A DNA stretch of 64,000 bases from Lysobacterales bacterium (GTDB lineage Bacteria > Pseudomonadota > Gammaproteobacteria > Xanthomonadales > BPKI01). Position numbers and translations under genes: made by a program. Of the stretch, positions 1 through 64,000 are shown piece by piece; the stretch's first letter is position 1, and each line of letters starts with the position of its first letter. The notes under the pieces are model-generated. The model saw nothing but the letters and a program-made list of their open reading frames with translations, was not told the origin of the DNA and did no database searches. The DNA lies in NCBI GenBank assembly GCA_026005055.1, contig BPKI01000001.1:558001-622000 (forward strand), read 5' to 3'.

Positions 1-65
1 GCAGGGAGGCGGGAGGAGCCGACGAAGCCGCTTGCGCGGCCGCTCAGGAGGCGGCGAGCAAGCGG

Positions 66-1157
66 ATGGTGCGGGTCATCGCGCCTGATGATTTCGAGCG
101 CTTCGACGCGCGCGAGCGCCAGGTCCCGCGGGGCGAGCCATCGCGCAGCATCCTCAGCGAAGAGCCGAGCAATGCGCGCGGCGCCCTGCTCAAGAAACTG
201 CGCGCTGAACACGGCGAGCGAAAGGATGAGGCCTTCCTGCGCGAGTTCCGCTTGCCTGGGCAAGCCGAGCTCGACAAGCTCGATGCGTACAGGCGCGAAC
301 TGCCCGATCCCGACGCGGCACGCGTCCTCGAGTTCATCAGCGGCAAGCTCAGGATCATCCGCCACGCCAAAGACATCGGGCCGAAGCTTCGCCTTCCTCC
401 GATCCTGCTCGTCGGCCCGCCCGGCTGCGGCAAAACGCAGCTCGCCCTTTCCATCGGCCAGATTCTCGCGCTTCCCACGGTGTTCATCTCGGTCGAGCAG
501 CTGCAGGACGTCGGCGTGCTCGCGGGCACCTCGCAGATCTACAGCAACACGATGCCAGGCCGTGTCTTCAGCGAGCTGGTGCTGGGCGAGGTCGCCAACC
601 CGCTGTTCATCGTCGATGAGGTCGACAAGCTCCCGGGTAGCTCGACTCGCGGGGATCCGCGCGGCGTCTTGAGCACGCTGCTCGAAGCGCAAACCGCACA
701 GCGCGCCCAGGACGCCGCCTTCGATGGGTTGCTCTTCGATGCCAGCCACATCTTTTGGATCGGCACCGCGAACGCGCTCGATCCAATTCCCGAGCATCTA
801 CTGAGCCGCTTCCTCGTCTTCGAGGTAGGCCCGGGGGTGGCTGCCAATCCCGCGGCTCAGCTGAAGCTGTTGCAGAAGGTGATCGCCGAGAAGGAGCGCG
901 ATTTCCGATACCAGATCGCGGTCGAGTGCGAAGAGAAGATCCATCGAAGCCTCCGCGGCCTCCAGCGCGGCTTGCCCAGGCTCGACTACCGCATCCTGCG
1001 CGCGATTTTCGAGTACGCCTGCGATCTCGCTTTGCTCAGGGCGATCGAGCAAGGTGCGCAAAAGGCCGAGCTCTCGGCCCGCGACCTGCAGAAGGCCGCC
1101 TCCCTGTGGGTAGAGGCCCGCGAAAGCGATTTCGCTGCCTCCACCCTCCTCCACTGA
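66..1157 (+). CDS. Lon-type AAA+ ATPase without protease domain (paralogue 1)
   Basis: This 363-residue protein carries one AAA+ module. It has Walker A GPPGCGKT at about residues 117-124, Walker B LFIVDEVDK near 179-187, a sensor-1 GTAN near 233-236 and an arginine-finger-like LLSRF near 246-250. The module order and the VDEVDK box resemble the ATPase part of Lon. No Ser/Lys protease domain follows, and the protein ends with about 100 residues of helical lid. A short conserved segment (DEAFLREF) precedes the ATPase and recurs in the next gene. The reading frame stays open to the window edge upstream of the ATG. An AGGAGG lies 14 nt before that ATG, so the true start could be further upstream. 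The function is unknown; protein remodelling is only inferred. The next gene starts 27 bp downstream on the same strand. Confidence 0.7.
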   Translation: MVRVIAPDDFERFDARERQVPRGEPSRSILSEEPSNARGALLKKLRAEHGERKDEAFLREFRLPGQAELDKLDAYRRELPDPDAARVLEFISGKLRIIRHAKDIGPKLRLPPILLVGPPGCGKTQLALSIGQILALPTVFISVEQLQDVGVLAGTSQIYSNTMPGRVFSELVLGEVANPLFIVDEVDKLPGSSTRGDPRGVLSTLLEAQTAQRAQDAAFDGLLFDASHIFWIGTANALDPIPEHLLSRFLVFEVGPGVAANPAAQLKLLQKVIAEKERDFRYQIAVECEEKIHRSLRGLQRGLPRLDYRILRAIFEYACDLALLRAIEQGAQKAELSARDLQKAASLWVEARESDFAASTLLH

Positions 1158-1184
1158 AACCCTCATCAGCCAGGAGATCACGCC

Positions 1185-3170
1185 ATGCGCGATGACACCA
1201 ACCGTTCCCTCGGTCCTACCGGCATTTCCCTCGATTCTGCCAATGGCTCGTGCCATCCCGTGAACCCCCCATCCCTCGCTTCCGAGCAGAAGCAGGAGAT
1301 GCCCTCATTGGCCTCTCCTCCTCCGCTCTCTTTGCCCGCTGAGAAGGCGGCCTCGGCCATAGGAAGGCCGTATGGCGCCTGCGATGAGCGCTTTTCGCAT
1401 GCGGGCGCGCAAGCGGGTCGTATGCCCACACCTCCGCCGGGAAGCGGCGCCATGCAGGAAGGCGAGGATGCTCGCCTCGCTCCGAGGCTCGAGCGAATGA
1501 GCCACGGTGCCGAGATACGCGCCGCTCTACCCACGGGCCAGGGCCCTGAGCAGGGGGACCCGGAGGAGATGGACGTTCGACAGTTCTGGGCCTACGTCCT
1601 GCGGCGGCTCCTGGACGCCAGGATCATCGGTCAGGACGATCGAAGCGAGACCGGGGAGGAGCACTTGCAGGAGGACGAAGCGCCGCTCGCTGATCAGCCT
1701 CATCCGGAAGGCGATCGCGACCATGAGCCGGACCGGGCCCTCGATGACGAGGCGCCTTCGCTGGATGATGAACCGCCGCCCCCTCCTCCCGAAGACCTCG
1801 GTTCGTTCGACGACGAGGTGCCTTGGGAGGCTGTCGAGCCGCCGCCTCCTCCCCCCGAAGATCTTCGCTCGCTCGACGACGAGGGGGATGAGGTCGATGG
1901 CATCGAGGGCGAGTTTTGGCCACTCGACCACGAGGAGGACTTCGAGTCGCGGCCTGGCTCAGCCGATGAGGACGAGGCTTGGCCATCCGGCGGGGGTGGC
2001 GCAGTCGCCAAGGCCCGGCCTTCGTCGGCGTCCCTCGCCATGCCGGCCTCGGCGGTGGGTCGACAACCGGAACGCGGCGAAGCCGGAAAAGGAGTCGGCC
2101 GCCTGACTCGCAAGGTGCGGATCCTCGACCCGGAAGCGGTCGCCGCCGTAATCAAGCATCGTCCCGCACCCAGCGGACGCGATCAAGCGAACGGGCGCGA
2201 CGCGCTCATGAGCAAGATGGCCGAGGAGCTCTCGACCGCGAAATCCGAGGCCTTTCTGCGGGAGATCATGCCCGCCCGCCAGGATTGGAAACATGAGCTC
2301 GAGCAGCTTGCCGAGACGGCATCCGAAGCGCACAGGCGCGTGCTCGAGATCATTTCGACCTCCGTGGGCGTCCTCGAGAGGGCTGGCTGGGCGGTGAATC
2401 CCGATGCCGAGCTCGAACCGGTATGGCCGCCTTTGTTGCTCGTGGGACCACCGGGAACCGGCAAAACCACCTTCGTCTCCTGCGTGGCCGAGGCGCTCGG
2501 CTGGCATGTTCGCCGCATCGCCATGGAGCATGCGCACGAGAGTGGATTCTTAGCCGGCAGCAGCCGGGTCTATGGCAACTCCCAGCCGGGGATGATCCTC
2601 AGCGACCTCGTCCTCGGGAAAGAGGCCAATCGCATCTACTTTTTCGACGAGATCGACAAGGCGGGCAGCGGTGTTTGGAACGATGACCCGCTCGGCCCGC
2701 TCACCTCCTTGCTCGAGCCGCGCACGGCCAGACGATTCACCGACTTTTCGATGCCCGAAATCGAGATCGACGCGCGCTGGATCCTCATCGTGGCCGCCGC
2801 CAACAAGCTCGATGAGGTTCCCCCGCATCTGCGCGACCGCTTTCTCGTCTGCCGGATTCGGCCCTACGGTGACGGAGGCGCGCACCCGGTTTTGACGATC
2901 GCCGCGCGGATCACGGAAGACGTGGGACGACAGCTCGGCACCCGGATGATCCTTCGCACCGAACCGGATAGCCTGACGGGAGGCTGGTTGCGCAGGAAGC
3001 TGCGCGTGAACCGGGAGTTCGGATGTAGCCTGCGCGATCTGAGAAAGCTGCTGCTGATGGCGGGGAAGCGCGCTTTGAACGATGCACAGCATCCGCGCAA
3101 GGCGCCGATCGAGATCCGCCGCAGCGATCTCGAGTGGGCCTATGGGGTGATCGTCGATCGGTCGTGGTGA
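1185..3170 (+). CDS. Lon-type AAA+ ATPase with long acidic, proline-rich N-terminal extension (paralogue 2)
   Basis: This is a paralogue of the preceding gene. Walker A GPPGTGKT lies near residues 421-428, Walker B IYFFDEIDK near 484-492, sensor-1 AAAN near 537-540 and LRDRF near 549-553. The shared pre-ATPase segment reads SEAFLREI. The first 300 or so residues are low-complexity and look disordered. They include two near-identical units of the type PPPPPPEDL followed by an S-x-DDE stretch, at about residues 194-235, which could act as a flexible tether or docking arm. No protease domain is present. The two genes look like one operon and may form a hetero-oligomer, which is inference. I recognise the fold but not a named family. 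Confidence 0.7.
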   Translation: MRDDTNRSLGPTGISLDSANGSCHPVNPPSLASEQKQEMPSLASPPPLSLPAEKAASAIGRPYGACDERFSHAGAQAGRMPTPPPGSGAMQEGEDARLAPRLERMSHGAEIRAALPTGQGPEQGDPEEMDVRQFWAYVLRRLLDARIIGQDDRSETGEEHLQEDEAPLADQPHPEGDRDHEPDRALDDEAPSLDDEPPPPPPEDLGSFDDEVPWEAVEPPPPPPEDLRSLDDEGDEVDGIEGEFWPLDHEEDFESRPGSADEDEAWPSGGGGAVAKARPSSASLAMPASAVGRQPERGEAGKGVGRLTRKVRILDPEAVAAVIKHRPAPSGRDQANGRDALMSKMAEELSTAKSEAFLREIMPARQDWKHELEQLAETASEAHRRVLEIISTSVGVLERAGWAVNPDAELEPVWPPLLLVGPPGTGKTTFVSCVAEALGWHVRRIAMEHAHESGFLAGSSRVYGNSQPGMILSDLVLGKEANRIYFFDEIDKAGSGVWNDDPLGPLTSLLEPRTARRFTDFSMPEIEIDARWILIVAAANKLDEVPPHLRDRFLVCRIRPYGDGGAHPVLTIAARITEDVGRQLGTRMILRTEPDSLTGGWLRRKLRVNREFGCSLRDLRKLLLMAGKRALNDAQHPRKAPIEIRRSDLEWAYGVIVDRSW

Positions 3171-3928
3171 TCGGTCGAGGCGGAAGGGGCCCGAGGCGGA
3201 GCGGCGTTGGCCATGGAAGAAAGCGCAGGCCGTCCGAGCCCCCGAGCCGCCGCTTTGCACAGGGACGAGGCGCTGCGGCGGCTTCTCTGCCTGGCTTGCG
3301 GCGAGACCCTCAGGAGATCGGCTGAGGCAGGGCCCCGAGATCGGGCGATGCGGTGCGCTCGCGCTGGCGCCTGGCGGCCGCTGACCGGCGCGTCCCGACG
3401 GAGGCCGAACGAAGGCTCGCGCCGATCAAGCGCGCCGCGTTTGCCTGAGCACCGGGCCGCGATTCGGAGAAGCGAGTGGGCTGGGTCGCGGTGTCTTTCG
3501 GGGCGAGCACGGCTTCCGCCGGGGGCGTTCGTGGCTTCCGCGTGAGCTTGCCCCAGGCCAAAAAGCGCCTTGCACGCGGATCGCCCGTTTGGGCCTTGGG
3601 TGAGCCGCGCGAGGGGCGCGGGCAGGTCACCGGCCGAGCGGCGGATTCGCGCCTTCCGCGGGCACGCCCAGGCGCGGGCGCGCTCGCGGAGGCGCTGCTC
3701 GTGGCATCGCGCCTGAGGGTTCCCGAGCGCTTCTCGACACACGCGCACCCGCTTGCCTATGCGAATGCGCCTTGCTCACGCGACTTCGTGAGCTCGCTCC
3801 GCCCTTCCGCCGCATCGGCAACAAACGCGAGGGGACCTCGCGAGCGCGCGGCCACAGGGCGGCACCGCCTCAGCGCGATGCCTGTGGCGTGCTAGGCTGC
3901 ACGCTGCTTTTTCCCGATCTCCTGAGCG
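3171..3928. other. Gene-free stretch of about 760 bp
   Basis: Open frames exist on both strands, but their translations are dominated by Arg, Ala and Ser as expected for shadow frames in GC-rich DNA. None has a recognisable domain or a convincing ribosome-binding site. I see no transposon ends, tRNA or terminator. The stretch must hold the promoter for the amidohydrolase gene at 3929, but no clear -35/-10 pair stands out. It may be decayed accessory DNA downstream of the AAA+ pair. Confidence 0.5.
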
Positions 3929-6900
3929 ATGACCTCGGCTTTCGTCTACGCCCTCGCCTTGTTTCTCGCAAAGCCCTCCGACGCGTGGCCGGTCAACGAT
4001 CCGCCTGGCCCCAAGACGAGCGTGCGCTTCACCGTCGAGGAAGGGACTTGGATGAACCTCGACGTCTCGCCGGATGGCAAGACGATCGTCTTCGATCTGC
4101 TCGGCGATCTCTACCTTCTGCCGCTTGCGGGCGGCGAGGCGAAACCCCTGCTCGTCGAGCACGCCCATGCGATGCATCCGCGGTTCTCGCCCGATGGGCG
4201 CTGGATCGCGTTCACCTCGGACCGAGGCGGCGGCGACAACCTCTGGATCATGCCGGTCACCGGCGGCGAGCCCACGCAGGTGACGAAGGAAAACTTCCGG
4301 CTGCTCGCCAATCCGGTGTGGACACCCGATGGGGAGTACCTGATCGCGCGCAAGCATTTCACTTCCGAGCGTTCGCTCGGGGCGGGCGAGATGTGGATCT
4401 ACCACCGCTCCGGCGGCTCGGGGCTTCCACTCACCAGCCGCAAGAACGATCAGCAGGACGTCAACGAGCCCGCGCTCTCGCCCGACGGGCGCTACCTCTA
4501 CTTCAGCGAGGACATGAGCGGGGGCAGCACCTTCGAGTACAACAAAAGCCCGCACGGGGTGATCTACGTCATCCGGCGCTTGGATCGGGAGAGCGGCGAG
4601 CTCGAGGACTTGATCCGGATTCCGGGCGGTGCGGTCAGGCCCCAGCCCTCGCCCGACGGGCGGTTCCTGGCGTTCGTGCGGCGAGTGCGGGAGAAGACCG
4701 TGCTCTCGCTCTATGAGCTCGCCACCGGCGAGATCCGGACGCTGTGGGACGGTCTCTCCCAGGACCAGCAGGAGGCCTGGGCGATTCACGGGGTCTATCC
4801 CAACTACCAGTGGCTGCCCGATGCCTCGGCGATCGTGATTTGGGCTCAGGGCGGCCTCGTTCGGGTCTCGGTGCCCGAGGGCCGGGCCGAGCGCATTCCC
4901 TTCCGGGTCACGGTCGAGAAGACCCTGGTGGAGCCGGTCAGGCACCGCTTCCGGATCGAGCGCGAGCGCTTCCAGGCGCGCATGCTTCGCGATCTCGCGA
5001 TCAGCCCCGATGGGCGGATCGCCGTGTTCCACGCCGTGGGGCGGCTGTGGAAGATGCGCCTGCCCGATGGCCGACCGGAGCGGCTCACCCGGCGCGAAGG
5101 CGAGTTCGAGTACCAGCCCTCCTTCGCCCCCGACGGCCAGAGCCTGCTCTACGTGAGCTGGTCGGATGAGGAGACCTCGGCGATCCGCCGGGTGAGCCTC
5201 GATGGGCGCAGAAACGAGCGTCTGACCCGGGAAAAGGGCTTTTACGCGCATCCTCGCTTTTCCCCCGATGGCCGGCTGATCGCTTATCAGCGGGGCAGGC
5301 CGTATGCTCTGCTCGACTATCGCTTCGGGCGAGAGAGCGGCATCTACGTGATGCAGGCCGATGGCCGCGACGCGCGGCGGATCAGCCGAAGCGGCCAGTT
5401 CCCGCAATGGCATCCGCGCGGCGAGCGGGTGTTCTTTCAGACCGGAGGGGGGCTCCAGCGCAAGCTCGAGAGCGTGGACCTCCACGGTGGCGAGCGGCGC
5501 GAGCACCTCAGCCTCAAATATCCCACCGAGGTCGTGCTCAGCCCCGATGGGCGCTATCTCGCCTTCGTCGATCATTTCGAGGTGTACATCGCCGCGCTGC
5601 CCGAGACCGGCCGCAGCGTGGAGCTTTCGAAAGACGCCAAGACCGTGCCCGTGGCGCGGGCGAGCGGGGAATCGGGAAGCTCGCCGGTGTGGTCCGCGGA
5701 TGGCCAGCGTCTCCATTGGCTGCTGGGGTCGCGGCTTTATACGCGCGAGCTCAAGGACAGCTTCGCTTTTCTCGCGGGCGCGCCCGATCCGCTGCCGCCG
5801 CTTGAGGCTACGCCTTACCGGGAGATCGAGCTGGTCTTACCCGTCGATCGGCCGAGCGGGCGGCTGGCGCTCCTCAATGGTCGGATCATCACCATGCGCG
5901 GGGATGAGATCATCGAGCGCGGCACGATCCTGATCGAGGGCGATGCGATTGCCGCGGTCGGCCCCGACCTCGAGCTTCCCCGCGACGCCAAGCTGCTCGA
6001 CCTCGAGGGCCGGACGGTCGTGCCCGGCTTCATCGACGTGCACGCGCATGCCTCGCATTTTCATAGCGGCATCTCGCCGCAGCGCAACTGGTCCTACGAG
6101 GCCAATCTCGCTTACGGCATCACCACCATGCACGACCCTTCGGCCAATACCGAGACCGTCTTCTCCCAGGCCGAGCTGGTGAAGGCGGGTTTGAGCGTAG
6201 GCCCGCGGGTGTATTCCACCGGCACGATCCTCTACGGGGCGGATGGGACCTTTCGCGCGGTGGTCGAATCGCTCGAAGACGCCCGCGCGCATGTGGCGCG
6301 ACTGAAGGCGGTGGGCGCCATCTCGGTCAAGAGCTACAACCAGCCGCGCCGGGATCAGCGGCAGATGATCAACCAGGCGGCGCGCGAGCTCGGGCTCAAC
6401 GTGGTCATGGAAGGAGGCAGCACCTTCATGCACAACCTGACCATGCTCCTCGACGGGCCCACCGGGATCGAGCACAACCTGCCGATCGCACCGCTCTATG
6501 AGGACGTGCTCACCCTCTGGTCGCACACGGAGGTGGTCAATACGCCGACGCTGGTCGTGAGCTATGGCGGGCTGATGGGGGAGCTTTACTTCTACGACCG
6601 CGAAGAGCTGTGGAAGGAGGCGCGCCTGCTGCGCTTCTACCCGCGCGAGCTGATCGATGCCCGCGCCATCCGCCGTCAGACCGCGCCCGATTGGGATTAC
6701 CACCATCGCCGGGTGGCGCGCGCCAAAAAGGCGCTCGCCGAGCGCGGGGTGAGGATCGCCGTGGGCGGCCATGGCCAGCTGCAGGGGCTGGCGGCGCACT
6801 GGGAGATGTGGATGCTTCATGAGGGCGGCTTCTCGCCGATGGAGGTCTTGCGCGCGGCGACCCTCCACGGGGCGGAGTACATCGGGCTCGATCAGGACTT

Positions 6901-7180
6901 GGGTTCGATCGAGCCGGGCAAGCTCGCCGACCTCGTGGTGCTCGATGGCGATCCGCTCGAGGACATCCGCGCGACGGCAAGGCCGCGCTGGGTGATCAAG
7001 AACGGCAGGCTCTACGAGGCCGAGCGCATGGCCGAGCGCCTGACGGGCGAGCGGCCGGAAGCGCGTTTCTACTGGCAGCGCCATGGCGCAGGCGTCCTCG
7101 ATGCGGCCGCCTTCCCCGGCGGGCCGAGCGGTCCTTGCCATTGCCCGGCGGCCTTGCGCGCGCGCCGGCTTTGGCCGTAG
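3929..7180 (+). CDS. Exported TolB-like beta-propeller / amidohydrolase fusion
   Basis: A short hydrophobic N-terminus ending in KPSDA looks like a signal peptide. Residues 25-640 contain many PD40/TolB-type repeats (for example LSPDGRYL and FSPDGRWIAF), which form a beta-propeller. Residues 650-1060 are a metal-dependent amidohydrolase of the imidazolonepropionase-like type. They show GFIDVHAHASHFHSG (the HxH metal pair, near 704-708), VKSYNQ with a likely metal-bridging lysine near 801, VVMEGGSTFMHNL, GIEHNL, and a late GGHGQ plus GSIEPGKLADLVVLDGDP. Family members act on peptides or cyclic amides in the periplasm, but the substrate here cannot be read from sequence. At 1083 residues it is the usual length for this fusion class. 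It stands alone ahead of the gsp genes. Confidence 0.85.
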   Translation: MTSAFVYALALFLAKPSDAWPVNDPPGPKTSVRFTVEEGTWMNLDVSPDGKTIVFDLLGDLYLLPLAGGEAKPLLVEHAHAMHPRFSPDGRWIAFTSDRGGGDNLWIMPVTGGEPTQVTKENFRLLANPVWTPDGEYLIARKHFTSERSLGAGEMWIYHRSGGSGLPLTSRKNDQQDVNEPALSPDGRYLYFSEDMSGGSTFEYNKSPHGVIYVIRRLDRESGELEDLIRIPGGAVRPQPSPDGRFLAFVRRVREKTVLSLYELATGEIRTLWDGLSQDQQEAWAIHGVYPNYQWLPDASAIVIWAQGGLVRVSVPEGRAERIPFRVTVEKTLVEPVRHRFRIERERFQARMLRDLAISPDGRIAVFHAVGRLWKMRLPDGRPERLTRREGEFEYQPSFAPDGQSLLYVSWSDEETSAIRRVSLDGRRNERLTREKGFYAHPRFSPDGRLIAYQRGRPYALLDYRFGRESGIYVMQADGRDARRISRSGQFPQWHPRGERVFFQTGGGLQRKLESVDLHGGERREHLSLKYPTEVVLSPDGRYLAFVDHFEVYIAALPETGRSVELSKDAKTVPVARASGESGSSPVWSADGQRLHWLLGSRLYTRELKDSFAFLAGAPDPLPPLEATPYREIELVLPVDRPSGRLALLNGRIITMRGDEIIERGTILIEGDAIAAVGPDLELPRDAKLLDLEGRTVVPGFIDVHAHASHFHSGISPQRNWSYEANLAYGITTMHDPSANTETVFSQAELVKAGLSVGPRVYSTGTILYGADGTFRAVVESLEDARAHVARLKAVGAISVKSYNQPRRDQRQMINQAARELGLNVVMEGGSTFMHNLTMLLDGPTGIEHNLPIAPLYEDVLTLWSHTEVVNTPTLVVSYGGLMGELYFYDREELWKEARLLRFYPRELIDARAIRRQTAPDWDYHHRRVARAKKALAERGVRIAVGGHGQLQGLAAHWEMWMLHEGGFSPMEVLRAATLHGAEYIGLDQDLGSIEPGKLADLVVLDGDPLEDIRATARPRWVIKNGRLYEAERMAERLTGERPEARFYWQRHGAGVLDAAAFPGGPSGPCHCPAALRARRLWP

Positions 7181-7244
7181 CCGCTGCCCCAAGCGAGGGT
7201 TTTGCTAAAGTGCGGCGCAGCCTCAGGCAGCTTCGGGTTTTGCG

Positions 7245-8120
7245 GTGAATGCCCTTTCTGGCACCGCGGAGCGTCGGCTCGAGCGCTCGCTTCGTGCGGC
7301 GACGTGGATCCTCGTTTTGCTCGCCCTCTGGCTTGGGTGGCGGCTTCTGCTCGTCTTGAGCGCGGGCGTCGAGCTCGGCCCGCTTCTTGAGGAGCAGCGC
7401 GAGCCGATCGCAGGGCCGAGTGCGCCGCCGCCGGCGCAGTCGGTCGCGGCCTGGCATCTCTTCGGCGATGCCATGCAGGGCGCGATTCGCCCTGCGCCGC
7501 AAGCGCCCGAGACCACGCTCGCGCTCGAGCTGCGCGGCGTGATCGCGAGCGAGGACCCCGCGCAGGGGCTTGCGCTCATCGCCGAGCGGGGCAAGGCCGC
7601 GCGCCGGTATCGGGTGGGTGATGCCTTGCCGGGGCAGGCCGTGCTCAAGGCGGTCTATGCCGACCGGGTGTTGATCGAGCGCGGCGGCAGCGAGGAATCG
7701 CTTCGCCTGCCGCGGGCGCAGGCCGTGTCGCCTTCGAGCGCCCCAGGTTCGGCCCCGAGGAACGCAGCGCCCGTCGCCTCGCCGCTCGCACCGATCGTGC
7801 TGCCGGGGGTGGAGCTTCAGCCGGCGATCGAGGGCTTGCGTTTCGACCCGGAGGCGATCGCGCGCGAGATCGCGGTGCTTCCGGTGTTCGAGGAGGGCAA
7901 ACTCGCCGGCGTGCGCCTTTCCGGGGGGCGCCAGGCCGAGCTCCTCGCTCGGCTCGGGGTGCTGCCGACCGATATCGTCACCGCCGTCAATGGCGTGCCT
8001 CTCGACAGCCTCGAGCGTGGCCGCGAGATCATCGCGGGGCTGCGCGAGGCGCGCGAGGCAAGAGTCACGGTGCGCCGCGATGGCCGCGAACAGACCCTCC
8101 TGCTCAGGCTCGATCGCTGA
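7245..8120 (+). CDS. gspC: Type II secretion system protein C
   Basis: This is an inner-membrane protein that links the platform of the type II secretion machine to its secretin. A single transmembrane helix lies near residues 15-35 (WILVLLALWLGWRLLLVL). It is followed by a periplasmic homology region (LRGVIASEDPAQGLALI, then YRVGDALPG). A C-terminal PDZ-like domain contains DIVTAVNGVPLDSLERGREI. The start is GTG (MNALSG). The gene is immediately followed by gspD (12-bp gap) and then gspE, the usual start of a gsp operon. The rest of the machine (gspF onwards) is not in this window. Confidence 0.9.
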   Translation: MNALSGTAERRLERSLRAATWILVLLALWLGWRLLLVLSAGVELGPLLEEQREPIAGPSAPPPAQSVAAWHLFGDAMQGAIRPAPQAPETTLALELRGVIASEDPAQGLALIAERGKAARRYRVGDALPGQAVLKAVYADRVLIERGGSEESLRLPRAQAVSPSSAPGSAPRNAAPVASPLAPIVLPGVELQPAIEGLRFDPEAIAREIAVLPVFEEGKLAGVRLSGGRQAELLARLGVLPTDIVTAVNGVPLDSLERGREIIAGLREAREARVTVRRDGREQTLLLRLDR

Positions 8121-8132
8121 GAGAATCGCCCG

Positions 8133-10037
8133 ATGCGAATGTTGTCGATCTCGTGGTTGCTGAGCGCAGCGCTCATCGCATCAGCCGCGGCCGAGCCGGC
8201 CGGCCATACCCTCAATCTCCGCGGGGCGGACATCCATGCCCTGATCGAAACGGTCTCCGAGATCACCGGCCGCGGCTTCATCGTCGATCCCGGGGTGGAG
8301 GGTCAGGTCACCGTGGTCTCGGGCAAACCGATGAGCGAGGAGGAGGTGTGGGAGGCTTTTCTCGCGGTGCTGCGCGCGCATGGCTATGCCGCGGTGCCGG
8401 CGGGGAAGCTGTGGCGGATCAGCGCGGAGCCGCGGGCGCGGGCGGAAGGTCCGCCGCTTGCGGCGGGTAGCGGCGATGAGCTCCTCACCCGCATCCTGCC
8501 GCTTCGCCACCTCGCGAGTGGAGAGGCGCTTTCCCTGCTGCGACCCCTGTTGCCGCCGCAGGTGCAGGTCGCCGCCCACCCAGGCAGCAACGCCCTCGTC
8601 GTCACCGATCGGGCGAGCAACATCGCTCGCCTGGAACAGCTGCTTTCCCGTCTCGACCAAGCGAGCGGCGAAGAACAGAGCGAAGTCCTCACCCTCACGC
8701 ATGCCTCGGCAGGGGAGGTGGTGCGCATTCTCTCCGGGCTCTACGGCGGAGAGGGATTGCGGGTGGTCGCGGATGAGCGCAGCAATGCCGTGGTCCTCGC
8801 AGGGGAGCGGGCCGTGAGGCTCCGCGCCAAGGCCCTCGCAGCCCATCTGGACCTCCCCATCGCCGAGCAGGCAGGGGGCACGCAGGTGGTGTTTCTCCGC
8901 TTCGCCGAGGCCAAGGACATGGCCGGGCTCCTGCTTGAGCTTGCCAAGAGCTTCGGGCTCGCCGGCGAGGGCGGTCGGGGGGTGAGCATCCAGGCGCATC
9001 CGGAGACCAATGCCTTGATCCTGAGCGCACCGCCCGCCGCGCAGCAGGCCCTGCTCGCGGTGGCCCGGCAGCTCGACGTGCGCCGGGCGCAGGTGCTGAT
9101 CGAGGCGATCATCGTCGAGCTCTCCGATGAGCTGGCGCGCGAGCTCGGGGTGCAGTGGCAATCCACCGAAGTCAAGAACACCCCGGATGGAGGCATCGGC
9201 CGGGGCGTGATCGGGGGGACCAACTTCCCCGGACCCGGCGGGGCGGGCGGCATCCTCGCCGCGGCGGTGAATCCGCTCTCCGTGGGACCCGGCCTCAACG
9301 TCGGCTATGTGCGCGGCACCCTCCGCCTGCCCGGTTCTGACCGCGAAATCCTCCAGCTCGGGGCGCTCATCCGCGCCCTACAGGCCGAAGGCCGCGCCAA
9401 CATCCTCGCCACTCCATCGGTCATGACCCTCGACCGGCACAAGGCGGTGTTCAAGGCCGGGCAGGAGGTGCCCTTCGTCACCGGCCAGTTCATCAACACC
9501 GGCGGCGGCAGCAACCAACCGCAGAATCCCTTCCAGACCATCGATCGCAAGGACGTGGGCATCACGCTCACCGTCACCCCCCACATCAACGAGGGCGACA
9601 TGGTGCGCCTCGACATCGTGCAGGAGGTCTCCTCCCTCGCCCAGCAGCCCGCAGGCGCGGTCGATCTCGTGACCAACAAGCGCGAGCTCTCGACCAGCGT
9701 GATCGTGCAGGACGGGGAGCTCTTGGTGCTCGGCGGGCTGATCAGCGAGCAGGTGCAGCGCAACCTCAACAAGGTGCCTGCCCTCGGCGACATCCCGGTG
9801 CTCGGCAATCTCTTCCGCTACCGCTCGACCAAGACCGAGCGGCGCAACCTGATGGTGTTCCTAAGGCCCACCATCCTGCGGGATGGGGCGGCCGAAGCGG
9901 CGCTTTCCACGGAGAAGTACAACCGCATCCGCGCCGAGCAGATCCGCGTCCGCGAGCGCGAGGGCGAGGGGGCGGTGCTGCCAGCGCTGCCCGAGCAAGA
10001 TCCGGGCGAGGCCAAGCGCGAGGGCCGAAGCGAATGA
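8133..10037 (+). CDS. gspD: Type II secretion secretin
   Basis: This is the outer-membrane channel of the type II secretion system. It has a cleavable signal peptide (MRMLSISWLLSAALIASAAA) and an N0 domain (LNLRGADIHALIETVSEITG). Three N1-N3 ring-forming repeats follow, for example ILPLRHLASGEALSLLRPLL. The C-terminal secretin domain shows VPFVTGQF, DVGITLTVTPHINEGD and VPALGDIPVLGNLFR. The length of 634 residues fits the family. The last four bases overlap the gspE start (ATGA), which indicates translational coupling. Confidence 0.95.
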   Translation: MRMLSISWLLSAALIASAAAEPAGHTLNLRGADIHALIETVSEITGRGFIVDPGVEGQVTVVSGKPMSEEEVWEAFLAVLRAHGYAAVPAGKLWRISAEPRARAEGPPLAAGSGDELLTRILPLRHLASGEALSLLRPLLPPQVQVAAHPGSNALVVTDRASNIARLEQLLSRLDQASGEEQSEVLTLTHASAGEVVRILSGLYGGEGLRVVADERSNAVVLAGERAVRLRAKALAAHLDLPIAEQAGGTQVVFLRFAEAKDMAGLLLELAKSFGLAGEGGRGVSIQAHPETNALILSAPPAAQQALLAVARQLDVRRAQVLIEAIIVELSDELARELGVQWQSTEVKNTPDGGIGRGVIGGTNFPGPGGAGGILAAAVNPLSVGPGLNVGYVRGTLRLPGSDREILQLGALIRALQAEGRANILATPSVMTLDRHKAVFKAGQEVPFVTGQFINTGGGSNQPQNPFQTIDRKDVGITLTVTPHINEGDMVRLDIVQEVSSLAQQPAGAVDLVTNKRELSTSVIVQDGELLVLGGLISEQVQRNLNKVPALGDIPVLGNLFRYRSTKTERRNLMVFLRPTILRDGAAEAALSTEKYNRIRAEQIRVREREGEGAVLPALPEQDPGEAKREGRSE

Positions 10038-11503
10038 GCGCCCCGCTTCCGCCGCGGCCGAGTTTCGCTTTCGCCAAACGTCAAGGTGCGACCCTCCTCG
10101 ATTGGCAGGATGGGCGGGCGCGGGTGATCTGCCGCGAGGACTGCTCCGCCTTGGCGCTGCTCGAGCTCAGGCGCTATCTCGGCGTTCCGTTCGAGGTCGA
10201 AAGCCTGCGTCCCGCCGAGTACGAGCGGCGCCTGCGCGAGCTCTACGAGGGCGGTAAGGAGGCCGAACTCGCCGCTCTCGAGCTCGGCGAGGGGGAGAGC
10301 CTGGATGAGCTCGCAGGCGCCCTGCCCGAACCGGAGGATTTGCTCGAGAGCGAAGACGATGCCCCGATCGTGCGCTTCATCAACGCCCTCTTCGCGGAGG
10401 CGGTGCGCGCCGGCGCTTCGGACATCCACATCGAGCCCTTCGAGGACCGGATGCGGGTGCGGTTTCGCGTCGATGGGGTGCTCGAGGAGAAGCTCTCACC
10501 CAGCCGCGCGCTCGCCCCGGCCGTGGTCTCGCGGATCAAGGTGCTCGCCAAGCTCGACATTGCCGAGAAGCGCTTGCCGCAGGATGGGCGGATCGCGATC
10601 AAAGTCGCCGGCCGCCCGGTGGACGTGCGCGTCTCGACCATTCCCGTGGGCCAGGGCGAGCGGGTCGTGCTCAGGCTGCTCGACAAGCAGGCGGGAAAGC
10701 TCGAACTGAGTGCGCTCGGTCTGGATGCGCAAACCCTCGCCCGCCTGGATTTGCTCATCCACCGTCCGCACGGCATCTTGCTCGTGACCGGTCCGACCGG
10801 CTCGGGCAAGACCACGACCCTCTATGCCGCTTTGCAACGGCTCAACGACGGCACCCGCAACATCCTCACGGTCGAGGATCCGATCGAGTACGACCTCGAT
10901 GGCATCGGCCAGACCCAGGTCAACCCGAAAGTGGAGCTCACCTTCGCGCGTGGGCTCAGGGCGATCCTGCGCCAGGACCCCGACGTGGTCATGGTCGGCG
11001 AGATCCGCGACCTCGAGACCGCGGAAATCGCGGTCCAAGCCTCGCTCACCGGCCATCTCGTGCTCTCCACCCTCCACACCAATTCCGCGGTCGGTGCGGT
11101 GACCCGCCTCAGGGACATGGGCGTAGAGACCTTTTTGCTCGCCGAGAGCCTGATCGGGGTGCTGGCGCAGCGCTTGGTGCGCAAGCTGGTTCCCGAGCAG
11201 CGCGAGGCGTATCGAGCCACTCCCGCCGAATGCGCGGCTTTTGGGGTTCCTTGCGATCCGCCGCCGCTGCTCTATCGGCCTCGAGCCGATGCCCGCCCTG
11301 GCTATCGCGGCCGGACGGGGATTTATGAGCTCCTCGAGATCGACGAGGGGGCGCGGCGCCTGATCCACGACGGCGCCTCCGAGGCCCAAATCCTCGCGCA
11401 GCTTCGCCCGCGCTGCCCCTCCATCCTCGCCGATGGCTGGCAGAAATGCCTGGCCGGCATCACCAGCGTGGAAGAGGTGCTCCGCGTGACCCGAGAGGAC
11501 TGA
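10034..11503 (+). CDS. gspE: Type II secretion cytoplasmic ATPase
   Basis: This hexameric ATPase drives pseudopilus assembly. An N-terminal domain is followed by Walker A GPTGSGKTTTLYAAL near residue 255, an Asp-box LTVEDPIEYDL, Walker B DPDVVMVGEIRD, and a His-box LTGHLVLSTLHTNSA. The zinc-binding four-cysteine element present in many GspE/PilB proteins is missing: the region between LVRKLVP and GRTGIYEL has two scattered Cys and no CxxC. It overlaps gspD by 4 bp. The other ATPase of this class in the window (22084-23754) does keep the tetracysteine, so the two serve different machines. Confidence 0.93.
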   Translation: MSAPLPPRPSFAFAKRQGATLLDWQDGRARVICREDCSALALLELRRYLGVPFEVESLRPAEYERRLRELYEGGKEAELAALELGEGESLDELAGALPEPEDLLESEDDAPIVRFINALFAEAVRAGASDIHIEPFEDRMRVRFRVDGVLEEKLSPSRALAPAVVSRIKVLAKLDIAEKRLPQDGRIAIKVAGRPVDVRVSTIPVGQGERVVLRLLDKQAGKLELSALGLDAQTLARLDLLIHRPHGILLVTGPTGSGKTTTLYAALQRLNDGTRNILTVEDPIEYDLDGIGQTQVNPKVELTFARGLRAILRQDPDVVMVGEIRDLETAEIAVQASLTGHLVLSTLHTNSAVGAVTRLRDMGVETFLLAESLIGVLAQRLVRKLVPEQREAYRATPAECAAFGVPCDPPPLLYRPRADARPGYRGRTGIYELLEIDEGARRLIHDGASEAQILAQLRPRCPSILADGWQKCLAGITSVEEVLRVTRED

Positions 11504-11508
11504 AGCCC

Positions 11509-11759
11509 ATGCAGCCCGGCGTCTCTTTGCGTTTTCGCCTCATCCTCGCGCTCTATCTCGGCGGGCTCATGTCCTTGCTCATGTCCGGGGTAATCACCTT
11601 CCTCAACCTCGGGCTCGTCCCCGATTTCTTGAGCCGCTGGCTGCGCGCGTGGCTTCCCGCCTGGGCGGTCGCGAGTCCCGTGGCCTTCCTGGTGTGGGAC
11701 CCATCGCCCAGCGCCTGGCGAGGGCGACCGAGGCGTTGATCGCGAGGCGATCGGACTAA
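11509..11759 (+). pseudogene. DUF2798 small membrane protein gene with apparent 1-bp frameshift
   Basis: The ATG lies 5 bp after the gspE stop. The first 62 residues or so match the DUF2798 pattern, with two membrane helices (LMSLLMSGVITFLNLGLVPDF and AWLPAWAVASPVAFLV). After LVW the reading frame gives an unrelated tail (DPSPSAWRGRPRR) and stops at 11739. In the +1 frame the expected family tail appears (GPIAQRLARATEALIARRSD) and stops at 11757-11759. One extra G around 11693-11697 would restore a continuous frame of 83 residues. Either the gene is broken, producing a 76-residue protein with a scrambled tail, or the base is a sequencing error. It converges on the cyclase gene and ends within 4 bp of it. 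Confidence 0.7.
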
Positions 11760-12925
11760 GGACCTGCGCCGTCCGCGGAGGGACGATCCTCGGCGAGCGG
11801 GCGCTCGCTGAGTTCCGGCACGAGCCGAAGGTCGAGTGTGGCCTCCGATGCCGCGATCGGCCGCGCATCGCCCCAAACGAGGAGGCGATCCCGCCCGGCC
11901 CGTTTGGCCTCGTAAAGGGCCTCATCGGCGAGGACGATCGCCTGCTGCCAGGTGCGACCATGCTCGGCCGGAACAGCCCCCACCGAGCAGCGGATGCTGA
12001 TCGCGATGCCATCGCCGAGGGCGATCGAGGCGGCGCGAAGCTCGCTAAGAAAGGCGCCGAGCTCGCTTTTCAAGCGCTCGCCCGAGGCATAGGGCCAGGC
12101 GAGGAGAAACTCCTCGCCCCCCCAACGCAACACCCGCGCTCGATCGCCGAAGCGTCGCGCGAGCCGCCTCGCGAACTCGCTCAGAACGCGATCGCCGGCC
12201 TCGTGGCCATGGCGGTCGTTGATTTGCTTGAAATGGTCGATGTCGAGCAGCGCATACCCCACCGCGGAATGTCCGCTCTCGGCCAACCAGAGCGGGAGGT
12301 CGCGGCGGTTGCGCACGCCGGTAAGCGGATCGGTGCGGCTGGCTTCGGCCAGCGCCGCCGATCGTTCGCGCAGGGCTCTCGTCGCCTCGCGAAGTCGCTG
12401 GGTGACGCGGTGGACGAGCGCCCCGAGGCCGAGGTTGTAAAGCACGAGGCCTGAGAGCGCCACGATCTCGGTGAGCGCGCTTTCCGTCGCAGGCAACGGA
12501 CCCAAGGCGAGGCGGGCGAGCAGGGTGCCGAGCACGAGGATCGAGGCTGAGCGCGGGACCTCGCGGAAGCCGCCGAAGGCGACGGCATTGACCAGATTGA
12601 TGCCGATCAGGAAGCCGCTCGGCATCAGGGCGAAGCCGAGCGCAGCCATCGCGATGCCCGAATGGAAGGGATCGGACAGGAAGAGGACCCTCAGCGCTCG
12701 GCGCGCATCCTCGGCCCGCCTTGCCCAGGCCTGGGCGGCGAGCGGATAGGCGAGGCAATAAGCGCAGAACAACAGGCGGAATCCTCGGCCCTCCTCCGAC
12801 GCGAGCGCCTCCAAGGCGAGCAGGCTCGCCGCCGTGCCGTAGGCCAGAAGGCGCGGCGCGAAATGCAATCGGATCAGAAGCCGAAGGCGGTCTTCCTCGC
12901 TCGCCGACGTCGCCCTAAGCTGCAT
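11756..12925 (-). CDS. MASE2-GGDEF diguanylate cyclase
   Basis: I chose the ATG giving MQLRATSASEEDR. The frame is open further upstream but that extension has no domain. Residues 15-165 form a multi-helix membrane sensor of the MASE2 type (AYGTAASLLALEALA, then DPFHSGIAMAALGFALMPSGF, then VNAVAFGGFREV). A short coiled linker precedes the GGDEF domain (DPLTGVRNRRDLPLW, LLDIDHFKQINDRHGHEAGD, active-site RWGGEEF). The residues 9 and 6 positions before GGEEF are Gly and Ala rather than the RxxD inhibitory pair, so product inhibition at that site is probably absent. Expected activity is synthesis of cyclic di-GMP at the inner membrane; the signal is unknown. Confidence 0.88.
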   Translation of the reverse strand: MQLRATSASEEDRLRLLIRLHFAPRLLAYGTAASLLALEALASEEGRGFRLLFCAYCLAYPLAAQAWARRAEDARRALRVLFLSDPFHSGIAMAALGFALMPSGFLIGINLVNAVAFGGFREVPRSASILVLGTLLARLALGPLPATESALTEIVALSGLVLYNLGLGALVHRVTQRLREATRALRERSAALAEASRTDPLTGVRNRRDLPLWLAESGHSAVGYALLDIDHFKQINDRHGHEAGDRVLSEFARRLARRFGDRARVLRWGGEEFLLAWPYASGERLKSELGAFLSELRAASIALGDGIAISIRCSVGAVPAEHGRTWQQAIVLADEALYEAKRAGRDRLLVWGDARPIAASEATLDLRLVPELSERPLAEDRPSADGAGP

Positions 12926-13170
12926 CGCCCCTCCAAAACGCGATTCTGCGGATTCGGAGCGCCCCGCTGCAAGCGCGAGGCCTCCAATCGTGCGAACCGA
13001 CGCCGAAGGAGGAGCAGGAAGGCGATCGCGCCGAGCCAGGCCCAGGTCGGCATGAAACCGCGCGTCTCCGGCAACAGCACCGGGGTGGCGATGCAAAAAA
13101 CGATGAGCGCCTCGATAGCGAGCAACATCCGCGATGAAGGAAAGCCACGGTGCGCCGAGGATGAGGACAC
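12874..13170 (-). CDS. Possible small membrane ORF or remnant
   Basis: A GTG 7 bp after the prlC stop opens a 98-residue frame (an internal ATG lies at 13128). It has two hydrophobic segments: LLAIEALIVFCIATPVLL and MPTWAWLGAIAFLLLL, followed by arginines. The pattern recalls the first helices of CPBP-type membrane proteases, but nothing of the catalytic part follows. The last 50 bp overlap the start of the cyclase gene. It could be a short real protein, a truncated CPBP gene or chance. Confidence 0.35.
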   Translation of the reverse strand: MSSSSAHRGFPSSRMLLAIEALIVFCIATPVLLPETRGFMPTWAWLGAIAFLLLLRRRFARLEASRLQRGAPNPQNRVLEGRCSLGRRRRARKTAFGF

Positions 13171-13176
13171 CGCGTC

Positions 13177-15174
13177 TCAGCGCTTGAGATGGGCGCGATC
13201 GGGGTCGTCGGCGAGCGCGAGACCGGCGAGCGGATCGGGGTCTGAACCGAGGAAGCGGCGGAGGCGATCGGCCAGAGGCTCAATCTCCCCAGGTGCGAGC
13301 ACGTCCTCGAGGAAGCGCGCTCCCGAAGCGGGTGAGGCAAGGGCGGAAGAAAGCTGCCTCGCCAGTCCCTCGGCCCAGAGGTAGCCGTAGTAGCCCGCTT
13401 CGTAGCCGCCGCCGAAGAGATGACCGAAATGATGGGGGAGCCGATCCCAAGCCGGAACCGGCAAGAGCGCGGTGTCGCGGCGGATGCGTTCGAGAATCGC
13501 CAGCGCCCGGCCAGGCGAAGCGGCATCCGCATCGAGGTGAAGCTCGAGGTCGAAGCGGGCAAGCTCCACCTGGCGCAAAAGATCGATCGCCTCGCCGAAG
13601 CGCAGGGCTTCGGTAAGCCGCCGGCAGAAGGCCACGGGAATAGGCGCCTCGCTTTCGGGATCCCGCGAACAGGCGGCCAGCGCCGCCGCATCCCGCCCCA
13701 GCCCTTCGAAGAGCATGCTCGGCAATTCCATGCCATCGAAGGGCGCCCCATCCGGCCCCGCGAGGCTCATGTAGCCTGAGCGATCGATGAGGGCGTGGAT
13801 GACATGGCCGAGCTCGTGGAAGAGGGTGAGGAGCTCTTCCGGTGTGAGCGATGGCTCTCCCCCCTCCCCAGGGGGCAGGGCGTCGGCGACGAGGATGGCG
13901 ATGGGAAGCTCAGGACCCCCTGGGGGACGCCAAAGATCCATCCAGGCCCCGTCCTGCTTGCCTTTCCGGGCGAGAAGATCGCACAGCAGCGCGCCGAGGC
14001 ATTGCCCCTTTTCCCGCTCGATGAGGCACCAGAACGCGCCGGGGTAAGCGGCGGCCGCGAGGCGCTTGAGCTTGAGCGCGAAGCGATCCTCGAGGAAACG
14101 CCCGAGCCCGGCGAGGACGGCGGAGAGCGGGAAAAAGCGGCGAAGCCGCTCGCGGGCGATGCCGAACGCTGCGCGCAGGTAGCGATCGCGCACCCAGGGA
14201 AGATCCCAGGGCGCGAGCTCGCGCAATCCCAGGCGCGAGCGGGCGAAATCGGCGAGCAGGGCGAGCTCGGCTTCGGCGCGCGGGCGCACGATCGCCGTGA
14301 GATCGCGGAGGAAGGCGAGCGCCTCCTCCGGGCTTTTCGCCATGCGATCGAGGAAGGCCGCATGCGCGGGGCTCGGCTTGCCGAGCAACCGCGCGCGTTC
14401 CTGCCGCAGGAGGAGGATTCGCAAAAGGCGCTCGCCGTTGTCGAAGGCGGGCCCGCCGGGGCCGAGTTCGGAGGCCACCGTGGCACGGGCGCGATCGATC
14501 GTCTCGCGCAGGGCCCGATCCGGCGAGCGGGTGAGCACGAGCTCGGCCTCGGCGCCGCGAAGACCGATGCGCAGCCAGCCATCGCGACCGGCGGCGCGGG
14601 CGGCGGCGGCGAGCGGGGCACGCTCCTCTGGCGCGAGCTCAGGCAGCGCCTCGTCGCGGACATCGAGGGCAAAGGCATCCTCGGCGTCGCGGATGGCGTA
14701 TTCGTATTCGAGCTCAAGGCGGGTGAGCTCGGCTTCGATCGCGGCCAGCCGTGCGCGCGCTTCGGCGCGAAGCCCTGCTCCCGAGGCTTCGAGGCTGCGC
14801 CGCCAGGCTTCGGCGACTGCGCGCTCGGCTCCGCTCAAGCGTGGATCCGCGAGGATCGCCTCGACCGCCGCGAGAAGTCGCGGGTCGGCGCTCTCGCGGG
14901 CACTGCGCGTGGCGACCTCTTCGGCAAGCCAATCGAAGATCTCGCGTCGGTCGGGGTCGGGGAGAATGCGGGCGGCGTGGGCGAGCGGCGCCATCCGCTC
15001 GCACAAACGCCGTTCGCTCTGCTCGAGCGGCTGAAGCAAGCGAGCGAAGCTCGCCCCCGCGGCCAAGGCCGCCTCGCCGTCCACCGCCCGGCGCGCGAGC
15101 TCGGCGCGCACGGCGAGCGCGCCCTCTTGCGGGGAGAGGGCGAGAGGATCGGGAAGGAGGAAGGCTTCGTCCAT
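13177..15174 (-). CDS. prlC: M3 family oligopeptidase A
   Basis: This zinc metallopeptidase degrades cytoplasmic oligopeptides, including cleaved signal peptides. The zinc-binding motif is LTLFHELGHVIHAL (HExxH) near residues 455-468. The third ligand region follows in GMELPSMLFEG, here with an E in the SMLFE box. The long all-helical N-terminal part is typical. The length of 665 residues matches oligopeptidase A (about 680). No signal peptide is present. It is divergent from the patatin gene, with only tens of bases between them. Confidence 0.9.
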   Translation of the reverse strand: MDEAFLLPDPLALSPQEGALAVRAELARRAVDGEAALAAGASFARLLQPLEQSERRLCERMAPLAHAARILPDPDRREIFDWLAEEVATRSARESADPRLLAAVEAILADPRLSGAERAVAEAWRRSLEASGAGLRAEARARLAAIEAELTRLELEYEYAIRDAEDAFALDVRDEALPELAPEERAPLAAAARAAGRDGWLRIGLRGAEAELVLTRSPDRALRETIDRARATVASELGPGGPAFDNGERLLRILLLRQERARLLGKPSPAHAAFLDRMAKSPEEALAFLRDLTAIVRPRAEAELALLADFARSRLGLRELAPWDLPWVRDRYLRAAFGIARERLRRFFPLSAVLAGLGRFLEDRFALKLKRLAAAAYPGAFWCLIEREKGQCLGALLCDLLARKGKQDGAWMDLWRPPGGPELPIAILVADALPPGEGGEPSLTPEELLTLFHELGHVIHALIDRSGYMSLAGPDGAPFDGMELPSMLFEGLGRDAAALAACSRDPESEAPIPVAFCRRLTEALRFGEAIDLLRQVELARFDLELHLDADAASPGRALAILERIRRDTALLPVPAWDRLPHHFGHLFGGGYEAGYYGYLWAEGLARQLSSALASPASGARFLEDVLAPGEIEPLADRLRRFLGSDPDPLAGLALADDPDRAHLKR

Positions 15175-15222
15175 CGGCCGATGCGGCTAAGATGCCGGAA
15201 GCGGGATTTTGGGGCCAGCGCC

Positions 15223-16944
15223 ATGAGGGGGAGCCGCGATCGCGAGCTCGCCGCGCGCCTCGCCGAGAGCGAGTTCTTCGGCGGGCTCGACGCCCACGTG
15301 ATCGAGCGCTTGATCGCGGATGCCTCCTTGCGCGAGCTCCGAGGTGGCGATGTCTTGTTCCGGGTCGGCGATCCCGCCGCCTCGATGGGCTATGTGCTCT
15401 CCGGATGTCTCGGCGTCTTTGCTTCGCCGGAGGCCTGCGGCAAGCCGATCGGGCGCATCGCCGCGGGCGAGACGGTCGGCGAGATGGGGCTCATCTCGAG
15501 GCGAGCGCGCAGTGCCACGGTGGTGGCGCTGCGCGATACCGAACTGCTCGAGTTCCCGCACGCCGCCTTCGAGCGCTTGGTGGATACCCATCCGCGGGCG
15601 CTTCTGGTCATGGCCCGAACCCTCATCCGCCGGCTCGAGGCATCGGTCACCCGCGAGCATGGCAGCAAGGTGCACACCGTGGCCCTATTACCCCTGGGCG
15701 GCGCGGATGCGACGGGCTTCGCGGCCCTGCTCGCGCAAACCCTCGGTCGCGAGGATTCGGTGTGGGTGGTCGGGCAGAGCGAGGCGGAACGGCCAGCGCA
15801 TTTCTATTCCGAGCTCGAGCAGGCGCACCGCTTCGTGCTCTATCGAGGCGAAGCCGGGGCGAGCGGGTGGAACGCCTTCTGCGAGCGGCAGGCCGACCTC
15901 GTGCTCTTGCTCGCGCGGGCGGAGGAATGGCCCTTGGCGCTCCCGCCGCCGATCGCCGGACCATGGCGACCGCGTTGGCTGATCTTCACCCATCCGGAGG
16001 GTCGGCAACGCCGAGGCATCCTCACGACGGAGGCGCTTTCGGCGGTCGAGCGGGTGCTGCATTGGGTGGAGGCGGGTGATGAGGGGCGGATCGCCCGGTT
16101 GCTCGCCGGCCAGGCGATCGGGGTGGTGTTTTCCGGGGGCGGTGCCCGCGGTTTTGCGCATGTGGGCATGCTGCAAGCGCTGCTCGAAGCGGGACTCGAG
16201 CCGGATGTGGTGGGCGGCAGCAGCATCGGGGCCGTGGTGGCCGCCGGCTGGGCGGCGGGCTGGTCGCCTGAGGAGATGATCGAGCGCTTCCGAAGCGCTT
16301 TCGTCAGCAGCAACCCCCTCGGTGACCTGACCGTGCCCTTCGTCGCCCTCACCCGCGGCAAGCGCGTGAGCGCGCGGCTTCGCGAACACTTCGGTGATTG
16401 GCAGATCGAGGATTTGCGCCGTCCGTTTTACTGTGTCGCGACGCGCCTCGGGGCGGGCAGTGCCACGGTGTACCGCACCGGCCCCCTGTGGCTCGCGCTT
16501 CGGGCCTCCATTGCCATCCCTGGCCTCCTACCACCCGTGTTCGCCGAAGGCGAGGTGCTGGTCGACGGCGGCGTGATCGACAACCTGCCGGTGGAGGCGA
16601 TGCGCGCCCTCGCTCCCGGTACGATCATCGGCCTCGAGGTCGCCGGCGGCTTTCGTTTGCGTTCGGCATGGGATGAAACCGAGCTGCCGGCCTTGCCGCG
16701 GATGGTCTATGAGTGGTTCCGCGGCAAGCGCCGCCACGACATCGCCCGCATTCTCCTTCGTGCCGGCATGGTCAACAGCGCCGCGAGCCTCGAAGCGGCT
16801 CGCGCCAAACTCGATCTCCATCTCAAACCGCCCCTCGATGGCATCGACCTGCTCGACTGGCGCCGCTTCGATGAGATCGTCGAAGTGGGGTATCGGTACG
16901 CTCAACAACGCCTTCGAGAAGCGCAACTTTCCCGAACGGCATAG
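15223..16944 (+). CDS. Cyclic-nucleotide-binding / patatin-like phospholipase (NTE type)
   Basis: Residues 10-135 are a cNMP-binding domain (GDVLFRVGDPAASMGYVLSG, then GETVGEMGLISRRARSATVVAL). A middle region of about 150 residues resembles the P-loop-like segment of bacterial NTE homologues. Residues 300-480 are a patatin lipase with the oxyanion loop SGGGARGFAHVG, the nucleophile elbow GGSSIG and the catalytic Asp in VDGGVIDN. Expected activity is a serine esterase or lysophospholipase at the membrane. An in-frame ATG at 15181 is a possible alternative start. The much longer open frame upstream of that is antisense to prlC and is not part of this gene. Confidence 0.88.
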   Translation: MRGSRDRELAARLAESEFFGGLDAHVIERLIADASLRELRGGDVLFRVGDPAASMGYVLSGCLGVFASPEACGKPIGRIAAGETVGEMGLISRRARSATVVALRDTELLEFPHAAFERLVDTHPRALLVMARTLIRRLEASVTREHGSKVHTVALLPLGGADATGFAALLAQTLGREDSVWVVGQSEAERPAHFYSELEQAHRFVLYRGEAGASGWNAFCERQADLVLLLARAEEWPLALPPPIAGPWRPRWLIFTHPEGRQRRGILTTEALSAVERVLHWVEAGDEGRIARLLAGQAIGVVFSGGGARGFAHVGMLQALLEAGLEPDVVGGSSIGAVVAAGWAAGWSPEEMIERFRSAFVSSNPLGDLTVPFVALTRGKRVSARLREHFGDWQIEDLRRPFYCVATRLGAGSATVYRTGPLWLALRASIAIPGLLPPVFAEGEVLVDGGVIDNLPVEAMRALAPGTIIGLEVAGGFRLRSAWDETELPALPRMVYEWFRGKRRHDIARILLRAGMVNSAASLEAARAKLDLHLKPPLDGIDLLDWRRFDEIVEVGYRYAQQRLREAQLSRTA

Positions 16945-17159
16945 CCAAAGTTCTCGCGCATTGCGCGTTTGACGGCTGCCTCAGGAACCGTTCGCTCGGC
17001 GGCGATCCTCGCCGCCGCGTCCGTCTCGGAGTCTACGCTCGATTCCGCCAAAGCCATAAACGCCCGTGGAGTTGGCCCTTCTCGCCTCGCGGCTTGGCGC
17101 ACAGCCCCCTCGAAGGCGCTCACCAGCGGCGTCAGCCGATTTGCAGCGTTGGGGAGCAT
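16902..17159 (-). CDS. Small hypothetical protein
   Basis: This is an 85-residue frame starting MLPNAANRLTPLVSAFEG, with a balanced amino-acid composition that looks more like real protein than neighbouring shadow frames. It has no signal peptide, membrane segment or domain that I recognise. Its 3' end overlaps the 3' end of the patatin gene by about 40 bp. The Shine-Dalgarno is weak. It may be a remnant at the edge of the acquired lipoprotein patch. Confidence 0.3.
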   Translation of the reverse strand: MLPNAANRLTPLVSAFEGAVRQAARREGPTPRAFMALAESSVDSETDAAARIAAERTVPEAAVKRAMRENFGYAVRESCASRRRC

Positions 17160-17168
17160 ACCCGCCGA

Positions 17169-17198
17169 TTGACAGCGAAGCGTGCAGATTTCTAGACT
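17169..17198 (+). promoter_or_regulatory. Sigma-70-type promoter for the lipoprotein pair
   Basis: A perfect -35 TTGACA at 17169-17174, an 18-bp spacer and TAGACT at 17193-17198 lie about 35 bp before the ATG at 17232. This is one of the cleaner promoter matches in the window, and it sits in front of the AT-richer genes. Confidence 0.55.
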
Positions 17199-17231
17199 GC
17201 CGAGACAGGGTTCAAGCAGGGGAGTGTGCCC

Positions 17232-18140
17232 ATGACGAAGGCAGTTTTCATGGCGATGGTCGCCGTTTCTACGTTTCTCGCGATAGGAGGATGCGACAGC
17301 GGTCCGCGACTTGAGGGGAAAAACGAAAAGGCATTTACCCGCTCTCTGGAAGATCTATCCGAAGAACTCAGCGAGGAAGAGTTCTCCGAGTTGACCGATG
17401 CGCTCGATCTTTTCCTGCGGCTGCCGAACGATTTTGTGAAGGAAAAGGGCGCAAAGAACCAACGCGATTTTACCATCCGCATGGTCAGCGGTCTTACCGT
17501 ACCCCAAGCAAAGCGGAAGGTTGGTGAGGTTTTAGTGGAGTTTGCTGACTCGCGCGCGGATAAAATGCTCTCCGATTACATCGAAAACGCTTCTAGAATC
17601 GATGATGAGAGAGCCAAGGTTGCAGTCGAGTTGCTTTTGCGCAATATGGATAGCTTCGCAGAATATCGGGCGAAGAAAGAATATGCTGAACTCATTGCCT
17701 CTCAGGGCAAGCTGGTCACTGTTGATAACGCAAAGCGAATCGACGATCGAAGACTGAGTTTCGAGGTCACGAATCGCGGAAACACGCCGGTCGCTTATAT
17801 CTCGGTCGAATTCTTCGTAACGGCCCGTCACCGCGCGGAACCTTTCGCGAACGCCGATTGTGAACTCTATATTGAGGGTGGATTGAATCCTGGGGAGACA
17901 AAGAATTTGACCTGCCGCTGGCACTTCCTCAGCTACCAGTTCCACGACGCATTGCGCCGTGAAGGCGCTTACCTCGGCGTCAGGCTCGTCAAATGGGAGG
18001 ATTTTTATGGTACGCGCTACACACCGACGCCGGAGAAAGTCACGTTCGGTACGATATGGATCGCGGAGCGACTCAAAAAAGCCGGTCTGATTACTGAAGA
18101 AGACTTCGCGTTGCTGAACGACGAAGTGAAAGCAAAGTGA
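17232..18140 (+). CDS. Lipoprotein of DUF6694-like type (1)
   Basis: I chose the ATG at 17232 over an in-frame GTG 6 bp upstream because a CAGGGGAG ribosome site fits it better. The N-terminus is a lipoprotein signal (VAVSTFLAIGGC), so the protein should be lipidated at the Cys and anchored in the envelope. Just after it, EGKNEKAFTRSLEDLSEEL plus SEEEFSELTDAL resembles the short DUF6694 signature. The C-terminal half is a beta-rich domain (SFEVTNRGNTPVAYISVEFF, GGLNPGETKNL). The base composition is clearly more AT-rich than the flanking genes, suggesting horizontal transfer. Function is unknown. Confidence 0.7.
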   Translation: MTKAVFMAMVAVSTFLAIGGCDSGPRLEGKNEKAFTRSLEDLSEELSEEEFSELTDALDLFLRLPNDFVKEKGAKNQRDFTIRMVSGLTVPQAKRKVGEVLVEFADSRADKMLSDYIENASRIDDERAKVAVELLLRNMDSFAEYRAKKEYAELIASQGKLVTVDNAKRIDDRRLSFEVTNRGNTPVAYISVEFFVTARHRAEPFANADCELYIEGGLNPGETKNLTCRWHFLSYQFHDALRREGAYLGVRLVKWEDFYGTRYTPTPEKVTFGTIWIAERLKKAGLITEEDFALLNDEVKAK

Positions 18141-18152
18141 AGGAGGGGCACG

Positions 18153-18998
18153 ATGCATCGCTCATGGTGGGTTCTTGCTTTTTCGCTGCTCTTGACGGCT
18201 TGCGCCGATCGGGCTAACGAGGTCGATTTTTCGCGAGATTTTCTAGACAAGTTCATCGAAAAACATGCGAAGGCGGACGATGAAACCGGACAGAATGCAC
18301 TGAGGGAGGCGCTAGGACATATCAGGGCGGCCTTCGGTGGCAATCAGGCGATGATGCGGGGCTGGCTGGCCGGTCGTGGAGGAAAGGAGGTGCTTGATGT
18401 CGTAGCACGGATGAGGGAGCAAATCACTAAGAAGCGCGAAGAGGCGCTGTCGGCGAGGATGCCGAAGATCAAGGAAGCCGTGGTGCAAGCTCTCCAATAT
18501 CAAGAGGCGGAGGCCGCCCAGATGCAGCGGCGTTTGGAGCGTCGGCGGAGAGGTGAGGAACCAGTTCGGATTCGCTCGGTGCGGGTGACGGGAGAGAGGC
18601 GGAATTGGGCGGGCATCACGCGGACGATCGCATTCGAAGTGGAAAATACCTCATCTGAAAAGCTTGATGGCGTCGAGGTTTTGATCGGCCTGCTTCGTAT
18701 GGGACGCCCGATGCCGGAGGAGTTCAAGACAGAGGGGGTGTTTTTCAGTGGCGGGCTCGAGCCGGGGGAGGTCGCGAGCGCTTCCTTGAACTATACCTCG
18801 AAGCTGGAAGGCAGTGACATTTTGCCTTGGGTGCGGCCTGTGCTGAGTGACTGGGGTCGTCAGAATAGCCCTGAGCATTCGGCTTGGAGGATGCAACGGA
18901 AGAAAGAAATTTTCGCGGAGATGGCCGGCCGAATCGATCAGGCAAAGCTTGATGAGTACTTTTGGGGTGTTGGGATAAAAGACGAATGGGCTAATTGA
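18153..18998 (+). CDS. Lipoprotein related to its upstream neighbour (2)
   Basis: A lipobox LLLTAC ends a short signal peptide. The layout mirrors the previous gene: an N-terminal helical part (VDFSRDFLDKFIEKHAKAD), a charged coiled segment (AAQMQRRLERRRRGEE) and a C-terminal beta domain whose landmarks align with the partner (IAFEVENTSSEKLDGVEVL, FSGGLEPGEVASASL). It starts 12 bp after the first lipoprotein with a GAAGGAGGGG ribosome site, so the two are almost certainly co-transcribed. It shares the AT-richer composition. No known function. Confidence 0.7.
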   Translation: MHRSWWVLAFSLLLTACADRANEVDFSRDFLDKFIEKHAKADDETGQNALREALGHIRAAFGGNQAMMRGWLAGRGGKEVLDVVARMREQITKKREEALSARMPKIKEAVVQALQYQEAEAAQMQRRLERRRRGEEPVRIRSVRVTGERRNWAGITRTIAFEVENTSSEKLDGVEVLIGLLRMGRPMPEEFKTEGVFFSGGLEPGEVASASLNYTSKLEGSDILPWVRPVLSDWGRQNSPEHSAWRMQRKKEIFAEMAGRIDQAKLDEYFWGVGIKDEWAN

Positions 18999-19020
18999 AA
19001 ATCAGCCCGGGAGGAGGGGC

Positions 19021-20196
19021 TTGCGATCGGCGGCAATCACGGACGATCGTTCATCATGGCGAGGACGGCGAGATGTGAATGTGGGGATTGCGATTGGGCT
19101 CGGGGCGGCATGGCTCGTCTGGTTTGGGGCAGTTCATGCTGTTGCGCCGGCGGGCGAGGGGGGTACGGCGAAGGAGGGGCGGATCGAAGTGATCGCGAGC
19201 GACTTGGAGTACCCCTGGTCGCTCGCGTTTCTGGCGGACCGCTCGGTTCTCGTCACGGAGCGCGCTGGACGTCTGCGGCGGATCAGGGAAGGCCGCCTGT
19301 CCGAGGAGCCGGTGGCGGGTGTGCCGGAGGTCTTGGCGCGGGGGCAGGGTGGCTTACTCGAAGTGCTGCCGCATCCGGATTTCCGCCGGAATCGTTTGTT
19401 GTTCCTCAGCTTCGCCAAGGGCGAGATCGGGGCGAATGCGACCGCGGTCGCTCGTGCGCGCTATGAGGATGGACGTCTTGAGGACCTGAGGATCATCTTT
19501 GAGGCGAAGCCGACGAAAAGAGGCCCTGCGCATTTCGGCGGGAGGATGGCTTTCCTGCCCGATGGCACGCTTCTTCTTGGTCTTGGCGATGGCTTCGATC
19601 TGCGCGAGGAGGCGCAGAATCTCAACTCGCACCTCGGCAAGATCGTGCGCATCACGATCGACGGGGAGGCCCCGAAGGACAACCCCTTCTTCGGGCGCGA
19701 AGATGCCCTGCCTGAGATCTACTCCTATGGCCACCGTAACGTGCAGGGACTGATCGTGGATGGCCTGGCCGTTTATGCGCACGAGCATGGACCGCGAGGG
19801 GGGGATGAGCTCAACCGCATCGAACCGGGTCAGAACTATGGCTGGCCGCTTGCCACCTCCGGTGTCGACTACTCGGGCGCGCTGATCTCGCCCTACCGCC
19901 GCTATCCGGGGACGGTGGCCCCGCTCGTCGAGTGGACTCCGTCGATCGCGCCTGCCGGGCTGATGCGCTACCGCGGCGACATGTTCCCGGAGTGGAAGGG
20001 GGATTTCTTCATTGCTGCGCTCGCCGGGCGCGGGCTTTGGCGGGTGCGGCTCGATCCTTTTGATCGCCTGATCGAACAGGAAAAGATGCTGGCCGATCTC
20101 GGCGAGCGCATCCGCGAGGTGCGCGAGGCCCCCGATGGCAGCATCTGGATCACCACCGACAGCCCGCGCGGCCGGGTGCTGAGACTCTACCGCTGA
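19021..20196 (+). CDS. PQQ-dependent soluble aldose sugar dehydrogenase family protein
   Basis: The start is TTG with a GGGAGG six bases upstream. In-frame GTGs at 19075 and 19081 would shorten the n-region of the signal peptide (VGIAIGLGAAWLVWFGAVHAVA). The mature part is a six-bladed propeller of the glucose/sorbosone dehydrogenase family, with EVIASDLEYPWSLAFL, GDGFDLREEAQNLNSHLGKI, SYGHRNVQGL, EHGPRGGDELN and NYGWP. The conserved His, Arg and Asp residues around the cofactor site are present. It should oxidise sugars in the periplasm, with PQQ as cofactor; the exact substrate is not predictable. Confidence 0.88.
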   Translation: MRSAAITDDRSSWRGRRDVNVGIAIGLGAAWLVWFGAVHAVAPAGEGGTAKEGRIEVIASDLEYPWSLAFLADRSVLVTERAGRLRRIREGRLSEEPVAGVPEVLARGQGGLLEVLPHPDFRRNRLLFLSFAKGEIGANATAVARARYEDGRLEDLRIIFEAKPTKRGPAHFGGRMAFLPDGTLLLGLGDGFDLREEAQNLNSHLGKIVRITIDGEAPKDNPFFGREDALPEIYSYGHRNVQGLIVDGLAVYAHEHGPRGGDELNRIEPGQNYGWPLATSGVDYSGALISPYRRYPGTVAPLVEWTPSIAPAGLMRYRGDMFPEWKGDFFIAALAGRGLWRVRLDPFDRLIEQEKMLADLGERIREVREAPDGSIWITTDSPRGRVLRLYR

Positions 20197-20211
20197 GGCC
20201 GAAGCCTTCAG

Positions 20212-21951
20212 TCAGGACTCGGATCGCCGCTCGAGCAGCTCGGCGAAGGCCCGCTCAAGCTCCGCGAGAAGCGGCTTCATCCCGGCCGCCCTGAGATCGG
20301 GATGGGCGAGGAAGGCATCGAAGTGTTGCACGCCCTCGAGCTCGCGGTAACGCAATCCTGCGGCACCCTGGGCCTTGGCCAGCTCGACGTAGGGACGGCT
20401 CGTGAACGCCGGCGGGATCAGCGCATCCTCGCGCCCGTGCAGCAAGACGATGGGAATGGGCGGTAGGCGCCCGCTCACGCGAGTCGCCTCGACCGCTTGC
20501 CGCAACGAGGCGCCATCGCCTTCTCTGCCTTCGGCGAGCGCGCGAAGACAGAGGAGCCCGGGAAGAAAGGGATCGGGGCCGGTCATGGCCGGCTCGATGA
20601 TCTGGATCGGCCCGCTTGGGGCAATGCCGTTGCTCTCCGCCCACCACAGCGCGCGCTCGGAAACGGACGCCGCGCGCAGCGCAGCGGGCCCTGCCGCAAC
20701 CCCGATGCGGTAACCGCAAGGCATATCGGCGGCACCGCGCCGGAGATAGGCCGAGGCATAGCTCACCAGAACCGTGCGCCAGAGGTCGAGGGCGACGTTC
20801 ATGCCGGCGAGCTCGAGCGCCTTCTCGTCGAAGCCGTAGGCGAGCAGGCGTTCCTTCGCTTCATTCGCCATCTGCGCGGGCTCGCCCGCGGTCAAGAGGC
20901 CCCGTTCGGCGAGCGCCCGGCAGCGGATCTCGGCGAAGGCTGCGAGCGTAGGCTGCTGCCGCGCGAAGGGGGCGTCCCGGTAGGGGGGCGCGGCGAGGAG
21001 ACAGGGCTGGTAGAGGGCCGCCATGCTCGCGTAGTCGTAGAGCGCCGGATGCCCTGGCACGGCGATGTTGGGCGCTCCCAGCACGGCGGCATCGATGAGC
21101 CCCTCCTCGTCCCGCTCGAGGGCGTGGATGAGCGCCGCCGCGCCGTTGGAGATGCCAAGCCCGATGAGCCGTGTGTTCGCGGCGGTGAAGGGCGCAAGCT
21201 CCGGGAACGCCCGCTCGAGCATGGCCAGACCGAAGCGCGCGGCATCGAGGGCGTACTCGCCCCAGCGCGCCTCGGGATGATCGCCGGAGTGCGCGTGCTT
21301 GAAGCCGACCAGGGCTTCCCCTGCGATCGGCTCGGGCGCGAAGGCAAGCGCCGCTTCCCCGCGGCGCGCGCGCGTGCCTTCGAGGGTGACGCCCGTGTCC
21401 GAGGCGAAATCGAAGAGGTCGGTGCCAGCGCCCTTGTCGGTGGTGACGAAGGCGCAGCCGCGGCTCAAGGCCATCGCTGCGAGCGCCTGCGCGCCATAGA
21501 TCCCGCGCGAGCCGGATACGGGGCCGACCACCAGGCAGCGGCGCTCGCGGTCGAAGCCATCGGGAATCTGCGCCATGAGCCGGTGCGGCTGGCGCGCGCC
21601 GGGAAGCCGCCCGAAAGCGTGGAACTCGCGCCCTGGGATGGGCTTCAGGCTGCCGTGGCTTTCGCCGAAACCCCCTGGGGAAAGATCGGCGATCCCGCGG
21701 AGATTGTGGTAGATGGCAAGCCGCCTGAGCTCAAGCGGCGTGGGCGCCGATGGATCCAGAGGAAGCGGCGGCGGGCCGCGCAGCCCCGCGAGGCCGAGGC
21801 CTGCGCTCAGGAGATCGTCTGCTCCGCGATGGCTCGTCTCGCGCATGTCGTCTCCGCGCATCAGAGGCAGAGTCTCCCTGGGGTCCTGGGAAGGTTCGAT
21901 GCTACAGCTGCCGAGGCCGAGAACGGCGAGGAGAAACAGGATTCGGCACAC
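20212..21951 (-). CDS. D-(-)-3-hydroxybutyrate oligomer hydrolase
   Basis: A lipoprotein-type signal (ILFLLAVLGLGSC) opens a 579-residue protein of the 3HB-oligomer hydrolase family. Family landmarks are the N-terminal TSHRGADDLLSAGLGLAGL, GPVSGSRGIYGAQALAAM, GLGISNGAAALIHAL (serine nucleophile region) and a late LLHGREDALIPPAFTS (alpha/beta-hydrolase Asp). It splits short 3-hydroxybutyrate oligomers released from PHB into monomers. The monomer-using dehydrogenase lies 2 kb away at 23844. It is divergent from the ATPase gene, and the 132 bp between them must hold both promoters. Confidence 0.88.
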   Translation of the reverse strand: MCRILFLLAVLGLGSCSIEPSQDPRETLPLMRGDDMRETSHRGADDLLSAGLGLAGLRGPPPLPLDPSAPTPLELRRLAIYHNLRGIADLSPGGFGESHGSLKPIPGREFHAFGRLPGARQPHRLMAQIPDGFDRERRCLVVGPVSGSRGIYGAQALAAMALSRGCAFVTTDKGAGTDLFDFASDTGVTLEGTRARRGEAALAFAPEPIAGEALVGFKHAHSGDHPEARWGEYALDAARFGLAMLERAFPELAPFTAANTRLIGLGISNGAAALIHALERDEEGLIDAAVLGAPNIAVPGHPALYDYASMAALYQPCLLAAPPYRDAPFARQQPTLAAFAEIRCRALAERGLLTAGEPAQMANEAKERLLAYGFDEKALELAGMNVALDLWRTVLVSYASAYLRRGAADMPCGYRIGVAAGPAALRAASVSERALWWAESNGIAPSGPIQIIEPAMTGPDPFLPGLLCLRALAEGREGDGASLRQAVEATRVSGRLPPIPIVLLHGREDALIPPAFTSRPYVELAKAQGAAGLRYRELEGVQHFDAFLAHPDLRAAGMKPLLAELERAFAELLERRSES

Positions 21952-22083
21952 TTCGGTCTTCGCTCGAGGTGATGCCGAGGCACCGTAGCATTCGTGAGCG
22001 TTTGCAGGAATCGGACTTCGGTCGCATTCATGACCTTCCCACCCGGTTGAGGCGTCTTGCGCCTTCCCTCATGCTCTGCGCCC

Positions 22084-23754
22084 ATGCCAGCCGCCGAGAA
22101 TCCCGTCAGCATCGCGAGCATCCAGCCCGGAGATCCGCTTTCGGCTTGGCTTGAGGAGGACCTACGGGCCGCGGCGGCGGCGCTTCCCCTTCCGCTCGAC
22201 GCTCTTGCCGAGCATCCGGAGATTCCTCCGGAGCGTTTCCGCGCCTGCGCGGCGCGGGGGATCCCCTTCGTTCCCGGAGAAACGCTGCCTTGCGATGAAG
22301 GGGCGCTTGCCCTGCTCAGCCCAGTCAAGGCGCGCGAACTCAGGGCGGTGCCCTTGCTCGTCACCGGTGCTGCGGCGCTCGTCGCCTTCGAAGATCCGAC
22401 CGATGACGAGTCGGTCGCCGTTCTCGGCTTTCTGCTCAGCCGCCGCATCGTGCCGGTGCTCGCCACACCGTCGGCGATCGAGCGAGCACTCGCCGCCTAC
22501 GATCGGCGCGAGGACGAAGCGATCCTGAAAAAACTCGGCCTCGCGGTACGCGGTGAGGGCGAGAGCGGGGCGTCGCCGGCCTCGATGGAGCGGCTGGCCA
22601 CGGAGAAGCCGGTCGTCGCCCTGGTGCAGGAGATCCTCCAAAAGGCCATCGCCCGCCGCGCCTCGGACATCCACCTGCGCCCGACGGCCGAAGGTGCGGA
22701 GCTGCTCTATCGCATCGACGGCGAGCTGCTGCGCGTCCGCACTTTCCTTACCGGCCTGGTGCCGGCGGTGGTGAGCCGCTTCAAGGTCATCGCGGGCATG
22801 GACTTGGCCGAGCATCGACGGCCTCAGGATGGACGTGCGACGGTGAGCGCACCGGATGGGCGCGCGATCGACCTCCGGTTATCCCTGCTGCCGACCGTTC
22901 ACGGAGAGAGCCTGGCGATTCGCATCCTCGACCGAGCGGCAGGCGTGCGCCGTCTCGACGAGATCGGGTTTAGTGCCGAGGAGGTGGGCAGGCTCCAAGG
23001 ACTGCTCGCCCGCGGCCATGGGTTGCTGCTCGTCACCGGACCCACCGGCTGCGGGAAGACGACGACGCTCTACGCCATGCTGCTCGCCCTGATCGAGCGG
23101 CGGATCGAGATCCTCACCATCGAGGATCCGGTGGAGTACCGTATCGCCGGCATCGAGCAGATGCAGGTCAACCGCGCGGTGGGCTTCAGCTTCGCCAGCG
23201 CCCTGCGCAACGTCCTCCGTCACGATCCGGACGCGATCATGGTGGGGGAGATCCGTGACCGCGAGACGGCAGCCATCGCGGTGGAGAGTGCCCTCACCGG
23301 GCATCTTGTGCTCTCGACCCTGCATGCGAACACGGCGGCCTCGGCCGTCACGCGCCTGCTCGACCTCGGCGTGGAGCCCTTCATGCTGCGAGCGACCTTG
23401 CTCGCCGCCATCGCCCAGCGCCTGGTGCGGCTCAACTGCCCTCGCTGCTTGGCGCCCGAGCCGATACCGTCCTGGATGCGCGAGGGATTCGGGCTTTCGC
23501 CCGAGGAGGCATTTTTGCGCGCCCGCGGGTGCCGTGCCTGCGAGGGGCTCGGACGCGCCGGCCGGACGGCCGTCTACGAACTCCTCGAGGTCACCTCGCT
23601 CCTCCGCGGGCTGATCCAAGCCGGTGCGGATGCCGACCGGCTTCTCGCGGCGGCGCGGGCAGCGGGAATGCGGACGCTGGGCGAGCACGCACTCGCCCTC
23701 GCCCGCGCCGGGCGCATCCCCCTCGCCGAGGCCTGGCGGGTTTCCTACGACTGA
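22084..23754 (+). CDS. PilB/GspE-type secretion or pilus ATPase (orphan)
   Basis: An N-terminal GspII_E-like domain (VPFVPGETLPCDEGALALL) precedes the ATPase core. Core motifs are GPTGCGKTTTLYAML, LTIEDPVEYRI, DPDAIMVGEIRD and TGHLVLSTLHANTA. Unlike gspE at 10034, it has the zinc tetracysteine (LNCPRCLAP followed by GCRACEGLGRAGR). It also has an N-terminal extension, so it belongs with PilB/MshE-like ATPases rather than being a duplicate of gspE. No pilin, PilC or PilT gene is adjacent. The start is the ATG that gives MPAAENPVSI. Confidence 0.85.
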   Translation: MPAAENPVSIASIQPGDPLSAWLEEDLRAAAAALPLPLDALAEHPEIPPERFRACAARGIPFVPGETLPCDEGALALLSPVKARELRAVPLLVTGAAALVAFEDPTDDESVAVLGFLLSRRIVPVLATPSAIERALAAYDRREDEAILKKLGLAVRGEGESGASPASMERLATEKPVVALVQEILQKAIARRASDIHLRPTAEGAELLYRIDGELLRVRTFLTGLVPAVVSRFKVIAGMDLAEHRRPQDGRATVSAPDGRAIDLRLSLLPTVHGESLAIRILDRAAGVRRLDEIGFSAEEVGRLQGLLARGHGLLLVTGPTGCGKTTTLYAMLLALIERRIEILTIEDPVEYRIAGIEQMQVNRAVGFSFASALRNVLRHDPDAIMVGEIRDRETAAIAVESALTGHLVLSTLHANTAASAVTRLLDLGVEPFMLRATLLAAIAQRLVRLNCPRCLAPEPIPSWMREGFGLSPEEAFLRARGCRACEGLGRAGRTAVYELLEVTSLLRGLIQAGADADRLLAAARAAGMRTLGEHALALARAGRIPLAEAWRVSYD

Positions 23755-23843
23755 GCGTCCGGGCTGACCCGTCCCAAGGTCCGAGGGCGGCGAAGCCCGA
23801 GCAGTGCTAGCGTGTGCTTCACCTGATTCGAAAGGGAAGGACC

Positions 23844-24608
23844 ATGCAGCGCGAACGAATCCTCGTCACCGGCGCCGGCAGCGGCATCGGCGCGGGCATC
23901 GCAGAGGAGCTCGCCCGCCAGGGCCATCACCTGCAGCTGACCGATCTCTCGCCCGAGGCCGTGGAGCGGCTCGCCGCCGAGATCCGCGAGCGAGGAGGCA
24001 GCGCCGAAGCGCAGGTGCTCGATGTCACGCGCGATGAGTCGGTGAGCGCCTGTCTCGCCAGCCTCTCATCGCCGCCGACGGTGCTCATCAACAATGCGGG
24101 GCTGCAGCACGTCGCGCCGCTCGAGGATTTTCCAATGGAGCGCTTCGCCTACCTGATCGAGGTGATGCTCACGGGCGTCGCCCGCCTCACGCGCGCCGTA
24201 CTTCCCAGCATGCGCGCCGCCAATCGCGGGCGGATCATCAACATCGGCTCGATCCATTCGCTGGTCGCGAGCAAGTTCAAGAGCGCCTATGTGGCGGCCA
24301 AGCATGGGCTGCTCGGCTTCTCCAAGGTGATCGCGCTCGAAACCGCCGATTGCGACATCACGATCAACACCATCTGCCCGAGCTACGTGCGCACGCCGCT
24401 CGTGGACAAGCAGATCGCGGATCAGGCGCTGCGCCATGGCATCCCTGAGGATCAGGTCGTGCGCGAGATCATGCTCAAGCCGATGCCCAAGGGTGTGTTC
24501 ATCAGCATCGAGGAGCTCGCGGGCATCGTCGGCTTCCTGATCTCGCCGGCGGCGCGCAACATCACTGGTCAATGCATCGTGGTCGACGGCGGCTGGACGG
24601 CGCAGTGA
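23844..24608 (+). CDS. bdhA: 3-hydroxybutyrate dehydrogenase
   Basis: This is a classical short-chain dehydrogenase of 254 residues. It has nucleotide-binding TGAGSGIG at residues 8-15, NNAGLQHVAPLEDFP, catalytic Ser (INIGSIHSLVASKFKSAYVAAKHG, with Tyr and Lys in YVAAKHG), and the BDH-specific stretch YVRTPLVDKQIADQA. It converts D-3-hydroxybutyrate to acetoacetate with NAD+. The start is ATG with a GGAAGG site; a longer frame with GTG is possible but adds only MLHLIRKGRT. Together with the oligomer hydrolase it forms a PHB-degradation pair. Confidence 0.9.
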   Translation: MQRERILVTGAGSGIGAGIAEELARQGHHLQLTDLSPEAVERLAAEIRERGGSAEAQVLDVTRDESVSACLASLSSPPTVLINNAGLQHVAPLEDFPMERFAYLIEVMLTGVARLTRAVLPSMRAANRGRIINIGSIHSLVASKFKSAYVAAKHGLLGFSKVIALETADCDITINTICPSYVRTPLVDKQIADQALRHGIPEDQVVREIMLKPMPKGVFISIEELAGIVGFLISPAARNITGQCIVVDGGWTAQ

Positions 24609-24614
24609 GTGCCG

Positions 24615-25265
24615 ATGCGGGTGCTGATCGTCGAGGACCACCCCCTGTTCCGGGCGGCTCTGGCCCAAGCCGTGGTTCGTTGCCTGAATGCGGCGGAGGT
24701 GGCCGAGGCGGCAACGCTCGCCGATGCCGAACGCGATCTCGCGGAGCACCCAGAGACCGAGCTCCTCACCCTCGATCTCGGTTTGCCCGATGGCGATGGG
24801 CTTGCCGCCCTGGTCGCGCTGCGCGCGCAGTTTCCGGCGGTCGCCTGCATGGTGGTGTCGGCGCGCGCCGAACCCGCGCTCATTCGCCGCGCCTTGGCCC
24901 ATGGGGCGCAGGCGTTCGTGCCGAAGAGCGCAAGCCTCGCTGAGATCGAGGAAGGGCTTTTGGCCGTGGCGCGCTGCGAGAGCTGGGTGCCCAAGTCGCT
25001 TCGCGCGCAGGTGGCGAGCGTACGCGACCGAGAGGCGGAAGCCCTCGCCTTGAAGCTCAACGCGCTCACCCCGCAGCAGTTCCGGGTGCTTGCGCTCATC
25101 GGCCAAGGCTTGCTCAACAAGCAGATCGCCGACCGCCTCGGCATCGCCGAGCGCACGGTCAAGGCGCACGTCGGAGAGATTCTGGCCAAACTGGGCGTTT
25201 ACAACCGCACCCAAGCCGGGCTTCTCTATCAGCGGCTCGCGCTCGATCCGCCCGCCGCGGAATGA
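24615..25265 (+). CDS. LuxR/NarL-type response regulator
   Basis: The receiver domain starts MRVLIVEDHPLFR with the acidic pair ED. The phospho-acceptor is the Asp in LLTLDLGLPDGDG, and the conserved Lys is in AFVPKSAS. The C-terminal helix-turn-helix is of the LuxR class (LTPQQFRVLALIGQGLLNKQIADRLGIAERTVKAHVGEIL). It begins 6 bp after bdhA and so may be co-transcribed. It converges with the hybrid kinase gene (9 bp between the ends), which is a plausible partner. Probable regulon members are the carbon-storage genes next door, which is inference. Confidence 0.88.
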   Translation: MRVLIVEDHPLFRAALAQAVVRCLNAAEVAEAATLADAERDLAEHPETELLTLDLGLPDGDGLAALVALRAQFPAVACMVVSARAEPALIRRALAHGAQAFVPKSASLAEIEEGLLAVARCESWVPKSLRAQVASVRDREAEALALKLNALTPQQFRVLALIGQGLLNKQIADRLGIAERTVKAHVGEILAKLGVYNRTQAGLLYQRLALDPPAAE

Positions 25266-25274
25266 GAAAACGCC

Positions 25275-28200
25275 TCAGCGCCGCCCGCGCGCGGCGGGGG
25301 CGAGCTTGGAAAGCAAGGCATGGAGCTTGATCGCGCTGACCGGTTTGGCGAGCAAGGGCCAGCCGAGCGCCTGACAGCGGGCGGCCAGCGCAGGAGAGCG
25401 GTCTGCGCTCATCAGTGCCACCGCGCGTTTCTCGGCGATCCGCTCGGCAAGCTCAAGGCCCGCCGCCTCGCGAACGAGGTGCACGTCGATGAGGGCGAGA
25501 TCGATCGCTTCCGCGGCCGCCAGCGCCTCCTCTTCCGTCGTGGCGATCCTCGCCTCGACCGACCAGGTGGCGAGCAAGGAGGCGATGCCCTCCGCCAAGA
25601 CCCGCTCATCGTCCACGACCAGGACCTTGAGTCCGGCCAGCGAGCGCTCCGGCACTGCGGCTTCGGGCGCCGCATCGGGAGCAGGTGCCGTCGGCACCTC
25701 GACCGCGAAGACGGTCCCGCGCCCTGGCCGCGAGCGCATCGCGATGCGGTGACCGAGCAAAGCCGCGAGCCTTTCCGCGATCGCAAGCCCGAGGCCGAGG
25801 CCGGGGGATCCGGAGGCAGCATCGCCGCGGCGGAAGGGCTCGAAGATGCGGCTCTGCTCCCCCTCGGGGATGCCAGGGCCCGTATCCCACACCTCGATGC
25901 GAAGCTTCGTGCCGCGTCTGCGCGCGGCGAGCAGGATGCCGCCGCGGTGGGTGTAACGCAGGGCATTGGCGAGGAAGTTCTGCACGATCCGGCGAAGCAG
26001 CCCGGGGTCGCTTTCGATCCAAGCCGGACAGGGGCGGTATCGCAGGGAAAGATCCTTGTCTTTGGCCAGGGCCGCGGCCTCGCGCGCGAGCGGCTCGAGC
26101 CAATCGCCTGCGGCAAAGACGGTGACGCTCGGCTTGAGCGTCCCACCCTCGAGGCGGGCGATCTCGAGCAGGCTCGAGAGCAGGGTCTCGCTCGCCGAGA
26201 GCGCTTGGCTGAGCGAGATCGCAAGATCCCTTTCCGCCCGCGCCTCGAGCCTCAAGGCGAGCGAATCGGCGAAGAGCTGCGCGGCATTGAGCGGCTGCAC
26301 CAGATCGTGGCTGACCGCGGCGAGGAAGCGCGATTTCTCGGCATTGGCGCGCTCAGCGGCGAGGCGCGCCTGTTCCGCCTCGCGGGTGCGTTCGGCGACC
26401 CTCTGCTCGAGGCTTTCGAGGGTCTGCCGCAGTTGCTCTTCGATCCGGCGGAAGGCGGTGACATCGGTGAAGGTCGCGACGTAGCCGCCCCCAGGCATCG
26501 GATTGCCGCGGATCTCGATGATCGAGCCGTCGGCGAATCGGCGTTCGCTCACGTAAGGCGTGCCTGCGCGCATGTGCGCGAGGCGCTTGTCGACTTCCGC
26601 CTCGATCGCCGCCGGCGCCAGCCCGAGACGCCGCAGATTGTGCGCGATCAGGGCCGCCACGGGCGTACCGGGCCGCAGCAGCTCGGCGGGAAAGGCGAAG
26701 AGCTCGGCATAGCGTCGGTTCCAGGCCACCAGCCGGAACTCCCGATCGACCACGCTGATCCCCTGGCTCATGTTCTCAAGCGCCGTCACCAGCAGGGTTT
26801 GGTTGAAACGGGCGTGCTCGGTGGCTTCGTCGACGATCTCCGCCACCCGCTGAAGGGGCGCAGGCAGACGCCGGGCGGCGGCATCGAGCAGCAGACGCGC
26901 CGAGCTCTGGCCGAGCACAGCGGCCAGCGCGTTCTCGATCTCGGCCTCATCGGCGGACTCGCCGGCGAAGAGCCGGTGCGAAGCCTCCGCGCCGAGGAAG
27001 CGCTCGGCGAGGGCGCGCAGTTCCGCCGTCGGCAGCGGACGGCGCGGTCTGAGGCGTTGGCCGCGGTCGAGCAGGGCTGCGATCGCGGTGCTCGCCACGT
27101 TGATGCCGAGGCTGAGGAGTACCGCCCGACTGATGCGATCGAGTTCGCCCAAGCCGAAGAGCGATTGAGGGGCGAGCCAGGAGGGAAGGCCCGCGAGGCT
27201 CTCGGCGGCGCTCGGCCACATCGGCAGGATCAGCACGTAGCTCCAGGTCAGGACGCCGGCGAGGATCCCCGCGGCCACCGCACGTGCCGGCAGGTTGGGC
27301 CGGTAGATGGCGATCCATGCGGCGGGTGCGAGCTGGGCGAAGGCCGAGAAAGCGAGCGAGCCGAGATCGGCTAGGGCCGCGCTCTGACCGAGGGCGCGGC
27401 TGTAGAGCCAGCTTGCGAAAAGCACCAAGGCGATGGCGATGCGTCGCTCGATCAGGACGATGCCGCGCAAGTCTCCGGAAGCACCGAGCCTGCGCTCGAT
27501 CGCAAGCGGCGCAAGCCAGTGGTTGCCGATCATGATCGAAAGCGCCAGGCTGGCCAGGATCACCATGCCGGTGGCCGCCGAGAGGCCGCCGAGGAAAGCG
27601 AGCAAGGCGAGCCCGCTTCGGCCCTCGGCGAGCGGCAGGGCGAGGACGTAGAGATCCGCCGGCAGGTGCTCGCCGAAGGTCTGCAACCCCGCCCCCGCGA
27701 GGATTGGAATCGGCAGGGCGACGAGCAGCAGATAGAGGGGAAACGCCACCCGCGCCTTTCGGAAATCATCGGGCCTACGGCACTCGACCACGATGACGTG
27801 GAACTGGTGCGGCAGGGTGAAGATGACCAGGACGCCGAGCACGCAGAGCGCGAAAAACAGATCCCCGTCCGAGAAAGAAGGGATGCTCGCCGGGAGGATC
27901 GAGAGACCGGGCGTCGTGGCCAGCGCGAACAGGCCGACGGCGGCAAGTGCGAGGAGCTTGAACAGCGATTCGAAGGCTATCGCCACGATCAGCCCGCGAT
28001 TGCCTTCGCTGGCCGCGGCCCGGCGCGTGCCGAAGAGCATCGCGAAGGCCGCCATCGCGACCGCGACGTAAAAGGCGACGTCTTCCCAGGCCGCCGCCGC
28101 TTCCCGGCCCGGCGCGGGCGGGGCGAGCAGGGCATAGCTCATCGCCACCGCCTTGAGCTGAAGGGCGAGGTAAGGGACGGTTCCGAGCACCGCGATCAGG

Positions 28201-28556
28201 GTGATGAGCGCAGCCAAACCCGCGCTCTTGCCGAGACGGCCGGCGATGAAGTCGGCGATGCTCGTGGCATTGGCCGCCTTCGCGTGCTCGATCAGCCGCC
28301 TGAAGAAGGGCGCGGCGAGGAGGAACGCGAGCGCGGTGCCGAGGAAGGTGGGCGGTATCCACCAGCCGTGCCGGCCCGCCTGTCCGACGGTGCCGTAGAA
28401 GGTCCAGGCGGTGCAGTAAACCGCGAGCGAGAGGGCGTAGAGCGAAGGCCAGATCGGCTCGAGGCGGCGCGCGTAGCGCTCGCCGAGCAGGGCGACGGCG
28501 AAAAGCACGCCGACCCAAGCGAGGCCAGCGAGAATCAGCGTGCTCTGCGCGGGCAT
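25275..28556 (-). CDS. Hybrid sensor histidine kinase with sodium/solute symporter-type membrane domain
   Basis: I chose the ATG giving MPAQSTLILAGLAWVG, 22 bp inside the end of the 2H gene. Residues 1-500 are a 12 to 13-helix SSS/SLC5 transporter-like sensor (CbrA class). A PAS domain follows (NMSQGISVVDREFRLVAWN), then a coiled-coil, a HisKA box FLAAVSHDLVQPLNAA, an HATPase with NFLANALRYTHRGG, WDTGPGIPEGEQ and GLGLGLAIAERLA, and a C-terminal receiver (VLVVDDERVLAEG, phospho-Asp in ALIDVHL, Lys in LAKPVS). Kinases of this class sense carbon or nitrogen nutrients. It converges on the LuxR regulator, a likely target. Confidence 0.9.
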   Translation of the reverse strand: MPAQSTLILAGLAWVGVLFAVALLGERYARRLEPIWPSLYALSLAVYCTAWTFYGTVGQAGRHGWWIPPTFLGTALAFLLAAPFFRRLIEHAKAANATSIADFIAGRLGKSAGLAALITLIAVLGTVPYLALQLKAVAMSYALLAPPAPGREAAAAWEDVAFYVAVAMAAFAMLFGTRRAAASEGNRGLIVAIAFESLFKLLALAAVGLFALATTPGLSILPASIPSFSDGDLFFALCVLGVLVIFTLPHQFHVIVVECRRPDDFRKARVAFPLYLLLVALPIPILAGAGLQTFGEHLPADLYVLALPLAEGRSGLALLAFLGGLSAATGMVILASLALSIMIGNHWLAPLAIERRLGASGDLRGIVLIERRIAIALVLFASWLYSRALGQSAALADLGSLAFSAFAQLAPAAWIAIYRPNLPARAVAAGILAGVLTWSYVLILPMWPSAAESLAGLPSWLAPQSLFGLGELDRISRAVLLSLGINVASTAIAALLDRGQRLRPRRPLPTAELRALAERFLGAEASHRLFAGESADEAEIENALAAVLGQSSARLLLDAAARRLPAPLQRVAEIVDEATEHARFNQTLLVTALENMSQGISVVDREFRLVAWNRRYAELFAFPAELLRPGTPVAALIAHNLRRLGLAPAAIEAEVDKRLAHMRAGTPYVSERRFADGSIIEIRGNPMPGGGYVATFTDVTAFRRIEEQLRQTLESLEQRVAERTREAEQARLAAERANAEKSRFLAAVSHDLVQPLNAAQLFADSLALRLEARAERDLAISLSQALSASETLLSSLLEIARLEGGTLKPSVTVFAAGDWLEPLAREAAALAKDKDLSLRYRPCPAWIESDPGLLRRIVQNFLANALRYTHRGGILLAARRRGTKLRIEVWDTGPGIPEGEQSRIFEPFRRGDAASGSPGLGLGLAIAERLAALLGHRIAMRSRPGRGTVFAVEVPTAPAPDAAPEAAVPERSLAGLKVLVVDDERVLAEGIASLLATWSVEARIATTEEEALAAAEAIDLALIDVHLVREAAGLELAERIAEKRAVALMSADRSPALAARCQALGWPLLAKPVSAIKLHALLSKLAPAARGRR

Positions 28557-29071
28557 CGCTTCCGGGCGGGGTGAGTGGGATCGGTCAAAGCCGCTAGGCT
28601 CAGAGCCGCCGTCCTCAGCCGGCGAAATGCCTCGCGGTTGGGGATTCCGATGCCCTCCGGACACCCCGCGGTGTAAAGGGTGACGTGCGGGACCGGTTCG
28701 CCGAGGTTCACACCGCTCGCCCGTTTGAGCGCTCGCCGCAAGCGGCTTTGATCGGGCTGCCGAATGAGCTGGACGATGCTGCGCTCTTTGCCGGCTTCGC
28801 TCCCACGTTCGATGAGCCACAGCCGCCGCGTCCAGCGGAAGCGGAAACGGAAACGCGCGAGCCAGCGATCGAGCTCACGCGCATCGAGCCCGGCTTCGGC
28901 CAGCGCCTCGATTTGCACGCGCGAGAGCAGGGTGATGTGCAGTTCCGTCTTGGCTCGGTAGCGAATCCCCCCCACGAGGGGTTCGAGCTCCGCGCTCCAC
29001 GTCGGTGCCGCGAGGATCGGCAACACGATGCTGCCTCGGGCGCTTCGGATGAGGGGCTGCGGGCGGGGCAT
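28535..29071 (-). CDS. 2H phosphoesterase superfamily protein (2'-5' RNA ligase-like fold)
   Basis: This 178-residue protein has two well-spaced HxT motifs, LHITLLS near residue 45 and PHVTLYT near residue 127. They are the signature of 2H phosphoesterases (RNA ligase/cyclic phosphodiesterase fold). The spacing of about 80 residues and the overall length suit this superfamily. The C-terminal 7 codons or so overlap the start of the kinase gene, so the two should be translationally coupled. The substrate may be a 2',3'-cyclic or 2'-5' phosphate, but this is not determinable here. Confidence 0.7.
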   Translation of the reverse strand: MPRPQPLIRSARGSIVLPILAAPTWSAELEPLVGGIRYRAKTELHITLLSRVQIEALAEAGLDARELDRWLARFRFRFRWTRRLWLIERGSEAGKERSIVQLIRQPDQSRLRRALKRASGVNLGEPVPHVTLYTAGCPEGIGIPNREAFRRLRTAALSLAALTDPTHPARKRCPRRAR

Positions 29072-29127
29072 CGCACGAGGACTTCAGGGGACTTGCATTG
29101 TGCCCGGCTCGCCCCGAGAGTGGTGCG

Positions 29128-29892
29128 ATGGAGATTCCCGCCGAGCAGCGCCGCGCCGATCGCTTGCGCATCGCCAAGGCGCTTCTGATCGCCGCCACCG
29201 TTCTGCTTTTTTTGTGGTGGGTGCGCGCCGTCGAATGGGTGCTCGGGCGGCCGTTGGCGATGCTCGGCGTGATTCCCCGCGATCCCGCGGGGCTCGTTGG
29301 GGTGGTTTTCGCGCCATTGGTGCATGGCTCTTTCGAGCATCTGGTGGCGAATAGCCTCGGCGTCTTCGCGCTTGGCGCGCTTTCGATCTACGGTTATCCG
29401 CGGGCGCTCCTGATCGCCTTGCCGCTGATCTGGCTGGGCAGCGGTTTTGGCGTCTGGCTTTTTGCGCGCGATTCCGTCCATCTTGGGGCGAGCGGCATCA
29501 CCCATGGGCTGATGTTTTTCCTGTTCACTCTCGGTTTGCTGCGCCGCGACAGGCTGGCGATGGCGGTGGCGCTCATCGCCTTCTTTCTGTTCGGCGGCAT
29601 GCTCCTGACCATCTTTCCTCGGGAGCCGGGTGTGTCCTGGGAATACCACCTCTTCGGCGCCCTCTTCGGGGTCATGGCGGCGGTCCTCACCCGCCGCCTC
29701 GATCCACCCCCGCCCGAGCCGCTTTACAGTTGGGACCTCGAGCCGGAGGAGGAAGAAATCAGGGATGAGGAGTATGAGCTTCCCCGGCCCGAGGCGGTGC
29801 CGGTGCTGTGGAAGAGGGAGGCCGAGCCGCGCGGGGTGCTGATTCCTTTCCCATCCCGCCAGCGCGAGGAAAGCTCCGATCGCGGCGCCTGA
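29128..29892 (+). CDS. Rhomboid-family intramembrane serine protease
   Basis: About six transmembrane segments lie between residues 15 and 195. HGSFEHLVANS matches the rhomboid HxxxxHxxxN box. The catalytic serine is in HLGASGITHGL (GxSG) and the catalytic histidine in WEYHLFGALFG. The C-terminal tail of about 55 residues is acidic and hydrophilic (DLEPEEEEIRDEEYELP). The start is ATG at 29128; an upstream GTG adds ten residues without homology. The substrate is unknown. An IS30 element begins about 25 bp after the stop. Confidence 0.85.
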   Translation: MEIPAEQRRADRLRIAKALLIAATVLLFLWWVRAVEWVLGRPLAMLGVIPRDPAGLVGVVFAPLVHGSFEHLVANSLGVFALGALSIYGYPRALLIALPLIWLGSGFGVWLFARDSVHLGASGITHGLMFFLFTLGLLRRDRLAMAVALIAFFLFGGMLLTIFPREPGVSWEYHLFGALFGVMAAVLTRRLDPPPPEPLYSWDLEPEEEEIRDEEYELPRPEAVPVLWKREAEPRGVLIPFPSRQREESSDRGA

Positions 29893-29915
29893 AGCGTTTT
29901 CCGGGTGCTTGCACG

Positions 29916-31063
29916 GGGCGGTGTCAACCACCAAGTGCAACAGCGGAATCACTGAAGGGAGTGGCTGGCTTGGGTGAGCTTTTCCAGCATGGCCTGGTAG
30001 ACGGCGATCGGAGGGTAGAAGCCGTGGATGGCGCGCGGGCGGTTGTTGAGCCGGTCGGCGATCGCATCGAGCTCTTCCTGGCTGTAGACCGACAGGTCCG
30101 TGCCCTTGGGCAGGTACTGGCGCAGCAGACCGTTGATGTTCTCGCAACTGCCCCGCTGCCACGGACTGCGCGGGTCGCAGAAGTAGACCCGGATGCCGGT
30201 GGCCTCAGTCAGCTCCGGGTGGCGCGCCATTTCCTTGCCGCGGTCGTAGGTCAGGGTCTTGCGCATCGGCTCAGCAATGCTGCGCAGCTTGGCGGTGAAG
30301 CCCTCCAGGGCCGAGGCTGCCGTGGCATCCTTGAGCTTGGCCAGCATCACCAGACGCGAGCTGCGCTCGACCAACACCCCAACGGCCGAGCGGTTGGCCG
30401 CCCCCTTGAGCAGATCGCCTTCCCAGTGCCCCGGGAAAGCCCGCTCGTTGGCCTCGGGCGGACGCAGGTGGATGCTGACCGCCTCGGGCAGCTGGCCACG
30501 CCGGTCCTGGCCTCGCGAGCGCGGCATGCGCTTGGCTTGCGCACGCCTCAGACAGGCGATGAGTTCCTTGCGCAGCTCACCGCGCGGCATCGCGTAGATG
30601 CAGTTGTAGATGGTCTCGTGCGAGACGCGGCGATCCAGATCGTCGGGCCACATGCGCCTGAGTGTGCCGGCAATCTGAGACGGCGACCAGCCCTCCAGCA
30701 GGAAGTGGTGCACCACGCCGAAGAGCACACCGTCTTCGGAGAGCTTGCGGCTGCGTCGGCGCTTGAGCCGCATCACATGGGCACGCGCCCCGGCTGCCCG
30801 CGCGTCATAAGTGCTGCTGCCTGCCGGCACGAAGGCCGCGCGCTGCGGCCAGTCCAGCGCTCGCCGGATCTCGCGCGTGATCGTCGACGGCGAGCGTTGC
30901 AGCGTGCGGGCAATGCTGCGAGCCGAGCAGCCCTGCTGCAGCATGATCATGATGGTGGCGCGCTCTTCGGCGCTCAAGTGCTGGTAGCGGGTTCCCATGG
31001 GTCGGCGGCAGGGTCGGGTACAAGGCAGATCAGGGGTGTTGCACTTGATTATTGACTCCGCCC
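29916..31063 (-). mobile_element. IS30-family insertion sequence
   Basis: The element is about 1.15 kb with imperfect terminal inverted repeats. The left end, GGGCGG at 29916-29921 then TGTCAACCACCAAGTGCAACA, matches the complement of the right end at 31037-31063 except for four positions. It carries one transposase gene on the minus strand that fills most of the element. The short target duplication cannot be fixed exactly by eye. It sits between the rhomboid gene and an unrelated membrane-protein gene and interrupts no recognisable reading frame. Confidence 0.85.
29949..30998 (-). CDS. IS30-family transposase
   Basis: The N-terminal helix-turn-helix reads LSAEERATIMIMLQQGCSAR and SIARTLQRSPSTITREIRR. 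The C-terminal catalytic core of the IS30 DDE type shows HWEGDLLKG (first Asp), LTYDRGKEMARH (second Asp) and YFCDPRSPWQRGSCENINGL (Glu in the last motif). The GSCENINGLLRQYLPKG stretch is diagnostic of IS30. The 349-residue frame is intact, so the element may still be active. Base composition is less GC-rich than flanking genes. Confidence 0.95.
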   Translation of the reverse strand: MGTRYQHLSAEERATIMIMLQQGCSARSIARTLQRSPSTITREIRRALDWPQRAAFVPAGSSTYDARAAGARAHVMRLKRRRSRKLSEDGVLFGVVHHFLLEGWSPSQIAGTLRRMWPDDLDRRVSHETIYNCIYAMPRGELRKELIACLRRAQAKRMPRSRGQDRRGQLPEAVSIHLRPPEANERAFPGHWEGDLLKGAANRSAVGVLVERSSRLVMLAKLKDATAASALEGFTAKLRSIAEPMRKTLTYDRGKEMARHPELTEATGIRVYFCDPRSPWQRGSCENINGLLRQYLPKGTDLSVYSQEELDAIADRLNNRPRAIHGFYPPIAVYQAMLEKLTQASHSLQ

Positions 31064-31107
31064 GGCATTATTTTTGATCGCGCTCGGCCTTCGCCTGCGG
31101 AGGATGG

Positions 31108-31854
31108 ATGGACTGGCTGATGGCCTTCCGGGCTTTCGCCTTGTTCCTTCTGTTGGCATGGTGGTTCTTCGGGATCGTCGCGATCGCCGGGGGCCAGGAC
31201 AGGAAGCTCGTGCCCATTCGCTGGGGAGCGTTGACGGGGGCTTGCGGCATCACCCTTTTCGCCTTTCAGGAAGAGCTGCCCCGCCCGCTGTCCTTCGTTC
31301 TCGGCAACGCCTTGATGGTGCTTTCCCCTTTTCTCATCGCCCAGGGCCTGTGGGGTCTTTCCGGCCGGGTGTCTTCCCGCCTTTTGGTCGCGGCACCGCC
31401 GGCGGCGATGGCGGCCGTCGGTTTTCGCTGGGGCCTGCAAGAAGAACTCTTCGCGCCGCGCTTCCTCGCGAGTTCGGCGCTACTGGCGCTCGGCCTCGCG
31501 CACGGTCTTCGTAGTGCAGTTCACTTGCCCAAGCGCTGGCTCAGTCGCCTGCTCGCCTTCATCATGGGCTACCTGGTGCTGGTGCTGATCGCGCGCATCG
31601 TGGTCAAGCTGGGGCTCGGGGTGCCCTGGGGTTCCGCGTTCGATCCGCATCCGGCCAATGCCATCATCCTCGGCGCCCTGATGTTCGGTTTGGCCTTCCT
31701 CGCTCTGGGGCTGAGCATCCTTTTCTTCGAGCATCTCCCACGGGCCGATCCCGCTCAGGGGGAGCGCCCGCAGCGCGTGGGCGGACCCTCCCCTCTCACC
31801 GGCCGTAGTAAAGCCGCTCCCAGCGGCTTTGACGATCCCGCGCCTCGCGGATGA
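31108..31854 (+). CDS. Seven-helix membrane protein of unknown function
   Basis: Start ATG has a GCGGAGG ribosome site just upstream. The first 215 residues contain six to seven hydrophobic helices (ALFLLLAWWFFGIVAIAGG, LGNALMVLSPFLIAQGLWGL, ILGALMFGLAFLALGLSILFF). The layout is like the sensor modules usually found in front of GGDEF domains, but no catalytic domain follows. The tail is short and hydrophilic. The last 59 bp overlap the convergent hydroxylase gene. The IS30 element lies 45 bp upstream and may have replaced or displaced its promoter. Confidence 0.6.
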   Translation: MDWLMAFRAFALFLLLAWWFFGIVAIAGGQDRKLVPIRWGALTGACGITLFAFQEELPRPLSFVLGNALMVLSPFLIAQGLWGLSGRVSSRLLVAAPPAAMAAVGFRWGLQEELFAPRFLASSALLALGLAHGLRSAVHLPKRWLSRLLAFIMGYLVLVLIARIVVKLGLGVPWGSAFDPHPANAIILGALMFGLAFLALGLSILFFEHLPRADPAQGERPQRVGGPSPLTGRSKAAPSGFDDPAPRG

Positions 31855-32557
31855 GGGGGGTGAAGACGGCGCTCTTCAGCACTGCCCGGTTGATGAGATT
31901 CCAGGGCTTCCGGCAGGGGCGCTCGACGTCGAGGAAGAGTACGGCGCGAAGGCCATCGGTGTCGTTGTGCACCTGGTGCGGATAAACATCATCGAAGACC
32001 AGACAGCGGCCTTCCTCCCAGTGCCGCCGCTCGCCGCCCACTTCGATCCAGCAGCGCTCCTTCGGTTCAGGCACGATCAGCCCGAGGTGCACGCGCAGGA
32101 CGCCGTTGTAAGGGCCACGGTGGGGCGGAATGCGCTTGCCCGGTTCGAGGATGGAAAAAAAGGCGGTGTAGAGCCCGGGGATGGCGGCGAGGGCTCGTGC
32201 CGTTTCCGGGCAGCGCGCCAGATTGGCTTCGCTGCGCAGGCCGTAGCCGAGGAACATGAAAGTCTTCCAGCGCTCGTCGGTGGTGATGGTGGCCACTTCG
32301 GGCGTGATGTCCTGGAAGTTGGGCAGGCGGTGGCGCTCGGGCAGCAAGGCCTCGAGCTCCCGCCGGATCGCAGGAGTGGCCGCTTCGAGCACCGGGATCC
32401 AGGGGAAGATCTCGGGCGGGAAGAAGGGGCCGGGACCCACGGCGGAGGCGGCGAGCAGGCGCCGCTGCAGGCGGTCGATGAAGCCTCGGGCGAGCCGACC
32501 GATCCGGGTCGTCGGAGGATTGAGTTCGGGGGCGACGTAGGGGTCGTTGGCGATCAT
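31796..32557 (-). CDS. Aspartyl/asparaginyl beta-hydroxylase family protein
   Basis: This is a non-haem iron, 2-oxoglutarate-dependent hydroxylase of the AspH/LpxO type. The first metal histidine is in PPHRGPYNGVLRVHLGL and the second in VFDDVYPHQVHNDTDG. RAVLFLDVERP carries the 2-oxoglutarate-binding Arg. Members hydroxylate Asp/Asn residues in proteins or the lipid A acyl chain; which applies here is unclear. Its length of 253 residues is typical for soluble bacterial members. It is followed on the same strand by no other gene within range and overlaps its convergent neighbour. Confidence 0.85.
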   Translation of the reverse strand: MIANDPYVAPELNPPTTRIGRLARGFIDRLQRRLLAASAVGPGPFFPPEIFPWIPVLEAATPAIRRELEALLPERHRLPNFQDITPEVATITTDERWKTFMFLGYGLRSEANLARCPETARALAAIPGLYTAFFSILEPGKRIPPHRGPYNGVLRVHLGLIVPEPKERCWIEVGGERRHWEEGRCLVFDDVYPHQVHNDTDGLRAVLFLDVERPCRKPWNLINRAVLKSAVFTPLIREARDRQSRWERLYYGR

Positions 32558-32561
32558 CGGC

Positions 32562-33053
32562 TCACTCCGCGAGCAGGCGTTGTGCGGCGCTCAGCGGCAG
32601 GCCGCGCGCGCGCTTGACGGTGGCCAGGACGAAGCTCGAGTTGACGTCGGCGACGCCGGCGGTGTCGAGCAAACGCTCCATGACGAAGCGGGAGAAATGC
32701 TCGAGATCGGCCACATGGACGTGGAGCATGAAATCCATATCGCCGGTCAGCGCCCAGCAAGCGACCACCTCTTCCCATGCGGCGATGGCCTCGGTGAAGC
32801 GCTTCACCGAGGCGGTGCCATGCTTCTCAAGCTGGACTCGGACGAAGGCCTCCAGGCGCAGCCCGATCTTGTGCGGATCCACCCGGGCGCCGTAGCCCTG
32901 GATGACACCGCTTTGCTCCAAGCGCTGCACCCGTCGCAAGGAGGCCGAGGGTGAAAGCGAAACGCGCTCGGCGAGCTCGGCATTGCTGATCCGAGCCTCC
33001 CGCTGGAGTTCGGCGAGGATGCGCAAGTCGATGCGATCCAGAGCAATGTTCAT
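32562..33053 (-). CDS. Lrp/AsnC-family transcriptional regulator
   Basis: The ATG used gives MNIALDRIDLRILAELQREAR, the conserved start of the family. An upstream in-frame codon adds eight non-conserved residues. The winged helix (ISNAELAERVSLSPSASLRRVQRLEQSGVI) is followed by the RAM ligand-binding domain (GDMDFMLHVHVADLEHFSRFV). It is divergent from phhA with about 127 bp between, so control of phenylalanine hydroxylase in response to an aromatic amino acid is likely by position. It lies 4 bp upstream of the hydroxylase gene and may be co-transcribed with it. Confidence 0.9.
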   Translation of the reverse strand: MNIALDRIDLRILAELQREARISNAELAERVSLSPSASLRRVQRLEQSGVIQGYGARVDPHKIGLRLEAFVRVQLEKHGTASVKRFTEAIAAWEEVVACWALTGDMDFMLHVHVADLEHFSRFVMERLLDTAGVADVNSSFVLATVKRARGLPLSAAQRLLAE

Positions 33054-33102
33054 CGGAAGCTCGGGTGGTCCATGCAAGAAACTTGCTCATTATGGCGGAC
33101 CT

Positions 33103-33127
33103 CGCAACGGTTTGCAACGAAATTGCG
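33103..33127. promoter_or_regulatory. Candidate Lrp-type operator between lrp and phhA
   Basis: Between the divergent genes there is a dyad with arms CGCAA (33103-33107) and TTGCG (33123-33127) around a central TTGCAA (33112-33117). The repeated GCAA/TTGC half-sites at regular spacing suit an Lrp/AsnC dimer. This is a motif reading only. Confidence 0.35.
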
Positions 33128-33180
33128 CGGCCTCCACGCTATCCTGCCCGCATCTGCCGATGCTCGTGGGAGGGTTTGCC

Positions 33181-34068
33181 GTGCTCCAGCCGCGTCGCGT
33201 CGAACACCAGATCACCGACAAGGGTGTCGTGCCCGTTTACACCACCGCGGTCGTGGAACAGCCTTGGGAGAGCTACGAAGAGACCGATCACGAGGTCTGG
33301 GCAAGGCTCTTCCACCGGCAACTCGAAATCCTGCCCGGCCGCGCCTGCGACGAGCACCTCGAGGCGCTCTCCCGCTTCGGCATGTCGGCCGAGCGCATCC
33401 CGCGCTTTTCCGAGATCAACGCCGTCCTCGAACCGGCCACCGGCTGGCGGATCATCGGGGTCGAGGGGCTTCTGCCCGAGCTGGTGTTCTTCGAGCACCT
33501 CGCCAATCGGCGCTTTCCGGTGACCTGGTGGATCCGCCGGCCGGAGCAGATCGATTACATCAGCGAGCCGGATCTATTCCACGACCTGTTCGGGCATGTG
33601 CCCCTTCTGCTCAATCCGGTCTTCGCCGACTACATGCAGGCCTACGGCCGAGGGGGGCTCAAGGCGCATGGCATCGGGCCCCATGCCCTCACCATGCTGA
33701 CCCGGCTCTACTGGTACACGGTGGAGTTCGGGCTGATCGACACGCCGAAGGGGCTTCGCATCTACGGCTCGGGGATCGTGAGCTCGAAAGGGGAGTCGAT
33801 CTACTGCCTCGAGTCGCCCGCGCCCAACCGCATCGGCTTCGATCTCGAGCGGATCATGCGCACCCGCTACCGGATCGATACCTACCAAAAGACCTATTTC
33901 GTGATCGATTCCTTCGACCAGCTCTTTGCCGCCACCCGCCCGGATTTCACGCCGATCTACGCGCGCTTGAAGGACCTGCCGGCGATCCCCGCAGGCGAGG
34001 TGCTCGCCAGCGACCGCGTGATCCATCGCGGCACCGGCGAGGGCTGGACGGCGGAGGGGGACGTCTGA
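33181..34068 (+). CDS. phhA: Phenylalanine 4-hydroxylase (monomeric, bacterial type)
   Basis: This pterin-dependent iron enzyme converts L-phenylalanine to tyrosine. Iron ligands are the two His of DLFHDLFGHVPLL and the Glu in YWYTVEFGL. Other landmarks are FPVTWWIRRPEQIDYI and GSGIVSSKGESIYCL. A start at GTG 33181 is favoured by a GGGAGGG six bases upstream; ATG 33160 in the same frame is possible. The regulatory ACT domain of animal enzymes is absent, as in other bacteria. It is divergently paired with an Lrp-type regulator. No pterin carbinolamine dehydratase gene (phhB) is adjacent. Confidence 0.93.
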   Translation: MLQPRRVEHQITDKGVVPVYTTAVVEQPWESYEETDHEVWARLFHRQLEILPGRACDEHLEALSRFGMSAERIPRFSEINAVLEPATGWRIIGVEGLLPELVFFEHLANRRFPVTWWIRRPEQIDYISEPDLFHDLFGHVPLLLNPVFADYMQAYGRGGLKAHGIGPHALTMLTRLYWYTVEFGLIDTPKGLRIYGSGIVSSKGESIYCLESPAPNRIGFDLERIMRTRYRIDTYQKTYFVIDSFDQLFAATRPDFTPIYARLKDLPAIPAGEVLASDRVIHRGTGEGWTAEGDV

Positions 34069-34210
34069 GACCGAGCTTCGGTCTGCACCGAGGCGCAGGG
34101 CCTCTTCCGCTCCCTCGGCGGCCGCTTTGCCGATACGCCGGGACGGTTTCGCAAAGCGATCGGCCGCCCGCGACACCGCCTTGCGCTTCGAGCCCTCCGA
34201 GGAGGGCGAA

Positions 34211-34229
34211 TGCCGGCGTTTTGCGCCGG
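34211..34229. other. Hairpin between convergent phhA and epimerase genes
   Basis: GCCGGCG, a five-base loop and CGCCGGC form a perfect 7-bp stem just after the epimerase stop. A second hairpin, GCCCTC-CGAG-GAGGGC, lies at 34192-34207. Right after phhA, GACCGA-GCT-TCGGTC gives a third. None is followed by a T-run, so these are 3'-end structures rather than clear intrinsic terminators. Confidence 0.4.
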
Positions 34230-34233
34230 CCCC

Positions 34234-35172
34234 TCAAGTCGTAGCGGCCAGTCCGAAGGCGAAGGGGTCTTCGGGATCGATGAGCAGCTCGCCCATGGCG
34301 ACGACATGGGCGCGGCCGGTGATGGTGGGCAGCAAGCGGCCCTCGGCGATGCGGTAGCTCGCCCGAAACTCGCTGCCATAAGGACTTCGCACGCGGATGG
34401 TCTCGCCAGGCGCGAGCGCGCCTCGCATCGCCAGCACCGCGAGCAGGGCGCTGGTGCCGGTGCCGCAGGGCGAGCGGTCGTGGGCGCCACCGGGGCAGAG
34501 CACGAAGTTGCGATAAAGGCGCTCATCCATGCGCTCGACCAGCTCGATGTGATCGATGGGGTGGCCGGCGCATTCGCCGAGCCCGCCGCCTGAAAGGGCG
34601 GCACGAATGGACAGACAGGCCCTGCTCAGGGTTGCGGGTGGCACCGCGGCCAGTTCGAAAGGATGCGCCTCCACCACGAAGAAGCCATTGCCGCCCCAAG
34701 CGAGCGCGCCGCGTACGAGGCCGAGCGCGGGGACCTCGAGGGTCAGCGCCTCGCGCAGGAGAAGGGCGGGCACGTTCTCGAAACGAACCGTGCCGCCCTC
34801 TTGAAGCTCAGCCGAAACCTGGCCCGCCGGCGTGTCGATAAGAAGCCGCCCCGGGCCGATGCGGCCGAGAAAGCCGAGGCTTGCGAGGACCCCGATCAGC
34901 CCGTGCCCGCACATGCCGAGTGCCCCGGCATTGTTGAGGAAGATCAGCGAAAAGGCGCTCTCTGGCCGTTCCGGCGGCAGCAGAATCGCCGCCACCAGCG
35001 CCTCATGGCCGCGCGGCTCGTGGACGATGGCCCGCCGCCAGGCATCGAAGTCGCGAAGCAGCCGCTCGCGCCGCGCAATCAGGCTGCCTTCGCCGAGATC
35101 AGGGAAGCCCTCGAGGATCAGGCGGGTGGGCTCGCCGCCGGTGTGCGAGTCGATGAAGCGCAGTCGGTGCAT
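34234..35172 (-). CDS. Proline racemase family, likely 4-hydroxyproline 2-epimerase
   Basis: The two catalytic cysteines are seen in ALGMCGHGLIGVLAS (near residue 88) and DRSPCGTGTSALLAV (near residue 235). The N-terminus MHRLRFIDSHTGGEPTRLI is typical. Members with a Cys pair and this short form interconvert trans-4-hydroxy-L-proline and cis-4-hydroxy-D-proline. No D-hydroxyproline dehydrogenase, deaminase or semialdehyde dehydrogenase genes are nearby, so the rest of that pathway is elsewhere or absent. The gene is divergent from fbp. Confidence 0.85.
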   Translation of the reverse strand: MHRLRFIDSHTGGEPTRLILEGFPDLGEGSLIARRERLLRDFDAWRRAIVHEPRGHEALVAAILLPPERPESAFSLIFLNNAGALGMCGHGLIGVLASLGFLGRIGPGRLLIDTPAGQVSAELQEGGTVRFENVPALLLREALTLEVPALGLVRGALAWGGNGFFVVEAHPFELAAVPPATLSRACLSIRAALSGGGLGECAGHPIDHIELVERMDERLYRNFVLCPGGAHDRSPCGTGTSALLAVLAMRGALAPGETIRVRSPYGSEFRASYRIAEGRLLPTITGRAHVVAMGELLIDPEDPFAFGLAATT

Positions 35173-35252
35173 GAGGCGGGATTGTCGCCCTTCGCAACCG
35201 GCCGCGCACGGCGGCGTACAATGCCCGCGCCCCGGCGCGCGAAGGAGGCCCT

Positions 35253-36251
35253 ATGTCGCGGATCACGCTCACCCGATACCTCATCGAAAGGCAACACGCC
35301 GGCCGCATCGATGCGGCGCTGCGCCTGCTGATCGAAGTGGTGGCGCGCGCCTGCAAGGAGATCGCGATCGCGGTCGGCAAAGGGGCGCTGGGTCAGGTGC
35401 TCGGCGAGGCGGGCCGCGAGAATGTCCAAGGGGAAGCGCAGAAGAAGCTCGATGTGCTCGCGAACGAGATCCTCCTCGAGGCCAACGAATGGGGCGGGCA
35501 TCTCGCCGCCTTGGTCTCCGAGGAGCTCGCCACTCCGCATACGATTCCGAACCGCTATCCCAAAGGCGAGTACCTGCTCGTCTTCGATCCGCTCGATGGC
35601 AGCTCCAACATCGACGTCAACGTCTCGGTGGGCACGATCTTCTCGGTGCTGAGGCTTCCCCCCGGCTGCTCCGATCCGACCCCCGATTGCTTTCTTCAGC
35701 CGGGGCGGCAGCAGGTTGCCGCCGGCTATGCGGTCTATGGCCCGAGCACGCTGCTCGTGCTCACCGTGGGCGAGGGGGTGGCGGTCTTCACGCTCGACCG
35801 CGAGGTGGGAAGCTTCGTTCTCACCCGCGAGCGGCTCTCCATCCCCGAGAGCACCTCGGAGTTCGCGATCAACATGTCCAACATGCGCTACTGGGAGCCG
35901 CCGGTGCGGCGCTACATCGAGGAGCTGCTCGCCGGCAAGGAGGGCCCGCGCGGGCGTGACTTCAACATGCGCTGGGTGGCCTCGATGGTGGCCGACGTGC
36001 ATCGCATCCTCTGCCGCGGCGGCATCTTCCTCTATCCCCTCGATGAAAAGACCCGCGCCAAGGGCGGCAGGTTGCGCTTGCTCTACGAGGCCAATCCGAT
36101 GGCGATGATCGTCGAGCAGGCCGGGGGGCTGGCCAGCACCGGCCGGGAGCGCATCCTCGATGTCCTGCCCAAAGACCTCCACCAGCGCGTACCCGTGATC
36201 CTCGGCTCGCGCGAGGAGGTCGAGCGCGTGGAGGCCCTGCACCGAGCCTGA
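35253..36251 (+). CDS. fbp: Fructose-1,6-bisphosphatase class 1
   Basis: This gluconeogenic phosphatase converts fructose-1,6-bisphosphate to fructose-6-phosphate with Mg2+. The active-site loop is [16 protein letters not shown]. Other landmarks are [36 protein letters not shown] and the C-terminal [13 protein letters not shown]. The length of 332 residues is normal. The start is ATG shortly after a GGAGG (GCGAAGGAGG). It stands alone between divergent and convergent neighbours. Confidence 0.95.
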
Positions 36252-36263
36252 CCAGGCCCTCGC

Positions 36264-37235
36264 TCAGCGAATCGACGCCGGCCCAGGCAGGGGCTTGCGG
36301 AAGCGCAGGGTCATCCGGTCGGATTCGCCGATCGCCTTGTACTTCTCGGGGTCCTCGCCCTCGGGCACGCGCAGCGTCGGCGGCAACGTCCAGACGCCGT
36401 TGGGGTGGTCGCGGGTGTCGTTCGGATTGGCGTTGAGCTCGGATTCCTCCTCGAACACGAGCCCTGCGGCTTCGGCGAGGCGGACCACCCGCTTGACCGA
36501 CACATAACCGGTCTTCGGGTCGTCTTCTTCGCGGTTCGGGTCGGCGCGATGCTGCTCGATGCCGAGGACGCCGCCTGGCTTGAGCACATCGGCGATGGCT
36601 TTGAACATCGCCTCGGCGTAGCCGCCGTTGATGAAGGTGTGAACGTTGCGGAAGACCAACACCATGTCGGCGCTGTTCGCCTCGCCGAGCACCGGCTGAG
36701 CGGTGTCGATCAGGCGGATCTCGACCTGGTCGTAGACCTCAGGCGCCATCGCGAGCTTCTGGCGGAACTTCTGGTCGGTGTCGGCCAGGAAGGCCTGCGC
36801 TCGTTCGTTCGCGGCTTTCGCGGGATCGGGGTAAGCGACGATCAGCTTGCCGCTACCGCGGAGAAACGGGGCGAGGATCTCGGTGTACCAGCCGTTGGCG
36901 CCGGGGAAGAGCTCGATCACCGTCATCTCCGGACGGATGCCGAAGAACATGAGCGTGTCCCGCGGCTTGCGCCACTGGTCTCGCTGGGCGTGGCCTTCGG
37001 CGCGGTGCGGCCCGGCGAGGATCCGATCGAGCCGGATCGCGATCGGATCGAGCGCAGGCGAGGCCGGCGCGGCCGGCGGAGTCGCTTCGGGAGCCGCCTG
37101 GGCAGAAGGCGTCGGAGTGCTCGGCTGCGCTGCGGGCGGCGCCGCGGGAGGCGCAGGTTCTTCCTTGGGCGCTTCACGGCTGCAGGCGGCGAGAAGCGCG
37201 GGCAGGATAAGAGCGAGGATCTTGACGCGCTGCAT
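36264..37235 (-). CDS. Lipoprotein with class I SAM methyltransferase domain
   Basis: A lipoprotein signal (ILALILPALLAAC) is followed by an Ala/Pro-rich linker to about residue 65. The methyltransferase-like domain starts at RDTLMFFGIRPEMTVIELFPGANGWYTEIL (motif I, variant FPGANGWYT). It also shows LVFRNVHTFINGGYAEAMFKAIADVLKPGGVLGIEQHRAD. A secreted methyltransferase without cytoplasmic SAM is odd, but exported proteins of this family are common in Proteobacteria and their activity is unproven. It converges with fbp (12-bp gap). Confidence 0.75.
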   Translation of the reverse strand: MQRVKILALILPALLAACSREAPKEEPAPPAAPPAAQPSTPTPSAQAAPEATPPAAPASPALDPIAIRLDRILAGPHRAEGHAQRDQWRKPRDTLMFFGIRPEMTVIELFPGANGWYTEILAPFLRGSGKLIVAYPDPAKAANERAQAFLADTDQKFRQKLAMAPEVYDQVEIRLIDTAQPVLGEANSADMVLVFRNVHTFINGGYAEAMFKAIADVLKPGGVLGIEQHRADPNREEDDPKTGYVSVKRVVRLAEAAGLVFEEESELNANPNDTRDHPNGVWTLPPTLRVPEGEDPEKYKAIGESDRMTLRFRKPLPGPASIR

Positions 37236-37309
37236 GGCGAAAGCCTCTCTGACCTCGACGGAACACTATACCGCGGTGATGATGACCGCCGTCGCTTGCG
37301 AAGTTTCCC

Positions 37310-38752
37310 TCATCCGCCGAGGTGCCTGAAGACGAGCGTGGCCATTCCGAAGTAAATGAGCACCCCGGCCACGTCGGCGATGGAGGTGACCAACGGCCCC
37401 GAGGCGGTGGCAGGGTCGAGGCGTAGAAGGCTCATGAGGAAGGGCAGGCTCATGCCGATCAGGCTGCCGACCGTGACCACCACGGTCATCGTGAGCCCCA
37501 CCACCAAGGCGATCTCCTGTCCGCCGCGCCAGAGCCCGATCCAGTAGATCGCGAAGGCCATGGTCAGGCCCAAGGCGAGGGCGACCGCCAGCTCGCGCAG
37601 GAACATCCGGAAGAAGTCGCGCATCTGCACTTCGCCGGTGGCCAAGGCCCGCACCATCAGCGTCGCGGCCTGGGTGCCGGCATTGCCCGAACTGGCGATC
37701 AGCAGCGGCAGGAAGAAGAGCAGCGCGATGTGCGCGGCGATGGTGTCCTCGAAGTAGGCGATGCCGGCTCCGGAGAAGATGTTGCCGAATACGAGCAGCA
37801 CCAACCAGAAGATCCGCTTGCGGTAGAGCAAAGCGACGTCGGCGTCCTTGACGCTCACCTCGAGCGGACCGACCGTCGCCGAACGCTGGAAGGATTCGGT
37901 CGCCTCCTCCTCGGCCACGTCCATCGCATCATCGGCGGTGACGATGCCGACCAGGCGCTCCTCGCGATCCACGATCGGCAGGGCGATGAAGTCGTAGCGG
38001 GCGATCTTCTCCGCCACCTCTTTCTGATCGTCGTCGGCATAGGCAAAGACGACGTTGGTTTCCATAAGATCGGCGACCTTCGCCGAGGGCGGAGCGGTGA
38101 TCAGCTTGCGCAGGGTCACCACTCCGATCAGGCGCCGTTCTTCGTCCACCACGTAGGCGTTGTAGATCGTCTCCTTGTCGGGGGCGACGCGCCTGAGCTC
38201 CTCGAGCGCCTCGCGAGCGCTGAGCTGCGGGGCGAGGGTGGCGTAGTCGGAGGTCATGATCGAGCCGGCCGTGCCCTCGGCGTAGCTCGCGAGCCGCCGT
38301 AAGTCCTCGCGCTCGGCCTGGGCGAGCGTAGGCAGAAGGCGCTCCTGCTCGCTTTCGGGAAGGGCATTGAACAGGTCGGCCCGCTCGTCGGCGCTCATGC
38401 GGTTGAACAGATCGGTGACCTCGGCGCGGGTGAGCCCGGCGAGGGCCTCGACCTGGAGGGGGAGGGGCAAGTAACCGAAGACGCGCGCCCGCTCCTCGCG
38501 CTCGAGCAGCTTCATCGCCTGCCTGAGCTTCTCCGGATCGAGCAGCGCCAGCGTCTCGGCGATGTCGGCGGCGAGCGTTTCCTCGAACCAGCGGCGGATG
38601 GCCTCGCGGTCGCCGCGTTCGAGGAGCTCGCTCACCGCCGAGGCAGCGAGCTCGGCGTCGAATTCATCCTCGGCGTCAGCCTGTTCGAGTGCCTGCTCGG
38701 GGGTGAGCTGCTCGAGGCTGCTGTCGGATTCGGGCTTGTAGGGCTCGGACAT
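37310..38752 (-). CDS. mgtE: Magnesium transporter/channel MgtE
   Basis: This is a 480-residue, complete MgtE. The cytosolic N domain is an armadillo-like superhelix (RAEVTDLFNRMSADERADLFNALPESEQERLLPTL). A CBS pair follows (MTSDYATLAPQLSAREAL, VVDEERRLIGVV, VVDREERLVGIV). Five transmembrane helices come last, with the family pore stretch PLLIASSGNAGTQAATLMVRA. The cytosolic domains gate the channel by binding Mg2+. It is divergent from a second magnesium-related cluster that contains a leader peptide, a decayed mgtE copy and mgtC. Its own ribosome-binding site is buried in a hairpin (see 38755-38798). Confidence 0.95.
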   Translation of the reverse strand: MSEPYKPESDSSLEQLTPEQALEQADAEDEFDAELAASAVSELLERGDREAIRRWFEETLAADIAETLALLDPEKLRQAMKLLEREERARVFGYLPLPLQVEALAGLTRAEVTDLFNRMSADERADLFNALPESEQERLLPTLAQAEREDLRRLASYAEGTAGSIMTSDYATLAPQLSAREALEELRRVAPDKETIYNAYVVDEERRLIGVVTLRKLITAPPSAKVADLMETNVVFAYADDDQKEVAEKIARYDFIALPIVDREERLVGIVTADDAMDVAEEEATESFQRSATVGPLEVSVKDADVALLYRKRIFWLVLLVFGNIFSGAGIAYFEDTIAAHIALLFFLPLLIASSGNAGTQAATLMVRALATGEVQMRDFFRMFLRELAVALALGLTMAFAIYWIGLWRGGQEIALVVGLTMTVVVTVGSLIGMSLPFLMSLLRLDPATASGPLVTSIADVAGVLIYFGMATLVFRHLGG

Positions 38753-38754
38753 AT

Positions 38755-38798
38755 CGGCCTCCCGGCCTGCTCCGCTCGCGCGCGGCTCGGGGAGGCCG
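38755..38798 (-). promoter_or_regulatory. mgtE leader hairpin that hides its Shine-Dalgarno sequence
   Basis: In the mgtE mRNA, CGGCCTCCC (complement of 38790-38798) pairs with GGGAGGCCG (complement of 38755-38763) in a perfect 9-bp stem. The second arm contains the GGGAGG ribosome site 7 nt before the ATG. Opening this stem would be needed for translation, so it may be a metal- or protein-responsive switch. It does not match the M-box consensus that I know. Confidence 0.5.
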
Positions 38799-38885
38799 GC
38801 GGGTCAGCGGAGAGGGCTCGCGGCGAATGAGCGGGAACTTCGGTCTGCGTCCACGGTGGTGGTGAACGACGAGGGAAGGCGGCGA

Positions 38886-38914
38886 AGCCTACGCCTCGGG
38901 CGGGACGCGGTCAA
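38886..38914 (-). promoter_or_regulatory. Candidate mgtE promoter
   Basis: Read on the minus strand, TTGACC (38914-38909), a 17-bp spacer and TAGGCT (38891-38886) form a moderate sigma-70 match about 135 bp before the mgtE ATG. It implies an mRNA leader of over 100 nt containing the hairpin above. Confidence 0.35.
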
Positions 38915-38940
38915 TCGGTGACATGGCTCGATGACCGGCG

Positions 38941-38968
38941 TTGATCTTGGCCAGGACGCGAGTACACT
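38941..38968 (+). promoter_or_regulatory. Candidate promoter for the leader-peptide transcript
   Basis: TTGATC at 38941-38946, a 16-bp spacer and TACACT at 38963-38968 face the leader ORF. Transcription from here would give a 5' leader of about 235 nt before the leader ORF. That is similar in scale to the long leaders of enterobacterial mgtA and mgtC. Confidence 0.4.
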
Positions 38969-39210
38969 GACGCCAACTCGCGTGGACCGACTGGCCTTGG
39001 CTCGATCTTCGAGTTTCGCTCTCAAGATTCCACCTTCTCCGGCTGGCTAGCCGCGCTTGCTGCCGCCCCTGCCGGAAGGTGGGCGGCGGTGCGGCGGTTC
39101 TCCTTCAGGTACCGCTCATCCCCCGAGCTTCACACCTCGTCGCGTCCGGCGCGGAGAGATGCAGGGCGCTCGCTGGCGTTCTGCCCGTCCACCCTCTGCG
39201 GAGGAAGCCG

Positions 39211-39294
39211 ATGGATCCCGAGCCTCGACCTCGCCCGACCCTCAACCTTTCCGAGTCACGGACCGGAAAGCCGGGAGCCGCCCGCACGGCCTGA
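39211..39294 (+). CDS. MgtL-like magnesium leader peptide (27 aa)
   Basis: A strong ribosome site (GGAGG at 39200-39204, six-base spacer) precedes an ATG that opens a 27-codon frame starting MDPEPRPRPTLNLSESR. The opening pattern Met, acidic, Pro, acidic, Pro, x, Pro, x, Pro is the same as that of the E. coli/Salmonella MgtL leader ([17 protein letters not shown]). In MgtL, the acidic/proline run destabilises the ribosome when Mg2+ is low and so controls mgtA expression. The context here is also magnesium: mgtE lies on the other side and an mgtE relic and mgtC lie downstream. The stop codon falls in the loop of a hairpin. No MgtA gene is present. The regulatory role is inferred. Confidence 0.55.
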   Translation: MDPEPRPRPTLNLSESRTGKPGAARTA

Positions 39295-39338
39295 GCGCCG
39301 TGTACGGCATGCCTCCGGCGCCGGTCGCCCACCGGAGG
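39285..39338 (+). promoter_or_regulatory. Attenuator-like hairpins after the leader peptide, sequestering the next ribosome site
   Basis: CACGGC (39285-39290) pairs with GCCGTG (39297-39302), with the leader stop TGA in the loop. An overlapping alternative stem is GCCG-TGTA-CGGC (39297-39308). Downstream, CCTCCGG (39312-39318) is a perfect complement of CCGGAGG (39332-39338), which holds the Shine-Dalgarno of the gene at 39347. A smaller competing stem, CCGGT/ACCGG (39321-39335), also covers it. A ribosome stopped in the leader ORF would change which stems form. Confidence 0.5.
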
Positions 39339-39346
39339 ACATGCCG

Positions 39347-40075
39347 ATGTTCGAAACCTTCCGGCTGGCGGGAGCGGTTCCCGCCATCCTTCATCGGGCC
39401 GCGCTGATGGCCTTTTTGCTCCTCGGTTCCGGGCCTCTGCAGGCGGCAAGACCATTGCTCACCGATGATGCCGCCGTCGTGCCGCCCGGAGCGTGCCAGC
39501 TCGAGGCCTGGGGGGAGCGTCCGCGCGGTGCCACCATCCTCTGGCTCAACCCCGGCTGCAACCCCTCGACCGCGACCGAAGTGTCGCTGGGCTTCGGCTG
39601 GCTGAAGCCGGAGGAGAGTGAGGCAATCCCCCTGCGCCGCTTGCAAATCAAGCATCTCTTGGTCGAGGGCGGCGAGCGCTCCGTCGGCTTCGCCCTCGCG
39701 CTCGGCAGCGAATGGGCGCCTACCCACGACTTCCGCGAGCGTTTCTTGAACGCCATCGCCACCATTCCGCTCGCGGGCGAGGTCGAGCGGGTGCATCTCA
39801 ACCTCGGCTTTTCGTCCTCGCGCGAGGCGGCGCGGCGGTTCCAGGCATCCACTTGGGCGGCAGCTTTCGAGCGCGCCCTCGGCGCGAGACGGGTCGCGTT
39901 GGAGGTCCATGGCACCTCCGGAGAGCGCGCCGGCTGGCAGCTCGGTTTCGCCCACGAAGTCCTGCCGGGAAGGCTCCAGCTCGATGCGAGCCTTGGGTCT
40001 CGGTTCGGGCGCTTGCGCGAGAGCCGTGCCATCACGCTCGGACTCGTGTGGCTGAGCGCGCCCGACCGCCCCTGA
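39347..40075 (+). CDS. Predicted outer-membrane or periplasmic protein (ARPLLTDDA family)
   Basis: I chose the ATG giving MFETFRLAGAVPAI, eight bases after GGAGG; another ATG two codons earlier is possible. A signal peptide ends at PLQAARP. The mature protein opens with ARPLLTDDAAVVPPGACQLEAWGE, a start shared by a family of proteobacterial outer-membrane beta-barrel-like proteins. The rest alternates strands, ending RAITLGLVWLSAP. The function is unknown. Its position behind the magnesium-type leader suggests a role in the envelope under Mg2+ limitation, which is inference. Confidence 0.65.
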   Translation: MFETFRLAGAVPAILHRAALMAFLLLGSGPLQAARPLLTDDAAVVPPGACQLEAWGERPRGATILWLNPGCNPSTATEVSLGFGWLKPEESEAIPLRRLQIKHLLVEGGERSVGFALALGSEWAPTHDFRERFLNAIATIPLAGEVERVHLNLGFSSSREAARRFQASTWAAAFERALGARRVALEVHGTSGERAGWQLGFAHEVLPGRLQLDASLGSRFGRLRESRAITLGLVWLSAPDRP

Positions 40076-40153
40076 TTCGGACACCGCCTGGCAGGAGGAC
40101 CCCGATGATCCACATGCCTACCGCGAGGCGCAGCCTATCGCCCTGCGCCGGCA

Positions 40154-40695
40154 ATGCATTCGCTGGATGCCGAGGGTTTTGGCACTCTCGTCCAGCGCAC
40201 GCCGGTTTCCGTTCTCGGCGAGCGCCTCGCCGCCGAGCCGCCGGCTGCGAGGCTCTCGCTGCCGCGTCCACGGTCGCCTTTCGAGCGCGCAGAAATCGTC
40301 AACGACCTGCCCGTACCCGCAGAGGACGAGCTGCTCGCCGCCCGGACGCGGGAGGTGCTCGCCGAGCTTTTCAGCCATCTGCTGGCAGATGAGCGCGCCG
40401 ATCTGTTCAACCGCCTTTCCGAGTCCGCGCGGCAGAGGGTTCCTCCGGCGCTGGCCCTCGCCGAACGCGAGGACGTGCCCAGCTCTCGGCCTCTCCGGAG
40501 GGCTCGGCGAGTTGCGTGACCAGCTCTGAGCTCGCCGCAGCATCACCCGAGATGAGGAAGGCGCAGGCGCATGCCCATCTGCGCGTGACCGCGCCAGACA
40601 CGGAGACGATGAGCATGGACCTTCTCGGCGCGCTGATCTCTTTCGGCATCGCCGGGGTGTTTCTCGCCGGTCGGCTGAGATCCGCCGCGGGTTGA
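40154..40695 (+). pseudogene. Decayed second mgtE copy with frameshift and internal deletion
   Basis: From about 40270 the frame-2 translation reads REVLAELFSHLLADERADLFNRLSES and ALALAEREDV. It aligns with the intact MgtE segment AEVTDLFNRMSADERADLFNALPESEQ and TLAQAEREDL. After 40480 the homology switches frame: SASPEGSASCVTSSEL and LRVTAPDTETM match ASYAEGTAGSIMTSDY and LRRVAPDKETI. It then jumps straight to the end of MgtE: DLLGALISFGIAGVFL against DVAGVLIYFGMATLVF, with stop at 40693-40695. The second CBS unit and all but the last transmembrane helix are missing. It lies between the leader-controlled outer-membrane gene and mgtC. An AGGAGG with ATG at 40105 may be its old start. Confidence 0.75.
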
Positions 40696-40764
40696 GCAGC
40701 CCCCGGCCCGACCCTTCCGCTATCCCGCCGTCATCCCCTTTGGTCACGCTCGAGGACGAAGACC

Positions 40765-41493
40765 ATGACGATGATCCGCCATCTCGATCTCGCGGCCACC
40801 TTGGACACGCTCGCGAGCTTGTTGCTCGCCTTCGTCCTGGGCGGACTGATCGGTTTCGAACGTCAGTACCGCCAGCGCACGGCGGGGCTGCGCACCAACG
40901 TGCTGGTCGCAGTGGGCGCGGCTCTGTTCGTGGACATCGCCATGCGCTATCACGCGCTCTACGGAGGCACGCCCACTCCCTTGCACGTGCTTGCCTACGT
41001 GGTCTCCGGCGTAGGCTTCCTCGGCGCCGGGGTCATCATGCGCGAGGAAGGCAACATTCGCGGCATCAATACCGCCGCCACGCTCTGGGGTTCGGCCGCC
41101 GTCGGCGTGGCCGCCGGAGCGGGAATGCTGCTCGAGGCGCTGCTCGGCGCGCTGTTCGTGCTCTCCGCGAATACCTTGCTGCGCCCGATCGTCAACGCCA
41201 TCAATCGCCGGCCGCTCGATACCGAAGCGGTGGAAGCCACGCACGTGATCTACGTGATCGCCGAGCGCTCGCGCCAGGGAGAGGTTTTGGCGCGACTCGA
41301 GGCCGAGCTCGAGAAGCAGCGCTACCCGGTGCGCGAACTCAAGGTGCATCCCTTCGGCGAGGAGGACGTCGAGATCGAAGCAACCTTGGCGATGACTTCG
41401 GTGGACGGCGAGGAGCTCGATGGCTTGGTGCGGCGGATCGCCGCCATCCCCGACGTCCGGCAGGCTTTTTGGAGCCCGAGCACGGGCGAGTGA
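40765..41493 (+). CDS. mgtC: MgtC/SapB family protein
   Basis: The N-terminal membrane domain of four to five helices has the family blocks [31 protein letters not shown] and [37 protein letters not shown]-terminal ACT-like soluble domain follows ([23 protein letters not shown] and [22 protein letters not shown]), as in full-length virulence MgtC. MgtC proteins act under Mg2+ limitation by modulating the F1Fo ATP synthase and are not transporters themselves. Start is ATG with GAGGACGA upstream. It is the last recognisable gene of the magnesium locus. Confidence 0.88.
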
Positions 41494-41824
41494 GCGCCGG
41501 ATCGCGCCGATCGAGAGCGCGTCCGCCGCCCCGGCTCGGCCAAGGCCGCGCGGCGGGTTCCCGCCACGACCGTGCGCTGATCGAAGGGGAGGACGGAGAC
41601 GCCGAGGCCCGAGGCGGATCTGCGGCGGCGTCGATGGTGAGAGGCATGGCGCGCGGCGCCGGCGATGGGCTCTAAGAAGCCGGTGCCGGGCGCGCGTGGC
41701 GATGCCGCGTTTTTGCGCCGACCAGGCCCACGCTCGGGTCCGCGCAATCCCCCTTTCTTGGCGGGGTAGCGGAGGGCGCGGAGGTGGTTCATCCTCTCTG
41801 CTGTCGCCGGTGATCACGTCGGAT
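41494..41824. other. Gene-free stretch of about 330 bp after mgtC
   Basis: No coding signal or domain is seen on either strand. A hairpin GGCGGG-TT-CCCGCC at 41552-41565 lies about 60 bp after the mgtC stop but has no T-run. A T5 run at about 41714 is not attached to a stem. No leader-type ORF was found ahead of the DUF1622 gene. Confidence 0.4.
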
Positions 41825-42220
41825 ATGAGAGAGCGCTTGCGCGATGCCCTCGAAATCGCCGGCCTGGCCGTCGAGGCGCTCGGCGTGCTGGCCGTGCTCG
41901 CCGCCGCCGCTTTCGCTTTGGGCGCCTATATCGCGGCCATCGTCACGCGCCGGCCGGGCATGGATCCTTATCCCATCTTCCGGCGCCGGCTCGGTCGGGG
42001 GATCCTCGTCGGACTCGAACTGATGATCGCGGGGGACATCATCCGCACCGTGGTCGTGACCCCGAGTCTGCCGGCGCTCGCCGCTCTCGCGATCGTGGTG
42101 TTGCTGCGCATCCTGCTCGCCTGGACGCTGTTCCTCGAGACCGAGGGGCGTTGGCCCTGGCAGCGCGAGGCGCTCAGCCCTCCAGAGGCGCGAACAGAAC
42201 GGCGAGATCCTCCTCGCTGA
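41825..42220 (+). CDS. DUF1622 membrane protein
   Basis: This is a 131-residue protein with three transmembrane segments: LAVEALGVLAVLAAAAFALGAYIAAI, GILVGLELMIAGDIIRTVVV and LAALAIVVLLRILLAWTLFLE. The RRLGRGILVGLELMIAGDII block is the DUF1622 signature. ATG 41825 is used; GTG 41810 in the same frame is possible. The function of the family is unknown. The last 47 bp overlap the convergent helicase gene. Confidence 0.8.
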   Translation: MRERLRDALEIAGLAVEALGVLAVLAAAAFALGAYIAAIVTRRPGMDPYPIFRRRLGRGILVGLELMIAGDIIRTVVVTPSLPALAALAIVVLLRILLAWTLFLETEGRWPWQREALSPPEARTERRDPPR

Positions 42221-45200
42221 GTTCGGGAAGCCCGCCGTTGCCCTCGCCCGCGAGCAGGGAGGCGGCGAGCTCGGCCTTGCGCGCCTTCAGCGCCTGGATC
42301 CGTTCCTCGACCGTACCGCGGCAGATCAGCCGATAGACGAACACGGGTTTGTCCTGCCCGATGCGGTGCGCGCGATCGGTGGCCTGGTCTTCGACCGCGG
42401 GATTCCACCAGGGGTCGTAGTGAATCACGCTGTCGGCGGCGGTGAGGGTGAGGCCGACCCCGCCCGCGCGCAGCGAGACCATGAACAGCGGCACCTCTCC
42501 GGCCTGGAAGCGGCGAACGAGCTCGGGGCGGGCGGCCGCGGGCGTATCGCCGGTGAGCGCGAGGAAGGGGATCCCGCGTTCCCGCAGGCTCTGCCCGAGT
42601 AGGTCGAGCATCCGCGCGAACTGCGAGAAGAGGAGCGCCCGTCGTCCCTCGGCGAGCAAACTTTCGACCAGCTCCAAGGCGGCTTCGAGCTTGGCGGAAG
42701 GCGCGTCGCGACCCTCGATCTCGGGGGGCAGCAATCGTGGGTCGCAGCACACTTGGCGGAGCTTGAGCAGGGCGTCGAGCACGATCAAGCCCGATTGCGC
42801 CAAGCCGCGTTCGGCCACGGCGGCGCGCACGCGCTCTTGCTGTTCCCGGCGCAGCCGTTCGTAGAGGCTTCGCTGGGTCTCCTCGAGTTCCAGGGCCTGC
42901 ACGATCTCGGTCTTCTCGGGCAGATCGGCCAAGACTTCCTCCTTACGGCGGCGCAGGATGAGCGGCGCGATCCGGCGCTTGAGTCGGGCGCGCGCGGTCT
43001 CGTCGCCGCGCTGCTCGATCGGTGCACGGAAGACGCGTTCGAAGGTCTCGGCGTCTCCAAGCAAGCCCGGCTCCACCACGTCGAACAGCGCCCAGAGTTC
43101 GCCGAGGTGGTTTTCGATGGGCGTTCCCGTCAGGGCCAGACGCCGTTCGGCTGCGATCGCGCGCGCCGCGCGCGCCGCCTGGCTGTCCGGATTCTTGATC
43201 GCTTGCGCTTCGTCGAGGAGGAGCAAGTGAAACGAGGAGGAGGCCAACACCTCCCGGTCGCGGACCAGGAGGGGGTAAGTGGTCAGGACCAGATCGTATG
43301 CGCCGATTTCCGTGAAGCGATGCGAGCGCTGCGGTCCGTGCAGCAGGAGAAGCTTGAGCTCCGGGGCGAAGCGCGCCGCTTCCTCCTGCCAATGGCCGAT
43401 CAGGCTGGTGGGCACCACGATCAGGCAACGGAAGTCCGCTCGCGCCATCTTCTCCGCGACGAGCAGGGCGAGCACCTGAACCGTCTTGCCAAGCCCCATG
43501 TCGTCGGCGAGGAGGGCGCCGAAGCCCAGAGCGGCCCGCTCGATGAGCCAGGCCGCGCCCTTGCGTTGGTACGGTCGCAGGATCTCCGAGAATCGCTCGG
43601 GTAGCGCGAGCCTCCGCGGCAGGCGCTCGGGTCTTCGGAGATCGCCGGTGAGGAAGTCGAGCCCTTCGAGGTCGAGGCAGCTGCTCGGGTGGAGCTGGAG
43701 GCTGCCGTCGGGGCGATGCTCGGGAAGGTATTCCGCGAGCCGGTCGATGAGCGCGCGGAGCTGCCAAAGCGGCAGCTCCACCTCGCGCGTGTTGTCGATC
43801 GGAACCGTCCACGAGCTATCCCGCCGCTCGCGTGCGCGGGGGCGAAGAGGAAAGGCGGGGTCTCGGAAGAGGTCGAGCAGGGCAGGCAGCAGGGGAACGG
43901 GGCGTCCTTCGACGAGCAGGCTCAAAGAGAGCTCGTCGAGGACGCCGAGGCGGCGCCAGCGGACGGAGATGGGTCCAGCGCTCACCCGCCGTCGCGGCTT
44001 GGGAAAACTGTCCGAGAATCGGAGGAGGTAGCCTTCCGCGGCGAGTCGTTCGAGGATCGAGCGCCACCCCGCCGGCGGCTCGGGCGGGCGCTCGGGCGAG
44101 GTCTTCAGCAGATAATCGGAATCCTCGAGCTGAGCGAGCCAAGACTCGCCCTCGCCGCGCAGCTCACCCGCGCGGCGCAGGCCGAGGGCGCCCAGGCGGG
44201 CGGCGAACTGGGCTTCGGCGCCGCGGTCACGGCGGATCTCGAGGAGCTCGCCGCCGACCACCCGCCGCGGCGCCGAAGGATCCTCCGGGTGCACCTCGAA
44301 ACCGCCGTAGTCGAAGCGCAAGCGCGCGCGGCCCAGCGGACGCTCGTCGTCCTCGCCGCCGGCGAGGGAGAGCGCATCCAGCAAGAGCAGGGGGCGCGGT
44401 GCGGTCTCGATCCGGCTCAGGGGCGGTGCCGGCAGCGGCGGCGGAATGGGCAATCGGGGGCTGCGTTCCTCGATGAGCTTGGCCACCGGCTCCACGAGCT
44501 CCGGACGCAAGACGGGCGCCTCGAGCGCACGGGCAAGCCAAGACGGGTCGCCTTCGATGCGTCCCAGGCGACCGCTTTCGGGAAGCAGATACCAAAGCGC
44601 GCCGCCGCGCAGAATGAGACCCTCGGGTTCGGGCAGGACGATCCTGAGGCGCTGGCTCCCATCGGACTCGAGCGTCCAAGCGAAGCGCAGCGGCAGAGGC
44701 TCGGCGAGCTTCAGCGCTTGGTCGGCGCGCCTCCAAAACGCCGGAAAATGAGCGAGAAGGCGGAGGAGGGCGCGCTCCGCGGCGCGGTCGTTGATCGGAG
44801 CGAAGGCGACCTTGCCGCTCTTCTCCGAGGTTCGTTCGAGGAGCAGGGCGAGGGCGTCCACCGCTTCCTCGGGCCAACCGCCCTCGGGGGCGGGCGTTGG
44901 TTCGGGTGCGCGCAAGACCGGGCTCTGCGGCTCGATCAGACCGCCGCGCGCGCCGACGCGGAACCACGCCGGCGCGACCCAAAGCGGCGGCGGCTGTCCG
45001 AAATCGCCAGGCTTGAGCAGGAGACCGAACACCTGATCGATTGCGGTCTCGACACCGCGCTCGGGCTCGCGGAGGGCCTCGAGCCAGCGCTCCCAAGGCA
45101 GTAGCAGCCTGCGCTCGACGGGTTCCTGCCCCTCCTCGGTGAGCGGAGCGATGCCGGTGAAGCCGGTGTAGTGGATCAGCGCGGCGGCCACGTGCTCGCA

Positions 45201-45500
45201 CAGGGCGCCAGCAGGGCAGCTACAGCGCGATTCGATCCGGCCATCCGGGTGAAGGGTGATCTCGCTGCGGTGGGGTTCGGGCCTTGAGCCCTGCACCGCG
45301 GCGGTGAGGACGAGCGGCTGCGAGGCGCGCTCCTGGATTTCCAGGACCCGACCTTCGTCGGCCATCCTCAATCCTCGTTCGAGCGCCTGGCGGGAAAATG
45401 CCCGTTGCCAGAGGGAGGGATCGAGGACGGCGCGGTCGGCGGTCTTCAAGGCGCGTTCGGAATGGGCGCGAACGCGACAGTCTGGCACGAACGGCCGCAC
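42174..45500 (-). CDS. SWIM-domain SNF2-family helicase
   Basis: The start chosen is GTG 45500, four bases after the trmL stop; the open frame further upstream is antisense shadow within trmL. A SWIM zinc finger (CSCPAGALCEHVAAAL) lies near the N-terminus. The SNF2 motor is at residues 600-1090: Walker A DDMGLGKTVQVLALL, motif II LLLDEAQAIKN, TGTPIENHLGELWALF, then helicase C with ALTGDTPAAARPELV and LRAGGVGLTLTAADSVIHYDPWWNPAVEDQ, followed by DRAHRIGQ. Such bacterial Swi2/Snf2 proteins (RapA-unlike) are thought to translocate on DNA; the role is unproven. It is the last gene of a four-gene minus-strand operon. Confidence 0.9.
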   Translation of the reverse strand: MRPFVPDCRVRAHSERALKTADRAVLDPSLWQRAFSRQALERGLRMADEGRVLEIQERASQPLVLTAAVQGSRPEPHRSEITLHPDGRIESRCSCPAGALCEHVAAALIHYTGFTGIAPLTEEGQEPVERRLLLPWERWLEALREPERGVETAIDQVFGLLLKPGDFGQPPPLWVAPAWFRVGARGGLIEPQSPVLRAPEPTPAPEGGWPEEAVDALALLLERTSEKSGKVAFAPINDRAAERALLRLLAHFPAFWRRADQALKLAEPLPLRFAWTLESDGSQRLRIVLPEPEGLILRGGALWYLLPESGRLGRIEGDPSWLARALEAPVLRPELVEPVAKLIEERSPRLPIPPPLPAPPLSRIETAPRPLLLLDALSLAGGEDDERPLGRARLRFDYGGFEVHPEDPSAPRRVVGGELLEIRRDRGAEAQFAARLGALGLRRAGELRGEGESWLAQLEDSDYLLKTSPERPPEPPAGWRSILERLAAEGYLLRFSDSFPKPRRRVSAGPISVRWRRLGVLDELSLSLLVEGRPVPLLPALLDLFRDPAFPLRPRARERRDSSWTVPIDNTREVELPLWQLRALIDRLAEYLPEHRPDGSLQLHPSSCLDLEGLDFLTGDLRRPERLPRRLALPERFSEILRPYQRKGAAWLIERAALGFGALLADDMGLGKTVQVLALLVAEKMARADFRCLIVVPTSLIGHWQEEAARFAPELKLLLLHGPQRSHRFTEIGAYDLVLTTYPLLVRDREVLASSSFHLLLLDEAQAIKNPDSQAARAARAIAAERRLALTGTPIENHLGELWALFDVVEPGLLGDAETFERVFRAPIEQRGDETARARLKRRIAPLILRRRKEEVLADLPEKTEIVQALELEETQRSLYERLRREQQERVRAAVAERGLAQSGLIVLDALLKLRQVCCDPRLLPPEIEGRDAPSAKLEAALELVESLLAEGRRALLFSQFARMLDLLGQSLRERGIPFLALTGDTPAAARPELVRRFQAGEVPLFMVSLRAGGVGLTLTAADSVIHYDPWWNPAVEDQATDRAHRIGQDKPVFVYRLICRGTVEERIQALKARKAELAASLLAGEGNGGLPELSEEDLAVLFAPLEG

Positions 45501-45504
45501 GATT

Positions 45505-45981
45505 TCATCCCGGCTCCACCGCCCCGCGGTAGCCTTGCTGCCGCCAGGCCTCATAGACCGCGACCGCGACCGCATTGGAGAGGTTGAGGCTGCGGCTGCC
45601 TGCGCGCATGGGCAGCCGGAGGATTCGGTCGGTGGGCAGGGCCGCGAGCACCTCCTCCGGCAAGCCTCGGCTCTCGGGCCCGAAGAGGAGGGCATCCCCG
45701 GGACGGAAAGTGACCAAGTGGAACGGCTGCCGAGCGCGCGCCGAGAAGGCGAACACGCGGCTTTCGGCCGGCAAACGCGCGAGACAGGCGCGAAGAGAGG
45801 AATGTACCTCGAGGCTTGCGTACTCGTGGTAGTCCAAGCCGGCTCGGCGCAGCTTCGCATCATCGAGGCGGAAGCCGAGCGGCTCGATCAGATGCAGCCG
45901 ACAGCCGGTGTTGGCGCAGAGGCGGATGATGTTGCCGGTGTTGGGCGCGATCTCGGGCCTGAACAGGATCACCTCGAACAT
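45505..45981 (-). CDS. trmL: tRNA (cytidine/uridine-34-2'-O)-methyltransferase
   Basis: This is a SPOUT-fold methyltransferase of 158 residues, the normal TrmL length. Landmarks are the N-terminal [33 protein letters not shown] (knot region) and [28 protein letters not shown]. It 2'-O-methylates the wobble nucleotide of the two tRNA-Leu isoacceptors. It is flanked tightly by an exported-protein gene upstream and the helicase downstream (4-bp gap). Confidence 0.95.
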
Positions 45982-45987
45982 GCCGCC

Positions 45988-46749
45988 TCAGGGGCAGTCG
46001 CTCGCCAGAGGGATGCGGCGCGCTTGCTCGAGGCGGATATGGTTCACCACCCGCGCTTCGGCGTCGAACTCGATCCGCGCGCTCAGGTTGCGACCTCGGC
46101 GATCGCGGATGTTGGTGAGGCCCTCATAGCGAAGGAGCCAACGATCGCGGTCGCGGTAGAGCACCTCGATGCTCGGTGCGAACCAGGCGAAGAAACCGGT
46201 GATGGCGAGACGGAAGCGGGTCGCAGCCTCCCCGTCGCCGAGCCGCTCGCTGCCGACACGGGTGACCCGGAAGCGCGAGGCGGCGAGACGGCTTGGGACC
46301 AGGAAGGAGAACTCGGCTTCTCCCTCGCGAGCAAGCCGGTCCCAGTTTCGGCGGACGAACTCGTCGAAGCCCGCGTCGGCCACCAGCCCATCCACGACCG
46401 GAATCGAGACGCGGCGCGAACGATCGAGCCATCCTTTCTCGAAGAATACCTCGAGCCGACCGTCGGCCCCTCGCCTCATGCCCTCGCGGTAGTTGGCACG
46501 CCGATCGATGAGCTCGAAGGCGGGCGCGAGCGGATCCTCCCCGTAAACGATCGTCTTGCGGGCGAAGGGCGAGCCATCGGGGCAGCGATAGAGCACGAGC
46601 CGCTGGGATCGCCCGTCGGCCTCGAAGATATAGTGGGTTTCGCGATAGAGCAGGCGTCCATCCTCCGGCACATAGGCCCGACCCTCGTACTCGAGCACCG
46701 CCGGGGCGGGACCGATCGCGGAGGCGAGCAGAACGAGCGCTGCGATCAC
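45988..46749 (-). CDS. Exported protein of unknown function
   Basis: The start is a GTG whose last two bases lie inside the stop of the upstream SDR gene (GTGA overlap), so translation is coupled. A signal peptide (VIAALVLLASAIGPAPA) is followed by a 235-residue beta-rich domain with YEGRAYVPEDGRLLYRETHYIFE, LVLYRCPDGSPFARKTI and FFAWFAPSIEVLYRDRDRWLLRYEGLTN. I recognise a recurring proteobacterial family with no assigned function. The longer frame upstream is antisense to nothing useful and arginine-rich, and is rejected. Confidence 0.7.
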   Translation of the reverse strand: MIAALVLLASAIGPAPAVLEYEGRAYVPEDGRLLYRETHYIFEADGRSQRLVLYRCPDGSPFARKTIVYGEDPLAPAFELIDRRANYREGMRRGADGRLEVFFEKGWLDRSRRVSIPVVDGLVADAGFDEFVRRNWDRLAREGEAEFSFLVPSRLAASRFRVTRVGSERLGDGEAATRFRLAITGFFAWFAPSIEVLYRDRDRWLLRYEGLTNIRDRRGRNLSARIEFDAEARVVNHIRLEQARRIPLASDCP

Positions 46750-47447
46750 CACGCCAGAGGCGATCCGTGGCGGTCGAAGAAGCCTCCGGCGGCCTCTGGG
46801 CCGGCGCGCTCGAGGAAATCGATCATCGCGCCGACCGACTCGTCGACACCGAGTTCGGCCTCGGGCCCGCCCATGTCGGTGCGCACCCACCCGGGGCTCA
46901 ATGCGAAGCAGAGCACGCCGCGCGGTTCGAGGGCGAGGGCGAGCTGGCGCGTGGCCATGTTGAGGGCCGCCTTGCTGATCGCGTAGCTCGGGGTGCCGAA
47001 GCGCTGGGTGGCGGCAATCGAACCGAGCGAGCTCGAAATCGAGACCGCGCGCGGTCGCACGCCGCGAGCGAGGGCTCCGGCGAGCGCTTGGGCGAGGAGG
47101 AAGGGGCCGGCGGCATTGACCCGGAAGCTTTGGACCAGCGCCTCGGCGGAGACTGCGCCGAAGCGCTCTCCCGAAACCAGCACGCCGGCGTTGTTGATCA
47201 GGCGGTCCAAGGCATCGCCGTTCCGATCGAGTTCCCGCGCGAGCTCGACGATCGATCGTTCATCGGTAAGCTCAAGCGGCAGCACGCGCAGGCGCCCCGG
47301 ATGGAGGGCGAGGAGCTCGCACAGAGCGGCGGCGCTGGCGGGCTTGCGGCAGGCGGCGAGGACTTCGGCGCCACGACTCAGATATTGCCGGCAGAACTCG
47401 AGGCCGAGACCGCGATTGGCGCCCGTCACCAGCACGCGCATGGACAT
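46746..47447 (-). CDS. SDR-family oxidoreductase
   Basis: This is a short-chain dehydrogenase of 233 residues. It has nucleotide-binding TGANRGLG at residues 8-15, INNAGVLVSGE, and the active-site Ser and Tyr-Lys in VSISSSLGSIAATQRFGTPSYAISKAALN. The small size and the SLGSI/YAISKAALN context resemble the CsgA/C-factor-like subgroup. The substrate is unknown. It is the first gene of the operon that leads to the exported protein, trmL and the helicase. Confidence 0.88.
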   Translation of the reverse strand: MSMRVLVTGANRGLGLEFCRQYLSRGAEVLAACRKPASAAALCELLALHPGRLRVLPLELTDERSIVELARELDRNGDALDRLINNAGVLVSGERFGAVSAEALVQSFRVNAAGPFLLAQALAGALARGVRPRAVSISSSLGSIAATQRFGTPSYAISKAALNMATRQLALALEPRGVLCFALSPGWVRTDMGGPEAELGVDESVGAMIDFLERAGPEAAGGFFDRHGSPLAW

Positions 47448-47506
47448 CGTCTCGCGAAGGGAGCGGGGAGTCTAAGAGCCCTCGCCGCCCACGGCCCGTG
47501 AAGGGA

Positions 47507-47953
47507 TCAGCCGGACAGCCGCTGCCGCACGAGGCGCGCGAGCTCGGCGAAGTCGGCGCGGCCGGCGAGTTCGGCCTTGAGCACGGCCATCACTTTGCCG
47601 AGATCGGCGGGGGAGGCCGCCGCCGTGGCCGCGATCGCCCGCTCGATCGCATCCGCGAGCTCCTCGGGGCTGGCCGCTTGCGGGAGGTAGGATTCGATCA
47701 CCGCGATCTCGCCACGCTCCACGGCGGCGAGATCCGCTCTTCCTGCCGCCTCGTACTGGGCGAGGGACTCGCGACGCTGTTTGCGCATCTTCTCGAGCAC
47801 GGCGAGCACGCCGGCGTCATCGAGAATCGATCGTTCGTCGATCTCGCGCTGGCGGATGGCGGCGTGGATCAGGCGCAGCGCGGAGAGCCGCTCGCGCTCG
47901 CCCGCCTTGAGCGCCGCCTTCATGTCCTCGGCGATGCGTTCCTTGAGCGCCAT
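47507..47953 (-). CDS. GatB/YqeY domain protein
   Basis: This 148-residue YqeY protein is related to the C-terminal tRNA-binding tail of GatB. Landmarks are LKERIAEDMKAALKAGERERLSALRLIHAAI, VLEKMRKQRRESLAQYE and the closing ADFAELARLVRQRLSG. Its biochemical role is not settled. It lies 34 bp downstream of rpsU on the same strand, a very common arrangement that suggests a link to translation. Confidence 0.93.
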   Translation of the reverse strand: MALKERIAEDMKAALKAGERERLSALRLIHAAIRQREIDERSILDDAGVLAVLEKMRKQRRESLAQYEAAGRADLAAVERGEIAVIESYLPQAASPEELADAIERAIAATAAASPADLGKVMAVLKAELAGRADFAELARLVRQRLSG

Positions 47954-47987
47954 GGTGCCCGAGTGGGGGCGGGGACACCCCGCTCGC

Positions 47988-48203
47988 TCAATAGGGCTTG
48001 TTGCGGCGAGCGCTTTCGCGCGCGAGGCGACGGAGGTGACGCTTGACCGCCGCTGCCGCCTTGCGCTTGCGCTCCTCCGTCGGCTTCTCGTAGAACTCGC
48101 GCTTGCGCGCCTCGGCGAGGATACCGGCGCGCTCGCAGGTGCGCTTGAAACGGCGCAGGGCGAGCTCGAAGGGTTCGTTCTCGCGGACCTTGACGCTGGG
48201 CAT
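47988..48203 (-). CDS. rpsU: 30S ribosomal protein S21
   Basis: This 71-residue basic protein starts [24 protein letters not shown] and ends [20 protein letters not shown], which is diagnostic for S21. The frame is open upstream but homology begins at this ATG. It is divergent from tsaD and followed by yqeY, as in many gamma- and betaproteobacteria. Confidence 0.97.
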
Positions 48204-48267
48204 GGATTCTCCGTGAACTCGAGTCGTGGCGCTTCCCGTTCGACGGGAAGCCGTGCATTCTAACGCG

Positions 48268-49302
48268 GTGATCGCACAGGCGCCAAGCACCGTTCTCGGC
48301 ATCGAGACCTCTTGCGACGAGACGGGGGTGGCCATTTACCGGCTGGGTCAGGGCCTCCTCGCTCACCGTTTGCACAGCCAAGAGGCCTTGCACGCTGCCT
48401 ACGGCGGGGTCGTGCCCGAACTCGCCTCTCGCGATCATCAGCGCCGGCTGCTGCCTCTGGTCGAGCAGGCACTCCTCGACGCCGATCTGCCCTTGCAGGC
48501 TCTCGACGGCATCGCTTACACCGCCGGTCCCGGGCTCATCGGGGCCCTCTTGGTGGGCGCAGGATTCGCTCGTGCCCTCGCGCACGCTCTCGGCAAGCCG
48601 GCGATCGGGGTGCACCACATGGAAGCCCATCTGCTCGCCGCTTTCCTCGAGCCCGAGCCGCCCGATTTGCCCTTCGTGTGTCTGCTCGTCTCGGGCGGAC
48701 ACACCATGCTCGTGGACGTCGAGGCGGTGGGGCGGTACCACGTGCTCGGCGAGACGCTGGATGATGCGGCCGGCGAGGCTTTCGACAAGACCGCCAAGCT
48801 ACTCGGACTCCCCTATCCCGGCGGACCGGCTCTGGCTCGTTTGGCCGAGCAGGGCGATCCTTCGCGCTTTCCTTTTCCACGCCCGCTGCTCGACCGTCCC
48901 GGCTTCGATTTCAGCTTTTCGGGGCTCAAGACCCAGGCGGCGCTGGCCGGGCGCAAAGCCGGCGAGGGTGCGGCGGCCGATCTCGCCGCTTCCTTCGAGG
49001 CGGCGGTGGTCGAGACCCTCGTGGGCAAGAGCCTGCGTGCGCTGAAGACGCTCGGCCGTCGCTGCCTGGTCGCCGCCGGCGGCGTGGCGGCCAACCGCAG
49101 GCTGCGCGAGGCGCTCGCTCGGGAAGCGGCGCGAAGCGGTCTGCGCGTGGTGTTCCCTCGCCCGGAGTGGTGCACCGACAACGGTGCGATGGTCGCCTTC
49201 GCGGGGGCGATCCGCCTTGCGGCGGGTGAACGAGCGGGCCTCGCGGTGGAGGTTCGGCCGCGCTGGCCTCTCGCCGAGCTCCCCCCGATCGCATCGAGTT
49301 GA
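48268..49302 (+). CDS. tsaD: tRNA N6-threonylcarbamoyladenosine synthase subunit TsaD
   Basis: This subunit transfers threonylcarbamoyl to A37 of ANN-decoding tRNAs with TsaB and TsaE. It is an ASKHA-fold protein with [13 protein letters not shown] at the N-terminus, metal-binding HHMEAHLLA, the phosphate loop SGGHTMLV and C-terminal [10 protein letters not shown] and [10 protein letters not shown]-type motif (here [13 protein letters not shown]). GTG 48268 gives 344 residues, normal length; an earlier GTG at 48226 lacks homology. It starts a plus-strand run with folB and folK-like. Confidence 0.95.
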
Positions 49303-49307
49303 GGCCG

Positions 49308-49688
49308 ATGGGCGACCGTCTGTTCCTGGAGGGGCTTGAGGTCTTTGCGCTGATCGGCGTGCACGCCTTCGAGCGCCGGACGCCCCGCCCATTGCGGATC
49401 GATCTCGAGTTCCCCTGCGATGCCGCCGCGGCGGCCCGCAGCGACCGCGTCGAAGATGCAACCGACTACGACCGGATCGCCGCCGCGGTCAGGGATTTCA
49501 GTGCGCGCCACGCCTTCTGCCTGATCGAAAGCTTCGCGGAGCATCTGGCTGCCCACCTCCTTCACTTCGCCGGCCTGGATTGGGTTCGGATCAGGCTTCG
49601 CAAGCCGGGGGCCGTGGCGGGTGCGGCCGCGGTCGGGATCGAGATCGAACGCCGACGCGGTGAGAGACATGGGGGAGGAGCGGCCTGA
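49308..49688 (+). CDS. folB: Dihydroneopterin aldolase
   Basis: This folate-pathway enzyme converts 7,8-dihydroneopterin to 6-hydroxymethyl-dihydropterin plus glycolaldehyde. Landmarks are LEGLEVFALIGVHAFERRTPRPLRIDLEF, the catalytic region ATDYDRIAAAV and FCLIESFAEHLA, and the terminal VRIRLRKPGAV. Length of 126 residues is typical. It starts 6 bp after the tsaD stop. Confidence 0.93.
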   Translation: MGDRLFLEGLEVFALIGVHAFERRTPRPLRIDLEFPCDAAAAARSDRVEDATDYDRIAAAVRDFSARHAFCLIESFAEHLAAHLLHFAGLDWVRIRLRKPGAVAGAAAVGIEIERRRGERHGGGAA

Positions 49689-50112
49689 GCCTGCGCGGGC
49701 CCGGCTCTTCGTGCTGCTGGCGAGCAATCGCCGGCCCGCGCTACATCTCGCTCTGGCGGTCGAGGCCCTGGAGCGCTGGGCACCCGTGGAGCGGGAGCTC
49801 GGACGTCATCGCGGTCCGGCGCTCGGCGGACGCGGTTTCTACGAGAACCGTCTTGTGTCCTGCCGTTGCCGGTTTGACGATCCCGCGCGCATCGATCGCG
49901 TTCTGAAGCGCATCGAGCGAGATCTCGCGCCGCGCTTGGACCCCGACGACTGCCCCCTCGATCTCGATCCTTTTCTCTTGGTGCATGGCGGATGCGCCAG
50001 CACCTTCGCGCGCACGGCCAAAGTGCTCGCTCTGCTCGCGCGGCTCGATCCGCTCGCTCGGCTCGGATTCGATCGTGCGCTCGACGGCGAGGCCGTCCTA
50101 GAATGGCGCTGA
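49669..50112 (+). CDS. Divergent HPPK (FolK-like) protein
   Basis: The frame overlaps the end of folB by 20 bp. It keeps traces of the HPPK fold: LFVLLASNRRPALHLALAVEAL in place of the usual LGSN-start, YENRLVSCRC in place of the FLN-type strand, and LDLDPFLLVHGG matching the R-x-LDLDLLLYG metal site. The conserved pyrophosphate-binding PRxLDLD arginine and the N-terminal LGSNLG loop are changed. The protein is shorter (147 residues). It may be a working but divergent folK or an inactive paralogue with the main folK elsewhere. Confidence 0.6.
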   Translation: MGEERPEPARARLFVLLASNRRPALHLALAVEALERWAPVERELGRHRGPALGGRGFYENRLVSCRCRFDDPARIDRVLKRIERDLAPRLDPDDCPLDLDPFLLVHGGCASTFARTAKVLALLARLDPLARLGFDRALDGEAVLEWR

Positions 50113-50139
50113 GCTCGCGCTCGGGCCGGGAAGGACACG

Positions 50140-53100
50140 ATGAGGCGTCGTGCGGCCTCGATCCTCGTCATGGCGCTCGCGGTTTTCGCGCCGTCGGTCG
50201 GTGCCTATCCGGTCGTTCCGTCACCGCCCGAGACACGAGAGCTCGAGTTCGTGTGGAGCGCCTGGAAAGACTTCGTCGCCGCCGGCCTCGGCGACGAGAG
50301 TGCCTATGCCGTGCGACGCACCAGCGACGGCTTCGTCTATGTCGGGACGGAATCGGGTTTGCTGCGTTACGACGGCAAGCGTTTCGAGCTCGTGGGCTCG
50401 ATTCCCTCCCGACGCTGCTTCGCGCTGGCGGAAGCGAAAGGCGGTCGGCTTTTCGTCGGCACGCATGGCGCCGGCCTTTTCGTCTTACGCCTCGACGACG
50501 GCACGGCGGCGCGCACCGAAGTGCCCGCGGGCCGCGTCCTCGATCTCAGCCCCGACGGTCGCGGTGGAGTTTTCGCGAGCACCGATCAGGGGCTTTGGCA
50601 CTGTCCTGGCGAAGGCCTTTGCGTCGCCTACGAGCCAGCACGTGGCCTGCCTGTCTACCGCACCCGGCTCGCGACTTGGCGGGGCGAGCCGGTCCTGTGG
50701 CTCGGCCTTGCCGAAGGGGGAGTGCGGCGCATCGCCGATCCCTTGGGTCGGGCACCAAGGCTCGAGCCGCTCACGCTCAGTGAGGGGCTACCGAACGATC
50801 TCGTCCGCGCGCTGTTGGTCTGGTCGGCCACCGGCGAGGATCTATGGATCGGAACGGGCCGCGGGCTGGCGCGTTATGACGGCGAGCGGCTGATCCGCTA
50901 CGGCAAGGAGTCGGGCTTTCCCGAAGCGATGGTCTTCGCGCTCGCGGCGGGGCTTTCGGCGAAGGGCGAACCCGAGCTTTACGTCGCGCTCCGGCCAGGG
51001 GGGTTGGTCATCATCGATCCCGAAGGCCGCTGGCGGCGCTGGACGGCCGCACAGGGACTGCCCGCGAACGAGGTGCAAGGGATCTGGACCGGGGAGCGCC
51101 CCGCCGAACTCTGGCTCGCCACCTTGGACGCGAGCGTGCTTCGTCGCGAACCCGAGCGTTTTCAGGCGATCGACGAGCGCTTCGGCTTGCCCGATCGGGT
51201 GACCTATGGGGTTGGCGAGACTCTCTTCCCCGACGGAGGGCGTTCGTTGTGGGTGGGCACGATGGAAGGGGCTCGGCGCGTCCGCGATGGACGATGGGAG
51301 GCCTTCCTTCCGAGGGAGCTCGATGCCTTCGTCGTGCGCGACATCGTCGGCAATGGCCGGGAGACCTTCATCGCCGGCGATGCGGGGCTCGTGGTTTGGG
51401 ATGCCGAAGGCTTCCGGCGCTACTCCCGAGACGTGCATCGCGAGATGCCGGCGCGCAGCATCGACCGGCTCGCGGTCCTCTCCGATCGAGGCGAGGAGGA
51501 GGTCTACCTCGGTTCAGGCCATGGCCTGTCGCTGTTCCGGCCACGCTCTGAGACCTTCCGCAGGCTTTCGCTCCCGGGCGGTCCCGACGTGCCGATACTA
51601 GGCTTGCTCGCTCGTCCGGCGGAGGGGGCCGTGCTGGCCCTGACACCGCGCGCACTGTTGCGGGTTCGCGGCGAGGCAGTGGCCGTCGAAGCTGTGCCGT
51701 GCGCCGACAGCGGCGAGTTCGTGACCATGGCCGGCGAGGAGATGGGCGGACCGGTGTGGATCGCGCAGCGCGAGCGGGTGTTTCGTCTCGGGCGTGACGA
51801 ATGTCAAGGATTCGCAGTCCCTCCTGGGATCGGCCCGATCACCGGCCTGGTGATGCTCGAAGGATCGGCGCTGCTGATGCTGGGTGGGGGAGGCGCGATC
51901 CGAGTGCCGGGTGACTGGGCCGGCGAGGAGAGTCGGATCGAGCGCTTCGGCCACGAGGATGGTCTGGAGAGCACGCAGCTGCGCACGGCGCGCAGCGCTT
52001 TGCGCTCGAGCTCAGGACACGTCTATCTCTCGACCGGTCGAGGCTTGGTCGGTCTCGAGCCGCGGGTCAGTGGGGCGCGGATCGGCGAGGAGCCTTTGGT
52101 CGTGTCCTGGCTGGTCGACGGCAGGCCGGCCCGGGCCGGCTTCGAGGCGCTGGAACCTGGGGTGGAGGTCGGGGCTCGCGTTCGCCTCCTTTCCTTCCTC
52201 GGCGAGCATCGCATCCGCTACCGCTTCCGTTTGCGGGACGAGGTCGCCGGCACCGTGGTCGAGGACAGCGGCTTCGTGGCGAGCGGCGACATCGGCTACC
52301 GGCGGCTCACCCCGGGACGATACCGCCTCGAGGTCGAGGCCGCCGCCGCCGACGGCAGCCGACATGGTCCAGTCACTCTCAACTTCGTCATGCTCGCTCC
52401 CTGGTGGCAGCGGCCCTGGGCCGTGGCCGCGGGTGCGCTCGCGCTCGCCGCGCTCGGCTGGCTGAGCGCCCGCGCCCGTGTGGCCTTCCACCGTCGCCGT
52501 GCGCGCGAGTTACAGCGCGCGGTGGAAGAGCGCACCGAAGCCTTGGCGCGCGCCAACGCGGAGCTTGACCGCCTCGCGCGCGTGGACTCGCTCACCGGCT
52601 TGGGCAATCGCCGCGCGCTGGCGGAACTCGAGCGCTCGCGGCCGATCGGTGCGGACACGCTGGTGGTGATCATCGACATCGACCACTTCAAGTCGATCAA
52701 CGATCGTTTCGGACATCGCGTCGGGGATGAGGTCCTCGCCGAACTGGGCGCTCGCCTGCGCGCGGTCTCTCGACGCGGCGATCAGGTCTTGCGTTACGGC
52801 GGCGAGGAGTTCGTGCTGGTGGCCGAGGATGGTTCGGACCTGGCGGCGCTCGCGCTGCTGCGCCGACTCCTCGCTGCCGTGGGCGATCATCCCTTCCGGG
52901 TATCGGCGAGCGAAACGCCGCTCGAGGTCACGGTGTCGGCGGGTGCGGCCAGGCTCGCCGATGCCGAGCCGGCGGAACTCTCTGCGTGCCTGGCGCTCGC
53001 CGACGAGGCTCTTTATGGTGCCAAGGAACACGGCCGCGACCAGGCCTGGCTGATCCATGCCCAGGGCGAGGCGGTGCTGCGTTCCGGCCGTCGTGCGCGC

Positions 53101-53163
53101 ATCATCCGGCGCCAGGAGGTCGCGCGCGCGAACGATCCAAGGCGTTGGGAGAAGGCCGGTTGA
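50140..53163 (+). CDS. Two-component-regulator propeller / Y_Y_Y / GGDEF diguanylate cyclase
   Basis: This 1007-residue protein has a signal peptide ending VGAYP. A periplasmic seven-bladed propeller at residues 40-640 has repeats such as DLWIGTGRGLARYDGERLIRY. A Y_Y_Y domain follows (FLGEHRIRYRFRLRDEVAGT and GYRRLTPGRYRLEVEAAAADG). There is one transmembrane helix near 755-775, a coiled coil, then a GGDEF domain (DSLTGLGNRRALAEL, IIDIDHFKSINDRFGHRVGD, RYGGEEFVLVAED). The RRGD five residues before the active site is a complete RxxD inhibitory site. It should couple a periplasmic ligand to cyclic di-GMP synthesis. Its 3' end overlaps waaA by 62 bp. Confidence 0.92.
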   Translation: MRRRAASILVMALAVFAPSVGAYPVVPSPPETRELEFVWSAWKDFVAAGLGDESAYAVRRTSDGFVYVGTESGLLRYDGKRFELVGSIPSRRCFALAEAKGGRLFVGTHGAGLFVLRLDDGTAARTEVPAGRVLDLSPDGRGGVFASTDQGLWHCPGEGLCVAYEPARGLPVYRTRLATWRGEPVLWLGLAEGGVRRIADPLGRAPRLEPLTLSEGLPNDLVRALLVWSATGEDLWIGTGRGLARYDGERLIRYGKESGFPEAMVFALAAGLSAKGEPELYVALRPGGLVIIDPEGRWRRWTAAQGLPANEVQGIWTGERPAELWLATLDASVLRREPERFQAIDERFGLPDRVTYGVGETLFPDGGRSLWVGTMEGARRVRDGRWEAFLPRELDAFVVRDIVGNGRETFIAGDAGLVVWDAEGFRRYSRDVHREMPARSIDRLAVLSDRGEEEVYLGSGHGLSLFRPRSETFRRLSLPGGPDVPILGLLARPAEGAVLALTPRALLRVRGEAVAVEAVPCADSGEFVTMAGEEMGGPVWIAQRERVFRLGRDECQGFAVPPGIGPITGLVMLEGSALLMLGGGGAIRVPGDWAGEESRIERFGHEDGLESTQLRTARSALRSSSGHVYLSTGRGLVGLEPRVSGARIGEEPLVVSWLVDGRPARAGFEALEPGVEVGARVRLLSFLGEHRIRYRFRLRDEVAGTVVEDSGFVASGDIGYRRLTPGRYRLEVEAAAADGSRHGPVTLNFVMLAPWWQRPWAVAAGALALAALGWLSARARVAFHRRRARELQRAVEERTEALARANAELDRLARVDSLTGLGNRRALAELERSRPIGADTLVVIIDIDHFKSINDRFGHRVGDEVLAELGARLRAVSRRGDQVLRYGGEEFVLVAEDGSDLAALALLRRLLAAVGDHPFRVSASETPLEVTVSAGAARLADAEPAELSACLALADEALYGAKEHGRDQAWLIHAQGEAVLRSGRRARIIRRQEVARANDPRRWEKAG

Positions 53164-54493
53164 TCCGGGTGCCGCCCGAGGCGCTCGGGCAGCGGCTCTG
53201 ATCCTCGAGGATGCTCTCGACAGCGGCCATGATCCGGTCCACGGCACCGCGCTCGCGCTCGAAAGCGCGTTGCCCCGATGCTCCCATCCGCTGGCGCAAG
53301 TGAAGATCGCCGAGAAGCTCGCTGACCGCAGCGCCGAGATTCGGTTCCAGGACACGGCGCGCGCCGCCGCAGGCGACGAGGCTCTCCGTGACCTCGCTGA
53401 AGTTGAAGGTATGCGGACCGATGAGCACCGGCACCCCGAGCGCTGCCGCCTCGAGCACGTTGTGTCCTCCCACTGGGGCGAGCGAGCCGCCGACGAAGGC
53501 GACGTCGCTCGCCGCATAGAAGCGCAGGAGCTCGCCGATCGTATCGAGCACGAAACACTGGCTGCTCGCTTCCGGAACCTCGTCCTGACTGCGCACCGCG
53601 GTGGAAAAGCCGAGGCTGCGGCAGAGCGCGGCGACCGGACGGAAACGTTCCGGATGGCGGGGGGCGATGATCAGAAGGGCGTCGGGGAACCGCGAGAGAA
53701 CCCGCGCATGGGCGTCGAGGACCGGCAGCTCTTCCGGTTCGTGCGTGCTGCCGGCGATCCAGACCGGGCGCTGTGCGCCCCATCTCGCCCGCAGCGCCCT
53801 GCCCTGCTCCGGAAGGGTGCCGGGTACGTCCATGTCGAACTTGAGGTTTCCGGCCACCGTGAGACGCTCAGGGTCGGCCCCGAGGTCGAGAAAACGGCGA
53901 GCGTCGCTGTCGGATTGCGCGATCACCGCACGCACCGTGCGCACCGCCGCGCGGGCGAGCGGGCGGATCGGGCCGTAGCCTCTGAGCGAGCGTTCGGAGA
54001 GCCGGCCGTTGGCGAGGACGACCGGGATCCGACGTCGATGGCAGGCGAAGAACAAGTTGGGCCAGATCTCGGTCTCCATGATCACCGCCAAGCGCGGCCG
54101 GACGCGGTCGAGGAAGCGGCCGATCGCTCCGGGCAGGTCATAGGGCAGGTACACGTGCAAGACTCGCTCTCCGAACTGCTTGCGCACGCGCTCCGAGCCG
54201 GTGGGCGTGACGGTGGTGACCACGACCGGCCGGTTCGGCCAGCGCTCCATCATCGCCTCGATCAGCGGCACTGCTGCGTTGAACTCGCCCACGGAGACGG
54301 CATGGACCCAGATCGACTCCTCGATCCCGGGGTCGGCGAAGAAGCCGAAGCGTTCCGGCCAGCGCTTGAAGTAGTCGCGATAACGCAGTCCGCGCAGCGC
54401 CAGGCGCCAGAGGATGACCGGGGTGAGCAGGTACATGAGCGCCGTATAGGCCGCTCGCAGCAGCGGATGGGGCAGGGGCTCGCCGTGGTCCAT
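53102..54493 (-). CDS. waaA: 3-deoxy-D-manno-octulosonic acid (Kdo) transferase
   Basis: This membrane-anchored GT30 enzyme adds Kdo to lipid A precursor. It has the N-terminal anchor ALMYLLTPVILWRLALRGLRYRDYFKRWPERFGFF, IWVHAVSVGEFNAAVPLIEAM, METEIWPNLFFACHRRRIPVVLANGRLSERS, AGSTHEPEE and FVGGSLAPVGGHNVLEAAALGVPVLIGPHTFNF. ATG 54493 is used; ATG 54505 adds four residues. The open frame further upstream is shadow of lpxL. It is divergent from lpxL, the next step of the same pathway. Confidence 0.93.
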   Translation of the reverse strand: MDHGEPLPHPLLRAAYTALMYLLTPVILWRLALRGLRYRDYFKRWPERFGFFADPGIEESIWVHAVSVGEFNAAVPLIEAMMERWPNRPVVVTTVTPTGSERVRKQFGERVLHVYLPYDLPGAIGRFLDRVRPRLAVIMETEIWPNLFFACHRRRIPVVLANGRLSERSLRGYGPIRPLARAAVRTVRAVIAQSDSDARRFLDLGADPERLTVAGNLKFDMDVPGTLPEQGRALRARWGAQRPVWIAGSTHEPEELPVLDAHARVLSRFPDALLIIAPRHPERFRPVAALCRSLGFSTAVRSQDEVPEASSQCFVLDTIGELLRFYAASDVAFVGGSLAPVGGHNVLEAAALGVPVLIGPHTFNFSEVTESLVACGGARRVLEPNLGAAVSELLGDLHLRQRMGASGQRAFERERGAVDRIMAAVESILEDQSRCPSASGGTRINRPSPNALDRSRARPPGAG

Positions 54494-54557
54494 CGGCGCA
54501 AGCATAGCAACGCCTCGCAGAGGGGTTGCCGCGCAGTCACCGTTACAATCGCGCCCC

Positions 54558-55466
54558 ATGCCGCGGCCTCCGCTGTCGCTCCGTACCTGGCCCGTCTGGC
54601 CGCTGATCGGGCTGGGATGGCTGCTCGCGCGGCTGCCCTGGGGATGGCAGCGCGTGCTCGGGCGCGGCCTCGGTGCACTGCTGTTCCACGCGCTGCGCCG
54701 CCGGCGGGCGATCGCCGCCGCCAACCTCGCGCGTTGCTTGCCCGAGCGCAGCGACGCCGAGCGAGAGGCGCTGCTCAGGGCCCATTTCGCCTCGCTCGGC
54801 ATCGGCGCCTTCGAGTTCCTGCGGGCGTGGTGGGGCGATACGCGCGCATTGGCGCGGGCGAGCACGATCGAGGGTCTCGAGGTGCTCGATGCGCTTCGCC
54901 GCGAGGGTCGGGGCGTGCTCCTCATCGGCGGCCATTTCCTCACCCTGGAGATTTGCGGTCGCCTGCTCGCCGAGCGGGTACCGGTCGCGGGGATGTACCG
55001 TCCGCACCGCAATCCGGCGATGGAATGGGCGGTGAAACGCGGTCGGCTGCGTTATGCGGTGGCGATGTTCGATCACGAGCAGGTCCGCGCCGCGGTGCGC
55101 CATTTGCGCTCCGGCGGCATCCTCTGGTACGCGCCGGACCAAGCCTACCGCCGGGGTGCCCACGTGGATGCCCCATTTTTCGGGGTTCCGGTGCCTACTT
55201 TGACTGCGAGTCATGATCTCGCTCGCCTGACTGGGGCCGCCATCGTGCCGTTCTTCCACCGTCGGGAGGGTTCGGGTTACCGCATCCGCATCGGTCCGCC
55301 GTTGCCCGATTTTCCGAGCGCCGACCGGCAGGCCGACACCGCGCGGGTGAATGCCCTCATCGAGGCGATGGTGCGCGAGGCGCCGGCGGAATACCTGTGG
55401 ATCCATGACCGTTTCAAGCATCTGCGCCCACGCGACCTTCCCTCGCGGTTCAGCTCGACGACTTAA
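54558..55466 (+). CDS. lpxL: Lipid A biosynthesis lauroyl acyltransferase (LpxL/HtrB family)
   Basis: This is a 302-residue inner-membrane acyltransferase that adds a secondary acyl chain to Kdo2-lipid IVA. The catalytic HX4E motif is GGHFLTLEICG. GMYRPHRNPAMEW, WYAPDQAYRRGAHVDAPFFGVP and HRREGSGYRIRIGPPL are family blocks. A hydrophobic N-terminal helix (WPLIGLGWLLARLPWGWQ) anchors it. It starts 65 bp from the divergent waaA, so the two LPS genes share a control region. DUF2062 follows 11 bp downstream. Confidence 0.92.
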   Translation: MPRPPLSLRTWPVWPLIGLGWLLARLPWGWQRVLGRGLGALLFHALRRRRAIAAANLARCLPERSDAEREALLRAHFASLGIGAFEFLRAWWGDTRALARASTIEGLEVLDALRREGRGVLLIGGHFLTLEICGRLLAERVPVAGMYRPHRNPAMEWAVKRGRLRYAVAMFDHEQVRAAVRHLRSGGILWYAPDQAYRRGAHVDAPFFGVPVPTLTASHDLARLTGAAIVPFFHRREGSGYRIRIGPPLPDFPSADRQADTARVNALIEAMVREAPAEYLWIHDRFKHLRPRDLPSRFSSTT

Positions 55467-55477
55467 AATCCGCGTGA

Positions 55478-56053
55478 ATGTTCGAAGAGCTGCGCCGCCG
55501 CCGCAACGAACTCAGGGAACGCCGCAAGCGGCTCCGGCGCATGCTCAAGCCGCTGCCGCGCCGCGCCAACGTGCATCGTTATCCGGTGGTGCGCTGGTTC
55601 GCCGACTGGGCGCGCAAGGCGCCGTGGCTTTGGTCCTACAAGCACTCGCACGTCGCCCCGGCCCTCTACGTGGGTTCGGTGCTCTCGCTCTTGCCGCTTT
55701 ACGGGATCCAACTCCTGCTCGCCTTTCTCCTGGCGTTCTTTTTTCGCGCCAATCTCACGGTGATGGTCGCACTGCAGTTCATCACCAATCCCTTCACGCT
55801 TTTGCCGGTCTATGGTTTCACGGGCTGGGTGGGCGCCAGGCTGCTGAAAGCGCTCGGCGTCGGTGCGGACTGGCCGGACCTGGTCTTCGCCACGAACGCA
55901 TTGTTCGTGGGAGGCGTTGTGGTCGGCTTGGGCTTCGCGCTCGTGATCGACCTGATCTGGCGCTTTCTGCGCTGGGAGGCACGGCGTTTTCGCGAGCAGT
56001 TGCGGCGCCTGGAGATCGAGGCGCTCGAGGACGCGCCGCAACGCGAAGCCTAG
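55478..56053 (+). CDS. DUF2062 membrane protein
   Basis: This 191-residue protein has a very basic N-terminus (LRRRRNELRERRKRLRRML), two to three transmembrane segments and the family blocks VLSLLPLYGIQLLLAFLLAFFFRANL and ALQFITNPFTLLPVYGFTGWVG. The function is unknown. It is close behind lpxL and ends 4 bp into comM, which is convergent. Confidence 0.88.
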   Translation: MFEELRRRRNELRERRKRLRRMLKPLPRRANVHRYPVVRWFADWARKAPWLWSYKHSHVAPALYVGSVLSLLPLYGIQLLLAFLLAFFFRANLTVMVALQFITNPFTLLPVYGFTGWVGARLLKALGVGADWPDLVFATNALFVGGVVVGLGFALVIDLIWRFLRWEARRFREQLRRLEIEALEDAPQREA

Positions 56054-57552
56054 CCGGCCACTGCCGGCGGTAGCCGGTAGTGAAGCGCTTCCGCGAGGTG
56101 CTTGCCAGCGATCGCATCGGCAGCCTCGAGATCGGCGATGGTGCGAGCGACCCGGAGCACGCGTTGCACCCCGCGGCTCGAGAGCGCGAGACGCTCCACG
56201 GCACGGGCGAGCAGCTCTCGCTCACGCGAAGAAAGGGATGCGACTTCGCCCAAGCGGCGCGATTCGAGGGCGGCGTTGGGTATGCCTTGTCGCTCGATTT
56301 GGCGGCGTCGTGCGGCGAGCACGCGCTCGCGCACCGCCGCGGATCCTTCGCCGCGAGCCTCCGATGCCAGTTCGTGGGCGGGCAGGCGTCGGAGCTCGAC
56401 CTGGAGATCGATCCGATCGAGCAAGGGGCCGGAAACCTTGGCGCGATAGGCACGGATCTTCGGGGGCGGACAGAGGCATCGCCCGCTCTCGTCGCCGGCG
56501 TAGCCGCAAGGGCAGGGGTTCATCGCCGCGACCAGTTGGAACCGGGCGGGGAACTCGGCCCGCCGTCCCGCCCGGGCGATCGCGATCCGGCCGTTTTCGA
56601 GCGGCTCGCGCAGGGCCTCGAGGGCTGAGCGCCGCCATTCCGGCAGCTCGTCGAGGAACAACACGCCGTGGTGGGCGAGAGAAATCTCCCCGGGCATCGG
56701 CGGGGTTCCGCCGCCGACCAGCGCGACCGCGCTGGCACTGTGGTGCGGGCTGCGGAAGGGCCGGCATCCGAGGCGACCGGGGTCCGGCGCCTCGCCCCGC
56801 AGGCTGGCGACGGAAGCGGATTCGAGCGCCTCCTCCTCGGTGAGCGGCGGCAAGATGCCCGGAAGTCGCATCGCCAGCATGGTCTTGCCTGTTCCTGGCG
56901 CCCCGATCATCAATAGGTGGTGTCCGCCGGCGGCGGCGATCTCCAGCGCCCGCCGCGCCTGAAGCTGGCCGCGCACCTCGGCGAGATCGGGAGGATCGAT
57001 CGCAGTCAGGAGCGTATGCGGTCGGGCCTCCGGCAGCTCGCAGTGTCCGTTGAGCCACGCCGTCACCTCGGCGAGATTGCCGCCGCAGCGCACTCGAGCG
57101 CCCCGGACGAGCGCGGCTTCACCGCCGTTGGCGGTGGGCACGAGGAGGATTCGGCGCTTGCGCGAGGCGGCGAGCGCGGCAGGCAGCACGCCGGCGACGG
57201 GGCGCAATTCTCCGGAGAGACCGAGCTCGCCGATCGCCTCGATTTCGGCCAGTCGTTCCCGGGGAACATCGCCCTGGGCGGCGAGCACCGCGAGTGCGAT
57301 GGAGAGGTCGAAACGGGAGCCATCCTTGGGTAAATCGGCGGGTGCGAGGCCGACGGTGATCCGGCGTTGCGGGAAGGAGAAGCCGCTGTTGATGAGCGCT
57401 GCACGCACCCGATCGCGGGCCTCCCGAACGGCGGCTTCGGGGAGCCCCACGAGGGCGAAGGAGGGCAGGCCATTGGCCAGGTGCGCCTCCACCAATACCT
57501 CGCGGGCGTGGATACCGTCCGGCGCTCGGCTGAAAGCAGTGGCGTAGCTCAT
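56050..57552 (-). CDS. comM: YifB/ComM family Mg-chelatase-like AAA+ ATPase
   Basis: The 500-residue protein starts MSYATAFSRAPDGIHAREVLVEAHLANGLPSFALVGLPEAAV, the Lon-S5-like N-terminal domain of ComM. The AAA+ core has MIGAPGTGKTMLAMRLPGILPPL and HHGVLFLDELPEWRR. It also has the zinc-like MNPCPCGYAGDESGRCLCPP and the C-terminal SSRGVQRVLRVARTIADLEAADAI. ComM is a hexameric branch-migration helicase that integrates DNA during natural transformation. It follows ubiK on the same strand. Confidence 0.95.
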   Translation of the reverse strand: MSYATAFSRAPDGIHAREVLVEAHLANGLPSFALVGLPEAAVREARDRVRAALINSGFSFPQRRITVGLAPADLPKDGSRFDLSIALAVLAAQGDVPRERLAEIEAIGELGLSGELRPVAGVLPAALAASRKRRILLVPTANGGEAALVRGARVRCGGNLAEVTAWLNGHCELPEARPHTLLTAIDPPDLAEVRGQLQARRALEIAAAGGHHLLMIGAPGTGKTMLAMRLPGILPPLTEEEALESASVASLRGEAPDPGRLGCRPFRSPHHSASAVALVGGGTPPMPGEISLAHHGVLFLDELPEWRRSALEALREPLENGRIAIARAGRRAEFPARFQLVAAMNPCPCGYAGDESGRCLCPPPKIRAYRAKVSGPLLDRIDLQVELRRLPAHELASEARGEGSAAVRERVLAARRRQIERQGIPNAALESRRLGEVASLSSRERELLARAVERLALSSRGVQRVLRVARTIADLEAADAIAGKHLAEALHYRLPPAVAG

Positions 57553-57578
57553 CGCCAAGGCATCCCTGCCGTTTGCGC

Positions 57579-57848
57579 TCAGCGGCCTTCGCCTCGATGG
57601 CGCTCGGCGAGCAAGGCCTCGAGTTCGGCGATCCGCTGTTCGAGCGTTTCCAGCTTCTCGCGGGTTCGCAGGAGGATGCAGCGCTGGACGTCGAATTCGC
57701 TCCGCGAAACGACGTCGAGCCGTTCCAGCGCCGCGCTCAGGATCGCGCGGAACTGATCCTGGATTTCGCGCCCGAGGGCCGTGGCGCCAGGCGGGACCGC
57801 CGCGCTCAGGCGGCGAGCGATGTCGTCGAGGTCTTTGAAATCGAGCAT
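57579..57848 (-). CDS. ubiK: Ubiquinone biosynthesis accessory factor UbiK (YqiC)
   Basis: This small 89-residue protein starts MLDFKDLDDIARRLSAAVPPGATALGREIQDQFRAILSAALERLD. It has a C-terminal coiled coil (EKLETLEQRIAELEALL). It matches the BMFP/YqiC family, which aids aerobic ubiquinone synthesis and binds lipids. The longer frame upstream is antisense to glnK and is rejected. It lies 26 bp before comM; the pair is divergent from glnK. Confidence 0.93.
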   Translation of the reverse strand: MLDFKDLDDIARRLSAAVPPGATALGREIQDQFRAILSAALERLDVVSRSEFDVQRCILLRTREKLETLEQRIAELEALLAERHRGEGR

Positions 57849-57947
57849 GGGGAGATTTTTGCGCTGCGAATCCGGGGAGCAGACTAAGCGTCCGAAAGTC
57901 GATGCGCCGTCGGGAGCTGCCGTTAGAATGCGTACGGCTTTTTCTGA

Positions 57948-58313
<366 letters not shown>

Positions 58314-58756
58314 GGGGGCTTGCGCAACGCGGAGTTCCGCGGCACCATTGCAGCGGCTCTGTTACATTTGGTCACAAAGTGGCAGAGGCATCGCAGCGCG
58401 CGCTGCGTAGCTGAGCTTTTTGCGGCACTGCCGCCAACCGCTCTGGCGCCCGGCGGTCCCACGATGGATTCCCCCTGTTCCTTCTCCAGATCGTCGGGCG
58501 CCAGCCCTTCCCGACGCGAGAACGAGGTCGGGGCCGCATTGCGGCGGCCCCTCCCGGCTCTTGGGTCGCTTCGCGGGGAGCAGGCGAAGCGCCGCGCCGA
58601 GCGGGCGCCGACTCGGACAGCCCCTGTTCCCACGCTGGCCTGACATCGCTCATCATCGGCGATGCGTCGCGCCCGACGGCATCCATTAGCTCAGCACCTT
58701 CGGGGCAGGCGGTCTGTGACATCCTGTCAAGCTTGGATTCGGCTCAAGCTTTCGCC
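58314..58756. other. Palindrome-rich intergenic region between glnK and mnmG
   Basis: About 440 bp without a convincing gene. It contains at least five strong inverted repeats. CGCAGCGCGCGCTGCG at 58392-58407 is followed 12 bases later by TTTTT and may be the glnK terminator. The others are GTCGGG/CCCGAC (58493-58515), GGGGCCGC/GCGGCCCC (58530-58551), CGCTTCGC/GCGAAGCG (58567-58591) and CATCGC/GCGATG (58644-58664). The spacing recalls REP/BIME-type extragenic palindromes or a structured RNA. Confidence 0.5.
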
Positions 58757-60631
<1,875 letters not shown>

Positions 60632-60637
60632 GCCGAC

Positions 60638-62785
60638 TCAGGAGAGGGGCCGCAGCGGCGCCGCGCTGGCCAGCAACCACCGGGTTCCGGCGGCAGCGAA
60701 CCGCACCTGGATGCGGGTCTCGCTGCCCTCGCCTTCGGCGTCGATGACCGTGCCCTCGCCGAAGACGGCGTGGAGCACCCGCTGGCCGATCCGAATGGAG
60801 GGCGAGCCGGAGGATGCGGCGCGAACCTGAGCCGGAGCTCGGGGGCGGAGCGGCTCGACGGCTTCGGCGGGCAGCTCCTCGAGGAAACGCGAGGGACGTT
60901 GGTATTGCGCCATGCCGAAGAGATGCCGAACCTCGGCCCAGCAGAGGTAGAGCTCGCGGCGGGCACGGGTGATGCCCACATAGGCCAGGCGGCGCTCCTC
61001 GGCGAGACGGGCGGGATCGTTCAGAGCGTGGCGACTCGGAAACAGCCCTTCCTCGAGGCCGACCAGGAACACCCGCGGGAACTCGAGGCCCTTGGCCGTA
61101 TGGAGCGTCATCAGCTGCACCGCGTCGCGGCCCGATCCGGCCTCGTGTTCGCCCGCTTCGAGCGCGGCGTGGGCCAGGAAGGCGGCAAGATCGTCGAGCC
61201 CTGCGGCGCGGTCCTCCTCCGAGGCGGAGAAGCGGGAGGCGACGTTGATCAGCTCCTCGAGATTCTCGCGGCGCGACTCTCCGCGCTCCTCTCCCTCGTC
61301 GTGGCCATGACGGGCGAGAAGTCCCGAGCGTTCGAGAACGACTTGGATCAGACTCTCGAGTGGCAGGCGATGGCGCAAGGCCGAAAGCTCGCCGATCAAG
61401 GCGAGAAAATTCCTGAAGGCCTCCCGCACCTTGCCCGAGAGCCGCGCGCCTGCCAGCTCGGCGAGGGCGGCATCCCAGAGGCTCAAACCATCGGCGCGCG
61501 CCCTCTCGCGCAGGGCGGCCATGCTGCGCTCCCCGATCCCGCGCGGCGGTACGGCGATGGCGCGCTCGAAGGCGCCGTCGTCGTGGCGGTGCGCGATCAG
61601 GCGGAGATAAGCGAGGCCGTCTTTGATTTCGGCGCGCTCGAAAAAGCGCAGGCCGCCATAGACCCGGTAGGGGATCCGGCGCGCGATCAGGGCCTCCTCG
61701 AAGGCGCGCGATTGGGCATTGGATCGATAAAGGATGGCGTGATCCTCGGGACGAGCGCCTTTTTCGAGGGCGGCCTCGATTTCGGCGACGACGAAGGCGG
61801 CCTCCTCCCGCTCGTCTTGCGCCTGGAAGAGCTTGACGCGCGCGCCCGGCCCTTGGGCGGTCCAAAGCCGCTTGCCGATCCGATCGGGATTGCGGTCGAT
61901 GATGGCGCTCGCGGCGGCGAGGATGTGCCCGGTGGAGCGATAGTTCTGCTCGAGCTTGTACACCACGGTGCCTTTGAAATCCGCGAGGAACCGGCGCATG
62001 TTCTCCACCCGCGCGCCGCGCCAGCCGTAGATCGATTGATCGTCGTCGCCCACGGCGAAGGCTTCTCCCTCGGCGGCGGCGAGGCGATGGACGAGGCGAT
62101 ATTGGACGGTGTTGGTGTCCTGGAACTCATCCACCAGGACGTGGCGGTAGCGCTGCCGGTAGTGCTGCCGAAGCGCCTCATCGCGGGCGAGCAGCTCATC
62201 CATGCGCAGCAAGAGCTCGGCGAAATCGACCAAGCCCTGGCGGCGGCAATGTCGCTCGTAGGCGTGGTAGAGCTCGACCAGGGTGCGGAAGACTGGGCCT
62301 TCGCCTTCGCCGACGTCGCTCGCCCGCCGCCCTTCGTCCTTGTGGCCATTGATGAAGGCGGCGGTTTGCCGCGGCGGGAAGCGATCGGGATCGAGCTTCG
62401 CCTCGAGGGTGAGGCGGCGGATCAGGCGCAGTTGGTCCTCGGCGTCGAGGATTTGGAAGTCCTGCGGCAATCCGGCTTGCGCCGCGTGCTGGCGGAGAAA
62501 GCGATGGGCGATGCCATGGAAGGTACCGATCGCGAGCCCATCCACCCGGCCGCCGAGCAAAGCGGCTACCCGTGCCCGCATCTCGCCGGCGGCCTTGTTG
62601 GTGAAGGTCACCGCGAGCAGCGACCAGGGCGAAGCGCGCCCTTCGGCGAGGAGGAACGCGATGCGGCGGGTGAGCACCCGGGTCTTGCCCGAGCCGGCAC
62701 CGGCGAGCACCAAGGCGTGACCGGGCGGGGCGGTCACCGCGGCGCGTTGGGCCTCATTGAGGTCGGCGAGGAGCCGCTGGTTCAT
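60638..62785 (-). CDS. uvrD: DNA helicase II (UvrD/Rep family)
   Basis: This superfamily 1A 3'-5' helicase is used in mismatch and nucleotide-excision repair. Its motifs are in order: AGAGSGKTRVLTRRIA, VTFTNKAAGEMR, LVDEFQDTNTVQY, GDDDQSIYGWRGA, LEQNYRST, LMTLHTAKGLEFPRVFL and EERRLAYVGITRARREL. The length of 715 residues matches UvrD. The start is ATG 62785; the TTG before it is not needed. The C-terminal tail has the RapA/PcrA-like end (GQRVLHAVFGEGTVIDAEGEGSETRIQV). Confidence 0.95.
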   Translation of the reverse strand: MNQRLLADLNEAQRAAVTAPPGHALVLAGAGSGKTRVLTRRIAFLLAEGRASPWSLLAVTFTNKAAGEMRARVAALLGGRVDGLAIGTFHGIAHRFLRQHAAQAGLPQDFQILDAEDQLRLIRRLTLEAKLDPDRFPPRQTAAFINGHKDEGRRASDVGEGEGPVFRTLVELYHAYERHCRRQGLVDFAELLLRMDELLARDEALRQHYRQRYRHVLVDEFQDTNTVQYRLVHRLAAAEGEAFAVGDDDQSIYGWRGARVENMRRFLADFKGTVVYKLEQNYRSTGHILAAASAIIDRNPDRIGKRLWTAQGPGARVKLFQAQDEREEAAFVVAEIEAALEKGARPEDHAILYRSNAQSRAFEEALIARRIPYRVYGGLRFFERAEIKDGLAYLRLIAHRHDDGAFERAIAVPPRGIGERSMAALRERARADGLSLWDAALAELAGARLSGKVREAFRNFLALIGELSALRHRLPLESLIQVVLERSGLLARHGHDEGEERGESRRENLEELINVASRFSASEEDRAAGLDDLAAFLAHAALEAGEHEAGSGRDAVQLMTLHTAKGLEFPRVFLVGLEEGLFPSRHALNDPARLAEERRLAYVGITRARRELYLCWAEVRHLFGMAQYQRPSRFLEELPAEAVEPLRPRAPAQVRAASSGSPSIRIGQRVLHAVFGEGTVIDAEGEGSETRIQVRFAAAGTRWLLASAAPLRPLS

Positions 62786-63120
62786 CAACCCATTCTACGA
62801 AGCCGCTCGTTGCACCCGAAGCGCATGCCTCGCCCCGTTCTGGCTTGGGAACGCGAGGCCGCCCGGTCGCAGCCAGGTATGGCCTCGCCAAGCCGGCGAT
62901 GGGATCCGCCGGGATGACATCGTGTGGCCGTTTGATATGAATCTCGTCGGCTTCGGTTTCGCATCGTCCCATCCAGAGCTCGTGTCCGCCGTGGGGGAGG
63001 CTGAGGGAGGGCGCAGCCCCTTACCCAGGACGCGACCGTGCGGGCTGAAGCGCGAGGCGAGCAGGAGCCAGAGGCGGCGTCTTCGGTACCGCCCCTGCGT
63101 GTGGGATCGGCACCATGGCG

Positions 63121-63136
63121 CTCGCAAGCTTGCGAG
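63121..63136. promoter_or_regulatory. Perfect 16-bp palindrome upstream of rpoH
   Basis: CTCGCAAG followed directly by CTTGCGAG, about 28 bp before the CIRCE-like element. It has the shape of a dimeric repressor or activator site; no known factor is assigned. Confidence 0.4.
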
Positions 63137-63164
63137 GATCGCCCCTGGGGAACTTTCGCCGCTT

Positions 63165-63191
63165 TTAGCACTCTCAGTCGCCGGCTGCTAA
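63165..63191 (+). promoter_or_regulatory. CIRCE-like HrcA operator ahead of rpoH
   Basis: TTAGCACTC (63165-63173), exactly nine bases, then GGCTGCTAA (63183-63191). The CIRCE consensus is TTAGCACTC-N9-GAGTGCTAA: the left arm is perfect and the right arm differs at two of nine positions. It lies 13 bp before the chosen rpoH start. The same bases include a possible promoter, TTAGCA with TAAAAT (63189-63194) at 18-bp spacing, so the similarity could partly reflect promoter sequence. Confidence 0.5.
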
Positions 63192-63204
63192 AATGGGGAT
63201 GATC

Positions 63205-64000
63205 ATGGAGACCACTTTCGAAACCGTCGGCGAACTGCTGCCCGCTTCCGAGCAATGGCCGGTTCCGGTCGGCTCGGCGCTGGAGTCCTATATTGCGGCG
63301 GTCAATCGCCTGCCCATTCTGTCGGCGGAGGAGGAGCGGGAGCTCGCGCGCCGCTACCGCGAGGAAGAAGACCTCGAGGCGGCGAGACAGCTCGTGCTCT
63401 CGCACCTTCGCTTCGTGGTGCACGTGGCTCGCGGCTACGGTGGCTATGGTCTGCCGCTCGCCGACCTCATCCAGGAGGGCAACATCGGCCTGATGAAAGC
63501 GGTCAAGCGCTTCGACCCGGCTCAGGGCGTGCGCCTGATCAGCTTCGCCATCCACTGGATCCGCGCCGAGATCCACGAGTTCATCCTGCGCAACTGGCGC
63601 ATCGTGCGGGTGGCCACGACCAAGGCGCAGCGCAAGCTGTTCTTCAATCTTCGCCGCGCCAAGCAGAGGCTGGGCTGGATGAGCCGCGCCGAGGCCGAGC
63701 AGGTGGCTCGGGAGCTTGAGGTGCCGACCGAGACGGTGCTCGAGATGGAGGCCCGGCTCGGCGGGCAGGACCTCGCCTTCGATCCCCTGCCCGAGGAGGA
63801 CGGGGAAGACAGCTTCTCCCCGGTCGCCTATCTCGAAGCGCCGAACGCGGATCCGGCCGAACAGGTGGCCGCAGAAGACCAGGCCGGTTTCCAGCTCGAT
63901 CGGCTCGCGGAAGGGCTCGAAAAGCTCGATGCTCGCTCGCGGGCGATCATCGAGCGGCGCTGGCTGAAGGAACCGAAAGCCACGCTGCACGAGCTCGCTG
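63205..64000 (+). CDS. rpoH: RNA polymerase heat-shock sigma factor sigma-32 (partial, runs off window)
   Basis: The frame is open to the window end. ATG 63205 has GGGGAT just upstream; ATGs at 63193 and 63199 are in the same frame. The product begins [20 protein letters not shown]. Region 1.2/2 blocks are [43 protein letters not shown] and [17 protein letters not shown]. The RpoH box QRKLFFNLR is present at [23 protein letters not shown], which separates RpoH from other sigma-70 factors. Region 4 begins before the cut ([14 protein letters not shown]). It directs heat-shock transcription. Confidence 0.95.

Follow-up and report, generated by a model that had tools for sequence, protein, structure and literature searches.

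HrcA and sigma-32 are usually pictured as parallel heat-shock circuits, because Escherichia coli is without HrcA. In the 64,000-nucleotide stretch of DNA analysed here (the window), a repeat resembling CIRCE, the operator of HrcA, lies at the very start of rpoH, the gene for sigma-32, which raises the question of whether the repressor stands above the sigma factor in this genome and its relatives. The answer offered below is drawn from sequence, namely the operator, its conservation, its loss together with hrcA, the promoter elements that overlap it, the partner genes, and the groESL region with its CIRCE and sigma-32-like promoter. On these grounds, we regard a functional HrcA operator atop the rpoH promoters, acting in a GroEL-sensing repression circuit, as the likely reading; two heat-shock control systems, regarded as separate, are thereby probably wired together at one site. 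The features concerned are as follows.

60638–62788, minus strand: uvrD, DNA helicase II (NF008743, 972.6 bits, cut-off 965)
63149–63176, plus strand: predicted sigmaE-type rpoH promoter, with −35 GGAACTT at 63149–63155, N16, and −10 TCTCA at 63172–63176
63165–63191, plus strand: CIRCE (predicted HrcA operator), with left arm 63165–63173, spacer 63174–63182, and right arm 63183–63191
63186–63194, plus strand: predicted extended −10 TGCTAAAAT, with TG at 63186–63187 and TAAAAT at 63189–63194
63193–64000, continuing past the window end, plus strand: rpoH, sigma-32 (TIGR02392, 407 bits, cut-off 323)

Positions 63165–63191 of the window read TTAGCACTC-TCAGTCGCC-GGCTGCTAA. Scored against the CIRCE consensus TTAGCACTC-N9-GAGTGCTAA, this site has 16 of 18 consensus bases and a spacer of exactly nine; the left arm is perfect, both mismatches fall in the right arm, and the 3′ end lies one base ahead of the first in-frame rpoH ATG (63193). 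These values bear out the original prediction, which had placed a near-consensus CIRCE with exact spacing at the rpoH start. With up to three mismatches allowed, the site is the sole match in the 64-kb window, and none of 100 shuffles contained any match. The same threshold applied to the whole genome (2.44 Mb) yields two CIRCEs, the rpoH site and one further, mismatch-free copy ahead of groES in groESL, while a reversed control pattern gave no match at up to three mismatches across the 2.44 Mb. Given the base composition of the window (68% GC), chance would supply about 0.011 sites of this quality per genome and 1.3e-6 per 300 bp.

The repressor that the prediction invoked is also encoded in the genome, where hrcA scores 220 bits with PF01628 and 326.5 bits with TIGR00331 and is followed by grpE and then the start of a dnaK-like frame, the identities of these two genes being read from their translations. 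A sigmaE gene is present as well (TIGR02939, 295.7 bits, cut-off 236.15), and groESL carries a sigma-32-like promoter, CTTGAAT-N13-CCCCAA, which matches at 11 of 13 positions and is equalled by none of 300 shuffles. Around the operator itself, translation of rpoH may start at ATG 63193, 63199, or 63205 (296 amino acids counted from 63193), and no Shine-Dalgarno sequence is evident ahead of these ATGs (63193–63207). The divergent neighbour uvrD shares its intergenic region with rpoH and has no part in the mechanism. This region also contains a perfect 16-bp palindrome, CTCGCAAGCTTGCGAG, at 63121–63136, which stops 12 bases short of the rpoH sigmaE −35; no further copy with up to two mismatches occurs elsewhere in the genome.

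The original prediction, correct about the CIRCE, overlooked a putative sigmaE-type promoter under its left arm. The −10 of this promoter, TCTCA, starts within the left arm, and the pattern GGAACTT-N16-TC[TC]NA matches the window, both strands considered, at 63149–63176 only. The right arm, in turn, contributes part of the predicted extended −10 TGCTAAAAT, which runs three bases past the end of the CIRCE and fits TGN-TANNNT; if used, this promoter would yield an rpoH mRNA that is nearly leaderless at ATG 63205. Since −10 elements sit in both arms, HrcA bound to the CIRCE would cover both.

A scan of a named collection gave at least 118 stretches with such a site, and because the search pattern fixed most arm bases, these are informative only for the flanks, the spacer, and the free arm positions. 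Among the 118 listed loci, all from other genomes, the only columns of at least 0.35 bit outside the arms and within 60 bases on each side are, counted relative to the CIRCE, GGAACT at −16 to −11, TAA at +9 to +11, which completes TCTAA, and AAT at +27 to +29, which lies outside the CIRCE and completes TGCTAAAAT, with conservation of 0.64, 0.81, and, for the final T, 0.96. GAAC[TC] occupies the −35 place in 75 of these 118 loci, compared with 0, 2, 4, and 4 in four control windows. The other 43, Pseudoalteromonas among them, have the CIRCE without this −35, and the HrcA site is therefore separable from sigmaE. Within the arms, left-arm base 7 and its right-arm mate are C/G in 102 of the 118 listed loci, G/C in eight, and some other combination in eight; this paired change, in which C becomes G on the left and G becomes C on the right, has a Fisher value of 5e-9, from which relatedness has not been removed, and is what a symmetric protein reading the site predicts. 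The changed left arm (CAGTC) is also closer to the sigmaE −10 consensus, and the rpoH site may represent a compromise between two readers, HrcA and sigmaE.

Relatives within the order were compared in 91 of 151 genomes, comprising the 30 best-scoring rpoH loci, the window, and 60 chosen ones (46 belonging to families in which CIRCE matches or hrcA occur, and 14 to families f7–f9). This set takes in 69 of the 70 hrcA-positive genomes but 22 of the 81 hrcA-negative ones; its members are not independent, the Fisher values ignore kinship, and the window's genome is the single member of its family among the genomes compared. A CIRCE with up to four mismatches is found at rpoH in 64 of the 69 hrcA-positive genomes and in 0 of the 22 hrcA-negative ones. 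Both arms contribute to this contrast when the best of each is scored alone with at most one mismatch: the left arm is present in 60 of 69 versus 0 of 22, and the right arm in 63 of 69 versus 2 of 22. Conservation thus extends to both arms in hrcA-positive relatives; of the two outcomes that the original prediction had named as refuting it, a lack of hrcA and conservation of the TAAAAT half alone, neither is seen. A chance palindrome is ruled out by the site statistics together with this comparison, and the CIRCE at rpoH is confirmed as real.

The five hrcA-positive genomes without a standard site are varied: two have arms separated by eight bases, one has five mismatches, one has a shortened site, and one (G018) has none. 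In family f5, the standard N9 site occurs in one of three hrcA-positive members; the remaining two are the genomes just mentioned, whose arms fit the consensus but flank an 8-base spacer. Consensus arms with an 8-base spacer at rpoH were observed at L058 and L059 (genomes G033 and G015), which belong to one genus and are both hrcA-positive. Families f2, f4, f5, and f11 mix hrcA-positive and hrcA-negative genomes, and in each the hrcA-negative members are without the operator. In the order set, GGAAC[TC] stands at a promoter position in 54 of 69 hrcA-positive and 9 of 22 hrcA-negative genomes, and a −35/−10 pair is found in 43 and 9 of them, respectively, compared with 0.5% of shuffles. Four hrcA-negative genomes (G010, G020, G012, and G150) keep GGAACTT and the TGCTAA half and have lost the outer left arm, so that the promoter appears to stay while the operator goes. 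The outer left arm has also decayed (TTAG to CCAG or CCGG) in G060, G100, and G140, hrcA-positive genomes that we call Stenotrophomonas-like because they resemble two named loci, L138 and L177. Stenotrophomonas-like loci (L021 and L025, from G012 and G150, compared with L019, L023, and L026) seem to show the operator at different stages of decay, with the outer left arm lost while hrcA is still there in some, hrcA gone in others, and the sigmaE-type promoter retained throughout. Away from rpoH, 32 of 44 CIRCEs among the matches listed lie within 200 bp upstream of groES, and the conserved HrcA targets in the order therefore look like groESL and rpoH.

The layout extends beyond the order. A scan of the class for a CIRCE followed downstream by an RpoH codon string, run with two gap windows and giving counts that are lower bounds, matched at least 73 of 340 genomes, at least 43 with the longer gap, and at least 115 with the two together. 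Since hrcA was found in 245 of the 340, these correspond to at least 105 of 245 hrcA-positive and at least 10 of 95 hrcA-negative genomes, a contrast weaker than that in the order. Eight of the ten hrcA-negative matches are in genomes less than 90% complete; the nearly complete G284 and G462 have an rpoH CIRCE with no hrcA detected, and may be either real exceptions or cases of missed hrcA genes. One class genome has a tandem pair of CIRCEs upstream of rpoH, about one operator apart (G160:C61:202264-202624). The listed loci of the named collection include Stenotrophomonas, Dyella, Lysobacter, Pseudoalteromonas, Rheinheimera, Alishewanella, Methylocaldum, and Thioalkalivibrio, as well as Nitrosomonas, Thauera, Aromatoleum, Methylovorus, and a few Geobacteraceae/Desulfuromonadaceae bins. 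If Gammaproteobacteria are taken in the wide sense, with betaproteobacteria among them, the rpoH CIRCE is a common predicted site throughout.

The presence of promoter bases in both arms suggests that the inverted repeat could be a by-product of two overlapping −10 elements, with no HrcA action here, and the persistence of the TGCTAA half beside the GGAACTT −35 in the four hrcA-negative genomes named above fits such an origin. The same genomes argue against it, as they lost the outer left arm and kept the promoter parts, which means that the promoters can do without TTAGCAC; for this reason the promoter-only explanation was discarded. The E. coli rpoH region has GAACTT-N16-TCTGA, yet its nearest match to the CIRCE is 8 mismatches off, the 43 of 118 listed loci that keep the CIRCE without the GAAC[TC] −35 run the other way, and the paired arm changes also speak for a reader of the whole dyad. 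We consider a promoter by-product quite improbable.

Even if HrcA binds such sites, the right arm GGCTGCTAA in the window could be too degenerate, leaving a weak operator in decay, and its two mismatches stand beside a perfect groESL CIRCE in the same genome. The perfect left arm weighs against this, as does the frequent occurrence of one of these mismatches (GACTGCTAA) in hrcA-positive relatives; moreover, G295, which has hrcA, combines an identical right arm with a consensus left arm. A weakened operator is, in our estimate, unlikely. The dyad might instead work as an mRNA stem-loop affecting stability or sensing temperature, given that CIRCE-like repeats can occur in 5′ leaders. Here, transcription is predicted to begin within the repeat or beyond it, which would leave the RNA without a complete pair of arms; a single fold predicted from 63183, on the window sequence alone, does not exceed shuffles in stability (z −0.57); and the site tracks hrcA. 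An RNA role is extremely improbable, and an HrcA operator remains the preferred interpretation.

From this operator and its surroundings, we infer HrcA binding, polymerase occlusion, and feedback as the steps of a circuit. In an unstressed cell, free GroEL would keep HrcA active and bound to the CIRCEs of rpoH and groESL; at rpoH, the repressor would hide the sigmaE-type −10 in the left arm and the housekeeping extended −10 in the right arm, allowing little transcription. Unfolded protein would titrate GroEL, HrcA activity would drop, and the repressor would leave and open the promoters, whereupon sigmaE or housekeeping polymerase could transcribe rpoH. The resulting sigma-32 would boost chaperones, including GroESL, and new GroEL would return HrcA to its sites. 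In Caulobacter, according to the available part of one study, GroESL keeps HrcA folded and HrcA activity is GroESL-dependent (PMC8119881). Several observations weigh against the proposed circuit: the two right-arm mismatches in the window, the five hrcA-positive relatives without a standard site, the decayed outer left arms of G060, G100, and G140, and the rpoH CIRCEs of G284 and G462. The expression changes that another study gives for nitrogen-starved Xylella fastidiosa, with hrcA up four-fold, groESL down, and rpoH up two-fold (PMC3224663), would also count against it if that strain carries the rpoH site.

If the operator works as predicted, a chaperonin-sensing repressor would sit above sigma-32 and gate the sigmaE input in much of Gammaproteobacteria; a repressor in that place would mean that chaperonin load sets sigma-32 at the level of transcription. 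Tentatively, and with more doubt than confidence, the merged sigmaE promoter and HrcA operator could be the ancestral layout in the wide-sense Gammaproteobacteria, from which lineages that lost hrcA, such as that of E. coli, kept a bare sigmaE promoter and turned to other sigma-32 controls, chaperonin gating through HrcA having come first. If true, this would explain in evolutionary terms how a bare promoter such as that of E. coli might have come about.

The idea that HrcA acts at rpoH, advanced in the original prediction, is supported by sequence, but the arrangement is not the unusual one it seemed: besides being common in the wide-sense Gammaproteobacteria, it was in print in 2004, when a perfect CIRCE at rpoH was listed for Geobacter sulfurreducens (Rodionov and others, Table 8, PMC545781). 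As far as the consulted portion of that paper goes, G. sulfurreducens resembles the present genome in having a CIRCE upstream of rpoH, another at groESL, and hrcA, and differs in belonging to another class, in having perfect arms at −51, and in that the site alone was reported. Two Geobacteraceae/Desulfuromonadaceae bins from our listed loci (L120 and L171) lack GGAACTT where the −35 would lie. Given the published G. sulfurreducens site, the link between HrcA and rpoH is not new in kind. Our literature search found a CIRCE at rpoH for G. sulfurreducens only, although RegPrecise or Permina and Gelfand may list gamma- or betaproteobacterial sites, and it found no report of a CIRCE overlapping a sigmaE promoter at rpoH. 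Within the literature searched, what looks new is how widely the arrangement occurs, that the operator overlaps a sigmaE promoter, and that it disappears along with hrcA.

With the HrcA/CIRCE systems at groESL and dnaK in Caulobacter, Bacillus, and others, the present site shares the repressor family, the operator consensus, and the N9 spacing, and sensing through GroESL would be as described for Caulobacter in the part of the report cited above (PMC8119881). Unlike in these classic systems, the target here is a sigma factor gene and not a chaperone gene. E. coli rpoH, as given in the MG1655 record, has its −35 and −10 at identical spacing; its region is without a CIRCE, whereas the predicted −10 here is shared with an HrcA operator. 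We take this E. coli element to be the promoter called P3. In Pseudomonas aeruginosa, rpoH P3 is under heat-induced control of the sigmaE type (sigmaE/AlgU), according to the available text (PMC13104619). A dedicated repressor binding an operator at rpoH is also described, in the sections available, for MtrR of Neisseria gonorrhoeae, which, unlike HrcA, is TetR-type, is drug-responsive, and uses a different operator (PMC8053128).
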